Origin: an uncultured Bacilli bacterium
GTDB taxonomy: Bacteria; Bacillota_I; Bacilli_A; RFN20; CAG-288
Direction: 5' to 3'
Assembly: GCA_944349335.1 (NCBI GenBank)
Contig: CALVMW010000002.1
Span: 124,001 to 188,000, forward strand
Length of the DNA stretch: 64,000 nucleotides
Position 1 is the stretch's first letter. Each line of letters opens with the position of its first letter. Made by a program: the position numbers and the translations under genes. The notes below the pieces were generated by a model. That model saw only the letters and a program-made list of their open reading frames with translations, ran no database searches and was not told the DNA's origin. Positions 1 to 64,000 of this stretch are shown in pieces.

Positions 1-609
1 TTAGAATCATTAGATAATAAAAACAAAGTTGATAAATTTGTTAATTATTATCGTGAAGAAGATTTAAAAAAAGAAGAGATTCAGAAGATCATTTTTTATC
101 ATCTCCCTTATTTTGAATTTAATGATCAAAAAATATATATGATCAATTATTCTCCTTATATAAATAAAATATATAGGAACTATACATATAGGTTAAAATC
201 TTTTCCTTTTTCTGCTTTATTAGAAGATAAAAATATTGCCTTAGATAACTTTTTTGATCATTATGGATATTTGCCATTCTCATCAATGATGACAAGATTG
301 ATACCACTTAAATATGGTGATAAATTCACTAAAACTTTCTATCATCCTCATTTTTCTACTATTTATGTTATAGATAATCAAGGTCTATTAGAAAGAGAGA
401 TTCCTCTATTTGATGATAAGATAAAGAATATAGATTATAGTCATCTTTTTGATAGATTAAATCTTTTGATGAAAGATTATTATAACTTAGATGAAAAATC
501 ATTTCTTGATCATCTTTTATCTTTACATTTTATTTCTGAATCGTTATATGAAGAACTAAAAAATATTTATTTACATAAATTAAAAAAGAAGGAAAAAAGA
601 TTAAGATGA
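1..609 (+). CDS. Hypothetical protein, 5'-truncated by the window edge
   Basis: The reading frame is open from base 1, so the true start lies outside the window; an internal ATG at 139 should not be taken as the start. About 202 residues are visible. I do not recognise a family. The sequence is hydrophilic, rich in Tyr, Phe, Asp and Lys, has no membrane segment or signal peptide, and ends in a Lys/Arg-rich tail. The stop codon overlaps the start of mtaB in an ATGA, so the two are probably translationally coupled in one operon. That hints at a housekeeping or RNA-related role but does not show one. Confidence 0.75.
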   Translation, partial: LESLDNKNKVDKFVNYYREEDLKKEEIQKIIFYHLPYFEFNDQKIYMINYSPYINKIYRNYTYRLKSFPFSALLEDKNIALDNFFDHYGYLPFSSMMTRLIPLKYGDKFTKTFYHPHFSTIYVIDNQGLLEREIPLFDDKIKNIDYSHLFDRLNLLMKDYYNLDEKSFLDHLLSLHFISESLYEELKNIYLHKLKKKEKRLR

Positions 610-1835
610 AGAGCTTTTATATAGTTACCTTAGGTTGTAAAGTTAATGCTTATGAATCAGAAGCTTTATCTGAGCGCCTTTTAGATAAAGGATATATTGT
701 AGATAATAAAAATCCTGATTATATATTTATTAATACTTGTGCTGTAACTAGTGAATCTGAAAGAAAAGATAGACAAAGAATACGTTCACTTATAAAAGAA
801 TATAAAAATAGCAAGATCATCGTTATGGGATGTTCTTCTCAAGTTCACAAAGAAGATTATTTAGCGATGGAAGGAGTCTCTTTAGTAATAGGTACTTCTA
901 AAAAGAATTGTGTCGAAAATCTTAGTTTAAATTTGCGTGATCAAGTTGATTTAAATAGCAGAAATTTTTCCTATGATGATATGCTGATCAAAAAAGGTGA
1001 ACATGCTGAAAGAGCCTATATTAAAGTTCAGGATGGTTGTGATAATTTCTGTACTTATTGTATTGTCCCATTTACTAGGGGAAAGTCCCGCTCTCGTGAT
1101 TATAATTCGATAATTAAAGAATGCTCTAATTTATTAGAGTCAGGAGTTAAAGAGATAGTTATCGGGGGAATTGATACTGGTAGTTATAATTATAATAATA
1201 TTGATTTAACAGGATTATTGAAGATGATTCTTTCTCTCCCTTATAGTGACTATCGTCTTCGTGTGTCTTCTATTGAAGCAAGTCAAATATCTGATGAATA
1301 TATTGAATTATTTCATAGTGAGAAAAAGCTTTGTCCGCATTTTCACATTCCTTTACAATCTGGAAGTGAGAAAATTTTAAAATTGATGAATAGAAAATAT
1401 TCTCTAAAAGATTTTCAAAAGAAATTAGATCTTATCAAGGAGAAGATTTCACATCCAGCTTTTTCTACAGATGTAATAACTGGTTTTCCTGGTGAAACTG
1501 AAAATGATTTTTTAGACACATATAACTTTTTAAAAGATAATATGTTTATGAGAATACATGCTTTCCCCTATTCAGAAAGAAAAGAGAGTGCAGCTAGTCA
1601 CTTTAAAGACTCTGTTCCAAGAGAAATACGTTTAGAGAGAGTAAGAAGACTTATTTCATTATCCGAAGAAAATGAAAAAAAGTATTTAGAGTCTATAAAG
1701 GGTGAAAAAGTACATATTTTAGTTGAAAAACAAGAAGGTAAAGTGTGTTCAGGCTATACTGAAAATTACCTCTATCTTTCAGCAGAATGTTTAGATCAAG
1801 CTGTTAATACTTTTATTGAAAAAACAATAAGTTGA
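606..1835 (+). CDS. mtaB: tRNA (t6A37) methylthiotransferase MtaB
   Basis: Radical-SAM methylthiotransferase that converts t6A37 to ms2t6A37 in tRNAs reading ANN codons. The N-terminal UPF0004 domain carries the three auxiliary-cluster cysteines C11 (LGCKVN), C45 (NTCAV) and C76 (MGCSS). The radical-SAM cluster is C145-x3-C149-x2-C152. The LGCKVN opening and total length of 409 residues match MtaB-type rather than MiaB-type enzymes; a C-terminal TRAM-like stretch follows. The start overlaps the previous stop (ATGA). The gene ends inside the promoter of tRNA-Ala, a fitting neighbour for a tRNA-modifying enzyme. Family assignment is firm; the MtaB subtype is likely. Confidence 0.92.
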   Translation: MKSFYIVTLGCKVNAYESEALSERLLDKGYIVDNKNPDYIFINTCAVTSESERKDRQRIRSLIKEYKNSKIIVMGCSSQVHKEDYLAMEGVSLVIGTSKKNCVENLSLNLRDQVDLNSRNFSYDDMLIKKGEHAERAYIKVQDGCDNFCTYCIVPFTRGKSRSRDYNSIIKECSNLLESGVKEIVIGGIDTGSYNYNNIDLTGLLKMILSLPYSDYRLRVSSIEASQISDEYIELFHSEKKLCPHFHIPLQSGSEKILKLMNRKYSLKDFQKKLDLIKEKISHPAFSTDVITGFPGETENDFLDTYNFLKDNMFMRIHAFPYSERKESAASHFKDSVPREIRLERVRRLISLSEENEKKYLESIKGEKVHILVEKQEGKVCSGYTENYLYLSAECLDQAVNTFIEKTIS

Positions 1836-1860
1836 TTTTTAGAGCGAATATTTATATAAT
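1832..1860 (+). promoter_or_regulatory. Promoter of tRNA-Ala
   Basis: A -35 TTGATT (1832-1837), 17-bp spacer and perfect -10 TATAAT (1855-1860) lie 12 bp before the tRNA. The -35 overlaps the mtaB stop codon. An 8-bp perfect inverted repeat, AGCGAATA (1843-1850) and TATTCGCT (1863-1870), brackets the -10 and could serve as an mtaB terminator stem or an operator. Confidence 0.8.
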
Positions 1861-1872
1861 TTTATTCGCTTT

Positions 1873-1948
1873 GGGGCTATAGCTCATCTGGAAGAGCATC
1901 TGCTTTGCAAGCAGAGGGTAGCGAGTTCGAATCTCGTTAGCTCCACCA
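1873..1948 (+). tRNA. tRNA-Ala (anticodon TGC)
   Basis: Complete cloverleaf: acceptor GGGGCTA pairs with TAGCTCC, the anticodon stem TCTGC/GCAGA encloses loop TTTGCAA (anticodon TGC), and the T loop is TTCGAAT. CCA is encoded at 1946-1948. Its 3' side borders a variable cassette with flanking direct repeats, as at many tRNA integration sites. Confidence 0.97.
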
Positions 1949-1962
1949 TTATTGTATAAAAT

Positions 1963-1984
1963 GCCCTAGAAATAGGGCTTTTTT
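1963..1984 (+). terminator. Rho-independent terminator of tRNA-Ala
   Basis: Stem GCCCTA/TAGGGC with a GAAA loop is followed by six T. Its 3' arm and T-run start the first copy of the 44-bp direct repeat. Confidence 0.9.
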
Positions 1985-2018
1985 AGTTTTCATCATCAGA
2001 AGATGTGCAATCTGTGTG
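1975..2018 (+). repeat. 44-bp direct repeat, copy 1 (possible attachment site)
   Basis: It starts GGGCTTTTTT and ends AATCTGTGTG. It matches 6201-6244 at 38 of 44 positions without gaps. The pair encloses about 4.2 kb of accessory genes directly downstream of tRNA-Ala. They may be att-like ends of a mobile cassette or two copies of a terminator-associated sequence. Confidence 0.7.
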
Positions 2019-2082
2019 TTCAGGTGTGTAAAAATAATACTTTAGAGCGTTTCTAAAACGAATATGTTATGTGTCTTTTCGT

Positions 2083-2129
2083 ATCAAAAATGATAATGTA
2101 TGTCTTCTTTACCTTATCATGTTTTTGAT
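2083..2129. repeat. Imperfect hairpin in the intergenic stretch 2019-2379
   Basis: ATCAAAAATGATAA (2083-2096) is nearly complementary to TTATCATGTTTTTGAT (2114-2129), with a two-base bulge and a 17-base loop. Short ATGTCTTTT-like repeats flank it. Otherwise I see no gene in 2019-2379; the stretch looks like decayed mobile or coding DNA. Confidence 0.4.
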
Positions 2130-2379
2130 ATTGGATATGTCTTTTGGTAGTTTCACCATATAAAAAGCGATGGTCTGATGAGCTAAATTAAGCTATTCAA
2201 CCCCTTTATAACATAATTAGCAAAATTTAGCAGTTATTTAACATACTATTTTTCAATGAAGTTTTGCTCTTACTTTTGGACTAAAATGTTTTTATACCAT
2301 AATAAAATTTTTGTTCTTAATAAAATTTTCTGTTTTTAAAAGATGCACTAAATAGAATCATAAAAATGAATGGGTAATG

Positions 2380-2745
2380 CTTAATCAGATAGGTTATATC
2401 AAATCTTCTATCGATAGAATTGAAAAATCATTAAATCACTTATAGGAAACATATACCGAACTATCGAATAGACTTGTAAGGTTAAAGAATCTATTAAGAA
2501 CGCTCATAAAATAATCACTGAATTACACGATGAAATAAAATGAGAATCAATTCATGAATGCGATACTTTTAAATGTTTTAAGCTGTGTTTAACAGCAGTA
2601 GTAATTTCTCTTATCACCTTAATGGGATCTAAACTTATCAAATAGTAATATTGATAATGAGAAAACTGAAAAATATGTAATTGAAATCACAACGATTGTT
2701 TTAGGCGCAGTTAATGTCTCTTTCAAACCTATGTCGAAGTGCTAA
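2380..2745 (+). pseudogene. Decayed gene: coiled-coil plus membrane segments
   Basis: Three frames stitch together into one protein-like reading. First comes a helical stretch starting LNQIGYIKSSIDRIEKSL, interrupted by TAG. A frameshift near 2475 leads to KVKESIKNAHKIITELHDEI, a TGA at 2541, and a hydrophobic segment containing CLTAVVISLITLMG that stops at 2643. Another shift continues from 2647 to TAA at 2743-2745. Heptad-like charges followed by one or two membrane spans suggest a former membrane-anchored coiled-coil protein, but no family is recognised. It is the only gene-like material in the 960-bp space before the lipoprotein operon. Confidence 0.5.
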
Positions 2746-2859
2746 GGAAAGAAGGAAACTTTGATGATAATAATATCTAGATTCCCTAGATTGAGGTAAG
2801 CATAAATACACTTAAGAGGTTTATTTAATTATAAGATTATCCAATGAACACATTTAAAT

Positions 2860-2882
2860 TGTAATCGCTTACACGCTATGAT
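2860..2882 (+). promoter_or_regulatory. LacI/CcpA-type operator and -10 of the lipoprotein-subtilase operon
   Basis: TGTAATCGCTTACA (2860-2873) is a near-perfect palindrome with central CG, the shape recognised by LacI-family regulators including CcpA. A -10-like TATGAT (2877-2882) follows at once, so a bound repressor would cover the promoter spacer. A closely related site with a TATGAT precedes the lipoprotein gene starting at 61381. Confidence 0.6.
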
Positions 2883-2944
2883 AAACTATAAATATCTTTA
2901 AAAAATTTAATTATATTCATTTTATATAAGAGGAGGTTAATGTT

Positions 2945-3307
2945 ATGAAAAAGATTAGAACTTTGGTTATAGGCCTGCTGCTTGTTTTTGGCTTATCAAG
3001 TTGTAGTGGAACGGAACAAGTATTAGGAACTTATAGTTCTCCAAATAATGGTAGTATTGAAATCACTGCTTTTGATGGTGATGAAGGAGAATTTAAGGCA
3101 TATGATATAACATTACCAAGATTAAATGATGGATATTTGTACACAACACCATCAAATTCAATCGAGATTTTTGCTATTGCTAGGTCCTACTCTAACAATG
3201 ATCAACTGATTAGATTTTCAATTGATGGTGTTGCTTATATTGCTACATTTAGTTATAACAACATGACTATTGAAGTGGAGGGGACAACATATGCGATTCA
3301 AAGGTAA
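2945..3307 (+). CDS. Small predicted lipoprotein
   Basis: A 120-residue protein with a type II signal peptide: KK at the N-terminus, a hydrophobic core and lipobox LSSC with the lipidated Cys at about residue 20. The mature part is short, polar and probably beta-rich; no family is recognised. A strong AGGAGG site sits 8 bp before the ATG. Its 3' end overlaps the next gene by 17 bp, and a LacI-type operator lies about 70 bp upstream. First gene of a probable operon with a second lipoprotein and a subtilase, so it may act with that protease at the surface; this is inference from position. Confidence 0.85.
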   Translation: MKKIRTLVIGLLLVFGLSSCSGTEQVLGTYSSPNNGSIEITAFDGDEGEFKAYDITLPRLNDGYLYTTPSNSIEIFAIARSYSNNDQLIRFSIDGVAYIATFSYNNMTIEVEGTTYAIQR

Positions 3308-3719
3308 ACTATTTTTGAGTATATTTTGTTGTTTTGAATTAATTGGTTGTTCTTCAAGTAATAATGTAATTGAGGTTAGCAAGAATTCTGATCTAATTTA
3401 CTTGTCCGATAAAGGTAAAGACTATTTTAATACATTGGAATGCTACAATATCTTTAATGCTTATCTATTTCAAAATTATGATGATGCGATGTCTTTTTTG
3501 GAAACTAATGAGTTTTTTGTTGCAACAAGCAATTTTGAATCTTTGTTTGAAAATAATTCTTCTGTTCTGTTAACCATTTTTGCAGGTAGTTCAGATAGTA
3601 CTTTGGAAGTCCAGGTAGTACGCAATGCCAATGGAGAGCTATCCTATAATTTTGACTTTTATAATGGGGTTTTAGAAGATATTTGCTTTCACATTGATTG
3701 TTTTCAACTATATGTATGA
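3291..3719 (+). CDS. Predicted lipoprotein in the subtilase operon
   Basis: I place the start at ATG 3291 rather than an upstream TTG at 3270, because GTGGAGGGG at about 3276-3284 is well spaced and the protein then begins MRFKGKLFLSIF. The signal ends in a lipobox-like LIGC, so the 142-residue product is probably a lipoprotein. The rest is unrecognised, polar and ends in a hydrophobic aromatic tail. It overlaps the preceding lipoprotein gene by 17 bp and precedes the subtilase by 23 bp, consistent with a three-gene operon. Confidence 0.75.
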   Translation: MRFKGKLFLSIFCCFELIGCSSSNNVIEVSKNSDLIYLSDKGKDYFNTLECYNIFNAYLFQNYDDAMSFLETNEFFVATSNFESLFENNSSVLLTIFAGSSDSTLEVQVVRNANGELSYNFDFYNGVLEDICFHIDCFQLYV

Positions 3720-3742
3720 AATTTAAGGGAGAATAAAAGGGT

Positions 3743-6070
3743 ATGAGTATTGAAAAGATTATTAGGAGAATAACACTATTAGCAATCTCATTGTCTGTTG
3801 GATCGATTTCTAACATTGAAATTCTAAATGTCCAAAATAATCCTGTACAGATAAATTTTGAGTTTTTGGATGATGATTCAGCTTATGTGTATGATGAAAG
3901 TGATTTCAATAATATAAAAACTAGCATTGAGAATCGAAGTTATGATTTAAAATTTTTTGTAGAGATGCCTGACGAAATAAATGATTTGCTTTCTCAAAGA
4001 CCATCAGCAAATTCTAGTAATGATATATCTAATATTCAAAATGAATTATATGAACTAAGACACTCAATAAAAGAAATTAATTTAGAAGCCTGTACTAGTG
4101 TATTATCTAAATTAAGTACCAAAATTGATATAGATGAGTCAAGCATAAACCCATATAGCTCGACTATTAAATTTCAATTAGACAAAGAAGAATTAACTTC
4201 AGAATTAATTGCTGATGTATCAAAAATGTCAAAATCAACACAAGAAATTGAACAAATATATATTACAGAAACTATAGCTGACGAAAACTTTGATGAGATT
4301 GATGACGCAATGGATGTTATAAATGTCAGAGATATGGTTAATTCGAGTCTTTATACTGGCAAGAATATCAATGTAGGAATAGCTGAGGCTGGTGGCATAA
4401 TTCGTCCAAATAGTTTTCCTAACGATTATTCAGGAAGAAACATTACTTTAAACGGAGCATCTACAGCTTCAGACCATGCTGATCAAGTAGCTATGATAGC
4501 AGCTGGAAACAACGGAATAGCTAATGAGAGTAATATATATTCTACAAATGCCACCCCATATAACAATGATTATATGAATTGGCTTATTGATAACAATGTA
4601 AACATAGTTAATACTAGTTTTGGCGATAAAACGCCATCCATTGGTGGCACTTATACAAGTGTTGCAATGGAAATGGACAGAATAATTAAAAATAGTTTTA
4701 TAACTGTTGTTGGCTCTGCTGGAAATCACGATGTAAATTATCCATCAGACAGAATCACGTCTCCAAAAACCGCTTTTAATTATATAACAGTCGGTGCCAC
4801 TAACGAGTATAGTCCAGAAACAACTAGTGCTGGTTATTCATGTTACGAGGAACAAGAAGGCTATTATGTTAGTAAGCCAAATTTAATGGCTCCTGGAGCG
4901 GTAATGACAAACGCTTATATTAACAATCCTAAATATAGTGAATATAACAAACCCAAGGGCACTAGCTTTGCTTCACCTCAAGTCGTTGGATGCATAGCTC
5001 TGCTGATGGAAGAATTTCCTTATCTTGTTGCTTATCCAGAATTAGTAACTTCTATTGTTACATCATCAGCTAGTCCAATGTCTTCTACTTATAATAATGA
5101 ATTTGGAGATAATCACTATGATGCATCAGGATTACATAATCAAATTGGTTCTGGTTTGCTTAATTATGAAAAAATGAGAGAAGCAGCTAGGCAATACCTT
5201 TCTATCACTGTGCCTAAAAGCAAAAGTTCTTATACTGGATCATTAGATCAATACTTGGAATTCAGAGTACCAAATAATAAAAGAATTAGAGCGTCACTCG
5301 CTTGGTTAGCCAATGGTACTGAGGAAAATAATTTCACTGATTATGATTTATATTTAACTAGAGTTGAACCTGATGGAACTGAAAATAATGTAATGCGTGT
5401 GTATGGTAGTGGTAATAATGTAGAATTCTTAGATTATGCTGTAGAAACTGGTGGATTGTTTAGACTAAGAATTTGGAAGAGCGGTCAAAGCAATCAAAAT
5501 GATTTTCTTGGTTTATCATACGTTATAATTGATGATAATGGTGGAAGTACAAGTGGTGCTACTGAATATGATGTTCCTACACTTGGAAAAGTAGAATTTA
5601 AGACTGCTGATTATAGTAGTTTTGGAAATGTGTATAACAATACTGCTATTGAGAAAACAATCACAGCTTCTTCTGGTGAGAGAATAGATACCAAGAGACT
5701 TAGAGCTGCCATTGTAGATAATCATCTCGTTCTCTCAGCTAAAAATAAAGATGCTGGTTTAGCTTATCTAGAATATTATTTTGATGATTATATCAATACA
5801 ATAGAATATGATTTTGGGTTATGGAGCGATAATGAATCACTAATAAAAAATTCATTTATATCTTTGCAGTGCTATCAAGGTAATGGTTATTGGTATAATG
5901 TGAAAGAGTTTAAAGCTAAAGAAATGGGTCAAGATAAAGATTCATTACTTCATTATGAGACAGATTTTTCAATTTTAACTACCGGTTTCAGGTTTGTTGT
6001 GCAGACTAATATGGTAGAAAATGATAATAATAGAGGTAGAGTTGTTATAGGCGATATCACTGTAAGTTAA
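3743..6070 (+). CDS. S8 family (subtilisin-like) serine peptidase, secreted
   Basis: A 775-residue protein. Residues 1-30 resemble a weak signal or anchor; about 30-200 are a prodomain-like region. The S8 catalytic domain runs from about 205 to 460: His245 in SDHADQV, oxyanion Asn328 in SAGNHD and nucleophile Ser408 in GTSFASP. At the place of the usual catalytic Asp (consensus VAVIDSG) the sequence is VGIAEAGG, giving Glu215. A beta-sandwich region follows (about 480-600, with TDYDLYL and FRLRIWKSG), then another about 150-residue domain to the C-terminus. No LPXTG motif is visible. It is last in an operon with two small lipoproteins. It probably degrades extracellular protein or matures surface proteins. 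Activity depends on whether Glu can replace Asp. Confidence 0.88.
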   Translation: MSIEKIIRRITLLAISLSVGSISNIEILNVQNNPVQINFEFLDDDSAYVYDESDFNNIKTSIENRSYDLKFFVEMPDEINDLLSQRPSANSSNDISNIQNELYELRHSIKEINLEACTSVLSKLSTKIDIDESSINPYSSTIKFQLDKEELTSELIADVSKMSKSTQEIEQIYITETIADENFDEIDDAMDVINVRDMVNSSLYTGKNINVGIAEAGGIIRPNSFPNDYSGRNITLNGASTASDHADQVAMIAAGNNGIANESNIYSTNATPYNNDYMNWLIDNNVNIVNTSFGDKTPSIGGTYTSVAMEMDRIIKNSFITVVGSAGNHDVNYPSDRITSPKTAFNYITVGATNEYSPETTSAGYSCYEEQEGYYVSKPNLMAPGAVMTNAYINNPKYSEYNKPKGTSFASPQVVGCIALLMEEFPYLVAYPELVTSIVTSSASPMSSTYNNEFGDNHYDASGLHNQIGSGLLNYEKMREAARQYLSITVPKSKSSYTGSLDQYLEFRVPNNKRIRASLAWLANGTEENNFTDYDLYLTRVEPDGTENNVMRVYGSGNNVEFLDYAVETGGLFRLRIWKSGQSNQNDFLGLSYVIIDDNGGSTSGATEYDVPTLGKVEFKTADYSSFGNVYNNTAIEKTITASSGERIDTKRLRAAIVDNHLVLSAKNKDAGLAYLEYYFDDYINTIEYDFGLWSDNESLIKNSFISLQCYQGNGYWYNVKEFKAKEMGQDKDSLLHYETDFSILTTGFRFVVQTNMVENDNNRGRVVIGDITVS

Positions 6071-6178
6071 ATTTTACCTTTATAATTCATTTAATTTAGA
6101 GTTAGTTTGCTTTTTAAAGAATTCTTAATTTTAAATGAGTTAACTAAAAGATTATAGGCTAAATAAGTAATTAATGAT

Positions 6179-6211
6179 GCCCTGCTAGAGAAATCTAGGC
6201 GGGCTTTTTTT
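6179..6211 (+). terminator. Terminator of the subtilase operon
   Basis: Stem GCCCTGCTAGA/TCTAGGCGGGC with a small internal mismatch and a GAAA loop is followed by seven T. The 3' arm and T-run belong to the second copy of the 44-bp repeat. The rest of 6071-6415 shows no gene. Confidence 0.85.
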
Positions 6212-6244
6212 GTTTTCATTATCAGTTGATGTAAAATCTGTGTG
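6201..6244 (+). repeat. 44-bp direct repeat, copy 2
   Basis: Same orientation as 1975-2018 and 86 percent identical without gaps. It closes the cassette that holds the pseudogene, two lipoproteins and the subtilase. Confidence 0.7.
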
Positions 6245-6415
6245 CATTTTTAAGTTTTAACTATTCTGTTATTTATTTTGTAGTAAAGATTACGAATTGG
6301 TTTATTATCAAATTGATGTTTTATAAAATTGAAGATGAATATGAGATTATTTTGAAGTTATGTATAATATATTGACGGGAGTAAATTAATTCTCGTATTT
6401 AAATCAGGTAGTTAT

Positions 6416-7138
6416 ATGAGTAGATTTAACAAGATTAAGCTAATTTTTATTTCAGCTATTATTTCTATTTTTCTAACTTTAATAATTTCAATAATCGTAC
6501 CTACAATTATATTTACTATGGTACAAATTGATGAAGTGCTTGAAGTTTTTCTATGTTTATTGATGTTTATTGTTCTTCTTCTTTTATTAGGCGCTTTGAC
6601 AAATTTTGTTTTTTCAAAAATTATAAAAAAATATAAAGATAAAAACCGAATTTGTTGTATTTCAATTAAATTAAATCCGAGTCAATTGCAGACGTTAGAA
6701 ACTAGTGATGGTGCCTTAACTTATTATAAAAATACTTATCATCTTAAAACTATTTCATTTTATAAAACTGAAAGTTTTGACTTATCTGATTGGAAAAGTC
6801 AAAGGAAAAAACATAATCGGATGATTAAAAAGATGGTTAAGACTGCGAGAAATGACAATCCCAAACTGAGACACTGGATTTATCAAATAAACGTTTTTGA
6901 GCATGATAACACTAATACTGAAGAAGTTAAGTTAATGATTTCAAAACTGAATAGTGATAGGTTATATGAGATAGGAAAAATTAATTTTGCCTATTGTCCC
7001 TCTAATAGTTTATTGATTTTAAAATCTTTTGAAGCTGATGGATTAAATCTTACGGGTTTTTATCGCTTTATACGTCTAAATAAGTTTTTTTGTAAAACAT
7101 TCAATATAGATTATCGCTATTTTAGGAAGTGTCTTTAG
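6416..7138 (+). CDS. Hypothetical membrane protein with two N-terminal spans
   Basis: A 240-residue protein. Two strongly hydrophobic segments (about residues 7-35 and 43-70) are followed by a positively charged, mostly soluble domain of about 165 residues, probably cytoplasmic. I do not recognise the soluble domain. The ribosome site is weak (CAGGTAG), which lowers certainty about the start. It lies just outside the repeat-bounded cassette, in a run of small unknown genes. Confidence 0.65.
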   Translation: MSRFNKIKLIFISAIISIFLTLIISIIVPTIIFTMVQIDEVLEVFLCLLMFIVLLLLLGALTNFVFSKIIKKYKDKNRICCISIKLNPSQLQTLETSDGALTYYKNTYHLKTISFYKTESFDLSDWKSQRKKHNRMIKKMVKTARNDNPKLRHWIYQINVFEHDNTNTEEVKLMISKLNSDRLYEIGKINFAYCPSNSLLILKSFEADGLNLTGFYRFIRLNKFFCKTFNIDYRYFRKCL

Positions 7139-7298
7139 ATTGTTTAGATGCAAAAGTTTTGTTTTACTCTATTTATATATTGAAACTTTGTTTTGTAGAT
7201 AAAAATGAACTAGTTATTATTAATCTTTATCTCATTAGAGCAATTAAGTTCATTTTGTTAAAATTATTGAGGTAAGATTATATTAAGAGGATGATTAA

Positions 7299-7604
7299 AT
7301 GAGAAGACTTGGGCTTACTTTTGAAAATGAGTATTTAATTATTCAAACGATTCTTCCTTGGCTAAAAAGAAAAATTAATTATTCTGATATTAAAGAGTTG
7401 AGATATGTTAGATGGACATGGGGTAATTATTTTAAAACTATCTATAACCATGACTATACTCCAGGTTCTCTTTATGTGTATTTTGATGATATAAATACAG
7501 GTAAGGTTAAATATTATACAGCACCATTAAGATATAAAAACATAGAAAAAATCCATCAAAAATTACATAAAAAATTAAATCTAATTGAAAAATTTGAAGT
7601 GTGA
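7299..7604 (+). CDS. Hypothetical protein, possible bacterial PH-like fold
   Basis: A 101-residue protein with an AAGAGG ribosome site. Alternating beta-type stretches (LTFENEYLIIQT, SLYVYFDD, KVKYYTAPL) and a final amphipathic helix resemble small bacterial PH-like domains that read IxYxDIKEL and end in a helix. That resemblance is from memory and untested. The spacer 7139-7298 contains an AAAATGAACT/AGTTCATTTT inverted repeat (7202-7256) and no gene. Confidence 0.6.
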   Translation: MRRLGLTFENEYLIIQTILPWLKRKINYSDIKELRYVRWTWGNYFKTIYNHDYTPGSLYVYFDDINTGKVKYYTAPLRYKNIEKIHQKLHKKLNLIEKFEV

Positions 7605-7662
7605 GAATATGTAATCTAAGTTTGAATAATTAGTTGTATATAAAAAAAGAAAAGAACTATAA

Positions 7663-8031
7663 ATGAAAATAACATATGAACTTACGAAAAATGATATCGT
7701 AAAAAGAGTTTATTATTTCGATGATGGATCTTTTGGTGATTTTAATAATAAATCTTATTTTCAAATTTCCATAAATGATGCTTCAAGTTGTTTATTAAAT
7801 GTAGATAGAACAAACGGAAAGGTAAGTTCTGTTGAAGGATACTTTCCTATAGAAGCAAGAAATAGTGTTTTAAAATTTGATTTTAATCCCATCAATATTT
7901 ATGAGGGTAAATTAGTGGTTGTTGATGTATTAAATGAATTTGAAGATGAAGGGTGTTTTATGCCTTTAGATAATCAAAATATTAGCTACATGGATGAACT
8001 GTTGCAGTTTATCGATGAGAAAGCTGCTTAG
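7663..8031 (+). CDS. Hypothetical protein
   Basis: A 122-residue soluble acidic protein, no signal or membrane segment and no recognised family. A weak GAAAAGAA sequence precedes the ATG. It ends only 2 bp from the stop of the oppositely oriented gene at 8034, so these two form a tight convergent pair. Confidence 0.6.
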   Translation: MKITYELTKNDIVKRVYYFDDGSFGDFNNKSYFQISINDASSCLLNVDRTNGKVSSVEGYFPIEARNSVLKFDFNPINIYEGKLVVVDVLNEFEDEGCFMPLDNQNISYMDELLQFIDEKAA

Positions 8032-8033
8032 TT

Positions 8034-8627
8034 TTATTCAAATTTAATATTATTTATTCTTTTCATCGCATTTAGAAATTTATGTTTGTCCTCATTTTTA
8101 TCGATGAAGTAAATTGTCACTGATTCCCAGATGAAAACCCAAGCTGCGATATCTAAAACTTCTGATACGATATCTTTTGTAATTTGATTATTAGAATTAG
8201 CAAAGATGGTATTATTTAGAATAATCATTATTAATAGTGTAAGAATACCTATTAAAAGAAGGGTGATTGCAAATATTTTCATATTTTTGCTTTTTCTTTT
8301 GTTTTTTAAGCCTATTAATCGCATGTTTTCTTTGAAAATATCTGTCGCTTCTTCTATTGAATAATTTTCATAATCATTTATCTTCATAATAAAATTGAAA
8401 GAGTATGCTTTAGGAATTTCAAGAAATACATTTTCAAGAGCTTCTTTTAATTCATATTTTAAAATTGGTCTTTTAGCAGAAGTAGTATCAAAAAAATCAG
8501 TGAATTTTTCTATCTGATATGTGATAGTACAGATTCCTCTTTCGTCATCTAAATCATAATATTTGCTTAATAAATCATGAGTTTCCTTTTTAATTAAATG
8601 ATGATTTACTTTAACATAATTTTTCAT
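8034..8627 (-). CDS. Hypothetical protein with two membrane spans
   Basis: A 197-residue protein with a good AAGGAG site before the ATG. The N-terminal half is soluble and beta/helical. Two membrane segments follow at about 122-142 and 155-180, the second in the stretch LDIAAWVFIWESVTIYFI. A short basic tail ends the protein. I recall similar uncharacterised Firmicute proteins with this AAWVFIWE-type second span, but assign no function. It is divergent from the SDR gene, with 85 bp between. Confidence 0.75.
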   Translation of the reverse strand: MKNYVKVNHHLIKKETHDLLSKYYDLDDERGICTITYQIEKFTDFFDTTSAKRPILKYELKEALENVFLEIPKAYSFNFIMKINDYENYSIEEATDIFKENMRLIGLKNKRKSKNMKIFAITLLLIGILTLLIMIILNNTIFANSNNQITKDIVSEVLDIAAWVFIWESVTIYFIDKNEDKHKFLNAMKRINNIKFE

Positions 8628-8712
8628 AATAAACTCCTTTTTATTATTGTATGAAAAAAATCATTTTAGGTAAATGAGATAAATTTTTTTTCTTTTTGAT
8701 ATTATATTTAAT

Positions 8713-9576
8713 ATGAAAAAAGAAACTATTTTATCAGAGACTGAAAAAAGACTAAAAAAACGAATCTTAATAACTGGTTCGACTGGTTCTATTGGTTCTT
8801 ATTTAGCTAGTTATTTTTTATCTATTGGAAGAGAAGTATTTCTTTCTTCAAGAGATGAGAAAAAGTTAATTGTTCAAAAAGAAAAATTAGAGAAGGAATT
8901 TTCGAAAAAAGTCGAATATATAGTTTGTGATTTTACAAAAAAGGAAGATGTTGATAATCTCCTTAGAAAAGTTTTTTCTTTCGGTATTGAGGTTATCTTT
9001 TTAAACGCTGGAATCTATCATCAAGATAAAAGTTATATCAGTAGATTTGAAAAAACATTTTTAGTTGATTACCTTTTACCTTCTTATTTTCTAAGTAAGT
9101 TATATGAAGTTAATAATGAGGTGGAGACTATAATAACAGGTTCGATTTCTTATGAGGTTTCATCTTTTAAAAAGGATGATTTCTATGGTGAAAGATATAA
9201 AAATAAAACTGTTTATTATGGTTATATAAAAAGATTGTTGATGATGAAAGGATTGAAGCTTAATTCTCTTTCGCATCCTGTATATATTGCACATCCTGGT
9301 GTAACTTATACAAATCTCTTTAGTAAAGATAATGGTGGTCACTCTGCTTTCTTTTATAAGTTTATAACACCGATGATGAAATTTATCTTTATGGATGTAA
9401 GTAAGGCTAGTCTTGCTTTACTTTATGCTAGTTATGATCAAGATAAATATCTATATGGTCCGAAACATTTTTTTCACCTTTATGGTGAACCTAATAAAAG
9501 CAAGTTTAGAAAAAGTTTATATAGTGATTTAGATGATTTTATACAGATTGATAAAGGACTGATCGATAGCTTATGA
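8713..9576 (+). CDS. Short-chain dehydrogenase/reductase (SDR)
   Basis: NAD(P)-dependent oxidoreductase of 287 residues. The Rossmann motif TGSTGSIG is at 21-28, the structural LNAG at 98-101, the catalytic Ser in TGSIS (about 144-146) and the Y169-x3-K173 pair follow in order. The substrate is unknown. The gene overlaps the ferredoxin-flavodoxin gene at ATGA, suggesting a coupled redox pair. No ribosome site is seen; a -10-like TATTAT (8700-8705) ends 7 bp before the ATG, as expected for a leaderless transcript. Confidence 0.85.
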   Translation: MKKETILSETEKRLKKRILITGSTGSIGSYLASYFLSIGREVFLSSRDEKKLIVQKEKLEKEFSKKVEYIVCDFTKKEDVDNLLRKVFSFGIEVIFLNAGIYHQDKSYISRFEKTFLVDYLLPSYFLSKLYEVNNEVETIITGSISYEVSSFKKDDFYGERYKNKTVYYGYIKRLLMMKGLKLNSLSHPVYIAHPGVTYTNLFSKDNGGHSAFFYKFITPMMKFIFMDVSKASLALLYASYDQDKYLYGPKHFFHLYGEPNKSKFRKSLYSDLDDFIQIDKGLIDSL

Positions 9577-10442
9577 AGATATTGTTGATTTATTTTACCG
9601 GTACATATAACACGCGTTATTTAACTTCTTTATTACAAGAAAGGTTTCTTTCAAGAGGAGATAAAGTCGACATATTAGAAGTGAAAGAAGGTAGTAAGAT
9701 AACTGATTTAGATTATGATTTAATCGGTTTAGGTTATCCTATCTATGCTTTTAATGCTCCTAATTATTTTAATAAATTTATTAAGGGTGTTGAATTTAAG
9801 AAAGATCAAAAAGTTTTTATCTATAAGCAATCAGGAGAAGTTTTTAAATTAAATGATGCATCAAGTAGAAAAATAAAAAAATATCTTAAGAAGAAAAAAG
9901 CTATTCTTATAAATGAAAAACATTATGTTTTACCTTATAATATCCATTTTCGTTTTGAAGATAAGTTTATTGAAGAGATTCTTTATTATGATGAAAGATT
10001 GTTAGATATTTTCTTCTATGAATTAGAAAAACAGATTATTAGTATTATCGAGCCTAATTTTTTAGCTACTTTAACTAGTTTATTACTTTCTATTCAGAAA
10101 CTAGGCGGTTATCTTAATGGTCCTCTTTATAAAGTTGATAAAAATAAGTGTATTAATTGTGGTAAATGTATCAGCGATTGTCCTGTGAACAATATCTCAA
10201 GAAGAAAAGGAAAAATTGTTTTTTCAAATCATTGTTTAATGTGTATGCGCTGTTCTTTTTATTGTCCTTCAGATGCTATTAAAATAGGTATTCTAAATGG
10301 TTGGAAGGTTAATGGTAAATATGAATTAAGTAAGTATAAAAAGGAGAAGAATGATTATTTAAAAAAACATGATACTTTTTTCTATTCTTGTTATGAACCC
10401 TATTTTAAAAAGATTGATGAGATTTATAATAATTATTTTTAA
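9573..10442 (+). CDS. EFR1-type flavodoxin-ferredoxin protein
   Basis: A 289-residue redox protein. The N-terminal half is flavodoxin-like (YFTGTYNTRY for the FMN phosphate loop, then GLGYPIYAF). The C-terminal half has two 4Fe-4S motifs, CINCGKCISDCP and CLMCMRCSFYCP. This architecture matches the EFR1 family of anaerobes, thought to shuttle low-potential electrons. It is coupled by a 4-bp overlap to the SDR, which may be its partner. It probably acts in the cytoplasm. Confidence 0.9.
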   Translation: MKILLIYFTGTYNTRYLTSLLQERFLSRGDKVDILEVKEGSKITDLDYDLIGLGYPIYAFNAPNYFNKFIKGVEFKKDQKVFIYKQSGEVFKLNDASSRKIKKYLKKKKAILINEKHYVLPYNIHFRFEDKFIEEILYYDERLLDIFFYELEKQIISIIEPNFLATLTSLLLSIQKLGGYLNGPLYKVDKNKCINCGKCISDCPVNNISRRKGKIVFSNHCLMCMRCSFYCPSDAIKIGILNGWKVNGKYELSKYKKEKNDYLKKHDTFFYSCYEPYFKKIDEIYNNYF

Positions 10443-10459
10443 TTTGGTATAATTAAAGA

Positions 10460-13027
10460 ATGGAAAAATATAATCTTCTTTGTCCTTTTTATCTTAAAAA
10501 AAGATTATTGAAGAGTGGTAATGCTCTTAATTTTAAGTTTCTTTCAGAATCTGATGTTATTTCTTCATTATTATTGGTATTTGAAGATGATAATGCCTTA
10601 GCATTAGCAAGAGATGAGAAGATAACTTATAAAGAAGCTTTAAAAAGATTAAAAATGCTCTCTTTATTAAAAAATGGTAGCAATAAATACACTTCTTTAC
10701 AAAATGAATATATCCAAAGGGGATATTTAAGAAAAAGTGAAGAATATAAAAGGCATATTTTAACTAAATTTCCTCTTTTAGTTTGTGGATATGATAAAGA
10801 TGATAGCCTTTTAGAATTGTTAAAAGATAATAATATAGAATATAAATTAGTTGATTTAGAATATTTTAAAGATTATATCGATGTATTTTCACGTGATAAA
10901 TATACTATAAAATCTTATGATGAGAGTTATGTAGAAGTTATATCTGCTTTTAACATTATTTCTAAATTATTAAAAGATGGTGCTAATATTGAAGATTTTT
11001 TAATACTAGCTCCAACTAGTTATAATGATATAATTTCTTCTTTTTCTTCTTTTTATTCATTAAATGTTGAAGAGAAAGTGACTGAATTAAAAAATCTGAG
11101 CTTTTTACAAGAAGAACTTATTAAGTATTTAGATACTTTAGATTCTTCAAATTTGATAAAACAATATACTGATTCTAAATCTTCTTATGAACAAGATTGC
11201 TTAAAAGCTTTGATTAAAGCTATCTCAGAAGTTAGTGAACTTCATCTTAAGAATAAAAAACTAATTAAGGAATACATATTAAGTAAACTTGCTATTTCTT
11301 CTCCTGAACTAGAAGATAAAACAGAATTAAAAATAGTTAATTCTCTTTCTGATGCTGAAGCTAAAAAATATCTTTGTATTTTAGGTTTTAGCGACGCTCT
11401 TATATCTTCTCATAAAGATAATGATGAGATAGCTGATAGATATAAAGATGATTTAACATATCAATCAAAGGCAGTAATAAAAAATAGACGCGATATTATA
11501 ACTTTAGAGCAGCTTTTTTCTTTATCTGATAATATTTATCTTTCTTATTCAATGACTGATTCTTTTACTGAGTATCATAACTGCTATTTTGAAGATGAAA
11601 GATATGAGATCATTCATATAAGAGATGAAGAGAATGAAGAGTTATTGAATAATTATTCTAATAATGTTGATGGTGTTTCTGATCTTCTTCTTTTATATAC
11701 TTCTTTTGCCCATCAAAATTATCAAAAACTGCTTATCGATAATAAAATATATAGTTATTTAATCAATCAGAAAGAATATAAAGAAAAGATTGAATCTTAT
11801 GATAATAAGTTTAAAGTAAAGGATGAAAATTATTTTAAAGAGTATTTTAAGGATAAAGAAATTATTGTTTCTGCTTCTAATCTTGATCTTTATCAGGGTA
11901 ATCCTTTCCAATATTATGTGGAACAGATTTTAAAAGTTAGAGATGATAATGAGAATATCAATAATATTTTAGGAACTATTATTCATACTTATATTGAAAG
12001 AAAAGGACAGAATTTTTCATTATCGGAAGAGATAAAGAAGACTATTACTCGCGCTTATGGTGACATTGAGAGGATAGGTGAATATTCTTTAACTAGCATC
12101 GAGTATTTTGCTAATAAGATGATTATTTATGTTGATAATGTCATCTTCCCATTTTTGAGTAAATTAAAAGATAATTATGACTTACAACCTTTAGAAGTTC
12201 CTTTTGGTGATGAATTTGTAACAGATTTTACTATCAATTCCTTAAATGATAGATATAAGGACTTTAAATTAAAAGTGAAGATAGACTCAATCTTTGCTAC
12301 TGAAGATAGATCACGCGCTCTTATTGTCGACTTTAAAACTGGTGATATTTCCACTAAGTTTGACTATTCAAAAATCTTATTAGGAAGATATACTCAGCTT
12401 CCCATTTATGCTTTAGCTTATAAGAAGATTCAAGAAAAATATCCTATTTTAGAAAATAGTAAGTTGATTGGAACTTATCTTTGTCAAGTTTACAATAAAA
12501 AAGATAAAGAGAATAAATGTATTTTAAATGGTTTTGATATGTATGAGGATGCCTTAAATCATATTTGTAAGATGCCTTCTGAGATCGATGAAGAGATTTT
12601 AACTTTGGATAATAATAAAATAAAGAAAGATGTTTTCCAGTATGTTAAGAAGTATTTAGATTTTTCTAAAGAAGAGAATGATTATGATACTTCTTCTTTC
12701 TATGAGTTAAAAGAAGATAATCTTCTTTCTAAGACGATCTTAAAATCAACTTATTATGCGATAATTCATTTTGTAAAATCTCTGCAATATGGTTATAAAT
12801 TAAAATCTACTACTTCTTATTTCCCTATCTATATTGCGACAAAAAGTAAGAATACTACTTTAGCATATGATGCTGATAAAAAATATAAAGATATTTCATT
12901 TACAAGAGGAGACGATAACCATCAAATATATATTGTTTCTTTAGATGATTATGATGTGAGTGAGTTTGAATTTGATGATTTTCAAAATTTAAATTTAAGG
13001 AAGGTGAAAGATGGAGAAGATAATTGA
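10460..13027 (+). CDS. addB: AddB/RexB-like subunit of the recombination helicase-nuclease
   Basis: An 855-residue partner of AddA for resecting DNA double-strand breaks. The C-terminal nuclease is intact: PFQYYVEQIL, H509 in TIIHTYIE, D624-x-K626 in VDFKTGD, and the downstream GRYTQLPIYALA. Two usual AddB features are absent: no GxxGxGK[ST] Walker A near the N-terminus, and the iron-sulfur cysteine before PF is Asn (QGNPFQYY) with no C-terminal CxxYxxxxC cluster. This resembles RexB-like or further reduced subunits. The stop is 17 bp inside addA. An extended -10 (TGGTATAAT, 10446-10453) lies 6 bp before the ATG with no ribosome site, suggesting a leaderless start. Confidence 0.83.
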   Translation: MEKYNLLCPFYLKKRLLKSGNALNFKFLSESDVISSLLLVFEDDNALALARDEKITYKEALKRLKMLSLLKNGSNKYTSLQNEYIQRGYLRKSEEYKRHILTKFPLLVCGYDKDDSLLELLKDNNIEYKLVDLEYFKDYIDVFSRDKYTIKSYDESYVEVISAFNIISKLLKDGANIEDFLILAPTSYNDIISSFSSFYSLNVEEKVTELKNLSFLQEELIKYLDTLDSSNLIKQYTDSKSSYEQDCLKALIKAISEVSELHLKNKKLIKEYILSKLAISSPELEDKTELKIVNSLSDAEAKKYLCILGFSDALISSHKDNDEIADRYKDDLTYQSKAVIKNRRDIITLEQLFSLSDNIYLSYSMTDSFTEYHNCYFEDERYEIIHIRDEENEELLNNYSNNVDGVSDLLLLYTSFAHQNYQKLLIDNKIYSYLINQKEYKEKIESYDNKFKVKDENYFKEYFKDKEIIVSASNLDLYQGNPFQYYVEQILKVRDDNENINNILGTIIHTYIERKGQNFSLSEEIKKTITRAYGDIERIGEYSLTSIEYFANKMIIYVDNVIFPFLSKLKDNYDLQPLEVPFGDEFVTDFTINSLNDRYKDFKLKVKIDSIFATEDRSRALIVDFKTGDISTKFDYSKILLGRYTQLPIYALAYKKIQEKYPILENSKLIGTYLCQVYNKKDKENKCILNGFDMYEDALNHICKMPSEIDEEILTLDNNKIKKDVFQYVKKYLDFSKEENDYDTSSFYELKEDNLLSKTILKSTYYAIIHFVKSLQYGYKLKSTTSYFPIYIATKSKNTTLAYDADKKYKDISFTRGDDNHQIYIVSLDDYDVSEFEFDDFQNLNLRKVKDGEDN

Positions 13028-16000
13028 TAAAATTAAAAAAGTGTTTATGTCTCTACCTTTAGATGATGAGAAAAAAGAGGCGATAACTTCTCCTTTTTAT
13101 GGTCCTGAAGCTAAAAATATCCTTCTTTCAGCTGGTGCAGGTTGTGGTAAGACGATGACTTTATCTAAAAAAGTTGTCTATCAATTATTAACTAGCGATA
13201 TTTCTCTTGATAATATGCTTATTTTAACTTTTACTAATAATTCTGCTATCGATATGAAGAATAAGATTCAGGAAGAGATAAAAGATACTTTACATGATAA
13301 AAGATTTGCTTTTTTACCACCTGAATTAAAAGAGAAGCTAACTATCGAGTGTGAAAAATGTGCCTCATCTTCTATTGAAACTTTTGATTCTTATTCAAAT
13401 CAATTAGTTAGAAAACATGCATCGATTTTAGGTATTAAAGAGGATTTTAATATTATCGATAAATCAGTTGATCGATATTTAACTATGAAAGAAAGAGAGG
13501 AGTATCTTTACTCATTATCTTTAGATTCAAAAAGTATTTTATATAAAATATTAGATGAGACTAATGATAATAGTTATTCTTCTTTGAATGATTATTTAGA
13601 TGTGATCGATACTTTCTTTACTTCTAATAATGATTATGATGGTGATTTTGAAAGCTATTTTTCACAATTTTATACTGATGAATATATTGTTTCTTTATAT
13701 GATAAGTTTATTGATAGTAAAGTAGATTTGCTTTTAACTTATGCTGATGAGTTGCGCTCCTTAAAAGAACAATCTGATTATATTGGGCCTGAGATGGGAT
13801 ATTTAGATAAAGTTGCGACTCTTTTTACTAATTATTATCGAAGCCTTGTCTCGTTAAAAATAGATAAACATTATCCAGATGATTTCAACTTTGAAAATGC
13901 TAATTTTGATTCTTCATTTAGATATTTAAAAAAAGATCATCCGATGAATCCACCCTGTCCTAAATGGAAAAAAATGTATTTTTCCTCATCTTCAGTAAAC
14001 TCTTTTGAAAGCATTGTTAAAAAATATAAAGAGCTAGCGAAAATAAAATTATTATCATTAAAAGAATATAGAAGTCATCTATATGCTGAAAAAGAATTAT
14101 TAAAAAATCTTTTTACTATCGATTATGAAATATTAAAAAGAGTACGTTTAAAAAAGAATGAATATGGTGCATATACGTTTAATGATATTTCATATCTTTC
14201 TATGAAACTTCTTAAAGAAAGAAAAGATATTGCTAAAGAAGAGAGAGATAGATATCTTTCGATAATGGTAGATGAATATCAAGATTCCAATAATAAACAG
14301 GAAGAACTACTGGAGATTTTAGGTTCTAGTGAAGAAAAATACTTAAAAGGTAAATATTTTGATCGCGGTAATATTTTTATGGTCGGCGATGTAAAGCAAT
14401 CTATTTATGGTTTTAGATCAGCTGTTCCCCAATTATTTATGGATAAGTACGATCATCCTAATAAATATAATCTTAAAGTTATTAAAATGAATAATAACTT
14501 CCGTTCTTCTCCCTCTGTGATAAAAGAAGTAAATCAAATATTTTCTAAAGCTTTAAGAAAAGATATCGGTGAAATTAACTATTTAGAAAATGATAATGGT
14601 AAGTTCCCTCACATGCTTATTTCTTGTAATGATAATTATAAGAAGTATGATGATACGAATTTAGAAAGTCTAAAGAATTATTATCTTTCTGATTATGAGG
14701 AAATTACTTCTCATTTGGATGAGGATAAAAGTATCTCTTTAGTCTATAGAATCAATGCTTATACAATTGCAAGGATGATTAAAGATGCAGTTTTAAATAA
14801 GATGAAAGTTATCTCCTTAAAGGGTGAAGAAAAAGAAGTTAAATACCAGGATTTTGCAATTCTTTTGCGGACTAGTTCTAGTTTAGATTATTATACGGAC
14901 GCATTAGAAAAAGAAGGTATCCCTTTCTCTTTAGAGTTTGATACAGATTTTAAAGATTATAATGTCAGTTACGTTATTATCAATCTTGCTATTTTAGAAT
15001 ATGCTCTTTTATTTGATAAAAATGATTTTAATTTGTTAAAGAGAGCAGCTATCTCCTTAGAGAGGAGTTATCTTATTAATGAGTATGATGATGTTATAAC
15101 TGAAAAGACAAATAAAGATATCTTTTCATTTAAGATAATCGAAAAATTAAAAGAGATAAATAAGAGATATAATTTTAATGCTAAATATATCGCTAGTGAA
15201 ACTCTTTTATTGACAGTAATTAAGGAATTAAAAGTTTTTGAAAATATTTATAAGCTTCATTCTCCACACGATGAGATGATCGCTTATTTTAATATTTTAA
15301 ATCTTATTCATCAGCTTTCTTTTTTCTCTTATTCTTTAAAGGATATAGCGGAATTTTTGAAAACTTATCGCGATGACGATAATGAAAGTAAAGTTAAAAC
15401 CGTATCTTCTAGTAAAGATGCTGTAAAACTTACAACGATTCATAAATCAAAAGGATTGCAATATTCTATTGTTTTTCTTCCTTCTTTATATGCTAAAAGT
15501 AAACCAGCAGGTGCTGATAAACTTCTATATTCAAAAGAATATGGTTTTGTTTTTAATGCTAGTGATGAAGATAGTACCACAATAAAAAATCTAGTTATCA
15601 AAGAAAAACAAAGTAAGGCTGAAAGAGATGAAATGGTCAGAATTTTATATGTAGCTTTAACAAGAGCTAGATTAAAGAATGTCTTCTTCTTTGATGATAA
15701 TCCTTATACTATTTTATCTAAGGTTATTGATCCGTCTTTCGCTACTAAGTTAAATGATCTATTAGTTTTTGGAGCTGATGATTTACAACTAGAGATGATT
15801 TCTTCTTCTTTACTAGGCGCTGATGTTTTAAATAAGAAAGATAGTGTTCATTTTCCTTCTTTATCTAATATTCAAGTTAAAACCTATCCTAATATAAATG
15901 ATTCTTTATTTAAAGCCGAGAAGAAAAAACCGCAGAGAGCTAGTAAAGATGGATTATTCTCTAATAAGCAAGCACTTAGGTTTGGTACTTCTTTGCATGA

Positions 16001-16376
16001 AATATTTGAAGCGATAGATTATTCTAGTTATCCTGCTATTGATTTATCCTTTATTAAGAAAGAAAATATTAAAGAGCACGCTCAGAAATTTTTAAATTCT
16101 GAAGTCTTTAAAGATTTAATATCACCTAATTTTTATCAAGAATATGAGTTTTATGATGAAGAGAGAAAGAGTTTAGGTTCTATTGATTTTTTAATTATTG
16201 ATGAAGGTAGAGCAAGAATTATCGACTATAAAACTAAAGAGATAGACGACGATGAATATAATAGACAACTTAATATTTATAAGGAAAATGTCAGTAGAAT
16301 ATTTAAAATAAAAATAGAGGATATAACAACAATCCTCTATTCGTTACTTGATGATAAATTAAAGTTCGTTGACTAA
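13011..16376 (+). CDS. addA: AddA helicase-nuclease
   Basis: UvrD-family 3'-5' helicase with a C-terminal RecB-type nuclease, 1121 residues. Helicase motifs in order: Walker A AGAGCGKT (41-48), TFTNNSA, VDEYQD (420-425), GDVKQSIYGFR, NNFRSSP, TTIHKSKGLQY and YVALTRAR (about 880-887). The nuclease has H996 (SLHEIFE), Asp in GSIDFL, D1072-x-K1074 (IIDYKT) and QLNIY. It overlaps addB, so the two form one complex-encoding unit. The 3' end overlaps the convergent hslO by 18 bp and contains the hslO terminator. Confidence 0.96.
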   Translation: MEKIIDKIKKVFMSLPLDDEKKEAITSPFYGPEAKNILLSAGAGCGKTMTLSKKVVYQLLTSDISLDNMLILTFTNNSAIDMKNKIQEEIKDTLHDKRFAFLPPELKEKLTIECEKCASSSIETFDSYSNQLVRKHASILGIKEDFNIIDKSVDRYLTMKEREEYLYSLSLDSKSILYKILDETNDNSYSSLNDYLDVIDTFFTSNNDYDGDFESYFSQFYTDEYIVSLYDKFIDSKVDLLLTYADELRSLKEQSDYIGPEMGYLDKVATLFTNYYRSLVSLKIDKHYPDDFNFENANFDSSFRYLKKDHPMNPPCPKWKKMYFSSSSVNSFESIVKKYKELAKIKLLSLKEYRSHLYAEKELLKNLFTIDYEILKRVRLKKNEYGAYTFNDISYLSMKLLKERKDIAKEERDRYLSIMVDEYQDSNNKQEELLEILGSSEEKYLKGKYFDRGNIFMVGDVKQSIYGFRSAVPQLFMDKYDHPNKYNLKVIKMNNNFRSSPSVIKEVNQIFSKALRKDIGEINYLENDNGKFPHMLISCNDNYKKYDDTNLESLKNYYLSDYEEITSHLDEDKSISLVYRINAYTIARMIKDAVLNKMKVISLKGEEKEVKYQDFAILLRTSSSLDYYTDALEKEGIPFSLEFDTDFKDYNVSYVIINLAILEYALLFDKNDFNLLKRAAISLERSYLINEYDDVITEKTNKDIFSFKIIEKLKEINKRYNFNAKYIASETLLLTVIKELKVFENIYKLHSPHDEMIAYFNILNLIHQLSFFSYSLKDIAEFLKTYRDDDNESKVKTVSSSKDAVKLTTIHKSKGLQYSIVFLPSLYAKSKPAGADKLLYSKEYGFVFNASDEDSTTIKNLVIKEKQSKAERDEMVRILYVALTRARLKNVFFFDDNPYTILSKVIDPSFATKLNDLLVFGADDLQLEMISSSLLGADVLNKKDSVHFPSLSNIQVKTYPNINDSLFKAEKKKPQRASKDGLFSNKQALRFGTSLHEIFEAIDYSSYPAIDLSFIKKENIKEHAQKFLNSEVFKDLISPNFYQEYEFYDEERKSLGSIDFLIIDEGRARIIDYKTKEIDDDEYNRQLNIYKENVSRIFKIKIEDITTILYSLLDDKLKFVD
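16313..16341 (-). terminator. hslO terminator lying inside addA coding sequence
   Basis: A perfect 10-bp inverted repeat AATAGAGGAT/ATCCTCTATT with a 9-base loop is followed on the minus strand by TTTTTATTTT. It lies 18 bases past the hslO stop but within the last codons of addA. Confidence 0.75.
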
Positions 16377-17252
16377 TTTTTCTAGCTCGTCTTTTGAATA
16401 TATATATTTTTTGTTACAGAAAGCACAATCAACTTCAGCTTGTCCATCTTTCTTTATAATATCTAATATTTCTTCTTTTCCTAATGAGCGGATAGTGTTT
16501 AAACCTTTTTCATAAGAACAAGAGCATTTAAATTTAACTTCTTTTCTTTCCAAAAATTCTATATCAAATCCTTTCATAACTGTTTTTAAAAGTTCTTCGG
16601 GCGTATCTTTTTCTTTTAAAATATCAGTAACAGAATGAATAGCTTTTAAACTTTCTTCAAGTTTGTCTATATCTTCTTCATTTGCATTAGGAAGGAGTTG
16701 AATTAAGAATCCACCTGTAGCTTTTATCGATAAATCATGATTAAAAGCTACGCCTAAACCACAAGCGGTAGGTGTCTGTTCAGACTTAGCATAATAATAA
16801 GTGATATCTTCAGCTACCTCTGAGGAGATTAGATTGACAGTAGAGACGTAAGGCTCTTTAAGTCCATAGTCTTTAATTACTGTCAATTTTCCTTTTCCAA
16901 TAGCTTTAGAAACATTTAAATGATTATTACTATTTGGTTCTAAGATGACATAAGGGTTAGAAGCATAGCCTTTAACTTCACCTTTTAAATTGCTTGTGAC
17001 TAAGATCTGTCTGATAGGTCCATCACCATTTATTTGTAATGTTAAAAGATCATCATCATTCTTTAACATATCTCCCATCAGTAAGGCAGCGTTAATTGTT
17101 CTTCCTAAAGCGGCTAAAGATGTGGGTGAATAATCTCTTGTCCTTCTTATTTCATCAACTAAATTATCGCTTCTTAAAGCGAAGGCTCTAATCATTTTAT
17201 CTGCGCTTAAGGCGCGCACTAAATAATCTTTTCTTTCTTTATCTTGATACAT
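16359..17252 (-). CDS. hslO: Hsp33 redox-regulated chaperone
   Basis: A cytoplasmic holdase of 297 residues activated by oxidation. The C-terminal zinc switch is present as CSC (FKCSCSYEKG) and CxxC (DCAFCNKK). The N-terminal domain shows RTRDYSPTSLAALGR, GPIRQ and the ATGGFLIQLLPNA stretch typical of the family. The start has a GAGGT site. An oxidation-responsive chaperone fits the thioredoxin and CoA-disulfide reductase elsewhere in the window. Confidence 0.96.
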   Translation of the reverse strand: MYQDKERKDYLVRALSADKMIRAFALRSDNLVDEIRRTRDYSPTSLAALGRTINAALLMGDMLKNDDDLLTLQINGDGPIRQILVTSNLKGEVKGYASNPYVILEPNSNNHLNVSKAIGKGKLTVIKDYGLKEPYVSTVNLISSEVAEDITYYYAKSEQTPTACGLGVAFNHDLSIKATGGFLIQLLPNANEEDIDKLEESLKAIHSVTDILKEKDTPEELLKTVMKGFDIEFLERKEVKFKCSCSYEKGLNTIRSLGKEEILDIIKKDGQAEVDCAFCNKKYIYSKDELEKLVNEL

Positions 17253-17295
17253 ATTTACCTCGCTTTAATATTTTAACAAAGAAAGAGACAAAATA

Positions 17296-18429
17296 TTAAA
17301 CTGTTACATAAGTGAAGTTAAATGTGATTAAGAATATTGTATAGAGTAGAGAAGCTATCATTTCAAAAGTTAATCTTTTAGTCCAAGAAATTTTTCTTCT
17401 TCTAAACATGTCGAGGACGATAAAAGAGATATAGATGATTGCGATGTAAAGAAATACCATCATATCTTTATTACTTACTGCATTAGTAACAAAAGTTAGC
17501 ATCGTATAAAAGAGGATAGAATAGAAAGTTCTTACTCCATAGTAGCTTGTTTGTATTAAAGCAGCATTTTCACTTTTTGCTTTTTTAGTTGAGTAGTAAA
17601 AGGCTGGTATCAATACTAAAGCGAGAATAATAAATAAGATAAGGCTAGCAAGATAAGGAGTATAGTAAGAGTAAATGTTACCAGCATTTTCAAACATGCA
17701 ATCTTGAAATTCAATTAAGGGGAAGGTAGGTTTATAAGAATAACTGATGAATTCACCAAAGGATTGAATTATTGAATAGATTCCGACAAAAGGAGTTAAA
17801 ACATCTAAGCTGATATGATTATCAAATTTTCGTGAGATATCGGATACATAATTATGAAGTGTGTAAGATATAAGTAGAGGAAGAAGGTTAATAAGTATTA
17901 ACTCTATTGCTACATCTGTTTTATTATTACCTAGTAAAGCAAAGGATGAGCCGATCATATAGGTTAATAGGAGCAGTATTAAAGCGATAAAATAGTAAGG
18001 CAAATATAAAGCAAGATTAACTCCCGTATGATCTTTAGCTAAAATAACAAAGAAGCCTAATAAGTAACTTATTGTGAAAGAAATTGCTATTGAAGTTAGA
18101 CCGCCTAAAAAAGATGTAAGAGCTAAAGAGCCTTTGTTTATAGGAAGAGAATAATAAATGTCAACTTTCTTTTTAGAAAAGCAATAGGAGAAGATGTAAA
18201 TTGGAAAGAATAAGGCATAGATACAACTGACAATAGTTATAGTAGCTATTGCAGAATCACGTCTATCATAAGGGATATAAGGGATGTATGTGGAAGTTGT
18301 TATCTCACTTAAATCAACTGAAATAATGTGGATAAAATTAGCGATTATGAAAATTATGGATGCAATAACAGTGATAGGAATAAGTTTGCGGAAGAGATAT
18401 TTATAATAATTCTTGTGAATCGATATCAT
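17296..18429 (-). CDS. ABC transporter permease
   Basis: A 377-residue integral membrane protein with about ten hydrophobic segments, no solute-binding or ATPase motif. It overlaps the ATPase gene by 29 bp and is third in the GntR-ATPase-permease operon, an arrangement like B. subtilis ytrA-ytrB/ytrC. The substrate is unknown; such systems often respond to cell-envelope stress or export antimicrobial peptides. Confidence 0.88.
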   Translation of the reverse strand: MISIHKNYYKYLFRKLIPITVIASIIFIIANFIHIISVDLSEITTSTYIPYIPYDRRDSAIATITIVSCIYALFFPIYIFSYCFSKKKVDIYYSLPINKGSLALTSFLGGLTSIAISFTISYLLGFFVILAKDHTGVNLALYLPYYFIALILLLLTYMIGSSFALLGNNKTDVAIELILINLLPLLISYTLHNYVSDISRKFDNHISLDVLTPFVGIYSIIQSFGEFISYSYKPTFPLIEFQDCMFENAGNIYSYYTPYLASLILFIILALVLIPAFYYSTKKAKSENAALIQTSYYGVRTFYSILFYTMLTFVTNAVSNKDMMVFLYIAIIYISFIVLDMFRRRKISWTKRLTFEMIASLLYTIFLITFNFTYVTV

Positions 18430-19300
18430 AATTGTTCCTCTCTATTTCTATGATGAAGAATTCCTCGAAAGTGATGTTTGAAGATTCAAGTAAAATCGGA
18501 TTTTTCTCTTTTAATTTTTGATATATTTCTTCGTATTTTCCCTGGATGATAAGTTGCGCTACTTTACCTTCTTGTTTATAACTGTGCGGATGCAAATCAG
18601 AGAAGGAGGAAAGATTAAAGTCGTGATCAAAAGCGATTTGAAACTTATAGAAGTCTTCGAGCTTATCATTGATATTTCCGTAATCGATAAGATGAGTTTT
18701 ATCAAGTATTGCAAAAGAGTCAGCGATCTCTTCTAAATCTTTTAGACTATGCGAAGTGATAATAACAGTTAAGTTATTTTCTTCAACTTTTTCTAATATT
18801 TTCTTCTTGATGATGATTCGAGTCAAAGGATCAAGACCATCAAAAGCTTCATCAAGAAAGACATATTTGCAATTTGTTGAAAAGGCGATCGCTAAAAACA
18901 TCTGCCTTCTCATACCTTTAGAAAAATTGACGACTTTTCCTTTCTCTTCAATCTTTAAACTAGTTAACATATTTCGATAATAATGTTCATCGAAATTTGG
19001 ATAAAAAGCTTTATAGAAATTAGCTAAGGTCAAGGGTGTATCAGTTCTTAAAAAGAAAGGATCATCATTTAAAAAGAAGATATTATTTTTTACTTCAGCC
19101 TCAGATGAATCATAATTATCGATAAGAACTTTTCCTTCATCGAAATTGTACACATTAGTAAGACAGCGAAGAAATGTAGATTTACCAGCACCATTGATGC
19201 CTACTAAACCAAAAATACTTTTATCTTTGATAGTGATTGATACGTTTGAGAATACTACTTTTGAAGGAAAGCTTTTTGTGACTTTTTCAATACAGATCAT
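18401..19300 (-). CDS. ABC transporter ATP-binding protein
   Basis: A 299-residue ATPase. Walker A GINGAGKST is near residue 35-43, the signature is degenerate (NFSKGMRRQ in place of LSGGQ), Walker B is YVFLDEAFDGLD, and the switch His is in TSHSLKD. The C-terminal 80 residues are extra, as in YtrB-like exporters. The start overlaps the GntR stop at ATGA, and the 3' end overlaps the permease. It energises the partner permease at the membrane. Confidence 0.93.
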   Translation of the reverse strand: MICIEKVTKSFPSKVVFSNVSITIKDKSIFGLVGINGAGKSTFLRCLTNVYNFDEGKVLIDNYDSSEAEVKNNIFFLNDDPFFLRTDTPLTLANFYKAFYPNFDEHYYRNMLTSLKIEEKGKVVNFSKGMRRQMFLAIAFSTNCKYVFLDEAFDGLDPLTRIIIKKKILEKVEENNLTVIITSHSLKDLEEIADSFAILDKTHLIDYGNINDKLEDFYKFQIAFDHDFNLSSFSDLHPHSYKQEGKVAQLIIQGKYEEIYQKLKEKNPILLESSNITFEEFFIIEIERNNYDIDSQELL

Positions 19301-19635
19301 TTTTTATCTCCTTTTAAACTTTGGGCACAATCCACAATCTCTTCTGGGGTATAGCCTTTTTTAAGGATGGCTATTATTTCCTTTTCTAATTCGGTTTTTT
19401 TCTCTTTTTTTGAATAAGTAACATAGCTACCTTTTTTCGGTAAAGTAACAATGTAACCTTCTTTTTCAAGTTGTTCAAAAGCTCTAAGAATCGTCGTTGG
19501 GTTAACAGAATAAGTCATAGCTAAAGAACGGATAGAAGGTAGATTATCACCTTCTTTGTAGACTTGTTGCTCAATTAAGAGTTTGAGATGATCATAGATT
19601 TGTTCATAAACCGGTTTTCCAGATGCAAAGTTCAT
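19297..19635 (-). CDS. GntR-family regulator (YtrA subfamily)
   Basis: A 112-residue repressor: an N-terminal winged helix-turn-helix (PVYEQIYDHLKLLIEQQVYKE, then LPSIRSLAMTYSVNP and GYIVTLPKKGSYV) and a short C-terminal dimerisation helix, the YtrA layout. It leads the ABC operon and probably represses it. There is no ribosome site: the -10 of a strong promoter ends 8 bp before the ATG, so the mRNA would be leaderless. A 10-bp inverted repeat over the -35 is the likely self-operator. Confidence 0.92.
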   Translation of the reverse strand: MNFASGKPVYEQIYDHLKLLIEQQVYKEGDNLPSIRSLAMTYSVNPTTILRAFEQLEKEGYIVTLPKKGSYVTYSKKEKKTELEKEIIAILKKGYTPEEIVDCAQSLKGDKK

Positions 19636-19643
19636 ACACTAAC

Positions 19644-19683
19644 ATTGTAAATATTGTTTTATCTCTTGTCAACAGATAAAACA
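19644..19683 (-). promoter_or_regulatory. Promoter and operator of the GntR-ABC operon
   Basis: On the minus strand, -35 TTGACA (19667-19672), 17-bp spacer, -10 TACAAT (19644-19649). A perfect 10-bp inverted repeat, TGTTTTATCT (19655-19664) and AGATAAAACA (19674-19683), is centred on the -35. This is a classic YtrA-type operator position. Confidence 0.88.
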
Positions 19684-19945
19684 GATAATGCAGATTTATA
19701 AAGCCTTTTTTCTGTAGATTTGGACATGGATTAATTGTTGTTTTTAGTGAGTGTTTTTATGCACTAAATATTTTTTAAAATTTCTATAATATAAATATAA
19801 ATAAGTATTTTTTATTTTATTAGTGATTTATATTAAATTATTAAGTTGTTATATAAATATTTTACTTAATTTATCGATAAATATTTATAAAAAATAAATT
19901 AAATAATTTTAGTTTAACTGATTATATAAAATCTTATTGTCCCTG

Positions 19946-19996
19946 TTGACAATCCAAAAATAGAGGAATATAATGTTCGTGTGATAAGCGCTTTCA
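19946..19996 (+). promoter_or_regulatory. Promoter and LacI/CcpA-type operator of the GH97 gene
   Basis: Consensus -35 TTGACA (19946-19951), 17-bp spacer, -10 TATAAT (19969-19974). GATAAGCGCTTTCA (19983-19996), with core AAGCGCTT, covers the expected transcription start and would act as a roadblock. The rest of 19684-19945 is very AT-rich and shows no gene. Confidence 0.88.
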
Positions 19997-20017
19997 AAAC
20001 ACAGCAATGGAGGGTAT

Positions 20018-22528
20018 ATGAAAAAAAGAAAATCATTGATGTTGCTTTCCACACTATTTGTCTTGCCGATTTTAGTTCTCTCATCTTGTAGTGAAACTTC
20101 TAGCAATACATCTACTACACCTAGTACTTCTACTTCTTCTAATCCTAGTTCTTCTAGTTCTCCAAATTCTTCTTCATCAAGTGTTGAAGAGGAATCTGGC
20201 TATAGATTATTAGCACCTAGTGCTACTAGTAAAGATGATCTTTTCACTTCTTTAAAATTTGATATTAAAGATGGTCTAGTCTCGTATGAAGCTACCTATG
20301 GTGGTGAAGTCATCTCTTCTGCTAGTCAATTAGGTCTTAGATTAACTGGTTCTAATTATTCTGAGTCTTTAGTTTTAGAGGGTGAACCTGAACTTACATC
20401 AGGTGCTGATGTTTATGATCTTTATGGTAAGAAGAGTCATGTTGATGCTGCTTATAATCAAATGACATTAAAGTTCTCTTCTGAACTTTATAAAGATTAT
20501 TATTTAATCGTTGAAGCTCGTGCTTATGATGAAGGTGTTGGTGTCCGCCTCGGTTTAGAAAAGAGAAATTCTGATGCTCCTATCGATATTCTTATTGAAG
20601 ATGAAGATTTCGCTTATACGATGCCGGATGGAGCTACTTATATCGCCCAAGATACTAATGGTAATAGTTCAACATCTTCTGAATATGCATGGAATTTCTA
20701 CGAGAATGATTTAAATGATACTCAAAGTCTTGAAGGACAATATAACTTCCCCTTCATGTATGATTTACATGGTGATGAGAAGACTTATGTTCTCTATTCT
20801 GAAGCTAATGTTATGACTGGTAAGTTCCATGCTTCTGTCTTAGATAGAAATGGTAGTGATCTTACTGTTTCTTTCTGCCCTGAAGCGGCTTTCCATTCTT
20901 ATTGGCAATGGGATTATGAGAATAATCAATGGGTATGGGTTAGTGATCCTATCGATTCTCGTGTTAAAGCTCAAGTCACTGCTGAAGAAAGCTTCTATGC
21001 TCCTTGGCGTTTCATCACTGTCGGTGATTTAGATGCGATCGCTAATCAGACTATGAGTGAGAATCTTTCTGACCCGATGGATGAGACTCTCTTTACTGAT
21101 GATTCATATATTCAACCTGGTAAGTCAGTTTGGACATGGTTAAATGGTGATTTAAGACACGATCAAATTCCTTCCGATCAGTTTGAAACCATGGGTTATG
21201 AAATCTATAAGAATTATATTGATTTCGCTGCTGAAAATGGCTGGGAATATCAGCTTATGGATGAGGGTTGGCAAATTATCTTAGGTAAAATTCCTGAGTC
21301 TGAAAGAAGCCAATACCCTGGTTATGATCCTGATGCTGTTGAAGAAGATTCTCGTCAATATTTAGGTTATTATTCTTGGACTAAAGATATTATTGAATAT
21401 GCTAATTCTAAAGGTGTTAAGCTTTTAGTTTGGTGCCCTTATAACGATATTGGTACTGAAAAAGAGCGTGAAAGATTAGCTTATTGGAAGGAGTTAGGTT
21501 TCGCTGGTATTAAGCCTGATTTCTTTGATTCCGGTAGTCAAGATGTTTTAAAAGTCGCTTATGAAGCTACTAAAGAATGTGCTGAATTAGGACTTTTAAT
21601 CGACCTTCACGGTATTTCTAAGCCTGCTGGTGAAAGAAGAACCTTCCCTAATGCTTTAACTAGAGAAGCGGTCGGTGGTGCTGAAGGCTATGCTGGTCAA
21701 AATATGTCTGCTGGCTCTGCTTGGGTTTGGGATAATGAAAAAGGTGAATGGGTTATGGGTGATCCTAGCACTTCTAACTTCACAGTTGGACCTAACCAAG
21801 ATACAATTTTACCTTTCATCAGATATGCTGTTGGTCCTGGTGACTATACACCTACAGCTTCCTTCGGTGCTCCTTTAGGTGATGTTTCTACTGAATATGG
21901 CAATATGTCTTCTCCTTCTTCATGGACAAGATATTCTTCTTCAAGTCACGATAATCCGCCTCTCTTCTCTTTAGCTCACCTTTATGCCCAATCTTTAGTC
22001 TTCGAATCTCCTATCAACATCTTAGCTGATAAACCTTTCGCTTACCAAGCTAATGAGTCTGTTTATGAGAATTACTTCCGTGTTCTTCCTACAGTCTTCG
22101 ATGAATCAAAAGTCTTAGATGGTAGTAAGGTCGGTTCTTTAGCTTCTATCGCAAGAAGAAGTGGAACTGATTGGTATGTTGGTGTAGTTTCTAGCTATGA
22201 TCACTTTGAAGTTAACGCTGATTATGTTGATTATACTGTTGATCTCTCCCAGATTTTAGATGAAGGTGCTACTTATAAAGCTTATATCTATTCTGATACT
22301 GAAGATGCAGAAGTTTTAAAGACATCCTTATCACAAGCTAATATGTTCACTCCTTCTGAATATATTAAAGGACTTTATGTCCGTGAATTAGATGTCACAA
22401 GCGAAGACTCCATCTCTGTTAAACTCTCTAGTGTAAATACCCCTGTTTTCACTTATAGTGATGGAACTTCTTCAAGCAGACTAACTACTTGTGGTGGTGC
22501 TGTCATGCGCTTTGTTAAAGTCAGTTAA
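20018..22528 (+). CDS. GH97 family glycoside hydrolase, surface lipoprotein
   Basis: An 836-residue alpha-glucosidase/alpha-galactosidase-type enzyme. The lipobox LSSC puts the lipidated Cys at residue 24, followed by a Ser/Thr linker to about residue 60. The GH97 N-terminal beta domain spans about 65-340. The (beta/alpha)8 catalytic domain follows, with DEGW (E416), GIKPDFFD (D501), DLHGISKPAGERRTFPN, and REAVGGAEG (E550, E556); a C-terminal beta domain ends it. D501 sits where retaining GH97 enzymes have their nucleophile; the match is inferred from memory. It stands alone between a consensus promoter with a catabolite-type operator and a terminator. It likely trims oligosaccharides at the cell surface. 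Confidence 0.92.
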   Translation: MKKRKSLMLLSTLFVLPILVLSSCSETSSNTSTTPSTSTSSNPSSSSSPNSSSSSVEEESGYRLLAPSATSKDDLFTSLKFDIKDGLVSYEATYGGEVISSASQLGLRLTGSNYSESLVLEGEPELTSGADVYDLYGKKSHVDAAYNQMTLKFSSELYKDYYLIVEARAYDEGVGVRLGLEKRNSDAPIDILIEDEDFAYTMPDGATYIAQDTNGNSSTSSEYAWNFYENDLNDTQSLEGQYNFPFMYDLHGDEKTYVLYSEANVMTGKFHASVLDRNGSDLTVSFCPEAAFHSYWQWDYENNQWVWVSDPIDSRVKAQVTAEESFYAPWRFITVGDLDAIANQTMSENLSDPMDETLFTDDSYIQPGKSVWTWLNGDLRHDQIPSDQFETMGYEIYKNYIDFAAENGWEYQLMDEGWQIILGKIPESERSQYPGYDPDAVEEDSRQYLGYYSWTKDIIEYANSKGVKLLVWCPYNDIGTEKERERLAYWKELGFAGIKPDFFDSGSQDVLKVAYEATKECAELGLLIDLHGISKPAGERRTFPNALTREAVGGAEGYAGQNMSAGSAWVWDNEKGEWVMGDPSTSNFTVGPNQDTILPFIRYAVGPGDYTPTASFGAPLGDVSTEYGNMSSPSSWTRYSSSSHDNPPLFSLAHLYAQSLVFESPINILADKPFAYQANESVYENYFRVLPTVFDESKVLDGSKVGSLASIARRSGTDWYVGVVSSYDHFEVNADYVDYTVDLSQILDEGATYKAYIYSDTEDAEVLKTSLSQANMFTPSEYIKGLYVRELDVTSEDSISVKLSSVNTPVFTYSDGTSSSRLTTCGGAVMRFVKVS

Positions 22529-22554
22529 TTACGCTATTTCTCCTTTTTAAAAGA

Positions 22555-22582
22555 GGGTCTCAATTATTGAGACCCTTTTTTT
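22555..22582. terminator. Bidirectional terminator
   Basis: GGGTCTCAA/TTGAGACCC with a TTA loop and a T-run on the plus strand. It serves the GH97 gene and may also serve the convergent gene at 22581. Confidence 0.9.
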
Positions 22583-23198
22583 ATCTAACAAAGTTTGTCA
22601 TTACGTGTTTTTCTTTTTCAGGTAGACCATATTTATCTTTAGCATCATCTATCGCTTTAATTAAAAAGGCCATATTTCTTGCTAGAGTCCTCATAGTCTG
22701 TAATCCTTCTAAATCTTCTTTCGCTTCTCCTACATTACGTCCATGAAGTGAATTCCAATACTGGCTTGAGACAACTGGCATATTAGAAATAGTAAAGAAT
22801 TTATTTAGTTCATCAAAAGTAGCGGAAGCTCCACCTCTTCTACAGACTGCAATTGAAGCTCCTACTTTCATTGTTTTATCAAAAGGAGAACTATAGAATA
22901 ATCTATCTAAAAATGAGATCAAAGTTCCATTAGCACTAGCATAATAGACTGGTGAAGCGATAACTAAACCATCAGCTTCTTTAAATTTCTCACTGATTTT
23001 GTTTACTATATCATCAATTACACATTTACCATTCTTATGGCAATAACCGCAAGCTAAGCACCCTCTAATCACCTGCATACCTATTTGAATAGTTTCAGTT
23101 TCAATCCCTGCTCTATTTAGTTCATCAGATACTTCTTTTAAAGCGATTGAAGTATTACCTTCTTTTCTAGGTGATCCATTTATTAACAATACTTTCAT
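22581..23198 (-). CDS. Flavodoxin-fold NAD(P)H-dependent FMN reductase family protein
   Basis: A 205-residue flavoprotein. The FMN-phosphate loop is NGSPRKEGNTSIAL near the N-terminus. A CLACGYCHKNGKC motif like that of iron-sulfur flavoproteins follows, then the SPVYYASANG loop. The family transfers electrons in anaerobes, possibly with an iron-sulfur cluster; the partner is unknown. A strong AAGGAGGAG site sets the start. Confidence 0.88.
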   Translation of the reverse strand: MKVLLINGSPRKEGNTSIALKEVSDELNRAGIETETIQIGMQVIRGCLACGYCHKNGKCVIDDIVNKISEKFKEADGLVIASPVYYASANGTLISFLDRLFYSSPFDKTMKVGASIAVCRRGGASATFDELNKFFTISNMPVVSSQYWNSLHGRNVGEAKEDLEGLQTMRTLARNMAFLIKAIDDAKDKYGLPEKEKHVMTNFVR

Positions 23199-23336
23199 TT
23201 TCTCCTCCTTTTATCGAATTAAACTATTGTGATTATAGTTTAGGATAAATTATATGTTAAGAATAATTTTAAAAAGCATACTGATTCTATTTTGCATTTA
23301 TTAGTATTATTTCCATAATTATATTTTTAATAAATA

Positions 23337-23356
23337 AAAAGGACTTAATTCAAAGT
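23337..23356. terminator. Terminator
   Basis: AAAGGACTT/AAGTCCTTT with runs of T on both strands. It ends the TGA-interrupted gene on the minus strand. The rest of 23199-23380 shows no gene. Confidence 0.8.
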
Positions 23357-23380
23357 CCTTTTTTATATATAAATATTTGA

Positions 23381-24601
23381 TTAAATCTTTTCTATAAGCT
23401 CATAACCTTGTTTAATATGTGTATGCTTTGCAACCCACTTTTTCAACTTAATATGAACAAATAAACCATAAATTCCAAGGGTTATGATCATTAATAATGT
23501 CCAAAGTATATATTTACCTAAAAGGTGAGTTCCTTTACCATCAAACTCCATTCTTTTTCCATCAATAACCAGTCTATTTTGAACATATCAATTTTCCCAT
23601 GTGATAAATATTGGTCTAAATATACTTAAAGTTAAAATACTTAGTAAGAAACAACCTATACATACAAAAACATATGCTAACGCATTAGCTTTAAATGTAC
23701 CTCCAAGCTCAGGATGCTCTCCTTCTAAATGAAGATGTTTTACCTTCCAGTTCATAAGTTTCTTTGGAATAAATAAGGAAAATATTCCAAGTGTAACTAT
23801 GCTTAGTAATAACCAACATATCCATTTACCGATCAATTGTGTCGCTTTACCATCAAAAGACAATCTTTTCCCATCATATAAAGTATGCTTATAATTCCAC
23901 TTTAGCATCCAGCAATATGCTAATGGATATCATATTCCCAAAGTTATGATGGTTACTAATGAACCAAGCAGATACCATCCGATTTCTTGAATTAACCTAC
24001 CATCAAATCCACCTTCGTTATTTTTTTTGTTTTCAGTTTCATTAGAACTATTGCCCTGATTATTTATTATCTCTTTCCTTTTTTGTAGAGCTTCTTCTCT
24101 TCTTTGTTTTTCTAATTCTTCTCTTTGTTTTCTTTCTTCAACAAAGACTGGAATCCATTTTTTACCTCTATTTGCACCGATGATTGAACAAACTCCAAAA
24201 GGAATTACTAAAATTCCAATGCCAAAAGCTATAAGAGTAACATATGAATCTGGATCATTTATGTCAAACATATGTGACGAAGGAATAATAAAATAAATCC
24301 CTAGTCCAATAAAAAAGCAACCACAAAGTACAAACAGAATCCCTAAGATTAAAAATACATTATTACACCATTTATGGTATTTGGCTTGTTGAATACAAAT
24401 TAATAATAAAATAGATATAATTAGAAATACTGATGCACAAATAGTAAAAACAATAAACTCACTTGATTTAGTACTAACACCCTCTATTAATCCCATAATA
24501 ATAACTAAAAGTAAAAATAAGAAAAGAATTAATATCGGTAAGCTTGAAATGATTCGTAAAATATTTCCTGTTTTTGTCTTCTTTTCACCTTTGTTTTTCA
24601 T
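23381..24601 (-). pseudogene. Membrane protein with three repeated modules, interrupted by two in-frame TGA
   Basis: One frame runs from ATG 24601 (GAGGG site) to TAA 23381, 406 codons, broken by TGA at 23930-23932 and 23588-23590. About four membrane spans and a charged helix precede three related modules: FDG-x5-IG-x4, a hydrophobic span, TLGI, then a K/W-rich segment. The first TGA follows TLGI, where the other modules have F or Y; the second follows TWEN and precedes YVQNRL. Both fit a former Trp, while about 11 other Trp codons in the gene are TGG. No other frame damage is seen. Likely DUF898-like, function unknown; either young nonsense decay or readthrough. Confidence 0.7.
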
Positions 24602-24814
24602 AATAAAACCCTCAAATAGAATACCAACCCCCAAGCTGCTTAATTTCAAGTTTTTTTTATTTTATAGGTTTTTTAATAATACAATTTATATAAAGTTAAA
24701 TAAAAATATAGTTAAATAGTTATATATATTATTTGATTAAATATTGTTTTGTGTAAAAAGAAAAACTTTATTAGTTATATTAAGTTTGTGACTTATTTAT
24801 AAATTTAAAAATAA

Positions 24815-24836
24815 AAGAGCTCTATTTGAGCTCTTA
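24815..24836 (-). terminator. Terminator of the XRE regulator
   Basis: On the minus strand AAGAGCTC/GAGCTCTT with a short loop is followed by TTTATTTTT, just past the stop at 24843. The AT-rich space 24602-24814 shows no gene. Confidence 0.75.
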
Positions 24837-24842
24837 TGATTT

Positions 24843-25475
24843 TTATTTAGTTTTCTGTTTTTTAGCAATAATAATTTTATCGATAGGTTCTGAAATAATA
24901 TAAAATAAGGGAATAAATAAGAATAAAAACCAATAGGGATGCCATAATCCATATAACATACCTATAAAGCAATAAATAGCGACGATTAAAACGGGAAAGA
25001 GAAAGGCACTTATTTTCTTTCTTTTTATACTTTCAACCAATGATAAGAGGATAGGAATAAAGAGTATAGCGATCCATGAAAAATTCCAGCCATTAGTTAC
25101 ATATATTCCAACAAGTATAAATACTAAAAAGCAGGAGATAAATATTATTGCTGCTAAAATTGCAAATAATGGTGTTTTTTCAAATGTTTCATATTCTTTT
25201 TCATCTTTTTCTTCTTGTGATTTTTCATCAGTTTCATTAATTATATTATTATTATTATTATTATTTATTATTAATTCATCATTGTAGTTAACTAAATCAT
25301 CTAGAGATACTTTAAATATTTTTGCAATCAAAATTAAATTATTAGTATCTGGTAGAGCTATATTTTGTTCCCATTTACTTATAGCTTGCCTTGAAACCCC
25401 AAGTTGATTTGCCAAATCTTCTTGTGATAACTGCTTTTCAATTCTCAACTTTTTAAGTTTTTCTCCGAAAGTCAT
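24843..25475 (-). CDS. XRE-family transcriptional regulator with membrane C-terminus
   Basis: A 210-residue protein starting at ATG 25475, set by an AGGAGGT site. The N-terminal helix-turn-helix is clear (LRIEKQLSQEDLANQLGVSR, then AISKWEQN). A run of seven Asn codons made from AAT triplets links it to four membrane segments. Such anchored XRE proteins often sense envelope or signal molecules and regulate a neighbouring gene; the TGA-interrupted membrane gene downstream is the obvious candidate. The Asn tract is a microsatellite that could change length. Bases 25476-25764 show no gene. Confidence 0.88.
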   Translation of the reverse strand: MTFGEKLKKLRIEKQLSQEDLANQLGVSRQAISKWEQNIALPDTNNLILIAKIFKVSLDDLVNYNDELIINNNNNNNIINETDEKSQEEKDEKEYETFEKTPLFAILAAIIFISCFLVFILVGIYVTNGWNFSWIAILFIPILLSLVESIKRKKISAFLFPVLIVAIYCFIGMLYGLWHPYWFLFLFIPLFYIISEPIDKIIIAKKQKTK

Positions 25476-25764
25476 ATTTATACCTCCTAGTATATTAATC
25501 ATAATTAGTAGGGGTGATTTAGGCTATCAAACTTTAGTTACAAGAGCGCAACTATAGGTTGCATAGAGGATTGAAGATAATTTCTTAATATATTTTATCG
25601 TAAAAACTTATATAAATTTATTTAAAACAATATTCTTTACAATTAGTAGATAATAAGTTTGTTATATGGATTGTAAATTATTTTATTGGAGTATAAATTT
25701 GTAATTTAAAAAGATTAAACGAAAACTATTTATTAAAGAGTATTTATGAATAATATAATTGATA

Positions 25765-25789
25765 TAAAAAAATAACGCATTAGCGTTAT
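25765..25789 (-). terminator. Terminator of tRNA-Pro
   Basis: On the minus strand ATAACGC/GCGTTAT with a 4-base loop is followed by seven T, 18 bases past the tRNA. Confidence 0.85.
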
Positions 25790-25806
25790 CAAGAATTTCT
25801 AAAAGA

Positions 25807-25883
25807 TGGTCGGGGAAATGGGATTTGAACCCATGACCTCTTGCTCCCAAAGCAAGCGCGCTACCAAGCTGCGCAATTCCCCG
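25807..25883 (-). tRNA. tRNA-Pro (anticodon TGG)
   Basis: Cloverleaf on the minus strand: acceptor CGGGGAA pairs with TTCCCCG, anticodon stem CTTGC/GCAAG with loop TTTGGGA (anticodon TGG), T loop TTCAAAT. CCA is encoded (25807-25809). Confidence 0.97.
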
Positions 25884-25894
25884 ATGGCTAAAAT

Positions 25895-25923
25895 ATTTTA
25901 GTGATTTAATGATTAAAATGCAA
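25895..25923 (-). promoter_or_regulatory. Promoter of tRNA-Pro
   Basis: On the minus strand, -35 TTGCAT (25918-25923), 17-bp spacer, -10 TAAAAT (25895-25900), 11 bp before the tRNA. Confidence 0.75.
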
Positions 25924-26031
25924 TAGAATAAGCATTAAATATGTATCGATACCATTTTAAGTGAATATTTATTTTTAAAAGTTGGCTAATAATTAAAGCT
26001 ATAAGAAGTAATATTTAATTTTAATAAAATA

Positions 26032-26053
26032 AAAAGCCTCCGAAGAGGCTTTT
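26032..26053 (-). terminator. Terminator of mscL
   Basis: AAAAGCCTC/GAGGCTTTT with a CGAA loop; T-run follows on the minus strand directly after the mscL stop. Confidence 0.88.
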
Positions 26054-26054
26054 A

Positions 26055-26801
26055 TTATTCAGATTTTGTTTTAGCTTCGTTAAGTCTTTTTATCTCATCT
26101 CTGATTTCTTCAAGAACTTCAAGATGAGGATCCTTAACAGGTTCAGGTTCAGCAGGAGTTTCTACATGTGTTTCTTCTTTTTCTTCTTCTAAGCTACGAC
26201 CTTCTTTTTTCGCTTTCTCTTCTTCTAATCTTCTTTTAACTTCGGCTTGGAAAGCAAGGCGACGATTCTTTAAGGAAGAGTATGTCTTGACGATAACGAA
26301 GAGAGTGAGAGCGATGATAAGGAAGGCGATAACAGCATTGATGAATGTTCCCCAATCGATTAAGGCGACACCATTGTAATAATAGTTACCACCATGTTTT
26401 GTATACATCGCACCGATAGTAGCTGTAAAGTCTGATTCTTGAGATAAGGTAGCCCAGTCAGCTACAGAATAAACGTTTTGAAGAGCATTTCCACCGACAG
26501 TGATATCGCTAGGAACGTTTTGAGCAGCATTGATAGGTGGTAAGACTGTTACAAGTCCCGATAAACCACCAGGAACGCCCCAGGTACAGATGCTAAGTAA
26601 AATATTGGTAAAGGCTGTGACGATGGCGTTAAAGGCGGAGCCCATGATGACACCGACAGCCATATCTAAAACATTGCCTTTAGAGATGAAAGCTTTAAAA
26701 TCTTGCCATAGTCTCTTATAGCGACCTTGTCTCGACGCTTTTTTAGCAGCTTTTTTTAGCTGTTTTTCTTCTTGCTTAGAAATTTGTTGACTTTCTGCCA
26801 T
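26055..26801 (-). CDS. mscL: Large-conductance mechanosensitive channel, enlarged
   Basis: Osmotic safety valve of the membrane. The MscL signature is clear: FKAFISKGNVLDMAVGVIMG, then AFNAIVTAF for TM1, and TM2 at about 150-175. At 248 residues it is about 100 longer than typical MscL (about 136). The extra length lies in a basic N-terminal extension of about 30 residues, a long external loop (about 75-148), and a highly charged Glu/Lys C-terminal tail of about 65 residues ending in a coiled-coil helix. The ribosome site GGAGG is good. Confidence 0.93.
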   Translation of the reverse strand: MAESQQISKQEEKQLKKAAKKASRQGRYKRLWQDFKAFISKGNVLDMAVGVIMGSAFNAIVTAFTNILLSICTWGVPGGLSGLVTVLPPINAAQNVPSDITVGGNALQNVYSVADWATLSQESDFTATIGAMYTKHGGNYYYNGVALIDWGTFINAVIAFLIIALTLFVIVKTYSSLKNRRLAFQAEVKRRLEEEKAKKEGRSLEEEKEETHVETPAEPEPVKDPHLEVLEEIRDEIKRLNEAKTKSE

Positions 26802-26854
26802 AATTTTCCTCCGACGTAAAATAATTATACGTCATAGAGAAAGAGAATAAAAGA

Positions 26855-27193
26855 CTAAAAAGTTTCTTTTAAAACAGAAGCGAAGGAGTCAGAATCCATC
26901 GCACCTAAAATGCTTTCTTGAACTTGACCTTGGAATTTAAAAGGAATCTTTTGTCCATCTTTGTAAGCGAAGAGATTAGGGATAGACATAACTCCATAAC
27001 TTCTAGCGATTTCTGGATATTTATCAGTGTCTACTTTTAAAAATGTGATATCGTTAAATTCTTCTTCAATCTCTTCTAATACTCTACCTAACATACGGCA
27101 AGGTCCGCACCAAGTAGCAAAGAAATCAACAACTACTTTACCAGAGCTGATCTCTTTAGTGAAATCAATAGCATTTTCTAAATATTTAATCAT
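26855..27193 (-). CDS. trxA: Thioredoxin
   Basis: Cytoplasmic dithiol-disulfide oxidoreductase of 112 residues with the classic active site W28-CGPC-32 and the cis-Pro loop at about SIPNL. The length and fold elements are standard. No thioredoxin reductase is next to it. A GAGGAAT site precedes the ATG. It may also regenerate Hsp33. Confidence 0.95.
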   Translation of the reverse strand: MIKYLENAIDFTKEISSGKVVVDFFATWCGPCRMLGRVLEEIEEEFNDITFLKVDTDKYPEIARSYGVMSIPNLFAYKDGQKIPFKFQGQVQESILGAMDSDSFASVLKETF

Positions 27194-27254
27194 AGATATT
27201 CCTCCATCTAGATATCAATATATCTAAAATAAATATCTGATGCAAATAAAGTGC

Positions 27255-28133
27255 TTAAGCAAAAGTAGAAAGGATACCTAAAAAATAAGAGATGAGAGCT
27301 AAAATACCTATATGTAAAGGATAATAAACATAAAAAGAATATTGAATAATATTGCTATGATATCCTTTTTTAGGTGAAGCAAAAATAATAAAGATAGAGG
27401 CTAAGGGGATATAAGTACCGTAGGGTATAAAGCTCTCTGGTAAAAAAGAAGAAAATGGTTGGCCAAAGATAAAGAGAAGATAGAAGATGATAGTAACAGA
27501 AAAAATGGCGATGCAGATTAAAGCTTTTTCGAGAAAAAATAATTGATTATCATAAGTTCCATCAACTATTCCACTTTGTGAATATAATTGCTTTTCTTTT
27601 TTTTCTTTGATCAATTTAACAATGAAGAAAGATAAAAATAAAATTGTACTAAAGAATCCCCAATCGCTTTTAATTATGGTGCCGAAGTTATTGATATAAG
27701 GATATGATGAGAGGAATCCTAAAGTAAAAGGTATGATAGCAATAAGAGAATAAATATTTCTCTTATTTAAAAAATAAAGCATGAAAACGCCTAAAAACAT
27801 ATCCATAAAGGCATTTCCAAGTATGTTGTAACCGAGATAGTTTAAATCTAAAGAATAGATAAGAATATAACCTACAATATCCATTAGTAAAGCGGGGATT
27901 AGTAGTCGTAATAGATAATGTAAGATATTTTTTGTTTTAAAAGTTCCGACGTAAGCTAAGTAGGCGAATATGGGAAAGGCTAATTTACCTATACTTCTTA
28001 AAACTTCATATGCTATTGTATCGTTTGCAAAAAATAAAAGAGCGATATGATCTAGTGTCATAAGGATACAAGCGATAATTTTTAAAGTAAAAGAAGAGAG
28101 AAGGTTTGAAGAGAATGTTTTTTCTGTGTTCAT
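27255..28133 (-). CDS. TraX family membrane protein
   Basis: A 292-residue protein with about eight membrane segments. The family hallmark is near the N-terminus: LKIIACILMTLDHIALLF, then RSIGKLAFPIFAYL. TraX acetylates F-pilin in E. coli, but chromosomal homologues in Firmicutes are uncharacterised and need not have that role. The start overlaps the CPBP gene at ATGA, suggesting coupled expression. Confidence 0.88.
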   Translation of the reverse strand: MNTEKTFSSNLLSSFTLKIIACILMTLDHIALLFFANDTIAYEVLRSIGKLAFPIFAYLAYVGTFKTKNILHYLLRLLIPALLMDIVGYILIYSLDLNYLGYNILGNAFMDMFLGVFMLYFLNKRNIYSLIAIIPFTLGFLSSYPYINNFGTIIKSDWGFFSTILFLSFFIVKLIKEKKEKQLYSQSGIVDGTYDNQLFFLEKALICIAIFSVTIIFYLLFIFGQPFSSFLPESFIPYGTYIPLASIFIIFASPKKGYHSNIIQYSFYVYYPLHIGILALISYFLGILSTFA

Positions 28134-28939
28134 AGGGCGACGATTAAAATATATGAAAGAAGGTTATTTCCGACATGAGCATAGATAGAAGAGAAGATAT
28201 TTCCGCTTTGAGCATAAACAAATGAGAGAGTAAAACCAGCGATCAGATAGTAAGGAAGATTTATAAGTTCAGTATATATCTCTCTTAAGGCATCACCTGT
28301 ATAATCGGGATTATAGTAGTTAAATATCGGTTGAAAATCAAAATGGATGAGTGCGAATAATAGGGCGGATAAAAAGACACCTAGAAGACGTTTATTGTGG
28401 CCTACTAAATCTAAAAAACCTAAGCGATAAGTAAATTCTTCAACTATTGGAGCAAATATGACAAGATAGAAGAAAGAAAGAGCGGGATAACTAGTGATAG
28501 TATTTTCAATATTTGTTTGATTGTTATTAGAAGAATAACCGAGAGATTGAACAATATAATTAGTTAAGAAATTAAAACCTATCAGAACTACTAAAGCTAC
28601 GACACTATAAATTAAAGGAGTTAAATTTTTAAAGTTTTCAAAGATTTTTTTATAATTTTTTCTTTTATCAAAAGCGATAATAGCGATAAAGATTAAAAAT
28701 AGTGTGAGATAAGTTAAGAAATTTAATAAGCTAGATTGCAAAGCTGAATCTTTAGTAGAGATAGAGACGATAAAAGAAAAGAAGAGAGAGATGATATCAA
28801 TACCGATGAAACCAACTAAAAAGAAAGCCCACTTCTCAATGATAGGAATAGAAAAATTTAGAAGGCTCGGCTTAAAGAAAACACATTTTTCTTTAGTAGT
28901 ATTTTTTTGGTTATCAGAATTTCCAGAATATATTTCCAT
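28130..28939 (-). CDS. CPBP family intramembrane metalloprotease
   Basis: A 269-residue membrane protein with seven to eight spans and the conserved CAAX-protease/bacteriocin-processing motifs: EEFTYR (EExxxR), FALIHF (FxxxH) and HVGNN near the C-terminus. These supply the metal and catalytic residues of Abi/CPBP glutamate proteases. Roles in this family include peptide processing, immunity to bacteriocins and protein anchoring. It is translationally coupled to the TraX-like gene. The substrate is unknown. Confidence 0.88.
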   Translation of the reverse strand: MEIYSGNSDNQKNTTKEKCVFFKPSLLNFSIPIIEKWAFFLVGFIGIDIISLFFSFIVSISTKDSALQSSLLNFLTYLTLFLIFIAIIAFDKRKNYKKIFENFKNLTPLIYSVVALVVLIGFNFLTNYIVQSLGYSSNNNQTNIENTITSYPALSFFYLVIFAPIVEEFTYRLGFLDLVGHNKRLLGVFLSALLFALIHFDFQPIFNYYNPDYTGDALREIYTELINLPYYLIAGFTLSFVYAQSGNIFSSIYAHVGNNLLSYILIVAL

Positions 28940-29007
28940 TTATATTTATATAGCCTTTTTCTTATTTTTATTTTAAAATACTTTAGAATTATATAACGTA
29001 AATTATT

Positions 29008-32000
29008 ATGTTACAAGTTATTAGTATCATTCTCATCGTCCTCTTTTCCTTAATATTTATCGGAGCTATTCTCTCTGCTATCGCCGGTTTTATAAAAGGT
29101 ATTTATAAGACTAGTTTAAGAACGATAATATCATTTATTTTAACTTTAATATTTATCTTTGTGACTCCTTATATCGCTGACTCAATAGCGAGTATCGATA
29201 TTTCTAATTTTGGAACGAGCTTTGAGATTTTTAATGAGACAATCAATGTGACAACGATAAAAAATACTTTAGCGGCGATCATCACTGCTAGCGGACTTAT
29301 TTCTCCTATCTCTGGCATCCCTTTATATAATGTTGCTTCTGCTTTAGCTACCTCTTTAATTTCCTATCCAGTATTTTTTATTTTAATGCTTTCAACCCAT
29401 ATTTTATCTCCTATATTATCTGCTGTTTTATATAATGGCATTTTCCGTTTCTTTTTCAAAGTTGAAACTAGTGATGACAGAAGATATAAAAAGAAAAATG
29501 GTAAAGATAAAGCTGAGTTAGTCAATAATATTCAAGATGTTGATCCGGAAGTAGAAAACGATAGAAAAAAGAAGCTTCCTCTTCTTAGAATCCCCGGAGC
29601 TATTTTAGGATTTGCTATGGAGTTTGTGATGATGCTTCTTTTAGTAGCTCCTTTTTCATCATTGAGTAAGATAGTTACAGATAATAAAACATTCTTTGAA
29701 GATTATTTAAGACCTTTATATGGTGATAAAACTGATGAGATAATCGCTGGTATTAACTCATTAGAAGATAATCCTTTGATCAGTTTTTCAAACATTTCTG
29801 ATTTTGATGAACTAGTTATGTCTAAGGCTTCGGAAGTGAGGATTGGCGATGATTATGTTTCGCTTAAAAACTTGCTTGATTCAGCTTTTGATGTCGCTAT
29901 TCCTCTATTTGAAGATGGTGCTATCACTTTTGGACAAGGAAGTGCTCAAGTAACTATTAATTATATTCGCTTATTAGATTCAGCTATGATTTCTTCCTTA
30001 GTTGATTCTGTTTTAAATAATCCGATCCTCTTTTCTTTGATTCCCCCTTTAGTCGAAGTTGGATTTAATATGCTAGAAAATGTTGTTGATATTCCTGTTA
30101 TCGATATCGACTTTGATAATATTGATTGGAGTAATGAATTAACTATTATTGATGAGGCTTATAGTGCTTTATATGATACTGGTTTATTATCTTCCTTATT
30201 TTCAGATGATGGCAGTACTATTACTCCTGAGAATTTTATTATTCCGACTTCAGAATGGACCGAGAGTGATTTAGAGAAAAATCTTAATTCCATCAGTTTA
30301 GCTATGGAAAGATTAGGTTCCTCAACCTTTATTAAACATAATATTCCTAATATCCTTTCATCTTTTGCTTCTTATCTTTCTTCTTTAGGTTATAACATCA
30401 TCCCTACTGATTCACTATATTATGTAAACATCAACTGGGAACAAGAACTTTCTACTTTAGTTACTTCAGTGATTGAAACTGCTTATATTTTAGATATCGA
30501 TATTAAAGCTAATCCTGAATATGATTATCAACAAGTGTTTTTTGATGCTTTAGGTGATCAAGAGAAAAATAGTCAATTGAAGGAAGTTATTGTCGGAACT
30601 AGTGAAAGAACAGGATTATTAGATTGTGAATTAGCTAATATTATTAATGTTCCTGATGCTTTTGAAACTATTCTCAATAGTATTCCAGCGATTAGAGGAT
30701 ATGTTGATGCGATTGATTTTGATGCTATTTTCTCTTCTGTTAATGCTGAAGATTTAAAAACTGAATTCTCGATTATTTTTGATGTTGCTAATATTACTTT
30801 TAGTGAAGATTCAAAGATCGATATTACTCAAGGTATTGAATCAGTAGATATTACTGATGAAGATGTTTCTGATGAATTAGTTCAGATTATGAAGATGAGT
30901 TTAGATTCTACACTTTTTGCTTCTTTATATCCGATAGTGATGCAATCATTTTTATTCTCGGCTGATGTAAGTAATTTTGACTATTTATTTGGCCTATCTC
31001 CTTATTCTTTTAATTTTTCATCATCTTCTTTTATTCCTAATTTTATTGAGTTAGTTGATTTAGCACCTGAATTATATACTTTGAGTCAAAACTTAAATTC
31101 TCCTGATATTTCAAATAGTGATAAACTGCGAAACTTGGATACTGAAACTATTGTTTCGTTTTTAAAGATAGTCACATCTGATTTCTTTAATCCTTCCTTA
31201 GATGATGGTATTACTTCTACTGAAATTAATAATTACAATATTTATGTTGTTTTAGAAAATCTCTTTTCTCGTGAAGTTTTCTCTTCTATCGGAATTGTAC
31301 CGATCGGTAAAGATGATATCGGTAATATGAGTTTTAATGATGAAGAGATAGAAAGAATCGGTCGCTTCTTTGACTATGCTAAAGCAAATGCTAGTTTTTT
31401 GATCGATGATGTTGATTTAGAAGATTCTCAAGCTTTTGAAAATATGCTTAATGAAGGACTAGATTCTCAGATTTTATCTGATTCTATTATCAATATTATT
31501 GATAACTCTTTACAGGAATATTTTTCTAGTGTCGGTATCAACATTACTTTTCAAGAGATGCGTAATTCATTATATAAAGAGGATGCGGATAATATTTCTC
31601 ATATTTTAGAATTGAAGAATAAATTTAGTTTTATTAGTTCAGATCCCTTAAAAGATTTAGATACGCAATCTTTAAATGTCATTTTAAGTGAGTTAAGTTC
31701 AACTAATTTGATAAATTACATCTTGATTGAAGGTAATACTTCTACTGATATCAATACCAATATGACTACTATTATCGATAAATTCTTAAAGCATTATGAT
31801 ATTTATAACAGAATTGGAGCTTTAGATCATTTCTTTGAATCTGAAAGGTGTCTTTTTAATAGACAGAGATATGAGTTAATTAGTCTTGAAGGTTATGATC
31901 ATCAGTTTACTTATTGCACTTATGGTGAGATTAGTGGTCTTACTTCCTTTTTATCTTATTTACAGGGCTTAGATTTAGATGAAGTTCTTAGTGGAATTAT

Positions 32001-32610
32001 TCTTGCTGATTTTATCAGTGATTGTGAAGATTATTTACTCCAGTCTAAGTTTGCTTCTTATTTTGGAATAACAATATATCAGCGCGCTTTAGATGTTATT
32101 AGTATTGATCCTAATGTCGCTACTTTTGTTGATCATTTTGATTTTTATTCTCTTATCTCTAATCTTCCTATGACTGATAGAAGTGATTTTGAAGTTATGA
32201 ATTTATTATTCTCTGAAATTATCACTGGTAATCTTTCTTCTCTTTTAGCTGGTGAAAACTATGATTTAGACTCTTTTGAAACTTTCTATAATGCTTTAAC
32301 TAATTCAAATATCGCGTATATTTATAATGATACTTATTCTTTCACTCCTTATGAATTTTTGTTGTACAAGGTGTTTTCTAATTCGGATGTTTTAGCATAT
32401 TTAACTGATAGTTTTGATGAGAGTATTCAGTATAAAGTGTTTGATTCATTAGTTAGAGAAATAAGAGAAGAGGATAGAGATGATATCTTAGAATTTATTA
32501 TCTTTATGAATAATAGAGATATTTCATCTTTATCTGATGAAGAGAAAGATAATCTATTAGATATTATTCATAATATTCCTTTCTTTATTAATCTTTATAA
32601 CAATTTATGA
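29008..32610 (+). CDS. Giant membrane-anchored protein, CvpA-like N-terminus
   Basis: A 1200-residue protein. The first about 220 residues have four or five hydrophobic segments; the opening GAILSAIAGFIKGIYKTSLR resembles CvpA (colicin V production) proteins. The remaining roughly 980 residues are acidic and rich in Ser, Asp, Asn and Ile, probably extracytoplasmic, without recognised catalytic motifs. The repeated spacing of helical blocks (PLI..FS/LxSxLxS) suggests an elongated solenoid or stalk. The start codon has no ribosome site; a TATAAC lies 10 bp upstream. The stop overlaps the RluA-type gene (ATGA). Function unknown; a surface scaffold or envelope factor is a guess. Confidence 0.8.
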   Translation: MLQVISIILIVLFSLIFIGAILSAIAGFIKGIYKTSLRTIISFILTLIFIFVTPYIADSIASIDISNFGTSFEIFNETINVTTIKNTLAAIITASGLISPISGIPLYNVASALATSLISYPVFFILMLSTHILSPILSAVLYNGIFRFFFKVETSDDRRYKKKNGKDKAELVNNIQDVDPEVENDRKKKLPLLRIPGAILGFAMEFVMMLLLVAPFSSLSKIVTDNKTFFEDYLRPLYGDKTDEIIAGINSLEDNPLISFSNISDFDELVMSKASEVRIGDDYVSLKNLLDSAFDVAIPLFEDGAITFGQGSAQVTINYIRLLDSAMISSLVDSVLNNPILFSLIPPLVEVGFNMLENVVDIPVIDIDFDNIDWSNELTIIDEAYSALYDTGLLSSLFSDDGSTITPENFIIPTSEWTESDLEKNLNSISLAMERLGSSTFIKHNIPNILSSFASYLSSLGYNIIPTDSLYYVNINWEQELSTLVTSVIETAYILDIDIKANPEYDYQQVFFDALGDQEKNSQLKEVIVGTSERTGLLDCELANIINVPDAFETILNSIPAIRGYVDAIDFDAIFSSVNAEDLKTEFSIIFDVANITFSEDSKIDITQGIESVDITDEDVSDELVQIMKMSLDSTLFASLYPIVMQSFLFSADVSNFDYLFGLSPYSFNFSSSSFIPNFIELVDLAPELYTLSQNLNSPDISNSDKLRNLDTETIVSFLKIVTSDFFNPSLDDGITSTEINNYNIYVVLENLFSREVFSSIGIVPIGKDDIGNMSFNDEEIERIGRFFDYAKANASFLIDDVDLEDSQAFENMLNEGLDSQILSDSIINIIDNSLQEYFSSVGINITFQEMRNSLYKEDADNISHILELKNKFSFISSDPLKDLDTQSLNVILSELSSTNLINYILIEGNTSTDINTNMTTIIDKFLKHYDIYNRIGALDHFFESERCLFNRQRYELISLEGYDHQFTYCTYGEISGLTSFLSYLQGLDLDEVLSGIILADFISDCEDYLLQSKFASYFGITIYQRALDVISIDPNVATFVDHFDFYSLISNLPMTDRSDFEVMNLLFSEIITGNLSSLLAGENYDLDSFETFYNALTNSNIAYIYNDTYSFTPYEFLLYKVFSNSDVLAYLTDSFDESIQYKVFDSLVREIREEDRDDILEFIIFMNNRDISSLSDEEKDNLLDIIHNIPFFINLYNNL

Positions 32611-33263
32611 AAAAAAACTTATTAAATATTATTTATGAAGATAAGGAGATTTTGGCAGTCTATAAAGAAAAGAATCTTCTTACGATTATGACTAAAGATA
32701 AAAAGACGTTTAATAATAATCTATATCATTTTGTTTATGAGTACTTGTTAAAAAAGAAGGAGAGACCTTTTATCGTTCATCGTCTTGATTATGAGACAAG
32801 CGGCATCGTTCTTTTTGCTAAAAATTATCAGATGAAGGAAAAACTTCAGAGCGCTTTTGAAAAAAGAGAAGTGCTTAGAGAATATGAAGCGGTTATTAAA
32901 GAAAAAATCAATTTAGATTATAAAAATACGATTGTTCAATATCTTGTGCAGAATCCTAATTCTTTTAAAGTCTATGAAACAAAGGATATAAAGGCGGGTA
33001 AATTAGCGATTACTCATATTGAAGCCTGTAATTATATCAATATTGGAACAGCATTAAAAATACGAATTGAAACTGGTAGAAAAAACCAAATTCGTCTCGC
33101 TTTAAAGAAAGCGGGATTCACTCTTATCGGAGATGAGAGATATGCTTTTGATAAAGCTAAAAGAATGTATCTTAATGAATATCATCTCTCTTTTAAAAAG
33201 GATCTACTTAAAGTTGATGATTTTAGAGTAGAACCATTGTGGATTAAAAAACCCTTAGATTAA
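32607..33263 (+). CDS. RluA family pseudouridine synthase (short form)
   Basis: A 218-residue RNA pseudouridine synthase. The catalytic motif HRLDYETSGIVLFAKN contains the active Asp; ETGRKNQIRLALKKAG and IGDERYA complete the family pattern. It lacks the N-terminal S4 RNA-binding domain and is shorter than typical RluD (about 300 residues). The target in rRNA or tRNA is unknown. It starts in an ATGA overlap with the giant gene. The last codons lie in a palindromic terminator shared with degV. Confidence 0.9.
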   Translation: MKKNLLNIIYEDKEILAVYKEKNLLTIMTKDKKTFNNNLYHFVYEYLLKKKERPFIVHRLDYETSGIVLFAKNYQMKEKLQSAFEKREVLREYEAVIKEKINLDYKNTIVQYLVQNPNSFKVYETKDIKAGKLAITHIEACNYINIGTALKIRIETGRKNQIRLALKKAGFTLIGDERYAFDKAKRMYLNEYHLSFKKDLLKVDDFRVEPLWIKKPLD

Positions 33264-33276
33264 TCTAAGGGATTTT
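33252..33276. terminator. Palindromic bidirectional terminator that encodes both gene ends
   Basis: CCCTTAGATTAATCTAAGGG (33252-33271) is a perfect 20-bp palindrome with T-runs on both sides. It encodes Pro-Leu-Asp-stop on both strands, finishing the RluA-type gene and the DegV gene. Confidence 0.9.
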
Positions 33277-34135
33277 TTAACATATATGATAAGCCGACTG
33301 TATTAGGTCCAGCGTGGCAGCAGATGATAGCTGAAGCAGAGATGGGGAAGAGAATCTTATCACCGACTAATTCAGTCAGTTCTTTTTTCATCTTTTTAAC
33401 TCCGCTAGGGGCGGTGACATTAGGAATAAAGATAGGATAAGAGAGATCGACATTTCCTTTATCAAGATTGACTTTAAAAGTACTTATCATGTCATCTAAG
33501 GCTTTGTCGATTGTCTTACCTCTGACGAGCTTTCTAACGGCCATTTTACCATCATCTAAACGAATAATGGGGTGGAGATGAAGTTTATTTCCCATGATAT
33601 AAGTCATACCGGAGCAACGTCCACCTTTATAAAGATAATCAAAAGTATCGATGACAAAGGACAAGTAGACTCTTTGAGCTCTTTCATAATGATTTTTTAT
33701 GATAGTGTCAACATCTAAGTCACGTTTAAAGTCTTCAACTAAGCCGTAGACTAAAGGCGCGATACCAGTAGATAGTTCTTTTGAATCTAAGACGTGAACT
33801 CTATCAGTAGCCCCGATCTGTTCAACGGCCATATTAGCAATATTGTACATACCTGAAACTTTTGAAGAGATGGGAAGATAGAAGATATGCTCATTCTCCT
33901 TTAAGTGTTCTTTAAATACTTCAGATAAATCATTGATGTTCAAAGCTGAAGTTTTAGGGATGATATTTTGGGATAAGCTTAGATTCATCAATTCGTCAGG
34001 TGTGATATCGATTCTGTCACGATAAACTCTTTCACCTAGAGTAATGATTAAACAAGTGGTGGAAATATTATTTTCATCAGCGTAACCTTGAGGTAAATCA
34101 CAGCTAGAATCAGTTATTAATTTGTATTTGTTCAT
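33260..34135 (-). CDS. DegV family fatty-acid-binding protein
   Basis: A 291-residue protein with the DegV opening ITDSSCDLPQGYADE, the TSALN stretch and the GGRCSGM motif. DegV/FakB proteins bind fatty acids and present them to the kinase FakA for phosphorylation; no fakA is visible here. Cytoplasmic. The stop overlaps the convergent RluA-type gene by 4 bp. A GGAG site lies before the start. Confidence 0.93.
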   Translation of the reverse strand: MNKYKLITDSSCDLPQGYADENNISTTCLIITLGERVYRDRIDITPDELMNLSLSQNIIPKTSALNINDLSEVFKEHLKENEHIFYLPISSKVSGMYNIANMAVEQIGATDRVHVLDSKELSTGIAPLVYGLVEDFKRDLDVDTIIKNHYERAQRVYLSFVIDTFDYLYKGGRCSGMTYIMGNKLHLHPIIRLDDGKMAVRKLVRGKTIDKALDDMISTFKVNLDKGNVDLSYPIFIPNVTAPSGVKKMKKELTELVGDKILFPISASAIICCHAGPNTVGLSYMLKNPLD

Positions 34136-34178
34136 TTTATTCTCCTAAAATCTTCCTAGATATTGTAAAATTAAAATC

Positions 34179-34577
34179 GTGATAAGTCAAAATATAAAAG
34201 ATTGTTTTTATACTAAATATTACGAAGAAAAAAGATCGAAGTTCTATGCCTATCTTTTTAAAGTTAAAGATGAGGAAGAAGTGAAAAAGAAGCTTTTAGA
34301 GTGCCAAAGTGAACATCCTAAAGCTCGCCATTTTTTAAAAGTAGGAAGAATAAAGAATAATTATGGTATTTATAATTCTTTTTTTTCAGAAGATAGAGAA
34401 CCTATCTCTTCTATGAAAAAGACGGCTTTTAATATGGATAAAGATAAATTAGAAGATATATTAATCATCATAGTTAGATATTATGGTGGGACAAATTTAG
34501 GTGCAAGTAATCTAGATAGAGTATATTTTACTTTAGCTATGAATTTAGTAAGCTATTTCAAAGCAAATAGCCATTGA
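34179..34577 (+). CDS. YigZ/IMPACT-family N-terminal domain protein
   Basis: A 132-residue protein starting at GTG 34179. It carries the UPF0029 domain: KSKFYAYLF-like opening, HPKARHFL, SSMKKTAFNM, and VRYYGGTNLGASNL. Most YigZ proteins are about 210 residues with a second ferredoxin-like domain; here that domain is missing and the gene stops cleanly, so this is a reduced form. The G-E-P motif is altered (DREPISS). A TAAAAT -10 lies 7 bp before the GTG and there is no ribosome site. Function in bacteria is uncertain. Confidence 0.85.
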   Translation: MISQNIKDCFYTKYYEEKRSKFYAYLFKVKDEEEVKKKLLECQSEHPKARHFLKVGRIKNNYGIYNSFFSEDREPISSMKKTAFNMDKDKLEDILIIIVRYYGGTNLGASNLDRVYFTLAMNLVSYFKANSH

Positions 34578-34626
34578 TGAAATAAGGCTTTTTGTTTATA
34601 ATTGTTAAGCAAGGAAATGTTTTAAT

Positions 34627-35763
34627 ATGGATAATGTCGCTAAACCACTTAAGAAACTTGAAGTAAGTCAAGTTGAAGAATTATTGAAGGATAGCAGTAA
34701 GGTTGTTATTGTACAGACAGCCCCTGCGGTTAGAGTCTCTTTAGGTGAGATGTTCTCTTTACCTATCGGTACAAAAGTTACGGGTAAGATGATTACTGCC
34801 CTTAGAAAGATCGGTTTTTCAGCTGTTTTTGATACTGATTTTGGAGCTGATTTAACTGTTGTTGAAGAAAGTGCGGAATTCTTAAAAAGGATCAAGAAAG
34901 GCGGACCTTATCCGCAATTTAATTCTTGTTGCATCGGTTGGGTTCAATTAGCAATCCGTGCTTATCAAAATTTCTTTGATGGATTAATATCGACTGTTAA
35001 ATCGCCATTAGGTTGTTTTGGCGCTGTCGCTAGAAAATATTACGCCGCTAAAAAGTTTATTAATCCTGAGGACTTAGTAGTCGTTTCTATAGTCCCTTGT
35101 ATCTTAAAGAAAAATGAGAATCAGTTACCTTATAATACAACTGATGGTTTCTTTGATGTGGATTATACTTGGACAACTAAAGATTTAGCTAATCTCATCA
35201 TGGAAAGAGGAATAGATTTTAATTCGCTTGAAGATGGTGAATTTGATGATCCTTTAGGTGAGAGCACCGGTGGTGCTACGATCTTTGGCCGTTCTGGCGG
35301 TGTTTTAGAGGCGATTATTAGAACTTGTATCTATTTAGATACAGGTAAAGTATTTACTGATGATTTAGTTTTTACTCCTTCTCCTTTATCCGCTGATATT
35401 AAGGAATGTACGATCACTTTAGCAGGTCAAGAGATCAAGGTCTGTCACTGTGGTATGGTAGGAGCTAAGCTTATCTCTTCTTTAGTACAACAAGGTAATT
35501 GCCCTTATCATTTTGTTGAAGTTATGGCTTGCCCTGGTGGATGTATTATGGGTGCAGGTCAACCTATGCACTTACCTAAAGAGGGTGTCACTCCTCAGCA
35601 AGTTAGAGATATGCGTAGTTCAGCTTTAAATGATATAGATCATAGTCAAGAGATTCGTGTCTCGGCTTTAAATAAATCTTTACTTAAGGTCTATGATGCG
35701 ATATTTGATGGTGAATTTGGTTCTAAGAAAGCTGAAGAAGTTTTACATAGGAGGTATAAATAA
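34627..35763 (+). CDS. [FeFe]-hydrogenase, H-cluster domain only
   Basis: A 378-residue catalytic domain for reversible proton reduction or H2 sensing. All cluster cysteines are visible: C101-C102 in NSCCIGW (consensus TSCCPxW), C158 in VPCILKKNE (MPCxxKxxE), and C302/C306 in EVMACPGGCIMGAGQP. The small-subunit tail is at the C-terminus. The protein starts directly at the H-domain (APAVRVSLGE), so it has no N-terminal ferredoxin clusters and would need an outside electron donor. L1 has Ile for Pro and L2 Val for Met, hinting at altered tuning. The stop overlaps the Mrp ATPase start (TAATG). No HydEFG maturases lie in the window. Confidence 0.92.
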   Translation: MDNVAKPLKKLEVSQVEELLKDSSKVVIVQTAPAVRVSLGEMFSLPIGTKVTGKMITALRKIGFSAVFDTDFGADLTVVEESAEFLKRIKKGGPYPQFNSCCIGWVQLAIRAYQNFFDGLISTVKSPLGCFGAVARKYYAAKKFINPEDLVVVSIVPCILKKNENQLPYNTTDGFFDVDYTWTTKDLANLIMERGIDFNSLEDGEFDDPLGESTGGATIFGRSGGVLEAIIRTCIYLDTGKVFTDDLVFTPSPLSADIKECTITLAGQEIKVCHCGMVGAKLISSLVQQGNCPYHFVEVMACPGGCIMGAGQPMHLPKEGVTPQQVRDMRSSALNDIDHSQEIRVSALNKSLLKVYDAIFDGEFGSKKAEEVLHRRYK

Positions 35764-36566
35764 TGGCGGAAACTGAAAAAGCCCCTTTTCTTCCTAAAGT
35801 TGAACCTGATAAAAAAGCTCACGTTGGACATGCTGTTGCCATTCTTTCTGGTAAAGGTGGAGTTGGTAAATCGTTTACTTCATCTTATTTAGCTGTTTTA
35901 CTTAGAAGAATGGGATATAAAGTTGGCATATTAGATGCTGATGTTACTGGTCCGTCTATCCCTTATGCATTTAATGTTAAAGGACCTGTTGTCGGTGATG
36001 GAACTCTCTTTTTCCCTGTCAAAAGTAAGACAGGTATTGAGATCATGTCTTCTAATCTTCTTTTAAATCATCCTGATGAACCTATCGTCTGGCGCGGTCC
36101 TATGCTTTCTACACTATTAGAACAATTTTATACTCAAGTATTATGGGATGTCGATTACTTACTTATCGATATGCCTCCGGGAACAGCTGATGTTTCTTTA
36201 ACCATTTTCCAAAAGATTCCTCTTTCTAGTGCTATCGTTGTCTCTACTCCTCAATCATTAGTTGACCTCATCGTTGAAAAATCAGCTAAGATGGCTGAGC
36301 TTCTCTCAGTTCCTCTTCTCTCTTTAGTTGAGAATATGTCTTATATTCTTTGTCCTAATTGTAAGATGAGGATCGATATCCATGGAAAAGTAAATTATGA
36401 TATAGCTTCTAAGCATGGTATTCCTGTCGTCGATGAAGTTCCTTTTGATGTCGATATTACAAAATATATGGACGAAGGTAAGATTGAAGATTTAGAATTT
36501 GAATATCTAAAAGCTACCGCTAAAGCGATAGTTGATGTTAGTAAAGATAGTGAAAGCTTAAAATGA
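35763..36566 (+). CDS. Mrp/NBP35-type P-loop ATPase
   Basis: A 267-residue iron-sulfur cluster carrier-like ATPase. The deviant Walker A SGKGGVGKS is at 29-37, then DADVTGPS, DMPPGTAD, and a C-terminal CPNC that can hold a bridging cluster. Mrp proteins donate iron-sulfur clusters in the cytoplasm. It lies between the hydrogenase and the CBS gene, overlapping each, so a role in hydrogenase cluster assembly is a reasonable inference. Confidence 0.9.
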   Translation: MAETEKAPFLPKVEPDKKAHVGHAVAILSGKGGVGKSFTSSYLAVLLRRMGYKVGILDADVTGPSIPYAFNVKGPVVGDGTLFFPVKSKTGIEIMSSNLLLNHPDEPIVWRGPMLSTLLEQFYTQVLWDVDYLLIDMPPGTADVSLTIFQKIPLSSAIVVSTPQSLVDLIVEKSAKMAELLSVPLLSLVENMSYILCPNCKMRIDIHGKVNYDIASKHGIPVVDEVPFDVDITKYMDEGKIEDLEFEYLKATAKAIVDVSKDSESLK

Positions 36567-37288
36567 CAGAAGATGAGAGGATAGATACTTTTCTTACTAA
36601 ATTTAAGGAGTTAGAAAAGGAATTATTGGCTATCGCTAAACTTAAAGATGATTATGTTTCTTTTTCTCGCGCTTTAAATCACATCTATTATAATCGTCTA
36701 AATCCTATTGTCGCTGATCGGGACGTCTATGATTTTTTAAAAACTGCGTCTGATCTTCGCAATATCCTCTCTCATGAAAATGATGTCTGTATTCCTAGTG
36801 AAAAGTTTTTAAATAAGTTTATTAAGATTGCGACGAGTATAATTTCACCTTACTCTTGTTATGATGTCTGTACTAAGGATGTCGCTTATGCTTCCTTAGG
36901 TATGAGGATAAAAGATGTAATGAAGATTATGGAAGATGATCTACTGACTCATCTTCCTATCTTAGATAATGAAAAAAGAGTAGTCGGTGTCTTTTCCCGC
37001 TCGTCGTTTTTTGATTTGGTTAAAAATAATCCTTCTCTGACGATTGACGAGGAATTGACAGTTTATGATTTTCAAAAAGTGATCGGATTAGATGATCATT
37101 TAAATGAATCATTTTATTTTGTGTCTAGAAATATGAATATCAGGCGCGCTTTTGAGATGATTATTAAAAAGAAAGCTCATGATAAAATAGTCGGATTATT
37201 ACTTGTTACTGAGAATGGTAAAAAAGATGAAGCTTTATTAGGTGTTATCACTTTGACAGATTTAGCAAAACTTCAATTAGATTCATAA
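36563..37288 (+). CDS. CBS-domain protein with helical N-terminus
   Basis: A 241-residue protein. Residues 1-110 are helical and contain LRNILSHEND, an R66-x4-H71 pattern seen in HEPN-like domains. Two CBS repeats follow (about 115-240; MRIKDVMKIMEDDLLTHLPI and GVITLTDLAKL), which bind adenine nucleotides. The start overlaps the Mrp stop, placing it in the hydrogenase operon. It may let energy charge control the hydrogenase module. The HEPN reading is tentative. Confidence 0.82.
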   Translation: MTEDERIDTFLTKFKELEKELLAIAKLKDDYVSFSRALNHIYYNRLNPIVADRDVYDFLKTASDLRNILSHENDVCIPSEKFLNKFIKIATSIISPYSCYDVCTKDVAYASLGMRIKDVMKIMEDDLLTHLPILDNEKRVVGVFSRSSFFDLVKNNPSLTIDEELTVYDFQKVIGLDDHLNESFYFVSRNMNIRRAFEMIIKKKAHDKIVGLLLVTENGKKDEALLGVITLTDLAKLQLDS

Positions 37289-37329
37289 TTTATATAATAT
37301 TTAGTATAATTACTATAGAGGTAATCATT

Positions 37330-38718
37330 ATGAGGAAAGCTTGTTTATTTATCATTCCTTTCTCTTTATTATCTTTATTTAGTTGTCAGCAGGATGAATT
37401 GTTTTCTTTATCTATCACGGATAACTTCAATCTTTTATATGAACCATTAGAAAGTAGTTATCTTTCTAATAGTAAAGTTGAAATTAAACTTAAAGATGAA
37501 AATAGAGCTGGTGCGTTATTAAACGGTGAAGAAGTTACTTTTACTGATATGGGTGATTATTTATCCTATACTTTTATCATGCCTTATAAAGATGTTGATT
37601 TAAAGATAACTAAGGCTGGTCTATTTGCTGATGACTGTGGTATCGGTAATCACGTTTTTGATGAAGGAAGAGAATCTGGTAATTCTTTAGTTTATCGCTG
37701 TCTTAATTGCGGCTATGAAACAAGAGATGAAAAAGAAGTTAATAATTCTTATGTTTTTGATATTTTGATTAGAGAAGATAGTGAGGTTATTTATTCATAC
37801 CTAACTCCTTCTAAATTACAGTTACAGGTCGGTATTGATTATACTCTTCAGGTTACTTTTCCTTTAAAAGAGTATACTGACGAAATATTTGAAGAGATTG
37901 AAATAGAAGATACTTCTTTAGATATTACTTATGGGCATTCTTCCTCTTCAACTAGAGCAGTCTCATATAGTTTGCAGGCTAAAAGCCTCCTTCCTTCTTC
38001 ACAGTTAAATTTAAATATTAAAGGTAAAGAGTATGTAATAGATTATGAAGTGATCGATTATGATTTTTCTAATTTTGAGAAAGTAGATATCGATGATTTA
38101 AATAATTTTCAAGAATTTAAGGATACTTTAGATTCTTTAACTTATTATGAATATGATCCTTCTTCATATAAAGGAGTAGATGATATATATAAGTTAACTT
38201 CTGATGGATTAGGAGAATATCGTTATGATTTTCCGATAGATGAAAAAGGCGCTTATCAATATAATTTAGATTATTTAGAAGTATTGCACGATTCTGTTTA
38301 TTATCCAGCGTATTTTCCGATGGTAAATAAAAATCCTATCTCGACTCGTCAAATGAATATGACTATTGATAATTTAAATGCTGTTATCAGTAATGCTCCT
38401 AAAAGCATTATTCCCGATTATTCAATTTCTTATGGAGTTATTGATCCTTGTTGTACTAATCCTCAAGATCCTATCAGTTATTTTTCTTTTACTTGTTTTG
38501 CAAAAGATTATGTTTCATATTATGATAGAGTCAATGAACGCTTAGATAGATATCTAAGTGATACTACTCTTATTCTTATGAATAATTATCCTGATAAATT
38601 TTATAGTTATCAGGTCGGTGATATTAATATCTTAGTTGCTAAGACGTATAATGGCTTAGAAGCCTATTTTGAAAAAGGTGAATACATTTATAACATTACT
38701 GGTGGTTTAGATATTTAA
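37330..38718 (+). CDS. Predicted lipoprotein with CxxC region
   Basis: A 462-residue lipoprotein with lipobox LFSC (Cys about residue 19). The body is acidic and beta-rich. A CGIGNHVF...YRCLNCGY segment near residues 100-132 has Cys and His spaced like a small zinc site. No family is recognised. It follows the hydrogenase operon by 41 bp with its own GAGGTAA site and a possible TATAAT-like box upstream, so co-transcription is uncertain. Confidence 0.82.
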   Translation: MRKACLFIIPFSLLSLFSCQQDELFSLSITDNFNLLYEPLESSYLSNSKVEIKLKDENRAGALLNGEEVTFTDMGDYLSYTFIMPYKDVDLKITKAGLFADDCGIGNHVFDEGRESGNSLVYRCLNCGYETRDEKEVNNSYVFDILIREDSEVIYSYLTPSKLQLQVGIDYTLQVTFPLKEYTDEIFEEIEIEDTSLDITYGHSSSSTRAVSYSLQAKSLLPSSQLNLNIKGKEYVIDYEVIDYDFSNFEKVDIDDLNNFQEFKDTLDSLTYYEYDPSSYKGVDDIYKLTSDGLGEYRYDFPIDEKGAYQYNLDYLEVLHDSVYYPAYFPMVNKNPISTRQMNMTIDNLNAVISNAPKSIIPDYSISYGVIDPCCTNPQDPISYFSFTCFAKDYVSYYDRVNERLDRYLSDTTLILMNNYPDKFYSYQVGDINILVAKTYNGLEAYFEKGEYIYNITGGLDI

Positions 38719-38775
38719 TCGCTTGATGTTTTAAATTATATTTTATACTTTATATAATAATTAGAGGTATTTATT

Positions 38776-39339
38776 ATGAAGAAAAATTTAGGTCCTGAAA
38801 CATTGATTTATCCGATGCCAGTTTTGATGATTGCAAGCTATAATGAGGATATGACTATCGATTGTATGACAGCGGCTTGGGGTGGAGTTGCTGATACTAA
38901 TAAGATCTCTATCTGTTTAGATTCTTCTCATAAAACAACTAAGAATATTTTGCTAAATAAAGATTTTACTGTATCTTTTGCAATTGAAGAATATGTTAAA
39001 GAATGTGATTATTTAGGAATAGTATCTTATAATCAAGATAAAGATAAATTTTCTAAAACTGGACTACACGCAGTTAAAAGTTCTATTATAAATGCACCAG
39101 TAATCGAAGAATTTCCTTTAACAATAGAATGTCGATTAAATAAAGTTGTTGAAGAGGAAGGATTGATTATCGCTGATATTTTAAATGTTATAGTCGATAG
39201 TGAGATTTTAACTGAGGGAAAAATCGATCTTAGTAAGTTTAAAGTTCTTACTTTTGATCAAGCTAATAGAACCTATCATGTAATAGGAAAGAAAGTTGCT
39301 GACGCTTTTAAAGTCGGTTTAGAGATTAAAAATAGGTGA
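38776..39339 (+). CDS. Flavin reductase family protein
   Basis: A 187-residue FMN-binding split-barrel protein, with the stretch MTAAWGGVADTNKISICL near the N-terminus and FTVSFAIEEYVKECDYLGIVS typical of these reductases in anaerobes. It probably reduces flavin or acts as a flavoredoxin-type electron carrier. The stop overlaps the next gene at its start, coupling it to the TSCPD protein. AGAGGT precedes the ATG. Confidence 0.9.
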   Translation: MKKNLGPETLIYPMPVLMIASYNEDMTIDCMTAAWGGVADTNKISICLDSSHKTTKNILLNKDFTVSFAIEEYVKECDYLGIVSYNQDKDKFSKTGLHAVKSSIINAPVIEEFPLTIECRLNKVVEEEGLIIADILNVIVDSEILTEGKIDLSKFKVLTFDQANRTYHVIGKKVADAFKVGLEIKNR

Positions 39340-39608
39340 AAAATATGACTTATGAATATCAAACTTCGTTTACTTGTTCTAAATTGATTACGATTGAGTA
39401 TGATGAGAAGACTCATGTTGTTGAGAGTATCACTTTTTTAGGTGGTTGCCCTGGTAATACAATAGGAGTAGCTACACTTTGTAAAAATAAAAAATTAGAA
39501 GAGATTGTAAATCTATTGTCAGGTATTAAGTGTGGATATAAACCTACTTCCTGTCCTGATCAATTAGCTAAAGCTTGCTTAGCGATACTTGATTCTATCA
39601 GTAAATAA
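39336..39608 (+). CDS. TSCPD domain protein (four-Cys family)
   Basis: A 90-residue protein with conserved Cys in FTCSKL, GGCPGN, GIKCGYKPTSCPDQL. This is the TIGR03905-type TSCPD protein; the same domain is found at the C-terminus of some ribonucleotide reductases. The cysteines probably bind metal. It is coupled by overlap to the flavin reductase. The function is not known. The space 39609-39777 is AT-rich and shows no gene. Confidence 0.9.
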   Translation: MKNMTYEYQTSFTCSKLITIEYDEKTHVVESITFLGGCPGNTIGVATLCKNKKLEEIVNLLSGIKCGYKPTSCPDQLAKACLAILDSISK

Positions 39609-39777
39609 TCAATGTCTTTTTTATTTTGACTTAAAGATTATTTGTTATTGTTTTTTTAGAAGATTATTATTTATAGTTAGTTAATATAGCTATTTATAAT
39701 AGATAAAAGCTCTTTTTTCTTGCTTATTTTTCTATTTTTTGATAATTATTTACTTTGAAAGTTGAGGATATATTTAT

Positions 39778-41685
39778 ATGCGTAAAAGTCAAGTTATTTT
39801 AACATTATTATCTTTAGTAGCTTTAACAAGTTGTAGTGAACCTTCGATGAATACTTCTAATTCATCTCTTTCTAGTACTGAATCTTCTACTTCTTCAAGC
39901 TCTGATTTAATAAGTTCTAGCCCGGATAGTTCTACTAATGATTCTTCTAATTCATCATCTACTGTTGAGGAATTACCTGCTTTAAGAGAAGTTATGACTA
40001 ATTTAGCAAGTTTAAGAAATTATACATATACTTTAGTTGATGAAATTTTTGATGTTACTACTACTTTTAGTTATACTCCTAAAGCTTATTATTATGAGCC
40101 GAGCCAAGAGGAACATGGTGGAACAGCTTATGGCTATGCTCAGTCTAATGATAATGAAGTATTCCGTTATACTTTAGATGAGAATAGAGAAGTTGTTGCT
40201 GAAGAGGCTTTAAGAAACTCTTCTGGTCAAATTGTAAGCGACCTTTATAATGAAGCTATTATCTCTTTCTATGATTTTCGCTTAGATGCCTTTACTGATA
40301 TTAAATCTGAAGATAATACTTATGAGATCACTGATGAATCAAATAAGCTTCTTTTCTCTCTCTTCGCTGGATATGGTGATGCTTTTGTTCAAGAATATAT
40401 AACAGTAACTGTTAAAGTTCTCAGTGAAAATACTATTGAAACTACTGTTCATTTTGAACCTGATAATGCTGCTTATGTTGGTGATTGTGTCGGTGTTGTC
40501 TCTAATGTTAATGAGACAACTTTACTTGAGATAGAAGAATATTTAGCTCAAGGATATGGACCTAAGGAAGAGACAGGCAGCGATCTATTAGCTCTTTTAG
40601 AAGGGTTAAAGGGTACTAAAAAGTATCATATGACTATCTCTACCGGTGGAGTAAATTATGATGTAGCTTTTAATGATGATTATTATCATTCAACAAGCGA
40701 TTCTTTATTTGTTTCAGAAAAAGGCTATTTAGTTTTAGGGGAAGCTATCTATAACTTTAAATTGAATGGAGATGAAGTAACTATCGGTGATGAGATTACT
40801 TACATGACTTCTGATCATAGTGATCTTTGGTCTAATGTAAGTTTTAGCAATTTCTCAAATATCAATTTAAGTGGAGTTGTTCTTACTGAGGAAGGAGAAG
40901 ATTTAGTTTTAAGAGATGACGTTTCTTCTTTAAATACTTTCTTATCAATCTCTTTCCCTTCTGCTTATTTCCCGTCAGTTTCTGATACTGATTACATTAC
41001 TTTTACTGATATTACTGATAGTGGCTTTACATATACTTATCATAGTGAAAGTTATGGTGATTCTAATGTTACTATCTCTGAGATAGGAACTTATTCTTCT
41101 AAGGTTATTGAAGACTTTATTGAAGAAAATGGAAATTTTGATTCTAGCGATATCTCTTTTCTTGTTAGTAAATTTAATAATTTAAAAGATACTAATAATT
41201 ACACATTAGTTTTTACTAATAATTTTGGATCGTTCTCTGGTTTAAGTGATGTCGGTTCTTATAATATTTATTTTACTGATAATGAATATCGCTTTGAAAG
41301 TTTAAAAGCTGGTAATGAATCCTATGGATATGTAAGTGAAGAAAGCGGAATCTATAGTTATAAGCTTACTGATAGTGGAGTTACAGATAAAACATTATTA
41401 GATAATTCAAGTTTATACGGTTCAGACCTTTTCAAAGCTTTCTCTGACTTTGTTTATGATGAGTTAGATGCTAAAGCTAATTTTGGTGGTACATATACGA
41501 TAACTGATACTGCTTTTATTGATGCTATAAGACAGATTTTAAATCTTTCTAGTAACTTCACTACTTATATCACTTCTCTTGATGTTACTCTTTCTGATAA
41601 TAATCTTCTTATCTCTGGAACAACTTCTTTCTACGGCTCATTTACTCTTGAGGTTAAAGATATAGGAAGTACTATTATCGAATAA
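39778..41685 (+). CDS. Ser/Thr-rich surface lipoprotein
   Basis: A 635-residue lipoprotein with lipobox LTSC (Cys about residue 19). A 40-residue Ser/Thr/Asn linker follows, then VEELPALREVM and a long beta-rich acidic body. Within the body two similar halves can be seen, each with a LxxLxxxxNYTxT-type opening and a YxITD region. Linker and body resemble the proteins starting at 61381 and 63087, so they are likely paralogues. No enzyme motif is seen; binding or adhesion is possible. Confidence 0.85.
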   Translation: MRKSQVILTLLSLVALTSCSEPSMNTSNSSLSSTESSTSSSSDLISSSPDSSTNDSSNSSSTVEELPALREVMTNLASLRNYTYTLVDEIFDVTTTFSYTPKAYYYEPSQEEHGGTAYGYAQSNDNEVFRYTLDENREVVAEEALRNSSGQIVSDLYNEAIISFYDFRLDAFTDIKSEDNTYEITDESNKLLFSLFAGYGDAFVQEYITVTVKVLSENTIETTVHFEPDNAAYVGDCVGVVSNVNETTLLEIEEYLAQGYGPKEETGSDLLALLEGLKGTKKYHMTISTGGVNYDVAFNDDYYHSTSDSLFVSEKGYLVLGEAIYNFKLNGDEVTIGDEITYMTSDHSDLWSNVSFSNFSNINLSGVVLTEEGEDLVLRDDVSSLNTFLSISFPSAYFPSVSDTDYITFTDITDSGFTYTYHSESYGDSNVTISEIGTYSSKVIEDFIEENGNFDSSDISFLVSKFNNLKDTNNYTLVFTNNFGSFSGLSDVGSYNIYFTDNEYRFESLKAGNESYGYVSEESGIYSYKLTDSGVTDKTLLDNSSLYGSDLFKAFSDFVYDELDAKANFGGTYTITDTAFIDAIRQILNLSSNFTTYITSLDVTLSDNNLLISGTTSFYGSFTLEVKDIGSTIIE

Positions 41686-41706
41686 ATTATTCTCTATTAA
41701 TTAAAT

Positions 41707-41745
41707 AAAAAGCTCTAAGTCATATTGCGGGATTTAGAGCTTTTT
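41707..41745 (+). terminator. Terminator of the 39778 lipoprotein gene
   Basis: AGCTCTAA (41711-41718) pairs with TTAGAGCT (41734-41741) across a 15-base loop; a T-run follows. Confidence 0.75.
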
Positions 41746-42075
41746 AGTTTATAGATAGTGATTAAATTAAATTTGATCATTTTAGACTAGAAGTTAATTA
41801 GTGATGACAATATACTACACTTTAATACAATGTATACAATTCGAGGTTTAACACGTCGTAAATAGAGAATGAAATACCGGTCAAAAAAACATTATAAGGA
41901 ACTAAAGATTTTTATAAAAATTTCGCCAAGTTGAATAGTAATCTCTGTAAGTTTTAGTTCTCAAATTTGAGCGTTCAGATTATCATCCAATCTGTTTGCT
42001 TCTTTTCTTTCATCATTGAAAAATTTTTATTTGGGTTAGTGCTTTTTTAATAGAATGCAAAAAATGATTGAATAA

Positions 42076-42536
42076 GTAGGGTTGAAGAGATTTTACCATG
42101 ATATCCTATTTCCCAAATGTTATTCTTCAGCTTTCATGGACATAACGGAATACCTATAATCATTGGATTAAGCGTATATAAAGCTTTAAGCTCTAGTGTT
42201 TCTATCATAAAGCGGATAGACAAAGGCATTATCATTAAGTAAAAGTAATGAAACTACCTTATAGATAAACTGATAAGGCGTCATGTATTCATTAGGCTTT
42301 GACTTCAATAAAAAAGAGAGGTGTCTGTTCCTCTCTGTAATAATTTCATCTTCACTTCTTATAATACATATACCTTTAAGTTTGGCACACTGACTTGCTA
42401 TCCTATCGAGACATATTAGAACCACATCTGAATTTGTTATCTTCTCTCCAAATGGTGTTAAAGGAAGAGCAATATCATTAATCAAACCTAAAGAATTAAA
42501 ATTTTCTAATTTCTTCTTTTTTCTTTTAAAAATCAC
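42076..42536 (-). pseudogene. HK97-family phage portal protein, N-terminal fragment
   Basis: A GTG start with GGAGGAG begins an intact stretch of 116 codons. ITNSDVVLICLDRIASQCAKL, then HLSFLLKSKPNEYMTPYQF and VSLLLLNDNAFVYPLYDRNT are typical of portal proteins of Clostridia phages. A stop at 42186 and frame changes follow; pieces such as LKALYTLNP in another frame and HLGNRI later show the ruin continues to about 42076. The full protein would be about 400 residues. It cannot make a functional portal. Confidence 0.85.
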
Positions 42537-42600
42537 GCTAAAACTCCTCCTTTATATTATGAGTAAAAGAAAAGAGCTCGATTAGGAGCCCTATAATAAT

Positions 42601-43515
42601 TTATTGAATTTCGAATGCTATCGGTAACTCTATCATAAGTTCAAATTTTTTAAGCTCGCCGTTCTCTGGACAAGAAATTAACCATTTAATTTTTATTACT
42701 TTAGTTAATCCATCAATAGGAATAAAACGATTGTCACTATTAACATCAACATCAACCTTATTATCATTAACCCAGAATTCTTCACCAATCGAATTAGAAA
42801 TTTTAAGATAACTGTTTTCAAAGTCTTTTCTTATTGGTAATAAAATATGTAATTTGAAATCTTCTTTTTCAAATAAAACTTGATAATTAGTTTCATTTTT
42901 ATTTATATCACAAATTTTAAATAATTCTTTATTTTGAAAAGTATTCAAAAGCTTTACTTTTAAACCATTTAAATTCTCTTCAGATAGAGTTTCATTAATT
43001 ACTGCAACTTTTAGATTACTTAAATTTGATGAACTTTTAGCCTTTCGTATCGAATTAACTTGTCTCATTTCACGAGAAATTTTATCGAGATCATTAATTT
43101 TCTTTATTTTAGGAATAAGCAAAACAATGATTGCAATTTCACCAATTAAAAGCAAAGTAAGAATAACCCAGCATGCAATTAATCCTTCTAAAGGGATATC
43201 TAGCAAAGAAATAATAAGACAAATAATAAGCAGAACAAAACTAGCTAAAATCGCATAAATATAAAACGGATAAGTCTTAAATATAAATTTGTTATTCCAT
43301 TTATCAAAAAGTTCATCCCACCTTGCTTCAACATCCTTATGTGCTTGAGTTACTTCACTTTCATCTCTATTTCTAACTAATGTATATTCATTCGCTTTAA
43401 AAAAGACCACATTTTTAATTCTTTCTTTTGATTTTAATTCCCAACCAAAAACAGATTCTTGACCTAAAATTGCATTTTCATTTTTTTCTATTAGTCTAAT
43501 TTTCTTTTCTTCCAT
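42601..43515 (-). CDS. Hypothetical membrane protein, cargo in the prophage remnant
   Basis: A 304-residue protein starting at ATG 43515 (an upstream TTG at 43524 lies too close to AAAGGG). The N-terminal about 75 residues are charged; two membrane spans at about 80-105 and 112-138 follow, then a soluble domain of about 165 residues with beta-rich end. No family is recognised. It is intact although phage genes on both sides are broken, so it may be selected cargo. It is 23 bp downstream of the zinc-ribbon gene, probably in one operon. Confidence 0.75.
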   Translation of the reverse strand: MEEKKIRLIEKNENAILGQESVFGWELKSKERIKNVVFFKANEYTLVRNRDESEVTQAHKDVEARWDELFDKWNNKFIFKTYPFYIYAILASFVLLIICLIISLLDIPLEGLIACWVILTLLLIGEIAIIVLLIPKIKKINDLDKISREMRQVNSIRKAKSSSNLSNLKVAVINETLSEENLNGLKVKLLNTFQNKELFKICDINKNETNYQVLFEKEDFKLHILLPIRKDFENSYLKISNSIGEEFWVNDNKVDVDVNSDNRFIPIDGLTKVIKIKWLISCPENGELKKFELMIELPIAFEIQ

Positions 43516-43538
43516 ACTATCCAATACCCTTTCTAAAA

Positions 43539-43955
43539 TTATCTTTTAATTGATTTGATAATTTTTGGAGCAATCGATATAATGACTCCTAAAATCATTA
43601 GTACAATGCCAACAATAATCAAAGTAATATTCAAATCATTACCAGTTAATTCACGAACAGCATTAATTCCAGCTTCACTAAGCTCAGATAAATCATATTC
43701 TGAATGAAATTGAAATTCTTTAATTCCATAAAGAATAAACAAAACTGTACCAGGTATATCAAAAATTGCACTTAAGATATAAATAATTATTCTAGTTGTT
43801 GAACTAATTTCATCATTTTTATCGTTGGAAATATAAGAACCTGTTGATTTGGTAGTTGTTTGTGTCTTGCTTTTAGTAGACACTTTTTTACCGCAATATG
43901 GGCAAACCTCATCATTATCATCTATCTCGTTTCCACAATGTAAACAAAATTTCAT
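43539..43955 (-). CDS. Zinc-ribbon membrane protein
   Basis: A 138-residue protein with an N-terminal zinc ribbon CLHCGNEIDDNDEVCPYCG, a Thr/Ser-rich linker and two membrane spans (about 55-75 and 108-130). Such proteins are common in Firmicutes and uncharacterised. A perfect AGGAGGTGA site sets the start. The promoter just upstream has a run of ten G between its -35 and -10, which could switch expression. It pairs with the following membrane protein gene. Confidence 0.85.
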   Translation of the reverse strand: MKFCLHCGNEIDDNDEVCPYCGKKVSTKSKTQTTTKSTGSYISNDKNDEISSTTRIIIYILSAIFDIPGTVLFILYGIKEFQFHSEYDLSELSEAGINAVRELTGNDLNITLIIVGIVLMILGVIISIAPKIIKSIKR

Positions 43956-43973
43956 AATGTCACCTCCTGTATA

Positions 43974-44001
43974 AGTTTACCCCCCCCCCAGAAAAAGTCA
44001 A
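43974..44001 (-). promoter_or_regulatory. Promoter with a G10 tract in its spacer
   Basis: On the minus strand, -35 TTGACT (43996-44001), a 16-bp spacer made of TTTTCT plus ten G, and -10-like TAAACT (43974-43979). The ribosome site of the zinc-ribbon gene follows at once. Slippage of the tract would change the -35/-10 distance. Confidence 0.6.
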
Positions 44002-44021
44002 GAAATTTGAAAAATAACGAC

Positions 44022-44400
44022 CTATTTTGTCATGTTTTCATAGTCCAACTTGTATCTAGTTAAAGTTGCATAAGCAATAATAGTCGCCACAGTTCGATCT
44101 ATTATTTTTAGTCTTGAATTAAATTTTGATGGTTGTATATTTTCATTAACATCTACCTTAGCTTTAGTATTAGCAAGATACCACTTGATAATTGAATTGT
44201 TGTTATAGTTTTAAGCGTGGTTTCTTAAGTCTGCTTCAAGCTGTTTCATAGGTTAACTAAGTGTATAAACAGCTTGCCTTATCTTTTCCATTTCAAAGCC
44301 CATATCTTTCATTTCTTTAACCAAATATTAAGAGTTACAAGGATCATAACTAAAATTTTCTTCTATCTCATCATCACAATCAAAAAAACCTCGACTTAGC
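44022..44400 (-). pseudogene. Phage terminase large subunit, C-terminal fragment
   Basis: In one minus-strand frame, broken by three TAA stops, the text reads FSYDPCNS, then YLVKEMKDMGFEMEKIRQAVYTLS, PMKQLEADLRNH and NNNSIIKWYLANTKAKVDVN, ending KFNSRLKIIDRTVATIIAYA in shorter pieces. The order YDP-N, GF, RQG-x-xLS-P, LE and N-P-x-x-W-x-x-N matches the C-terminal nuclease part of Terminase_1 proteins. It precedes the portal fragment, as in head-module order. Confidence 0.8.
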
Positions 44401-44422
44401 TTTAGTAGATTAGGTTCCCTTA

Positions 44423-44584
44423 TTAGTTTCTGCTTTTAACTGAATTTCTAGGGACGATGATTGTTACTTTGTTTGATTTACCTATTGAGTCTTTGATCTT
44501 TACATCAAGTGATACCTTCTTATAAGTAACGACACTACTCTTTGGAGAATTCTTAGAAACACCGATTTCAAGTTTGTGTTTCAT
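44423..44584 (-). CDS. Small phage-associated protein
   Basis: A 53-residue basic protein starting MKHKLEIGVSKNSP and containing KVTIIVPRNSV. The start at 44584 is set by GAAAGGAG; a longer in-frame extension upstream lacks a ribosome site. I recall similar MKHKL...VTILVPGxSV small proteins in Clostridia prophages, but cannot verify this. It appears intact and sits upstream of the terminase fragment. Confidence 0.6.
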   Translation of the reverse strand: MKHKLEIGVSKNSPKSSVVTYKKVSLDVKIKDSIGKSNKVTIIVPRNSVKSRN

Positions 44585-44954
44585 AAAATTTCTCCTTTCC
44601 GAGAAGAGCACACATATCTTTTTCTCACCATAATGGAGAAAACTAGGATGCTTTGATTGGGTGAAATTTAAAAAAATAAAAAATTTCAGCAATAAAAAAG
44701 TCCATCTATATTAGAGAACTTAATCTCCAACAAGAATAGGCTCCAATATGAATGATTTTATTTAATTTTCTAAGGGAATTAATCTTTCAAAAAAACTTAT
44801 GTTGTAAAAAGATGATTTTAAAAATAAATTTTTTTCTTTTATACTTAAGTTGTTACACATAGTAATTTAAAAAGTACTTTTATATCATATAAAATAAAAA
44901 AGTTTGAACACCCATAGAAGTTCTAAGAATGCATCAAACATTTTATATAAGTGA

Positions 44955-45046
44955 TGGCGGAGCCGCAGGGATTTGAACCCTGGCTGGGTTATTCACCCAC
45001 TTCTGGTTTTCGAAACCAGCCCCTTCAACCACTTGGGTACGGCTCC
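44955..45046 (-). tRNA. tRNA-Ser (anticodon CGA)
   Basis: Type II tRNA with long variable arm on the minus strand. Acceptor GGAGCCG pairs with CGGCTCC, anticodon stem CTGGT/ACCAG with loop TTCGAAA (anticodon CGA), and encoded CCA (44955-44957). Its 3' end faces the prophage remnant. Confidence 0.96.
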
Positions 45047-45082
45047 AAACACTATAAAATGATATAATATTTTCGAAAGAAA

Positions 45083-45111
45083 TTGAACATTTTTCTTTAA
45101 AAGATTATTAT
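45083..45111 (+). promoter_or_regulatory. Promoter of the GtrA gene
   Basis: -35 TTGAAC (45083-45088), 17-bp spacer, -10 TATTAT (45106-45111). The ATG is only 7 bp after the -10 and has no ribosome site, so the transcript is probably leaderless. Confidence 0.75.
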
Positions 45112-45118
45112 TTATATT

Positions 45119-46021
45119 ATGAATAAAGTGCCAAGGCAAGAAAATAAACTTTCATCTCTATTATATGAAGTGGAAAATAATCTCTTCATCATTTTACTTT
45201 TATCTTTGATTACTTTGATGTGTTATCAATTTAAGGTATTCCCTTTCTCTTCAAAGATGATAGAGATAGTAGTTTCTGAGAATATGTCTTTCACTTTTGA
45301 TCAAAGCTTATTATTTTTTACTTTGATTTTTTCTTTTATTGATGTGATTATCTTTTATCTTTTCCAATTTATTGTTAAACCTTCGAATATAAAACCTGAC
45401 TTAGGAAAAAAGAATAAACACCTTCTCCCCTTTATTATTCTCTCTTTATTTGGAATCTTAGCTTATATTTGTATTTCTGTTTTATTATCTGGTTTTTCAG
45501 TGAATAATGGGTTTGCGATAGTTATTTCAACTATTTTAGTTTCTATATATAGTTTGTTAATTTATAAGATGTATTTAGAAAATAAAACTTTTTCTAATGC
45601 TCTTTTCTGGGAGATATTCCGTTTTGCTATCGTTGGATTAGTTGCTGCTGTCTTTGATTTTATTGTCTGCTATTTAGTTCAGTTTATTCTTTTTAAAGGT
45701 AATACTGCTAGCTATGTAACTATTGTCTCTACGGCTTGCGGTTTTACTATCGGTGTTATTATCAATTATTTAATGTCAACATTTATGGTATATAAAAATG
45801 CTAAAACAAATATTTCTCGCACTTTTAAAGGAATAGTTATCTTTTTAGTATTAGCTATTATCGGTTTGTTTATCGGTATCGGCATCCAATATTTCTTATA
45901 TGATTATTTATACTTAAATGTTAAATTAACATTCTTCTCATATCCTATTGACTTTATTATCCGTACACTTATTGTTATGGTCTATAATTATATTTCAAGA
46001 AAGCTTATTCTTTATAGATAA
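45119..46021 (+). CDS. GtrA-like membrane protein
   Basis: A 300-residue protein with about eight membrane spans. The C-terminal 135 residues are a GtrA domain (FRFAIVGLVAAVFDFIVCY, then INYLMSTFMVYKN), a family that flips or helps transfer lipid-linked sugars for wall polysaccharides. The N-terminal about 155 residues add four spans of unknown role. It is divergent from tRNA-Ser and followed by the tRNA-Gly operon. No glycosyltransferase is adjacent. Confidence 0.88.
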   Translation: MNKVPRQENKLSSLLYEVENNLFIILLLSLITLMCYQFKVFPFSSKMIEIVVSENMSFTFDQSLLFFTLIFSFIDVIIFYLFQFIVKPSNIKPDLGKKNKHLLPFIILSLFGILAYICISVLLSGFSVNNGFAIVISTILVSIYSLLIYKMYLENKTFSNALFWEIFRFAIVGLVAAVFDFIVCYLVQFILFKGNTASYVTIVSTACGFTIGVIINYLMSTFMVYKNAKTNISRTFKGIVIFLVLAIIGLFIGIGIQYFLYDYLYLNVKLTFFSYPIDFIIRTLIVMVYNYISRKLILYR

Positions 46022-46024
46022 TTC

Positions 46025-46053
46025 TTGCAATAATTTTCTTTCTTAGATATAAT
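46025..46053 (+). promoter_or_regulatory. Promoter of the tRNA-Gly/MIF/tRNA-Cys/tRNA-Arg operon
   Basis: -35 TTGCAA (46025-46030), 17-bp spacer, -10 TATAAT (46048-46053), 16 bp before tRNA-Gly. No further promoter is seen within the operon. Confidence 0.85.
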
Positions 46054-46069
46054 ACTAAAGCATTTTTTT

Positions 46070-46143
46070 GCAGGCGTAGTTCAATGGTAGAACTTCAGCC
46101 TTCCAAGCTGATCACGCGGGTTCGATTCCCGTCGCCTGCTCCA
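46070..46143 (+). tRNA. tRNA-Gly (anticodon TCC)
   Basis: Acceptor GCAGGCG pairs with CGCCTGC, anticodon stem TCAGC/GCTGA with loop CTTCCAA (anticodon TCC), T loop TTCGATT, encoded CCA at 46141-46143. Only 8 bp separate it from the MIF-like start codon. Confidence 0.97.
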
Positions 46144-46151
46144 AAATACAT

Positions 46152-46490
46152 ATGCCTTATATCGCTTTAAGAACTAACCAAAAGATCGCTCAAGATCAAG
46201 AAAAAGAGTTAAAAACTCTTCTTGGTCAATACATCTCTCTCCTTCCTGGAAAGAGTGAAATCTACCTTATGTGTTCTTTTACTTCCTCTTCTCTTTATTT
46301 TCAAGGTAGTGATGCTCCTTGTGCCATCGTTCAAGTTAACATTTATGGGAAAGGTAATAAGGAAGCATATGATAAGTTAACTAAGAAAGTGACAGAGTTA
46401 GTTTCAGAAAAGCTTACTATTCCTTCAAATAGGGTTTATGTCGAATACATTGAGACACCTTATTGGGGAATGGATGGCAAAAACTTTTAA
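46152..46490 (+). CDS. MIF/phenylpyruvate tautomerase family protein
   Basis: A 112-residue tautomerase-superfamily protein of the macrophage migration inhibitory factor type. The catalytic Pro follows Met1 (MPYIALRTN); LPGKSEIYLM supplies the conserved Lys; GSDAPCAIVQV, NRVYVEYIE and WGMDGKNF complete the MIF pattern at normal length. It is likely a keto-enol tautomerase; bacterial MIF homologues in host-associated species may also act on immune cells. The gene lies inside a tRNA operon: 8 bp after tRNA-Gly, stop 2 bp before tRNA-Cys, no ribosome site. tRNA-processing enzymes would therefore create both ends of its mRNA. Confidence 0.93.
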   Translation: MPYIALRTNQKIAQDQEKELKTLLGQYISLLPGKSEIYLMCSFTSSSLYFQGSDAPCAIVQVNIYGKGNKEAYDKLTKKVTELVSEKLTIPSNRVYVEYIETPYWGMDGKNF

Positions 46491-46492
46491 TC

Positions 46493-46567
46493 GGTTCCAT
46501 AGCCAAGCTGGTAAGGCAAAGGACTGCAAATCCTCAACCGCGGGTTCGAATCCCACTGGAACCTCCA
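46493..46567 (+). tRNA. tRNA-Cys (anticodon GCA)
   Basis: Acceptor GGTTCCA pairs with TGGAACC, anticodon loop CTGCAAA (anticodon GCA), T loop TTCGAAT, encoded CCA. It begins 2 bp after the MIF-like stop codon. Confidence 0.95.
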
Positions 46568-46568
46568 T

Positions 46569-46645
46569 GCGCCCATAGCTCAGCTGGATAGAGTACTTGA
46601 CTACGAATCAAGGGGTCAAGAGTTCGAATCTCTTTGGGCGTACCA
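46569..46645 (+). tRNA. tRNA-Arg (anticodon ACG)
   Basis: Acceptor GCGCCCA pairs with TGGGCGT (first pair G-T), anticodon stem CTTGA/TCAAG with loop CTACGAA (anticodon ACG, normally deaminated to ICG), encoded CCA. One base separates it from tRNA-Cys. Confidence 0.96.
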
Positions 46646-46659
46646 TATTAGAAATCTAA

Positions 46660-46692
46660 AGTGATACTTCATATAGAGGTGTCACTTTTTTC
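46660..46692 (+). terminator. Terminator of the tRNA/MIF operon
   Basis: AAGTGATAC pairs with GTGTCACTT (one wobble) before a T-run. Beyond it, 46693-47048 holds no recognisable gene; an AAAAGTTTCACCA stretch may be mobile-element debris. Confidence 0.8.
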
Positions 46693-47048
46693 ATAAATAC
46701 AAGTAGTGAAGCCACTTTTTGGCGATAGAAAAGTTTCACCAGGTATTACAAATACTTAAAATTTAAGTAAATGGAAGCTTAGTGATATACTTGGCGGAAA
46801 CTTTTATTATAGTATTAGCCGAACAGAATTGCTGATTTATTACGGTTACTGGATAATGAAATAGTGTAAATAAATCAATTTGAATTTATCTACCAAACTT
46901 AATATTACTTTAATCAGTGAAGTTAATCATTCTTTTTTTTGCTTTAAAATGTTTAATAACTACAAGAAATTAAAATAGAGTGACAGAAAAAAGAATAATG
47001 TCACTCTAGATGTCGCTCTTGATGGATTAAGTGATTTAGAACTTCAAA

Positions 47049-47107
47049 ATTTATTTCGCCATTTATTTCGCCATCGTATTGATTTATTTCGCCAAATTCG
47101 GTACAAT
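47049..47107 (+). promoter_or_regulatory. Promoter and three 12-bp operator-like repeats of the AlbA_2 gene
   Basis: ATTTATTTCGCC occurs at 47049-47060 and 47061-47072 in tandem and at 47082-47093. The third overlaps the -35 TTGATT (47079-47084), which is 17 bp from -10 TACAAT (47102-47107). The same 12-mer, inverted, recurs in the 3' coding part of the gene. All three copies precede the expected transcription start, so they act as DNA sites. Confidence 0.8.
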
Positions 47108-47135
47108 ATACATAAAATAAAGGAGGTAACTTGCT

Positions 47136-48470
47136 TTGCACGAAGATGAAAGAAAAGAATTTAAAAAAACAACTAATGAATTAAGAGAAGCAATAATTTC
47201 TATTGCTAGTATATTAAATAAGCATAAATATGGCGAATTATTTTTTGGAATTAAAAATGATGGAACTCCTTATAAATTTGAAATTACTGATTCAACTTTA
47301 AGAGATATTTCACGCAAAATTTATGAAGGAATTAAACCTCAAATATTCCCTAACATAGAAATAACAACATTTAAAGGAATTGAAGTTATAAGAGTTGAAT
47401 TCAAAGGTGAAGACATACCTTATTCAGCATTTGGCAAATATTATATAAGAGTAGCTGACGAAGATAGAGAACTTACACCAAAAGAATTACGTAATATAAT
47501 GATTGCTAAAGAGTATGAAGAAAATTGGTGTGATAAATTATCTAATCTAACTATATCTGATATAAAAATGGAAACTTTAAAAACATTTTATGATAATGCA
47601 ACTGAGTGCGGTAGACTTCCAAAAATTAATTTTGATCCTAAATCATTATTGTTAAAGCATAATCTTCTTAGAAATAATTACTTAACAAATGCAGGGGCGA
47701 TGTTATTTTCAAATTCAAATCCTATCACATTAAAATTAGTAGTGTTTGCAACTGATAAAAGAGAAACTATTTTGGATTTAAAAACAATTAAAGGAAACAT
47801 ATTTGATCTTATTAATGAAGGAATGGATTTTGTTATAAAAAACATTAGATGGAGAGTTGTTGTTGATGGACAAACTATCGAACGAAAAGAAATTCCTGAA
47901 ATTCCATTGATTGCTTTGAGAGAAGCTATTATAAATTGTTTTGCTCATGCAAGATATGATGGCAATGTTCAACATGAAATTGATATTTATTCTAATCGAA
48001 TTTCAATCATAAATCCTGGCTCATTTGCTAATGATTATTTGCCAACAGATTTTTTTGAAAGAGATTTAAAATCCTATTTAAGAAATCAAGCGATTGCAGA
48101 TATTCTTTATCTTTGTAAGGACGTTGAGACTTGTGGTCATGGTTTAAAAAAGATTTATATTCTATGCAAAGAAGCTAATGTCGACGTATCTTTCATTAAT
48201 AATGAAAATGATTTTACAATTGAATTTTCTCGAATTGATAGAAATAAGAGTGGCGAAATAAATGGCGAAATAAATGGCGAAATAAGCAAAGACGAGATTG
48301 CGGTTTTAAATGTCTTAAAGGATAACCATAAAGCAATTAAAAAAGAAATAATAATTAAAACCAATTTTTCTAGTAGAAAAATAGATCGCTTAATTAAGAA
48401 TCTAAAAGCTAAAGGGTTGATAAAAAGAATCGGCTCTAATAAAACAGGCTACTGGGAGGTTTTGAAATAA
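47136..48470 (+). CDS. AlbA_2-domain ATP-binding transcriptional regulator
   Basis: A 444-residue protein starting at TTG 47136, fixed by AGGAGGT 8 bp upstream. Residues 1-125 form an AlbA_2 (Schlafen-like) domain (RKEFKKTTNELREAIISIAS, FFGIKNDG). A GHKL-type ATP-binding domain follows with N-box REAIINCFAHARYDG. A GEIN-repeat linker (NGEINGEINGEI, encoded by 12-bp repeats) leads to a C-terminal winged helix of about 60 residues. Such proteins are often linked to mobile DNA or stress regulons. The promoter repeats suggest autoregulation. The stop overlaps the kinase-like start (TAATG). Confidence 0.88.
   Translation: MHEDERKEFKKTTNELREAIISIASILNKHKYGELFFGIKNDGTPYKFEITDSTLRDISRKIYEGIKPQIFPNIEITTFKGIEVIRVEFKGEDIPYSAFGKYYIRVADEDRELTPKELRNIMIAKEYEENWCDKLSNLTISDIKMETLKTFYDNATECGRLPKINFDPKSLLLKHNLLRNNYLTNAGAMLFSNSNPITLKLVVFATDKRETILDLKTIKGNIFDLINEGMDFVIKNIRWRVVVDGQTIERKEIPEIPLIALREAIINCFAHARYDGNVQHEIDIYSNRISIINPGSFANDYLPTDFFERDLKSYLRNQAIADILYLCKDVETCGHGLKKIYILCKEANVDVSFINNENDFTIEFSRIDRNKSGEINGEINGEISKDEIAVLNVLKDNHKAIKKEIIIKTNFSSRKIDRLIKNLKAKGLIKRIGSNKTGYWEVLK
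48252..48287 (+). repeat. Three 12-bp repeats inside the AlbA_2 gene
   Basis: GGCGAAATAAAT at 48252-48263 and 48264-48275, and GGCGAAATAAGC at 48276-48287 (10 of 12 match). They encode Gly-Glu-Ile-Asn units and are the reverse complement of the ATTTATTTCGCC promoter repeats. Confidence 0.9.
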
Positions 48471-49012
48471 TGGTAAATAAAGCCTTTGACAAAGACGATT
48501 TAATTTTAATTAATAATGATACTTATAAAATTATAAAACTTATAGGTCATGGGAAAGGCGGTTATTCTTATTTAGCCACTAATGAAAATAGTGAAGTAGT
48601 AGTCAAGAAAATTCATCATGAACCATGTTCGTATTATAATTTTGGAGATAAGATTCGATCTGAATTAAATGATTATCAAACTTTATTAAATCTAGGTATT
48701 AGGATTCCAAAAATGATTGCTTATGATATTGAACAAGAAATTATTGTAAAAGAATATATTAAAGGAGAAGTAGTATCTAACCTAATTAAGCAAAATAAAG
48801 ATATTTCTAAATATATTGATCAACTAAGAGAATTTTTACCTATTTTATATAAGTCAAATACCAATATTGATTATTATCCTACTAACTTTGTTGTTAACTC
48901 TATTAACGATTTAATCTATTACATCCATTATGAATGTAACATTTATGATGTTAAGTGGGATTTTGATAATTGGGGTATTAAATATTGGAATGGCGAAGAA
49001 GCTCTTAATTAA
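48470..49012 (+). CDS. Kinase-like protein (small Ser/Thr kinase or phosphotransferase type)
   Basis: A 180-residue protein with a compact kinase fold: glycine loop GHGKGGYSYLA, a VVVKK lysine, a hinge at VKEYIKGEV, a catalytic-loop-like IDYYPTNFVV (D and N kept), and a metal-binding region YECNIYDVKWDFDNWG. It resembles small 'serine/threonine kinase' annotations of Clostridia, close to aminoglycoside phosphotransferases; the substrate is unknown. It begins at the last base of the AlbA_2 stop, so the two are co-translated. Confidence 0.8.
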   Translation: MVNKAFDKDDLILINNDTYKIIKLIGHGKGGYSYLATNENSEVVVKKIHHEPCSYYNFGDKIRSELNDYQTLLNLGIRIPKMIAYDIEQEIIVKEYIKGEVVSNLIKQNKDISKYIDQLREFLPILYKSNTNIDYYPTNFVVNSINDLIYYIHYECNIYDVKWDFDNWGIKYWNGEEALN

Positions 49013-49105
49013 GATAATTATGATATTCGATTCTATTTTAGTGACGAATGAGGTAGGGGTGCCGAAAATATCAAAAAAATATTAGTTTATCATCATTAAA
49101 AGTCC

Positions 49106-49127
49106 GTACCTATTAAGGTACTTTTTT
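49106..49127 (+). terminator. Terminator after the kinase-like gene
   Basis: GTACC/GGTAC with a TATTAA loop and six T. The preceding 49013-49105 shows no gene. Confidence 0.75.
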
Positions 49128-49141
49128 GTTAAAATTAATTT

Positions 49142-49690
49142 ATGAATTATAAAATCTCCTATTTACCTAAAAATAAATGGAAAAATTATCCTTTAGATAT
49201 GGAGTTTAAAACTCATTATTTTTATGATTTTGAAATAAATGATAACAATGACAGAGTTGATATTTCTTTTATATTAAAAAAGTCAGATGAGGAATTAAAT
49301 TGTCCAATAGATTGTGATTTTCCTGAAATTCTTTATCCTTCATATTATAAAAATTGTAAAGCATTTGGTGTTTTAGAAAATGATAATTTAATTGCTTGTA
49401 TTCAAATAAATCTCGAATATTCTAATAGACTACGATTAACAACAATTTGGGTTAAAGAAGATTATAGAAGACAAGGAATTGGCACTCTATTATTTAAATA
49501 TATAGAGAAATATGCTTTAAAGATTAAAGCAAGAGCTATTATTTTAGAAACTCAAAGCAATAACGTAGTTTCAATTGATTTCTATAAGAAAATGGGATTT
49601 GAAATTAATGGCTTTGATAAAAGTTGCTATTCCAATTTTGATAAGGAGAAGAAGAATATAAGATTAGAGCTTGTGTATTATTTAAACTAA
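49142..49690 (+). CDS. GNAT family N-acetyltransferase
   Basis: A 182-residue acetyl-CoA-dependent transferase. Motif A is complete: TTIWVKEDYRRQGIGTLLFKY, in pieces R-R-Q-G-I-G-T. The downstream ETQSNNVVSIDFYKKMGFEI is typical of small-molecule or streptothricin-type acetyltransferases. The substrate is unknown. An extended -10 (TGTTAAAAT, 49128-49135) ends 6 bp before the ATG with no ribosome site, indicating a leaderless transcript separate from the upstream pair. Confidence 0.88.
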   Translation: MNYKISYLPKNKWKNYPLDMEFKTHYFYDFEINDNNDRVDISFILKKSDEELNCPIDCDFPEILYPSYYKNCKAFGVLENDNLIACIQINLEYSNRLRLTTIWVKEDYRRQGIGTLLFKYIEKYALKIKARAIILETQSNNVVSIDFYKKMGFEINGFDKSCYSNFDKEKKNIRLELVYYLN

Positions 49691-49994
49691 GGAAAACTTT
49701 CTAACAAAATAACTGATTTCAAGAGGCAATATTTATATACCGGATATTATTTATAGTGATAACAATTATTATCTAGTAGAAACTATATTTTAATTTCATA
49801 CTTAATAAAAGTGGGGTTAATAAGTTCGAAATAGTATCCAATAAATTAAATAAAACACAAAATAAGATTTTTTTGATTAGAAAAATTAAATTTAAGTGAT
49901 ATTTTACTTATGATGTTTGTATTTTATACTCTAAGGTGAGTAGATTTATAATACCGATGCAGTAAGTGATGCAATTGTAATAAACACCTTTTAC

Positions 49995-50045
49995 AGGGGT
50001 CGCAAAATTGGCAAAGGGGTTGCATTTTGTTAATAGGGGTCGCAA
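49995..50045. repeat. Three 20-bp-spaced iterons, possible IS21-type end
   Basis: AGGGGTCGCAA (49995-50005), AGGGGTTGCAT (50015-50025) and AGGGGTCGCAA (50035-50045) recur exactly every 20 bp. Multiple 20-bp terminal repeats are characteristic of IS21-family ends, but no istAB gene is near. The surrounding 49691-50371 contains no gene that I can support. Confidence 0.55.
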
Positions 50046-50085
50046 GTGCATCAAAATTGGTCTTTCTAGCCACTATAAAAATATC

Positions 50086-50123
50086 GGTTTGATAGCTTAA
50101 ATATGCTGTCAAACCTTTTTTTT
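50086..50123 (+). terminator. Strong hairpin terminator in the gene-free stretch
   Basis: GGTTTGATAGC/GCTGTCAAACC (one wobble) with an 8-base loop, then eight T. It may end the acetyltransferase transcript or a lost gene. Confidence 0.8.
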
Positions 50124-50371
50124 GTGTTAAAACTAGAAGTTAGTACAAAGAGTATAGATACTTATATCATTTTCTTTTTATATATATTTTTATTCTTTAT
50201 GAGGAAAAAACTTATCATCGCTTTATGAAAGTATCAAAATAGTCTTATTTGCGTTAAAATAATGATAGTCATATAAGGTGACTATAAGTTTATTTATAAG
50301 AATAATAATAAAAAAAGTTTTAAATAAATGGTTTTTCTTGCATATAGTAATGTACTGCATTAGAATAAAAA

Positions 50372-50466
50372 AGTATTTTACAGCGGAACTGCTAGGCAGT
50401 TGAGAAGGTTTAAACCTGACGCTTAGAACCTGTTGGTTAAGACCAGTGTAGGGAGTAAAAAATATA
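50372..50466 (+). promoter_or_regulatory. TPP riboswitch (THI element)
   Basis: Outer helix TATTTTAC/GTAAAATA-type pairing encloses the conserved TPP core: AGTTGAGAAGG (variant of CTGAGA), AAACCTGA, and GAACCTGT with CCAGTGTAGGGAG. It binds thiamine pyrophosphate. A terminator follows at 50484 and a thiamine-type transporter gene at 50526, so excess TPP should stop transcription early. Confidence 0.92.
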
Positions 50467-50483
50467 TTCCTTTCGTATTTTGG

Positions 50484-50510
50484 TCCTGACTGACATGGTC
50501 AGGATTTTTT
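50484..50510 (+). terminator. Expression-platform terminator of the TPP riboswitch
   Basis: TCCTGAC (50484-50490) pairs with GTCAGGA (50498-50504); six T follow, 15 bp before the ThiT start codon. Confidence 0.85.
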
Positions 50511-50525
50511 AGAAAGGAGAAGTTT

Positions 50526-51539
50526 ATGAAAACTTCAAGTCGTCTCTCTACTAACAAAGCAATCTCTCAGATGGTTATTTCAGCAACTTTGCTTGCTATC
50601 GCTTTGATTCTTGACTTTGTCGTCAACTACATTCCATTTTTGAATTGGCCGAGCGGTGGTTCAATATCACTAGCTATGTTGCCTCTTTTCTTAGTCGGTT
50701 TTATCTGTGGTCCTGTTTGGGGATTTGGTATTTCAATTATTTTTGGCGCATTATCGATGCTTATCGGTGGTGCTTATACTTATAATTGGTGCTCAATATT
50801 GCTTGATTATATCTTAGGATATGGAATTATTGGCGTCTGTGGTTTCTTTACTAAATATTTTTATCAAAAGAAAACCTCACTTCTTATTTCAGGAATGATT
50901 ATTGCTGCTCTATTGCGCTTTTTATGTTCCTTCCTCTCTGGTTGTATCGTCGTTTGGGATATTAATCCTAATGGCTCTATCGATCCTAATTTTTCAAGCG
51001 CAGCTATGTCTTATTCTGCAGTTTATAATTTAGGATATATATTCCCTTCACTAGTTATTTGTATCGTTGTTTTTGCTTTACTGGCTAAGCCACTATATAT
51101 CTTAGCTAAGAGTCAACTCTTCCGTAATATTGCTCCTCAATTAGTTATAGATAATAGTGATGAAAAGATAAAAGATCCTTATGCAATCTTTGATTCTTCA
51201 TTTATTTCCTTAGCTATTGTTTTATTAGTTATTTCAATACTCTCTTGTATTCCTAATCTTTCTTATGAAGCAGCTGGACATGAACAAGTAATCAATTTTG
51301 TCGCCTTTGGTATTATCTCTATAATCTTCTCTCCTTGTCTATTAGGTTATTCTATTTTTAGAACAGTAAAATCTTATACTTCTGAAGTTGAAATTCCTGC
51401 TTTAAGTAATATTTTCCATTCTTCTAAAGGCTATTATTTGACTTTTTCTATCATCTTCCTTTTAACTTTAGCCTTAGCGATACTTTCTATGGTCCTTAAC
51501 TTTGCTAATATTGTTCCTGGATTTAGTTTAGAAGACTAG
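50526..51539 (+). CDS. thiT: Thiamine ECF transporter S component (ThiT-like), extended
   Basis: Substrate-binding membrane subunit of an energy-coupling-factor vitamin transporter. The first about 205 residues have six spans and ThiT-like motifs (LNWPSGGSISLAMLPLFLVGF, in part; YTYNWCSILLDYILGY). The TPP riboswitch upstream supports thiamine. At 337 residues it is about 130 longer than a usual ThiT; the extra C-terminal part has a charged linker and three further spans, with no ATPase motif. No EcfA/EcfT genes are present, so a shared energising module is expected elsewhere. GAAAGGAGA sets the start. Confidence 0.9.
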   Translation: MKTSSRLSTNKAISQMVISATLLAIALILDFVVNYIPFLNWPSGGSISLAMLPLFLVGFICGPVWGFGISIIFGALSMLIGGAYTYNWCSILLDYILGYGIIGVCGFFTKYFYQKKTSLLISGMIIAALLRFLCSFLSGCIVVWDINPNGSIDPNFSSAAMSYSAVYNLGYIFPSLVICIVVFALLAKPLYILAKSQLFRNIAPQLVIDNSDEKIKDPYAIFDSSFISLAIVLLVISILSCIPNLSYEAAGHEQVINFVAFGIISIIFSPCLLGYSIFRTVKSYTSEVEIPALSNIFHSSKGYYLTFSIIFLLTLALAILSMVLNFANIVPGFSLED

Positions 51540-51575
51540 AAAGCGCTTCCATTTAGATAAATAACCTGTTATAAT
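51538..51575 (+). promoter_or_regulatory. Promoter and LacI/CcpA-type operator of mgtC
   Basis: AGAAAGCGCTTCCA (51538-51551), core AAGCGCTT, overlaps a weak -35 TTCCAT, 17 bp from -10 TATAAT (51570-51575). It begins within the thiT stop codon. Confidence 0.65.
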
Positions 51576-51603
51576 TATCTCCAAGCATTTTTAGGAGATA
51601 TAT

Positions 51604-52329
51604 ATGGACGATGCGATTCTATCTTTAGTTGACAAGTACAATGGGTATGGCATAGCTTTGTTTACCCTAATAACAATATTTGTTGCTGGTGTTTTATCTT
51701 CTTTCTTTGGTTTAGAAAGAGAGTTAAGAGGACAATCAGCAGGCTTACGAACTCACGTTTTATTATCCGTAGGTTCATCTTTGATGATGACTATTTCGAT
51801 CTATGCGATTAGAGCAGTTGGCGTCGAGTTTGATGCTGCCCGGATTGGCGCAGCCGTTGTCGGCGGCATCGGTTTTATTGGTGCCGGCTGTATCTTTAAA
51901 ATCGGATTTAATGTCAAAGGTTTAACTACCGGAGCTACTCTTTGGATGTGTGGTGGTATCGGTTTAGCTTGTGGTTCTGGTTTTGTTTTAGAAGCGATCA
52001 TCGCCACTGTTATTGCTCTTTTCTTCTTAATCGGTTTAGTCTATGTTGAAAAAATAATCGATAAAAGAGCTCCACAAGTTAAAATATTCTGTAAGAGCGA
52101 TATACCGATTCTTTCACTTATTCATCAAAAAGCAGATGAAAATAATCTTATTATTAAAAATATCGATTCTGAAAGCACAGTTGATAAGGATGGAAATAAA
52201 ATAATAATTGTTTCTATTTACTTTGCTTATAAATCTAATAAAATAGCAGTCGATACTTTCTGTGAGTATTTTAAGATACATGAAGAATTAGTTAGTGTCT
52301 CTTATAGTAAATTTAAAAAGGATAGATGA
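51604..52329 (+). CDS. MgtC/SapB family membrane protein
   Basis: A 241-residue protein with five spans in the N-terminal 150 residues and the MgtC signature GLERELRGQSAGLRTHVLL, GGIGFIGAGCI and GLTTGATLW. The C-terminal 85 residues are a soluble ACT-like domain. The family modulates Mg2+ homeostasis and F-type ATPase in some pathogens; the role here is unknown. A TTAGGAGA site precedes the ATG. The stop overlaps the next gene (ATGATG). Confidence 0.93.
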   Translation: MDDAILSLVDKYNGYGIALFTLITIFVAGVLSSFFGLERELRGQSAGLRTHVLLSVGSSLMMTISIYAIRAVGVEFDAARIGAAVVGGIGFIGAGCIFKIGFNVKGLTTGATLWMCGGIGLACGSGFVLEAIIATVIALFFLIGLVYVEKIIDKRAPQVKIFCKSDIPILSLIHQKADENNLIIKNIDSESTVDKDGNKIIIVSIYFAYKSNKIAVDTFCEYFKIHEELVSVSYSKFKKDR

Positions 52330-52991
52330 TGGAAAAAGATAGAAAATTGACCCTCTATTTCGATGATAAAAAATATAAAGATAATATTAATATCGATTTA
52401 TTTTTAATGGGAGGAAGAAAACATGAGTTATCTCTTCTTTCTTCTCCTAAAGCTGAACTAGAAGATTTAAGTATCACTTCTGATTATCAAGTTATTTATA
52501 CTGATAAAAAAGTTTTAATCGATTTAACATCAGTAAAAGAAGATAAGGAAAGTTATCTACTTTTTAAATCATCTAAATTACAATTTTTAAATCCAAGTTT
52601 TAAACTTCACATTTTTAAACCTGTCGATTTAAAAGATTTATGTGGTAGTTATTATGTCGATAGTAATAAAGAACAAAAAGTGATTATCACTTTAGATGAG
52701 ATTAAAATCGATCTAGCAGATAGAATTGATTCTTTACCTATATTTGTCGGTAAAAATCCTCATTTTGATAAGTTATCTACACTTATTACAGCTAGTTTTT
52801 CTAGTGTAGAAATAGAAGGCATCAATTACGCTATTACTCCTACTATTCATTATGATGGCATCAATAAAAGAATTGAGATAGCTGTTTTATTAGAAGCGTA
52901 TTCTGATATTGGAAGCGAGAATTATTATTCTATCGGTCTAGGTGATGAGGATGCGATAACTTCTTATTCTCACTTAATCTCTTGTAAATAA
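52326..52991 (+). CDS. Hypothetical protein
   Basis: A 221-residue soluble, mostly beta-type protein with no recognised family, signal or membrane segment. It overlaps the mgtC stop and is probably co-transcribed with it. The start could be either of two adjacent ATG codons. Its 3' end overlaps the convergent GH13 gene by 22 bp; its terminator lies inside that gene. Confidence 0.75.
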   Translation: MMEKDRKLTLYFDDKKYKDNINIDLFLMGGRKHELSLLSSPKAELEDLSITSDYQVIYTDKKVLIDLTSVKEDKESYLLFKSSKLQFLNPSFKLHIFKPVDLKDLCGSYYVDSNKEQKVIITLDEIKIDLADRIDSLPIFVGKNPHFDKLSTLITASFSSVEIEGINYAITPTIHYDGINKRIEIAVLLEAYSDIGSENYYSIGLGDEDAITSYSHLISCK

Positions 52992-54262
52992 AGAGGAGAG
53001 GAAAGAGTTAACTTCTTTCCTTTTTTAACTGTTATTTTTTTATTACTTAAAAGATCAAGATATTCTCCCTCCGCAATGTGATCAATTTTAATATCGATAT
53101 CTTTCTCAGTAAAATTAAATAATCCGTATTCTTTTCTTTGATCTTTATAGGTATTGATAACTAACATATAATTTTCTTCAGTAAAAGGATAATAAGAAGT
53201 TAAAAGATTAATATTTTCTTTTCTGTGCTTTAAGCTGATGAGCTTCTTATAGAAATCAAAATATTTTTTATTAGTGATATCTAAATTGATAGTTTCTTTT
53301 TCAAAGAGTGAATTGTATTTTTTTAAACCTACTTCTTGTCCTTGATAAATGAAGGCTGGTCCTCTTGTAAAGAAAGAATAAGCCGATAGATTATAAGCGA
53401 CATTCATCTTTTTTGAGTAAGAACATATTCTCTTATTATCGTGATTTTCAAGGGTTCTCACTATAGAGTTATCAGATGGTAAATTGTTTTCTTCATCATT
53501 TAAAGCAAGTTTATAAAGGTTTAAATCTTCTAGCGATCTACTTTGCATATATTTTGTAAAGTGAACAAAACTTGCATAATTATAGAATGTGTCACAACTC
53601 GCTTCAGCTAACTCAGCATTAGAATAGGCTTTATAACCATGTGAGCGAATAGAAGATAAAAAATCAGGAGAAATCGATTCAACTAAAAATAGAGAATCGC
53701 TACCTAAATAACGCCTAGCAGCTTTATAGAATGAGGAAGGAATTAATGAACCGACGTCAAAGCGGAAGCCATCAATTCCTAAATCAGCGTAATAATTTAA
53801 AATCGAACAAAAATATTTTGTGACTTTTTTATTTTGATAATCAAAGTCATAAACATCTGACCAATCAGCTACTTTTCTTGTAAAATTGCCTTTATCATCT
53901 TTTAAATAAAAGTCAGGAGCTTCTTTTAATAGATTATTGTCACAACCTGAATGATTAAAGACCATATCTAACATGACTTTAATACCTTTTTCATGTGCCG
54001 AAAGAATAATCTTTTTTAAATCGTTGATTGTTCCTAATAAAGGATCGATCTTTTTATAGTTAGCTATCGCATAAGGTGAACCATAGCTACCTTTTCTATT
54101 GATTTTTGAGATAGGATAGATAGGCATAAGATAGAGAATATCGACACCTAACTTTTTAAAGTAATCAATCTTTTTTAAGACAGATGAAAGAGTACCATCT
54201 TTTGGAAAATCTCTTACAAATACTTGATAGATAACTTTGCTGTTTAGTTCTCTTTTTGCCAT
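52970..54262 (-). CDS. GH13 alpha-amylase family protein
   Basis: A cytoplasmic 430-residue alpha-glucan hydrolase; no signal peptide. Four GH13 regions are visible: region I DMVFNHSG, region II GFRFDVGS with nucleophile Asp, region III FLVES with acid Glu, and region IV LENHDNKR with the third Asp. QGQEVGL and a C-terminal beta domain follow. Likely substrates are maltodextrins or related alpha-glucosides. It is divergent from malQ, with only 61 bp between, suggesting a maltodextrin module. An AAGGAGA site sets the start. Confidence 0.92.
   Translation of the reverse strand: MAKRELNSKVIYQVFVRDFPKDGTLSSVLKKIDYFKKLGVDILYLMPIYPISKINRKGSYGSPYAIANYKKIDPLLGTINDLKKIILSAHEKGIKVMLDMVFNHSGCDNNLLKEAPDFYLKDDKGNFTRKVADWSDVYDFDYQNKKVTKYFCSILNYYADLGIDGFRFDVGSLIPSSFYKAARRYLGSDSLFLVESISPDFLSSIRSHGYKAYSNAELAEASCDTFYNYASFVHFTKYMQSRSLEDLNLYKLALNDEENNLPSDNSIVRTLENHDNKRICSYSKKMNVAYNLSAYSFFTRGPAFIYQGQEVGLKKYNSLFEKETINLDITNKKYFDFYKKLISLKHRKENINLLTSYYPFTEENYMLVINTYKDQRKEYGLFNFTEKDIDIKIDHIAEGEYLDLLSNKKITVKKGKKLTLSSPLYLQEIK
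53000..53026 (+). terminator. Terminator of the mgtC-hypothetical operon, inside the GH13 gene
   Basis: GGAAAGA (53000-53006) pairs with TCTTTCC (53014-53020), then six T. It lies within the 3' coding part of the oppositely oriented GH13 gene. Confidence 0.75.
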
Positions 54263-54323
54263 AAATATTTCTCCTTATTTTATTACTATGTTATCATAGT
54301 ATAATAATAACAGGTGCAAATAT

Positions 54324-55823
54324 ATGGAAAATAAAAGAAAAGCAGGTGTTCTCCTTCATATCTCCTCCTTACCATCAGCTCATGGTATAGGTACATTAGG
54401 AAAAGAAGCATATAAGTTTGTTGATTTTTTAGCTGAGTCGAAGATGTCTTATTGGCAGATTCTTCCTTTAAATGTCACTAGTTATGGTGATTCTCCTTAT
54501 CAATCTCCTTCTTCAACAGGTTTAAACTACTATTTTATTGATCTAGATACTTTAGTAGATAAAGGCTTATTAAAAGAAGAAGAAATAGATGATAGTAAAT
54601 TATATATTGATGAGACAAGAGTCAATTATGGGATGCTATTTAATAGCCGTATCTCTATATTAGAGAAAGCTTTTTCTCGTTTTGATAAACAAGATAGAGA
54701 TTTTCTAAAATTTGAAGAAGAAGGTAAATATCGCGATTTTGCCTTCTATATGACTTTAAAAATTTTAAATGATTATCGTCCGCATTATCAGTGGAGTGAA
54801 CATTATCGTCATTATTCAAAAGAATTAGAAGAAGAAATTATTTTAACTCATCATGATACTTATCTATTCTATGTTTGGACACAGTACGAATTTCTTTTAG
54901 AGTACAATAAACTTATTTCTTATGCTCATTCTAAAGGTATATCTATTATCGGTGATATGCCATTATATTTAGCTTATGATTCATTAGAATTTTATAAGTA
55001 TCCTGATCTCTTTTTAGTCGATAATGATTATAAACCGACTTTAGTTGCTGGCTGTCCGCCAGATTACTTTGCTCCCAAAGGTCAGCTTTGGGGCAATCCT
55101 ATCTATGATTGGCAAAGCATGGAGAAGGATGGCTATTCTTGGTTTAGAAAGAGATTGATGAATAACTTTGAACACTTTGATGTTTTAAGAATCGATCACT
55201 TTAGAGGTTTAGCTGCTTATTACACTATTAAATATGGGGCTGAGGATGCTGTTATCGGTAAATGGGTTAAAGGACCTGGTAGTAAATTATTTGATGGTTT
55301 ACTCGATTTACCTATCATCGCTGAGGATTTAGGTTTTATTGATGATGAAGCTAGAAAACTATTAAAAGAGACAAAATATCCTGGAATGAAAGTTTTAGAA
55401 TTCGCTTTTGATGGTGATGAAACTAATGAACATAAACCCTCAAATTGCCAAGAAAATTATTTCTGCTATACCGGCACTCATGATAATATGTCCTTAGTTG
55501 GATATATATCTAGTCTTTCAAAAGAAGGCTTAGAGACTTTAGCAAAAGATGTCGAAAGTGAGTGTAAGAAACTAAATGTCGAATTTAAGGGTGATAATAT
55601 TAAGGAACTTGCTTTCAGTATCACTATTTTAGCCTTAAATACAGCTTGTAGAACAGCTATTTTACCGATGCAAGATATTCTATTAAGCGGTAATGAAACA
55701 AGGATGAATACTCCTTCTATCCTTTCAGATAAAAACTGGGTTTACAGGATAAAAAAGGAAGATTTAAATAGTGAATTAAGTAGTAAGTTAGCTAATATGG
55801 TAGTAAATTCTAAACGTGGATGA
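54324..55823 (+). CDS. malQ: 4-alpha-glucanotransferase (amylomaltase, GH77)
   Basis: A 499-residue GH77 enzyme that disproportionates maltodextrins in the cytoplasm. Motifs: GVLLHISSLPS near the start, YWQILPL, GDSPYQSPS, nucleophile Asp in LRIDHFRG, acid Glu in IAEDLG, and TGTHDN. Length is normal. A -10 TATAAT (54300-54305) and AGGTG site precede the ATG. The stop overlaps the next gene at ATGA. It fits with the divergent GH13 enzyme and the surface GH97. Confidence 0.96.
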   Translation: MENKRKAGVLLHISSLPSAHGIGTLGKEAYKFVDFLAESKMSYWQILPLNVTSYGDSPYQSPSSTGLNYYFIDLDTLVDKGLLKEEEIDDSKLYIDETRVNYGMLFNSRISILEKAFSRFDKQDRDFLKFEEEGKYRDFAFYMTLKILNDYRPHYQWSEHYRHYSKELEEEIILTHHDTYLFYVWTQYEFLLEYNKLISYAHSKGISIIGDMPLYLAYDSLEFYKYPDLFLVDNDYKPTLVAGCPPDYFAPKGQLWGNPIYDWQSMEKDGYSWFRKRLMNNFEHFDVLRIDHFRGLAAYYTIKYGAEDAVIGKWVKGPGSKLFDGLLDLPIIAEDLGFIDDEARKLLKETKYPGMKVLEFAFDGDETNEHKPSNCQENYFCYTGTHDNMSLVGYISSLSKEGLETLAKDVESECKKLNVEFKGDNIKELAFSITILALNTACRTAILPMQDILLSGNETRMNTPSILSDKNWVYRIKKEDLNSELSSKLANMVVNSKRG

Positions 55824-56710
55824 AGTTTTTAACATATTTTAAGAGTATAGATAAATACACTCTATTCTCACCAATAGGAGACAATTTCTTATTAAAGGAT
55901 GATAAGAATCTTTATCTATTAAATGATAGTTTAAAGAATATTCTCTTTCAGACTTCTTTTCCTTATTTTTCTGATGTGATTAAAAAAGATGAAAAAGATC
56001 ATCTATTTTTACTTTTACTTCCATTCAATCAAAAGAAGGAGACGATATTTCAATCTGATAATCTTAGCCCAGTATTTTCAATAGCTAACCTTACAATTCT
56101 TAAAGATACTATAATCAAAGATGTAATTTTACATAATGGAAATATTATTATCCTTTATGATTTTAATAAGAAGACACAACTTTTAGTCTATGAATTAAAT
56201 AGTGGAACACAAGAAGTATATTTTTTCGAAGATGAATTTCATTTTGATCATCTCAGTTACTCCAGTTTTTTAAATTGTTTACTTCTTTATTCTAGTAATG
56301 AAGTAGCTATATTTAGTGAAAAAAAGATTATTTCATCTATAAAACTTCCACCGTTTAAAAAGATATTTTTAACAAGAAAAAATCCTGTTTATATATCTTT
56401 AGAGGAAAAAAGAATAGCTGTCTATTCAAAAAACGGAAAATTGATCGCTTCAGTTGATAATTACATTGGAAAAGATGATTGTGATGTAGATTTTTTAGTT
56501 GATGAGAAAAGGGAGTTAATTTTTGTTGTCACTTACAATGATAACTTAAAAATTAGCCGCTTATCTATTCTTTCATATGTGAATTTTACATTATTAGAGA
56601 GTATAGTCATTAAAAAAAGAGTCGTATCTCTTAGCGAAGATAAAAATTATTTAATTTTAAATTATATAGGCGGAGTGAAAGTCTATCGATTTAAAGAAAA
56701 AAAGAATTAA
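55820..56710 (+). CDS. Hypothetical beta-propeller-like protein
   Basis: A 296-residue soluble protein coupled to malQ by an ATGA overlap. It is a series of short beta-strands with recurring blocks (NLYLLNDS, NIIILYDF, LLLYSSNEVAIF, KRIAVYSKNGKLI, YLILNYIGGVKVYRF) spaced about 40-50 residues, as in WD40- or YncE-like propellers. No signal peptide. The role is unknown; position hints at glucan metabolism but does not show it. Confidence 0.7.
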   Translation: MKFLTYFKSIDKYTLFSPIGDNFLLKDDKNLYLLNDSLKNILFQTSFPYFSDVIKKDEKDHLFLLLLPFNQKKETIFQSDNLSPVFSIANLTILKDTIIKDVILHNGNIIILYDFNKKTQLLVYELNSGTQEVYFFEDEFHFDHLSYSSFLNCLLLYSSNEVAIFSEKKIISSIKLPPFKKIFLTRKNPVYISLEEKRIAVYSKNGKLIASVDNYIGKDDCDVDFLVDEKRELIFVVTYNDNLKISRLSILSYVNFTLLESIVIKKRVVSLSEDKNYLILNYIGGVKVYRFKEKKN

Positions 56711-56716
56711 AATATC

Positions 56717-56745
56717 TTGCTAAATAAATATAGTTTTGCTAAAAT
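56717..56745 (+). promoter_or_regulatory. Promoter of rpsD
   Basis: -35 TTGCTA (56717-56722), 17-bp spacer, -10 TAAAAT (56740-56745). It leaves a leader of about 140 bases. Confidence 0.75.
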
Positions 56746-56751
56746 ACCTCT

Positions 56752-56890
56752 TGCTTTAGTAGCACGTTAGATAGCTTTTTGTCCGATGACGCCATATAAA
56801 GTAGCTTGGCTACGCAAGCGAACGACGTTCATCCGAAAAAGAATGATCTACGTCCTATCATTGCATCAGTGCATAATGAAAGGAGAAAAC
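56752..56890 (+). promoter_or_regulatory. Structured 5' leader of rpsD, probable S4 autoregulatory element
   Basis: A roughly 140-base GC-richer leader with several hairpins, such as GTAGCTTGGCTACGC and a CGACGTTCATCC stretch, ends at the AAAGGAG site. Firmicutes rpsD mRNAs carry a leader bound by S4 that mimics 16S rRNA. I infer the same here; the fold was not computed. Confidence 0.55.
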
Positions 56891-56891
56891 T

Positions 56892-57503
56892 ATGTCACGT
56901 TACACTGGACCTGTCTGGAAAAAATCTAGACGTTTAGGTTATTCTATCCTTGGAACTGGAGAAGAATTACAAAAGAGAACTACTGTTCCTGGACAACATG
57001 GAGATGCTCGTCCTAAAAAGAAGACTGAATACGGCACTCAGCTTACTGAAAAACAAAAGTTACGTTTCACTTATGGCGTTTCTGAAAAGCAATTCCGCCG
57101 TCTCTTCTTAATCGCTAAGAAAGATAAAACCAAAGTCACAGGTGTTTACTTCTTACAAATTTTGGAGTCACGCCTTGATAATCTTGTCTACCGTTTAGGT
57201 TTTGCTACAACAAGAAAACAAGCTCGTCAGTTAGTTACTCATGGTCACGTTACGGTCAATGGTAAGAAAGTCGATATTCCTTCCTATCTCTGCTCTTTAG
57301 GTGATAATATCGCTATTAAAGATAGTTCTAAGAATCTTAAGATCATCAAAGAAGCTATCGATAAGAAACCTTCTATTCCTGCCTTTGTCACATCTGATCC
57401 TAATAAAGTTGAAGGCTCTTTCGTCCGTTATCCTGAAAGAAATGAACTTTATGCCGATATCGATGAGGCTCAGGTCGTCGAATTCTACAACCGTAAGATT
57501 TAG
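56892..57503 (+). CDS. rpsD: 30S ribosomal protein S4
   Basis: A 203-residue primary 16S rRNA-binding protein. It opens MSRYTGPVWKKSRRLG and carries the S4 RNA-binding domain at about 90-150 (ESRLDNLVYRLGF, ARQLVTHGHVTVNGKKV). The N-terminal zinc-ligand Cys residues are absent, so this is the zinc-free form. Standard length. tRNA-His follows 28 bp later with only a weak AAGGCTC/GAGCCTT hairpin between, so readthrough is likely. Confidence 0.97.
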   Translation: MSRYTGPVWKKSRRLGYSILGTGEELQKRTTVPGQHGDARPKKKTEYGTQLTEKQKLRFTYGVSEKQFRRLFLIAKKDKTKVTGVYFLQILESRLDNLVYRLGFATTRKQARQLVTHGHVTVNGKKVDIPSYLCSLGDNIAIKDSSKNLKIIKEAIDKKPSIPAFVTSDPNKVEGSFVRYPERNELYADIDEAQVVEFYNRKI

Positions 57504-57531
57504 TTTTCAAGGCTCTTTTGAGCCTTTACAT

Positions 57532-57608
57532 GGCGGCTATGGTGAAGTGGTTAACACAAACGGCTGTGAACCGTTCATTCATGGGTTCAAGTCCCATTAG
57601 CCGCCCCA
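57532..57608 (+). tRNA. tRNA-His (anticodon GTG)
   Basis: Includes the extra 5' G (57532) paired with C57605, as in all tRNA-His. Anticodon loop CTGTGAA (anticodon GTG), T loop TTCAAGT, encoded CCA at 57606-57608. Confidence 0.96.
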
Positions 57609-57620
57609 AGTTGTTTATTA

Positions 57621-57650
57621 ACTCAAGTAGCTAAATACTTGAGTTTTTTT
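57621..57650 (+). terminator. Terminator after tRNA-His
   Basis: ACTCAAGTA/TACTTGAGT with a 6-base loop, then a T-run. Confidence 0.9.
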
Positions 57651-57654
57651 ATTA

Positions 57655-57867
57655 TTAAAAGTATGTTGAATATTTATTTTTTAATACTTCTTTACTAAAA
57701 TGTTTTGAATAATATCTAATCAATGATTTTTTAGAGCTAAATGGTGAAAATAATAATACTAATCCATAAATAGGAAGATAAATAATATAAAAGCATAAAA
57801 AGAATATTCAATATAAAGGTATAAGAATGATAGGAAAATAATCTGGTATAAATTTTAACTTTATCAT
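57655..57867 (-). pseudogene. Small membrane protein interrupted by in-frame TGA
   Basis: ATG 57867 with an AAGGAG site starts a 70-codon frame ending in TAA at 57655-57657. Codon 20 is TGA (57808-57810), inside the hydrophobic run after ILIPLY. Read as Trp it gives one continuous hydrophobic segment (LIPLYWIFFLCFYIIYLPIYG in shorter pieces) followed by a basic Ser/Lys/Tyr tail. The gene has no other Trp codon. It may be a decayed small membrane protein or a recoded one. It follows a GC-rich tandem repeat by a few bases. Confidence 0.5.
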
Positions 57868-57920
57868 TGACTTTACTCCTTTCTATCACTATACTTATTC
57901 CAATCAACATTCTGTTGAGC

Positions 57921-57980
57921 GTGACCAGGTAAGCGTTCGCCCCTGGCATTGTGACCGGGTGTGTTAAGTCCCCCGGCATT
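57921..57980 (-). repeat. Two tandem 30-bp GC-rich units: paired hairpins or decapeptide repeat
   Basis: Two 30-bp units (57921-57950 and 57951-57980), each from GTGACC to GGCATT on the plus strand. In each, the outer part can pair: CCAGG/CCTGG in the first, CCGGG/CCCGG in the second, a compensatory pair of changes. On the minus strand one frame gives NAGGLNTPGH and NARGERLPGH followed by AQQNVDWNKYSDRKE and TAA, ending 5 bases before the next ATG. That frame has no standard start; ATG 57979 is one base out of phase across GGGGG. Bases 57981-58230 are very AT-rich with no gene. Confidence 0.55.
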
Positions 57981-58230
57981 TTTATTTATAAATTATTTTT
58001 AAATATTTATATTGTTTTATATTTATATAAGAAAATAAGTAAATTAAATAATATGATACAAATTAATTTTTTTATACTAAGATAAAATAGTAAATAATTA
58101 TAAGAATTCGATGATACAATTTCATCTAATTTATATAAAATTATGTTATTAGTTTTATCAACGATGTTTAGATTAGTTATATATTGTATATTATAATATT
58201 AGTGATTTTTATTGATAAGTGGTGATAAAA

Positions 58231-58677
58231 ATGAAAATTGAATTGAGAAAATATCAATTAACAGATATTGATGAGATTGTTAGTATATTTAAAGAATCGA
58301 TATTAGGTACGTGCAACAATGATTATAATGAGTTACAAATGGATGCTTGGTTATCAGGAGTTGATAAAGAAAAGTGGAATGAAGTTTTTTTGAATCATTA
58401 TTCGCTTGTTGCATTATGCTGCGGGAAAATAGTTGGGTACGGTGATATTTCAAAGGAAGGATATATAAACCATTTATATGTATTGCCTCTTTATCAAAAT
58501 AAAGGTATAGCTACTTTAATAGTTGATGAACTTGAGAGAATATCTAATTGTCAAATAACTGTTGATGCTTCTATTACTGCTTTGCCTTTTTTTATTAATC
58601 GAGGTTATAAGATAATAAAAAAACAGACCGTTTATAGAAGAGGAGCTGCTCTAATTAATTATAAAATGAAAAAATAA
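58231..58677 (+). CDS. GNAT family N-acetyltransferase
   Basis: A 148-residue acetyltransferase; I prefer ATG 58231 to the upstream GTG pair because AAGTGGTGAT can serve as its ribosome site. Motif A is INHLYVLPLYQNKGIATLIV (Q-N-K-G-I-A), and the C-terminal ALPFFINRGYKIIKK is typical of the family. The target is unknown, possibly a small amine or a protein N-terminus. Confidence 0.85.
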   Translation: MKIELRKYQLTDIDEIVSIFKESILGTCNNDYNELQMDAWLSGVDKEKWNEVFLNHYSLVALCCGKIVGYGDISKEGYINHLYVLPLYQNKGIATLIVDELERISNCQITVDASITALPFFINRGYKIIKKQTVYRRGAALINYKMKK

Positions 58678-58740
58678 TCTTTATTCTTGTGTATATATAT
58701 AAAATCCGATATAATCATCTTTAAATAAGGGGTATTGAAT

Positions 58741-59010
58741 ATGGCATATATCTTAAGTGATGACTCAGTAGAATTAATAAAAGAAATTAAAAAGGATGCT
58801 AATAAACCTTTTAAGATTACTAATAAAGATGAATTATTAGAGTTTGCTATGGGTGTCTCTATTATAATGATGGGACTTCAATTCCAAAATAAAAAAAATA
58901 AATTATCTAGTGAACATGAAGCTTATTTTGGGAGACTTACTTCTTTGATGAATGAATTAAAAGAACATCAAGATGATATTGATTACGAAGACTTAAATAG
59001 GCGCCTTTAA
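58741..59010 (+). CDS. Small hypothetical protein
   Basis: An 89-residue acidic helical protein starting at ATG 58741, set by AAGGGG 8 bp upstream; an in-frame TTG at 58735 is less likely. A promoter-like TATAAT box (58710-58715) lies 25 bp before it. No recognised family; the ISDDSVEL-type opening and long C-terminal helices suggest a small regulatory or structural protein. A terminator follows, so it is a single-gene unit. Confidence 0.75.
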   Translation: MAYILSDDSVELIKEIKKDANKPFKITNKDELLEFAMGVSIIMMGLQFQNKKNKLSSEHEAYFGRLTSLMNELKEHQDDIDYEDLNRRL

Positions 59011-59027
59011 GATTAAAATGATAAATC

Positions 59028-59052
59028 AGAGACCATTTAGGTCTCTTTTTTT
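59028..59052 (+). terminator. Terminator
   Basis: AGAGACC/GGTCTCT with a 5-base loop, then seven T. Confidence 0.9.
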
Positions 59053-59200
59053 ATTTTAAAGAATAAAAATTTATAGATATATTCATTTATTAAATTGGTT
59101 GTTAATAATTTAAGCCTATGAGGTATAAAATTGTAGGTATTAATATTTCCCTTGATAGTTTTATAAATATGATAAAATAATAATAGTGGAGGATTGTTTT

Positions 59201-59428
59201 ATGAAAAAATGGTTTAACAAGCAGTCCCGCATCATTCAAATCTTACTTCTTCTCATTCCTGTCGTTAATTGGATTATTGAAATTGGAGTGAGATGGAGTA
59301 ACTGGGCAGAAAAGAGAGGTTTCTTACGTTTCTTACTCGCCATTATTGTTACTCTCTTCGGCATCGTTTTTGGTTATCTCGATTTGATTTGGTGCTTGCT
59401 TTTCAAACATCTTTTATTTGCAAAGTAA
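59201..59428 (+). CDS. Small membrane protein
   Basis: A 75-residue protein starting at ATG 59201 (GGAGG site at 59189-59193). Two membrane spans at about 12-30 and 40-68, with a WSNWAEKRG loop between. Similar small 'YqaE-like or unknown' proteins occur in Firmicutes, but no function is assigned. A terminator lies directly after it and overlaps the ribosome site of the next gene. Confidence 0.78.
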   Translation: MKKWFNKQSRIIQILLLLIPVVNWIIEIGVRWSNWAEKRGFLRFLLAIIVTLFGIVFGYLDLIWCLLFKHLLFAK

Positions 59429-59436
59429 AAATCTTA

Positions 59437-59461
59437 AAGCCGCCTAATAAGCGGCTTTTTT
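59437..59461 (+). terminator. Terminator whose T-run abuts the next ribosome site
   Basis: AAGCCGC/GCGGCTT with a 7-base loop and six T, followed at once by GGAGG of the CoA-disulfide reductase gene. Confidence 0.85.
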
Positions 59462-59475
59462 GGAGGATAAAAAAT

Positions 59476-61116
59476 ATGAAGTATATCATTATTGGTGGAG
59501 TTGCGAGCGGCGCTTCTTTTGCCTGTAGATTAAGGCGTTTAGATGAAAATGCTGATATTGTTATTTATGAAAAAACTAATTTTATCTCATATGCTAATTG
59601 TGGTTTACCATATTATGTATCTTCAATTATTAAAGATAAAAATACATTAGTTTTGCAGACACCTGATAGTTTAAAAAAGAGATTTAATATTGATGTTCAT
59701 ACGTTAAAAAATGTTATCGCTATCGACCGTGAAAATAAGAGAATAACTATTAAGGATGAAGTTGATGGCTCTATAAGTTATGATAATTATGATAAGTTAA
59801 TATTAGCTATGGGGGCTATAGCTAATAAAATAGTGCCTAATAGTGACAATATTTTTGAATTAAAAACAGTTGAAGATAGCTATAAGATAAGAGAATATAT
59901 AATCAAGCATAAAGTTCACTCAGCAACTATTATCGGCGGTGGTTTTATCGGGTTAGAGATCGCTGAGAATTTACAAAAATTAAATATTAAAACTACGATA
60001 ATTGAAGCTAGTGATCATGTTTTGACTAATTTTGATCCTGAATTAAGCAGTTTTATAAATTTAGAATTAATGAAAAATGGCATTGATGTGTTTGTAAATT
60101 CACAAGTTGAACAAGTGATATCAACAGAGAATGAAGTGACAATTAAATGTTCTGATAAAGAGATAAAAAGTGATATTTTAATTCAAGCCTTAGGAGTGAA
60201 GCCAAATTCAAGTTTAGCTAAAGAATCTGGTTTAGAATTAAGTATAAAAGGGACAGTCAAAGTCGATTCAAATTATCAAACATCTGATGCAAATATTTAT
60301 GCTATCGGTGACTTAATCGCTCTTCCTTCCATTATTGATAATGAGCTAAATTACATTCCTTTGGCGGGCTTAGCAAATAGAGAAGGAAGAGATTTAGCGA
60401 CCTATTTAATTACTACAAAAAGTAATCCGATGAAAAGTTTAGGTACATCTATTGTTAAGATATTTTCCTTAACTTGTGCTTCTACTGGTTATAATGAAAA
60501 AACCTTAAAAAAGAAAAATATTGCTTATGATAAAATTTATTTATCGCCTAATAATCATGCTAGTTATTATCCAGGAGCAAGTCAATTAATTATTAAAGTT
60601 CTCTATTCAAAAGATGATTATCAGATTTTAGGAGGAATGATTTTAGGACAAGAAGGTGTTGATAAAAGGATTGATGTTTTATCTCTTGCAATTAAAAATA
60701 AGATGAAAGCGTATGAATTAAAAGATAGCGAGTTATCATATGCACCTCCTTATTCTTCAGCTAAAGATCCAATTAATATGATCGGATTTATGATTGAAAA
60801 TATAAAGGATGGTTTAATTAAACAATTTTATCCTGAAGATGTTGAGAGTTTGAGCAAAGATAAAAATGTTCAATTAGTTGATGTTAGAACTAAAGAAGAA
60901 TATTCTTTAGGTCATATTGAAAATAGTATTAATATTCCTCTAGATGAATTAAGAGAAAAAATAGGTCAATTAGATAAAGAAAAAGTTATTTCATTAATTT
61001 GTCAAAGTGCGATTAGAAGTTATCTAGCTTTTAGAATTTTAGTCCAAAAAGGTTATACGTGTCAGCATCTTGCTGGTGGATATAATATTTATACTGCATA
61101 TTTAGCAAGTAAGTGA
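59476..61116 (+). CDS. CoA-disulfide reductase-like FAD/NAD(P) oxidoreductase with rhodanese domain
   Basis: A 546-residue flavoenzyme starting at ATG 59476; the open frame extends upstream but without a ribosome site. Domains: FAD-binding GGVASGASFACRLRR at 7-21, active-site Cys42 in YANCGLPYY, NAD(P)-binding IIGGGFIGLEIAENL, FAD motif ANIYAIGD, dimerisation domain, and a C-terminal rhodanese domain (about 455-546) with QLVDVRTKEEYSLGHIENS and Cys509 in ICQSAIRS. This is the CoADR-RHD form that reduces CoA disulfide or per/polysulfides. It would support thiol and sulfur redox balance in an anaerobe meeting oxygen. Confidence 0.93.
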   Translation: MKYIIIGGVASGASFACRLRRLDENADIVIYEKTNFISYANCGLPYYVSSIIKDKNTLVLQTPDSLKKRFNIDVHTLKNVIAIDRENKRITIKDEVDGSISYDNYDKLILAMGAIANKIVPNSDNIFELKTVEDSYKIREYIIKHKVHSATIIGGGFIGLEIAENLQKLNIKTTIIEASDHVLTNFDPELSSFINLELMKNGIDVFVNSQVEQVISTENEVTIKCSDKEIKSDILIQALGVKPNSSLAKESGLELSIKGTVKVDSNYQTSDANIYAIGDLIALPSIIDNELNYIPLAGLANREGRDLATYLITTKSNPMKSLGTSIVKIFSLTCASTGYNEKTLKKKNIAYDKIYLSPNNHASYYPGASQLIIKVLYSKDDYQILGGMILGQEGVDKRIDVLSLAIKNKMKAYELKDSELSYAPPYSSAKDPINMIGFMIENIKDGLIKQFYPEDVESLSKDKNVQLVDVRTKEEYSLGHIENSINIPLDELREKIGQLDKEKVISLICQSAIRSYLAFRILVQKGYTCQHLAGGYNIYTAYLASK

Positions 61117-61200
61117 TCTTTGGTACATAAGCTAAATTATATTTTTAGATAAAATGTTTTTATCTTGCTTAAAATAATATAAAAGTCATATGTCAATAAT

Positions 61201-61221
61201 TGTAAGCGGTTACAATATGAT
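61201..61221 (+). promoter_or_regulatory. LacI/CcpA-type operator and -10 upstream of the 61381 lipoprotein
   Basis: TGTAAGCGGTTACA (61201-61214) is nearly identical to the operator at 2860 and is followed by TATGAT (61216-61221). A second related site, TTTTAGCGTTTACA, lies at 61333-61346 near the start codon. The pair is 132 bp apart, compatible with looping. Confidence 0.65.
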
Positions 61222-61332
61222 AATAAAATTTAGTATTAAAGCAAAAAACTCAATAAAAAGCTTGTTTTATCAATATAAATATGAAATATTATTTTAATTT
61301 CATTTATATTTCTGAAAAAAATATATGTATTT

Positions 61333-61346
61333 TTTTAGCGTTTACA
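61333..61346 (+). promoter_or_regulatory. Second LacI-type half-conserved operator
   Basis: TTTTAGCGTTTACA has one perfect half (the TGTAAACG arm on the minus strand). It overlaps a possible -10 TATACT region 30 bp before the ATG. Confidence 0.45.
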
Positions 61347-61380
61347 TTATACTCATGAAAGATATTTAGGAGGAAAGATT

Positions 61381-62793
61381 ATGAAAACAAAATATCTCTT
61401 GTTATTACCTATTCTCTTGTTAACTGCATGTTCAGAAGGTTTATCTACTACTACTTCTTCAGATAGTACAAGCTTAAGTACAAGTACAAGTTCTGATACT
61501 ACTATTTCAAGTTCGATTAGTTCAGTAGAAGATAGTTCATCAAGTGTGGAAGAAGAAAATAGTTTAGAAACTGCTTTAGAAAAAGCTAAACATGATATAA
61601 CTATTTCAGGCACTTCTAATAAGATAAGAACATTTAAAAATCCCTACTATATTTCAGGTAATACTGACTATGATAGTGAAGATTTAATTACTTTTGGCTC
61701 TAGGGCATATGATCGCTTGAGTACAAGGGAGGATGGAGAAACCACTGATATAACCTATTATAAGGATGAAGAGGGATTCCTTTGCGAAGAATATTTAACT
61801 TATAAAAATGAAATCGGCTTAGTACCAGTCACTGATTCTTTAGGCAACAGGACATTATTTGCTGATTCTTATAGCAATCCATTTTTAAATTTACAAGTTG
61901 AAGATTTTGAACAAGTTGATGAATCTACTTATAAAATAAGTGGTGATGATTCTTCAGTATTTATTAGTCATCTATTACAAGAAGAAGTCAGAGGAGATAT
62001 TTATTTTACTTTAGTGGATGAAGATATAACTACTATTTATGCTGATAATTTGCAAGGTACTGAAAACTATGTTTCTACCTCTACTTATACTAAAGTCGAT
62101 GTTACATTATCATTTGAATATACTTTATCTACTGATAAAGTAAATATTATTGGAAACACCATAACTCCTTCGACTGATTCTTATCCGGAACTCGATGCCT
62201 TATTCTCTAATCTTACTTCTTTCCGCTTCAATAATTTGATGGACGGGGAAGTCACAATGTCAACTTATTTTGATGGTGAAAATGCTCTTTATCAGATGAT
62301 GATGCCAGGAGCAGATTATGCTAACTACTTCGATATGTATTTTGTTCAAAATGATGAAGGTATATGTGACTTATATTGGGCTAATATGAGTGAAGATGAT
62401 GGCAGCATCTACTTTGAACCTAATGATCCAAGTTATACTGAAATGTATCAAGTTTCTTATACTTATCAGGAATTGATGTCTGATATTAAATCACTATCTT
62501 CTGCAGTTTTTACAAAAGATGAATCTTCTAATCAATATATTGCAAAAGAAGAAACTCTTCCTCTGATCTGTGAAAATATTATACCTGCAGTATATGATTC
62601 ATTAGGTTTAACTTCTTATGATGAGTTAAGATATGCAGCTGATAGTTTAATTATTACAATAGTTGATGATTCAACTTTTAATATGGATGTTAAGGCTGTT
62701 ATCGCTAACGGTGGAGTTTCCTCAACTATTACTGCTAGTTTCCAATTTACTGATATTGGTGATTGCAAGTTACCTTATACTCCTGAGATTTAA
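61381..62793 (+). CDS. Ser/Thr-rich surface lipoprotein
   Basis: A 470-residue lipoprotein with lipobox LTAC (Cys about residue 17), a Ser/Thr linker to about 58 ending SSVEEEN, and a beta-rich acidic body. An AGGAGG site precedes the ATG. The DxxTYKIS block near the middle resembles a block in the 39778 protein, and the linker style is shared with the GH97 lipoprotein and the 63087 protein. LacI-type sites upstream suggest sugar-responsive expression. No catalytic motif is seen. Confidence 0.85.
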   Translation: MKTKYLLLLPILLLTACSEGLSTTTSSDSTSLSTSTSSDTTISSSISSVEDSSSSVEEENSLETALEKAKHDITISGTSNKIRTFKNPYYISGNTDYDSEDLITFGSRAYDRLSTREDGETTDITYYKDEEGFLCEEYLTYKNEIGLVPVTDSLGNRTLFADSYSNPFLNLQVEDFEQVDESTYKISGDDSSVFISHLLQEEVRGDIYFTLVDEDITTIYADNLQGTENYVSTSTYTKVDVTLSFEYTLSTDKVNIIGNTITPSTDSYPELDALFSNLTSFRFNNLMDGEVTMSTYFDGENALYQMMMPGADYANYFDMYFVQNDEGICDLYWANMSEDDGSIYFEPNDPSYTEMYQVSYTYQELMSDIKSLSSAVFTKDESSNQYIAKEETLPLICENIIPAVYDSLGLTSYDELRYAADSLIITIVDDSTFNMDVKAVIANGGVSSTITASFQFTDIGDCKLPYTPEI

Positions 62794-62817
62794 GCGATTT
62801 AACTTTAGGAAGATTAA

Positions 62818-62845
62818 AAGGGTTGTAGATTAATCTACAACCCTT
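62818..62845 (+). terminator. Terminator
   Basis: AAGGGTTGTAGATTA/TAATCTACAACCCTT forms a long perfect stem, followed by TTATTTTT. Confidence 0.92.
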
Positions 62846-62925
62846 TTATTTTTGAAGATCAATTAAGTTTTAGATAAATAATTAATGTCAATTATAGAGA
62901 GAAAAAAGATACTCATAAAGAAAAA

Positions 62926-62943
62926 TGTAAGCGGTTTTATAAA
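62926..62943 (+). promoter_or_regulatory. LacI/CcpA-type operator and -10 before the 63087 lipoprotein
   Basis: TGTAAGCGGTTTTA (62926-62939) differs from the 61201 site at two positions; TATAAA (62938-62943) overlaps its end. Confidence 0.55.
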
Positions 62944-63086
62944 TTAAATTTAAATAAAAATATTTATAAAAATTTCGATAAATAAACGCATTTTTATTTT
63001 TTAAAGAAAATGATTATCAAAAACTTTTTATTTTAATTAAAAGGCTTTTCAAAAATAATATCTATGATGGAAAGGAACAAACTATT

Positions 63087-64000
63087 ATGAAAAAACCATT
63101 ATTATTCGTCTTACCACTTCTTATGCTAGCTTCTTGTACTTCAACTAGTAGTACATCTGTTGTCGATTCTTCTAGTTCATTATCTACTTCTTCTCCTTCT
63201 ACTTCTGATTCTTCTTCATCTTCATCTTCCTCAGCTCCTCTTGTTCCCCTTGAAAAGAATGAAGAAACACTCCTTACAAATTTAAGAGCCTTTAAAGAAG
63301 CTTCGATGACTTCTTATACTCTTAGTTATCGTGAGTATGTTGATAACTTTATGACTGGTGTTGTTAGTTCTAATTACTTAACTACCCAAAAGGTTCACTC
63401 ATATGTAGGAGCCTTCGATGTTCAAATAACTACAGAGCAATTAGAGGGTGTTTTTGATACTAGTGTCACTGAGACTGAAACAGGATATATGGCTTCAAAA
63501 ATCATCGATGATTCAACTTATGTAGCCTATTATATCGATGATCAAAAAACTTCTGAAAACTGGATCAATTATTTAGAAAATAACCCTTATAATAATCCTT
63601 CTTCTTACGAGAAAAGCAATTATGAATCAGTAGTCGATAGCATGATTACAACATTTGAAGATCCTGAATCAAATTATCCACCGGAATATTCCTTCGTTAT
63701 TGAAGACTTAACGATTGATGAAACTGAAACTAGTTATATTTATCGTATCGGTGCTTATGCTCCTCCTATGCCTGAGATGGGCTATGTTTCTTATGAAGAA
63801 GGTTCAATGGAAGTTGAGCTTGATAAGTATACTGGTGAAATTATCAAATTAACTTCAGTTAATTTCTTATTTGATGGTGATAAAACTGATGATAGAGAAA
63901 AAGATGCTCACCAATATAGAGTAAGTGAAATAAAAGATATCGTTTATGGTGAGAAACAAGAAGGCTTTATTCCTGATGCTGATGCCTCAATAGTTCCTGA
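63087..64000 (+). CDS. Ser/Thr-rich surface lipoprotein, 3'-truncated by the window edge
   Basis: ATG 63087 with a GGAAAGG site opens a frame that stays open to the window end (304 codons). The signal peptide ends in LASC (Cys about residue 17); a long Ser/Thr linker with runs of Ser follows to about residue 52. The body begins VPLEKNEETLLTNLRAF and is acidic and beta-rich. It resembles the lipoproteins starting at 39778 and 61381 and is likely a paralogue next to 61381. Confidence 0.85.
   Translation, partial: MKKPLLFVLPLLMLASCTSTSSTSVVDSSSSLSTSSPSTSDSSSSSSSSAPLVPLEKNEETLLTNLRAFKEASMTSYTLSYREYVDNFMTGVVSSNYLTTQKVHSYVGAFDVQITTEQLEGVFDTSVTETETGYMASKIIDDSTYVAYYIDDQKTSENWINYLENNPYNNPSSYEKSNYESVVDSMITTFEDPESNYPPEYSFVIEDLTIDETETSYIYRIGAYAPPMPEMGYVSYEEGSMEVELDKYTGEIIKLTSVNFLFDGDKTDDREKDAHQYRVSEIKDIVYGEKQEGFIPDADASIVP

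Follow-up and report, generated by a model that had tools for sequence, protein, structure and literature searches.

A gene of the MIF family (tautomerase superfamily) is enclosed by tRNA genes in the window, by which we mean the whole stretch of 64,000 nucleotides that was analysed (C2:124001-188000 of G000, a 1.23-Mb assembly that is 91% complete). As shown in Table 1, the order is promoter, tRNA-Gly, MIF, tRNA-Cys, tRNA-Arg and terminator; an earlier note on this DNA had read it in the same way, and every element was found at the base that it gave. The gaps of 8 nt from the CCA to the ATG and of 2 nt from the MIF stop to tRNA-Cys are exact by ARAGORN, Rfam and ORF coordinates. Transcription is predicted to start ~10 nt 5′ of tRNA-Gly, and the promoter score was reached by none of the shuffled sequences (0/300). 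Each of the three tRNA genes is the only one of its kind in the assembly. Outside the unit, a GtrA-like gene lies 5′ of the promoter, and in several relatives a similar protein-coding sequence is also found 5′ of tRNA-Gly. An assembly artefact is unlikely, since the identical order is present in independent MAGs.

Table 1. Features of the MIF unit with its 5′ neighbour, and the second unit of the same genome (window positions unless marked otherwise).
Feature	Position	Strand	Details
GtrA-like membrane protein gene	45119..46021	+	Pfam GtrA_DPMS_TM; 5′ neighbour, outside the unit
SigA-type (sigma-70) promoter	46025..46053	+	TTGCAA-17-TATAAT; score 10.9; serves the whole unit
tRNA-Gly(TCC)	46070..46143	+	encoded CCA; ARAGORN, Rfam
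Spacer, CCA to ATG	46144..46151	+	AAATACAT, 8 nt; no Shine-Dalgarno
MIF-fold ORF (tautomerase superfamily)	46152..46490	+	112 aa; Met-Pro start, TAA stop
Spacer, MIF stop to tRNA-Cys	46491..46492	+	TC, 2 nt
tRNA-Cys(GCA)	46493..46567	+	ARAGORN, Rfam; no detectable promoter of its own
tRNA-Arg(ACG)	46569..46645	+	ARAGORN, Rfam; 1 nt after tRNA-Cys
Intrinsic terminator hairpin	~46659..46691	+	AAGTGATACTTC-ATATA-GAGGTGTCACTT, then T run; -14.7 kcal/mol
Second unit (outside the window)	G000:C2:3051-3587 (L246 1049-1585)		tRNA-Arg(CCT)-tRNA-Arg(CCG)-AAAAAG-ATG...TAA-TT-tRNA-Leu(TAG), terminator

Inside the unit, neither MIF (best score 1.9; P 0.90) nor tRNA-Cys (P 0.46) has a promoter above shuffled sequences, as scored with an approximate matrix that weak or non-SigA promoters could escape. 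No terminator was found in the stretch from tRNA-Gly to tRNA-Cys; the hairpin behind tRNA-Arg is itself missed by a generic terminator scan. No Shine-Dalgarno (SD) sequence was found at the MIF start in G000, and thus the lack of a ribosome site and of an internal promoter, both claimed earlier, were borne out. An SD is found at the first start in 25 of the 43 window ORFs of at least 150 aa (31/43 at the best nearby start), so a start without one is not exceptional in this genome. With a promoter at the 5′ end, a terminator at the 3′ end and neither in between, MIF appears to lie within a single tRNA transcription unit, as had been proposed, with no promoter, terminator or SD of its own.

The start codon of MIF is fixed by its Met-Pro start, since the catalytic residue of the MIF family is the proline right after the initiator methionine. 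The protein matches Pfam MIF PF01187 (2.7e-9; 37.8 bits versus a curated cut-off of 22), and its best PDB sequence match is the Leishmania MIF-like protein. The AF2 model (pLDDT 96.3) matches Leishmania MIF1 with a TM of 0.95; Leishmania MIF1/MIF2 are the best matches, and the predicted fold is the beta-alpha-beta tautomerase fold. M1-P2 and K34 are invariant in alignments A1 and A2, and Y96 is invariant in A1 and almost so in A2. No residue of the invariant set has been lost from the ORF, which is intact and shows 45-52% identity to homologues. A single-sequence protein search of genome contigs returned no MIF relatives, and an alignment-based search did find them, at least 592 being encoded in bacteria, many in Clostridia. 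With so many bacterial relatives, nothing suggests a host-directed function, and the idea of a "host-immune-type protein" coupled to tRNA output therefore found no support. Like other members of the superfamily, the protein has the fold, the Met-Pro start and the conserved Lys and Tyr, and only its genomic setting is unusual. Judged by these features, it is an ordinary bacterial tautomerase-fold enzyme, by its family a putative trimer with keto-enol tautomerase activity. Its distribution in this order is patchy (33/279 genomes, in three genera).

Within the genus, MIF is present in 10 of 15 genomes, absences here and elsewhere being read from incomplete MAG assemblies, and in 9 of these 10 the pair tRNA-Cys-tRNA-Arg lies directly 3′ of it. 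A search of related genomes for the gene order recovered Gly-MIF-Cys-Arg in five genomes including G000. The earlier note had allowed that the arrangement might be absent from all close relatives; this is not the case, as the unit is fused, with no internal terminator or promoter, in G001 and G010 as well as in G000, and the same gene order is found in G006 and G009. An equivalent promoter stands at the same place before tRNA-Gly in all four of these relatives. The 2-nt gap between the MIF stop and tRNA-Cys is common to the three fused genomes, none of which has a terminator after tRNA-Gly, and no promoter was found before MIF or tRNA-Cys in G001 or G010. By contrast, the looser relatives keep these signals. 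The tRNA-Gly terminator is found in G006, G009, G013, G005, G003, G004 and G012, an extended -10 promoter (TGnTARAMT) precedes tRNA-Cys in G013, G012, G004, G009 and G005, and most looser relatives have promoters of their own at both MIF and tRNA-Cys. In G009, the parts are independent, with a terminator after tRNA-Gly, a MIF promoter and SD, and a tRNA-Cys promoter; in G006, the terminator and an SD are present, MIF lacks a promoter and that of tRNA-Cys is marginal. The spacer between tRNA-Gly and MIF is 31-32 nt with a strong SD in G001 and G010, whereas it is 8 nt with none in G000; an SD is present in 11/11 aligned homologues from relatives, and among the 12 aligned it is lost in G000 only. 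In trees of MiaB and of MiaB+MtaB, G000, (G001, G010) and G006 form a clade with support of 99-100. Since the fused genomes share this clade and the signals are intact in looser relatives, the fusion is derived. G006 is nested in the clade yet not fully fused, which implies either two fusions or one partial reversal. In the MIF tree, the genes of G009 and G013 cluster with clostridial MIFs despite their usual site before tRNA-Cys; an in-place replacement by horizontal transfer is possible, with low tree support.

A second gene in G000 is enclosed in the same way. Of the 44 tRNA genes listed for the whole genome, just two are preceded by a co-directional CDS that stops no more than 10 nt away, in each case at 2 nt, and every other such gap is at least 26 nt. 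Likewise, a CDS begins no more than 20 nt behind a tRNA gene in just two places, at 8 and 6 nt, with 28 nt as the next distance up. The two tight pairs are sandwiches, one being the MIF unit and the other an ORF of 94 aa between tRNA-Arg (6 nt) and tRNA-Leu (2 nt), so the spacing typical of tRNA punctuation is found in both units (8/2 and 6/2 nt). Since just two tight pairs occur among the 44 genes, the layout goes beyond chance. The product of the 94-aa ORF is membrane-like, with two hydrophobic stretches, and has no Pfam match above cut-off. In G010 (C1; L277 6253-6800), the same three tRNA genes surround a protein that is 31% identical (E 1e-14), and this level of identity across very different base compositions argues that the ORF is a real protein gene. 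In both genomes, the second unit has a promoter only at its front and no strong SD. The ORF of G010 overlaps tRNA-Leu by 2 nt, the first two bases of the tRNA gene completing its TGA stop, and an RNase P cut at this point would split the stop codon and give a non-stop message. The second unit was not found in the large part of the outgroup genome G012 that was read, where an apparent tRNA-Arg(CCT) proved to be a false match within protein-coding sequence. Taken together, the gene order, the spacing, the absent signals, the derived state, the conservation and the recurrence can all be read from the genomes themselves, and the finding is somewhat stronger than first stated, as the second unit and the relatives share the design.

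CCA is encoded in 44/44 tRNA genes of G000 and in 38/38 of those seen in G010. The genome encodes RNase J and RNase R; a search for RNase Z in the assembly, which is 91% complete, found none, the sole TIGR02651 match being RNase J. Mollicutes likewise encode CCA and lack RNase Z, and RNase R trims their pre-tRNA in one step (PMC4014445). Since all CCA ends are encoded and RNase Z was not found, 3′ maturation is probably exonucleolytic in G000. The earlier proposal was that 3′ maturation of tRNA-Gly and RNase P cleavage at tRNA-Cys would together release the MIF mRNA, and its two halves fared differently: separation by RNase P at tRNA-Cys is plausible and indeed likely from the layout, but the failure to find RNase Z makes it uncertain that the message would be released cleanly at the tRNA-Gly end. 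Exonucleolytic maturation of tRNA-Gly would consume the MIF RNA unless an endonuclease cuts the 8-nt spacer. In Cutibacterium (P.) acnes, an endonuclease cuts a few nucleotides 3′ of CCA-encoding tRNAs without tRNase Z (PMC3848588). The spacer in G000 contains UACAU, reported as a B. subtilis MazF site in work cited by PMC4014445. MazF-type cleavage of the leader was considered and set aside, as no PemK/MazF family protein was found in the genome. In G012 and its near relative G004, most of the tRNA genes seen have no encoded CCA, which shows that the CCA habit varies within the genus.

The account that we favour, with a probability of roughly 0.78, is that of a mixed tRNA-mRNA unit that is processed to give a near-leaderless MIF message and that arose by erosion of signals. 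We infer that MIF is co-transcribed with the tRNAs, released by RNase P and translated from a near-leaderless message. One promoter would yield one precursor carrying tRNA-Gly, the MIF mRNA, tRNA-Cys and tRNA-Arg. A cut by RNase P at tRNA-Cys would set the 3′ end of the mRNA 2 nt past the MIF stop, and the MIF mRNA would be made nearly leaderless either by an endonuclease acting within the 8-nt, A/U-rich spacer or by exonucleolytic maturation that is only partial, to be translated without an SD. If RNase P acted first, exonucleases could enter at the MIF stop, run to tRNA-Gly and destroy the message; MIF translation would then have to precede maturation, or an endonuclease would have to cut the spacer. 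The most interesting prediction is thus a competition between tRNA trimming and MIF translation. Transcription of the single tRNA-Cys and tRNA-Arg(ACG) would have to pass through MIF, which would make it hard for MIF to acquire a terminator or to be shut off. As for its origin, the genes would already have stood in this order in an ancestor, and the terminator of tRNA-Gly and the promoters of MIF and tRNA-Cys would have been lost since; such erosion of intergenic signals is probably the source of the unit rather than a selected regulatory link. A stronger version, in which tRNA excision is, as in mitochondria, a genuine expression device that makes near-leaderless, SD-independent mRNAs for MIF and the 94-aa protein and ties their output to tRNA synthesis, is tentative and on balance doubtful.

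The best of the competing explanations is that MIF is a decaying passenger, hardly translated, whose RNA serves mainly as the 3′ trailer of pre-tRNA-Gly (trimmed by RNase R) and as the path to tRNA-Cys. Since the SD has been lost in G000 alone, MIF could be barely translated there, and exonucleolytic maturation would be expected of a genome that encodes CCA and RNase R and in which RNase Z was not found (PMC4014445); moreover, MIF is absent from 5/15 genomes of the genus, which suggests that it is dispensable. However, the ORF is intact and has kept its invariant residues and its identity to homologues, and the 94-aa ORF is conserved without a strong SD in two genomes, which argues that absence of an SD does not mean death. 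We therefore regard this explanation as improbable.

A functional linkage, in which MIF or the 94-aa protein acts in tRNA biology or has been selected to follow tRNA output, might be suspected because MIF lies beside tRNA genes in two families, next to tRNA-Cys and tRNA-Gly(TCC) in the window's genus and next to tRNA-Gly(CCC) in genus g27 of another family. Of 19 loci examined in g27, 10 have MIF just 5′ of tRNA-Gly(CCC). Eight of these leave 36-56 nt between the two genes, whereas the gap is 4 nt in G168 and 0 nt in G150; in G150, MIF has no SD nearby. An extended -10-like box is seen in most of the wider gaps but is weak against shuffled sequences (P 0.10-0.36), and the contrast in promoters between wide and fused gaps is only suggestive. 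Among 86 sampled tRNA genes of these groups, a CDS stop lies within 4 nt upstream in five cases, all of them MIF (rough Fisher P 4e-4, for a non-random, phylogenetically dependent sample with an estimated denominator). Shared ancestry and the choice of loci inflate this statistic, though, and the second unit has another protein in this role, while most MIF loci in the window's genus have separate promoters. Clostridial MIF loci are not beside tRNA genes either: a linkage general to MIF was rejected, as in a set of 80 loci, most of them clostridial, only the members of Bacilli have a tRNA gene within 100 nt. This leaves a functional linkage very unlikely. Equally little probability falls to a hidden promoter within tRNA-Gly or at 46143-46152 that would start a leaderless MIF transcript directly, without any need for tRNA processing, because, although the spacer is A/T-rich and leaderless mRNAs are known in Mollicutes and Actinobacteria (PMC4014445, PMC3848588), 90% of shuffles match or beat the best score there, as against 10.9 for the tRNA-Gly promoter, a -10 box within tRNA-Gly would be constrained by the tRNA sequence, and the fused G001 and G010 have none there either.

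On the favoured reading, the MIF unit is by its layout a mixed tRNA-mRNA operon, and its organisation resembles tRNA punctuation in mitochondria. Mixed tRNA/protein operons are already known in bacteria. In E. coli, operons of the pgsA-glyW-cysT-leuZ and secG-leuU type have a protein gene and tRNA genes that are co-transcribed and separated by processing; unlike MIF, the protein gene there lies 5′ of the tRNAs, has its own expression signals and is not sandwiched. In the tufB operon of Salmonella and E. coli (thrU-tyrU-glyT-thrT-tufB; PMC6134099), one promoter likewise serves tRNA and protein genes, and the protein gene follows tRNAs, but tufB is last and encodes EF-Tu, whereas MIF is a non-translational enzyme set between tRNAs with gaps of 8/2 nt and no SD. 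In mitochondrial punctuation, protein genes also abut tRNAs with almost no spacer (PMC8437803, PMC8601606), and excision of the tRNAs would here, too, set both mRNA ends and give near-leaderless messages. The differences are that two genes rather than a whole genome are arranged in this way, that excision is predicted here, and that mitochondria use RNase P and RNase Z; with no RNase Z found, the unit could work like punctuation only with another 3′ enzyme. Leaderless mRNAs of P. acnes and Streptomyces resemble the predicted MIF message in having leaders of <10 nt and no SD (PMC3848588, PMC4681348), but they have their own start sites, and MIF would gain its short leader only through processing, by a cut falling inside 46143-46151. 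No direct precedent for a protein gene between bacterial tRNA genes was found in a search covering few subscription journals, which is weak evidence for novelty. A protein gene clamped by tRNAs at 6-8/2 nt without a ribosome site, which occurs at two places in G000 and has been kept in a related genome, is the arrangement that mitochondrial punctuation would lead one to expect. This raises the questions of how an mRNA that has practically no untranslated sequence at either end is released, protected and translated, and of whether trimming of the upstream tRNA destroys the MIF message. Because the layout recurs in several lineages, and relatives with intact signals can serve as controls, it offers a natural experiment on the loss of intergenic signals.

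Two other parts of the window were also considered. Several relatives have tRNA-Pro(TGG) after tRNA-Arg, and in the window this gene is found at 25807-25883; the stretch that follows the unit (46700-49700) holds unrelated genes (ORFs of 444, 180 and 182 aa) and is a possible insertion or rearrangement. Further downstream, a TPP riboswitch (50372-50471) lies 5′ of a gene for a 337-aa membrane protein (50526-51539), which is probably a thiamine transporter component.
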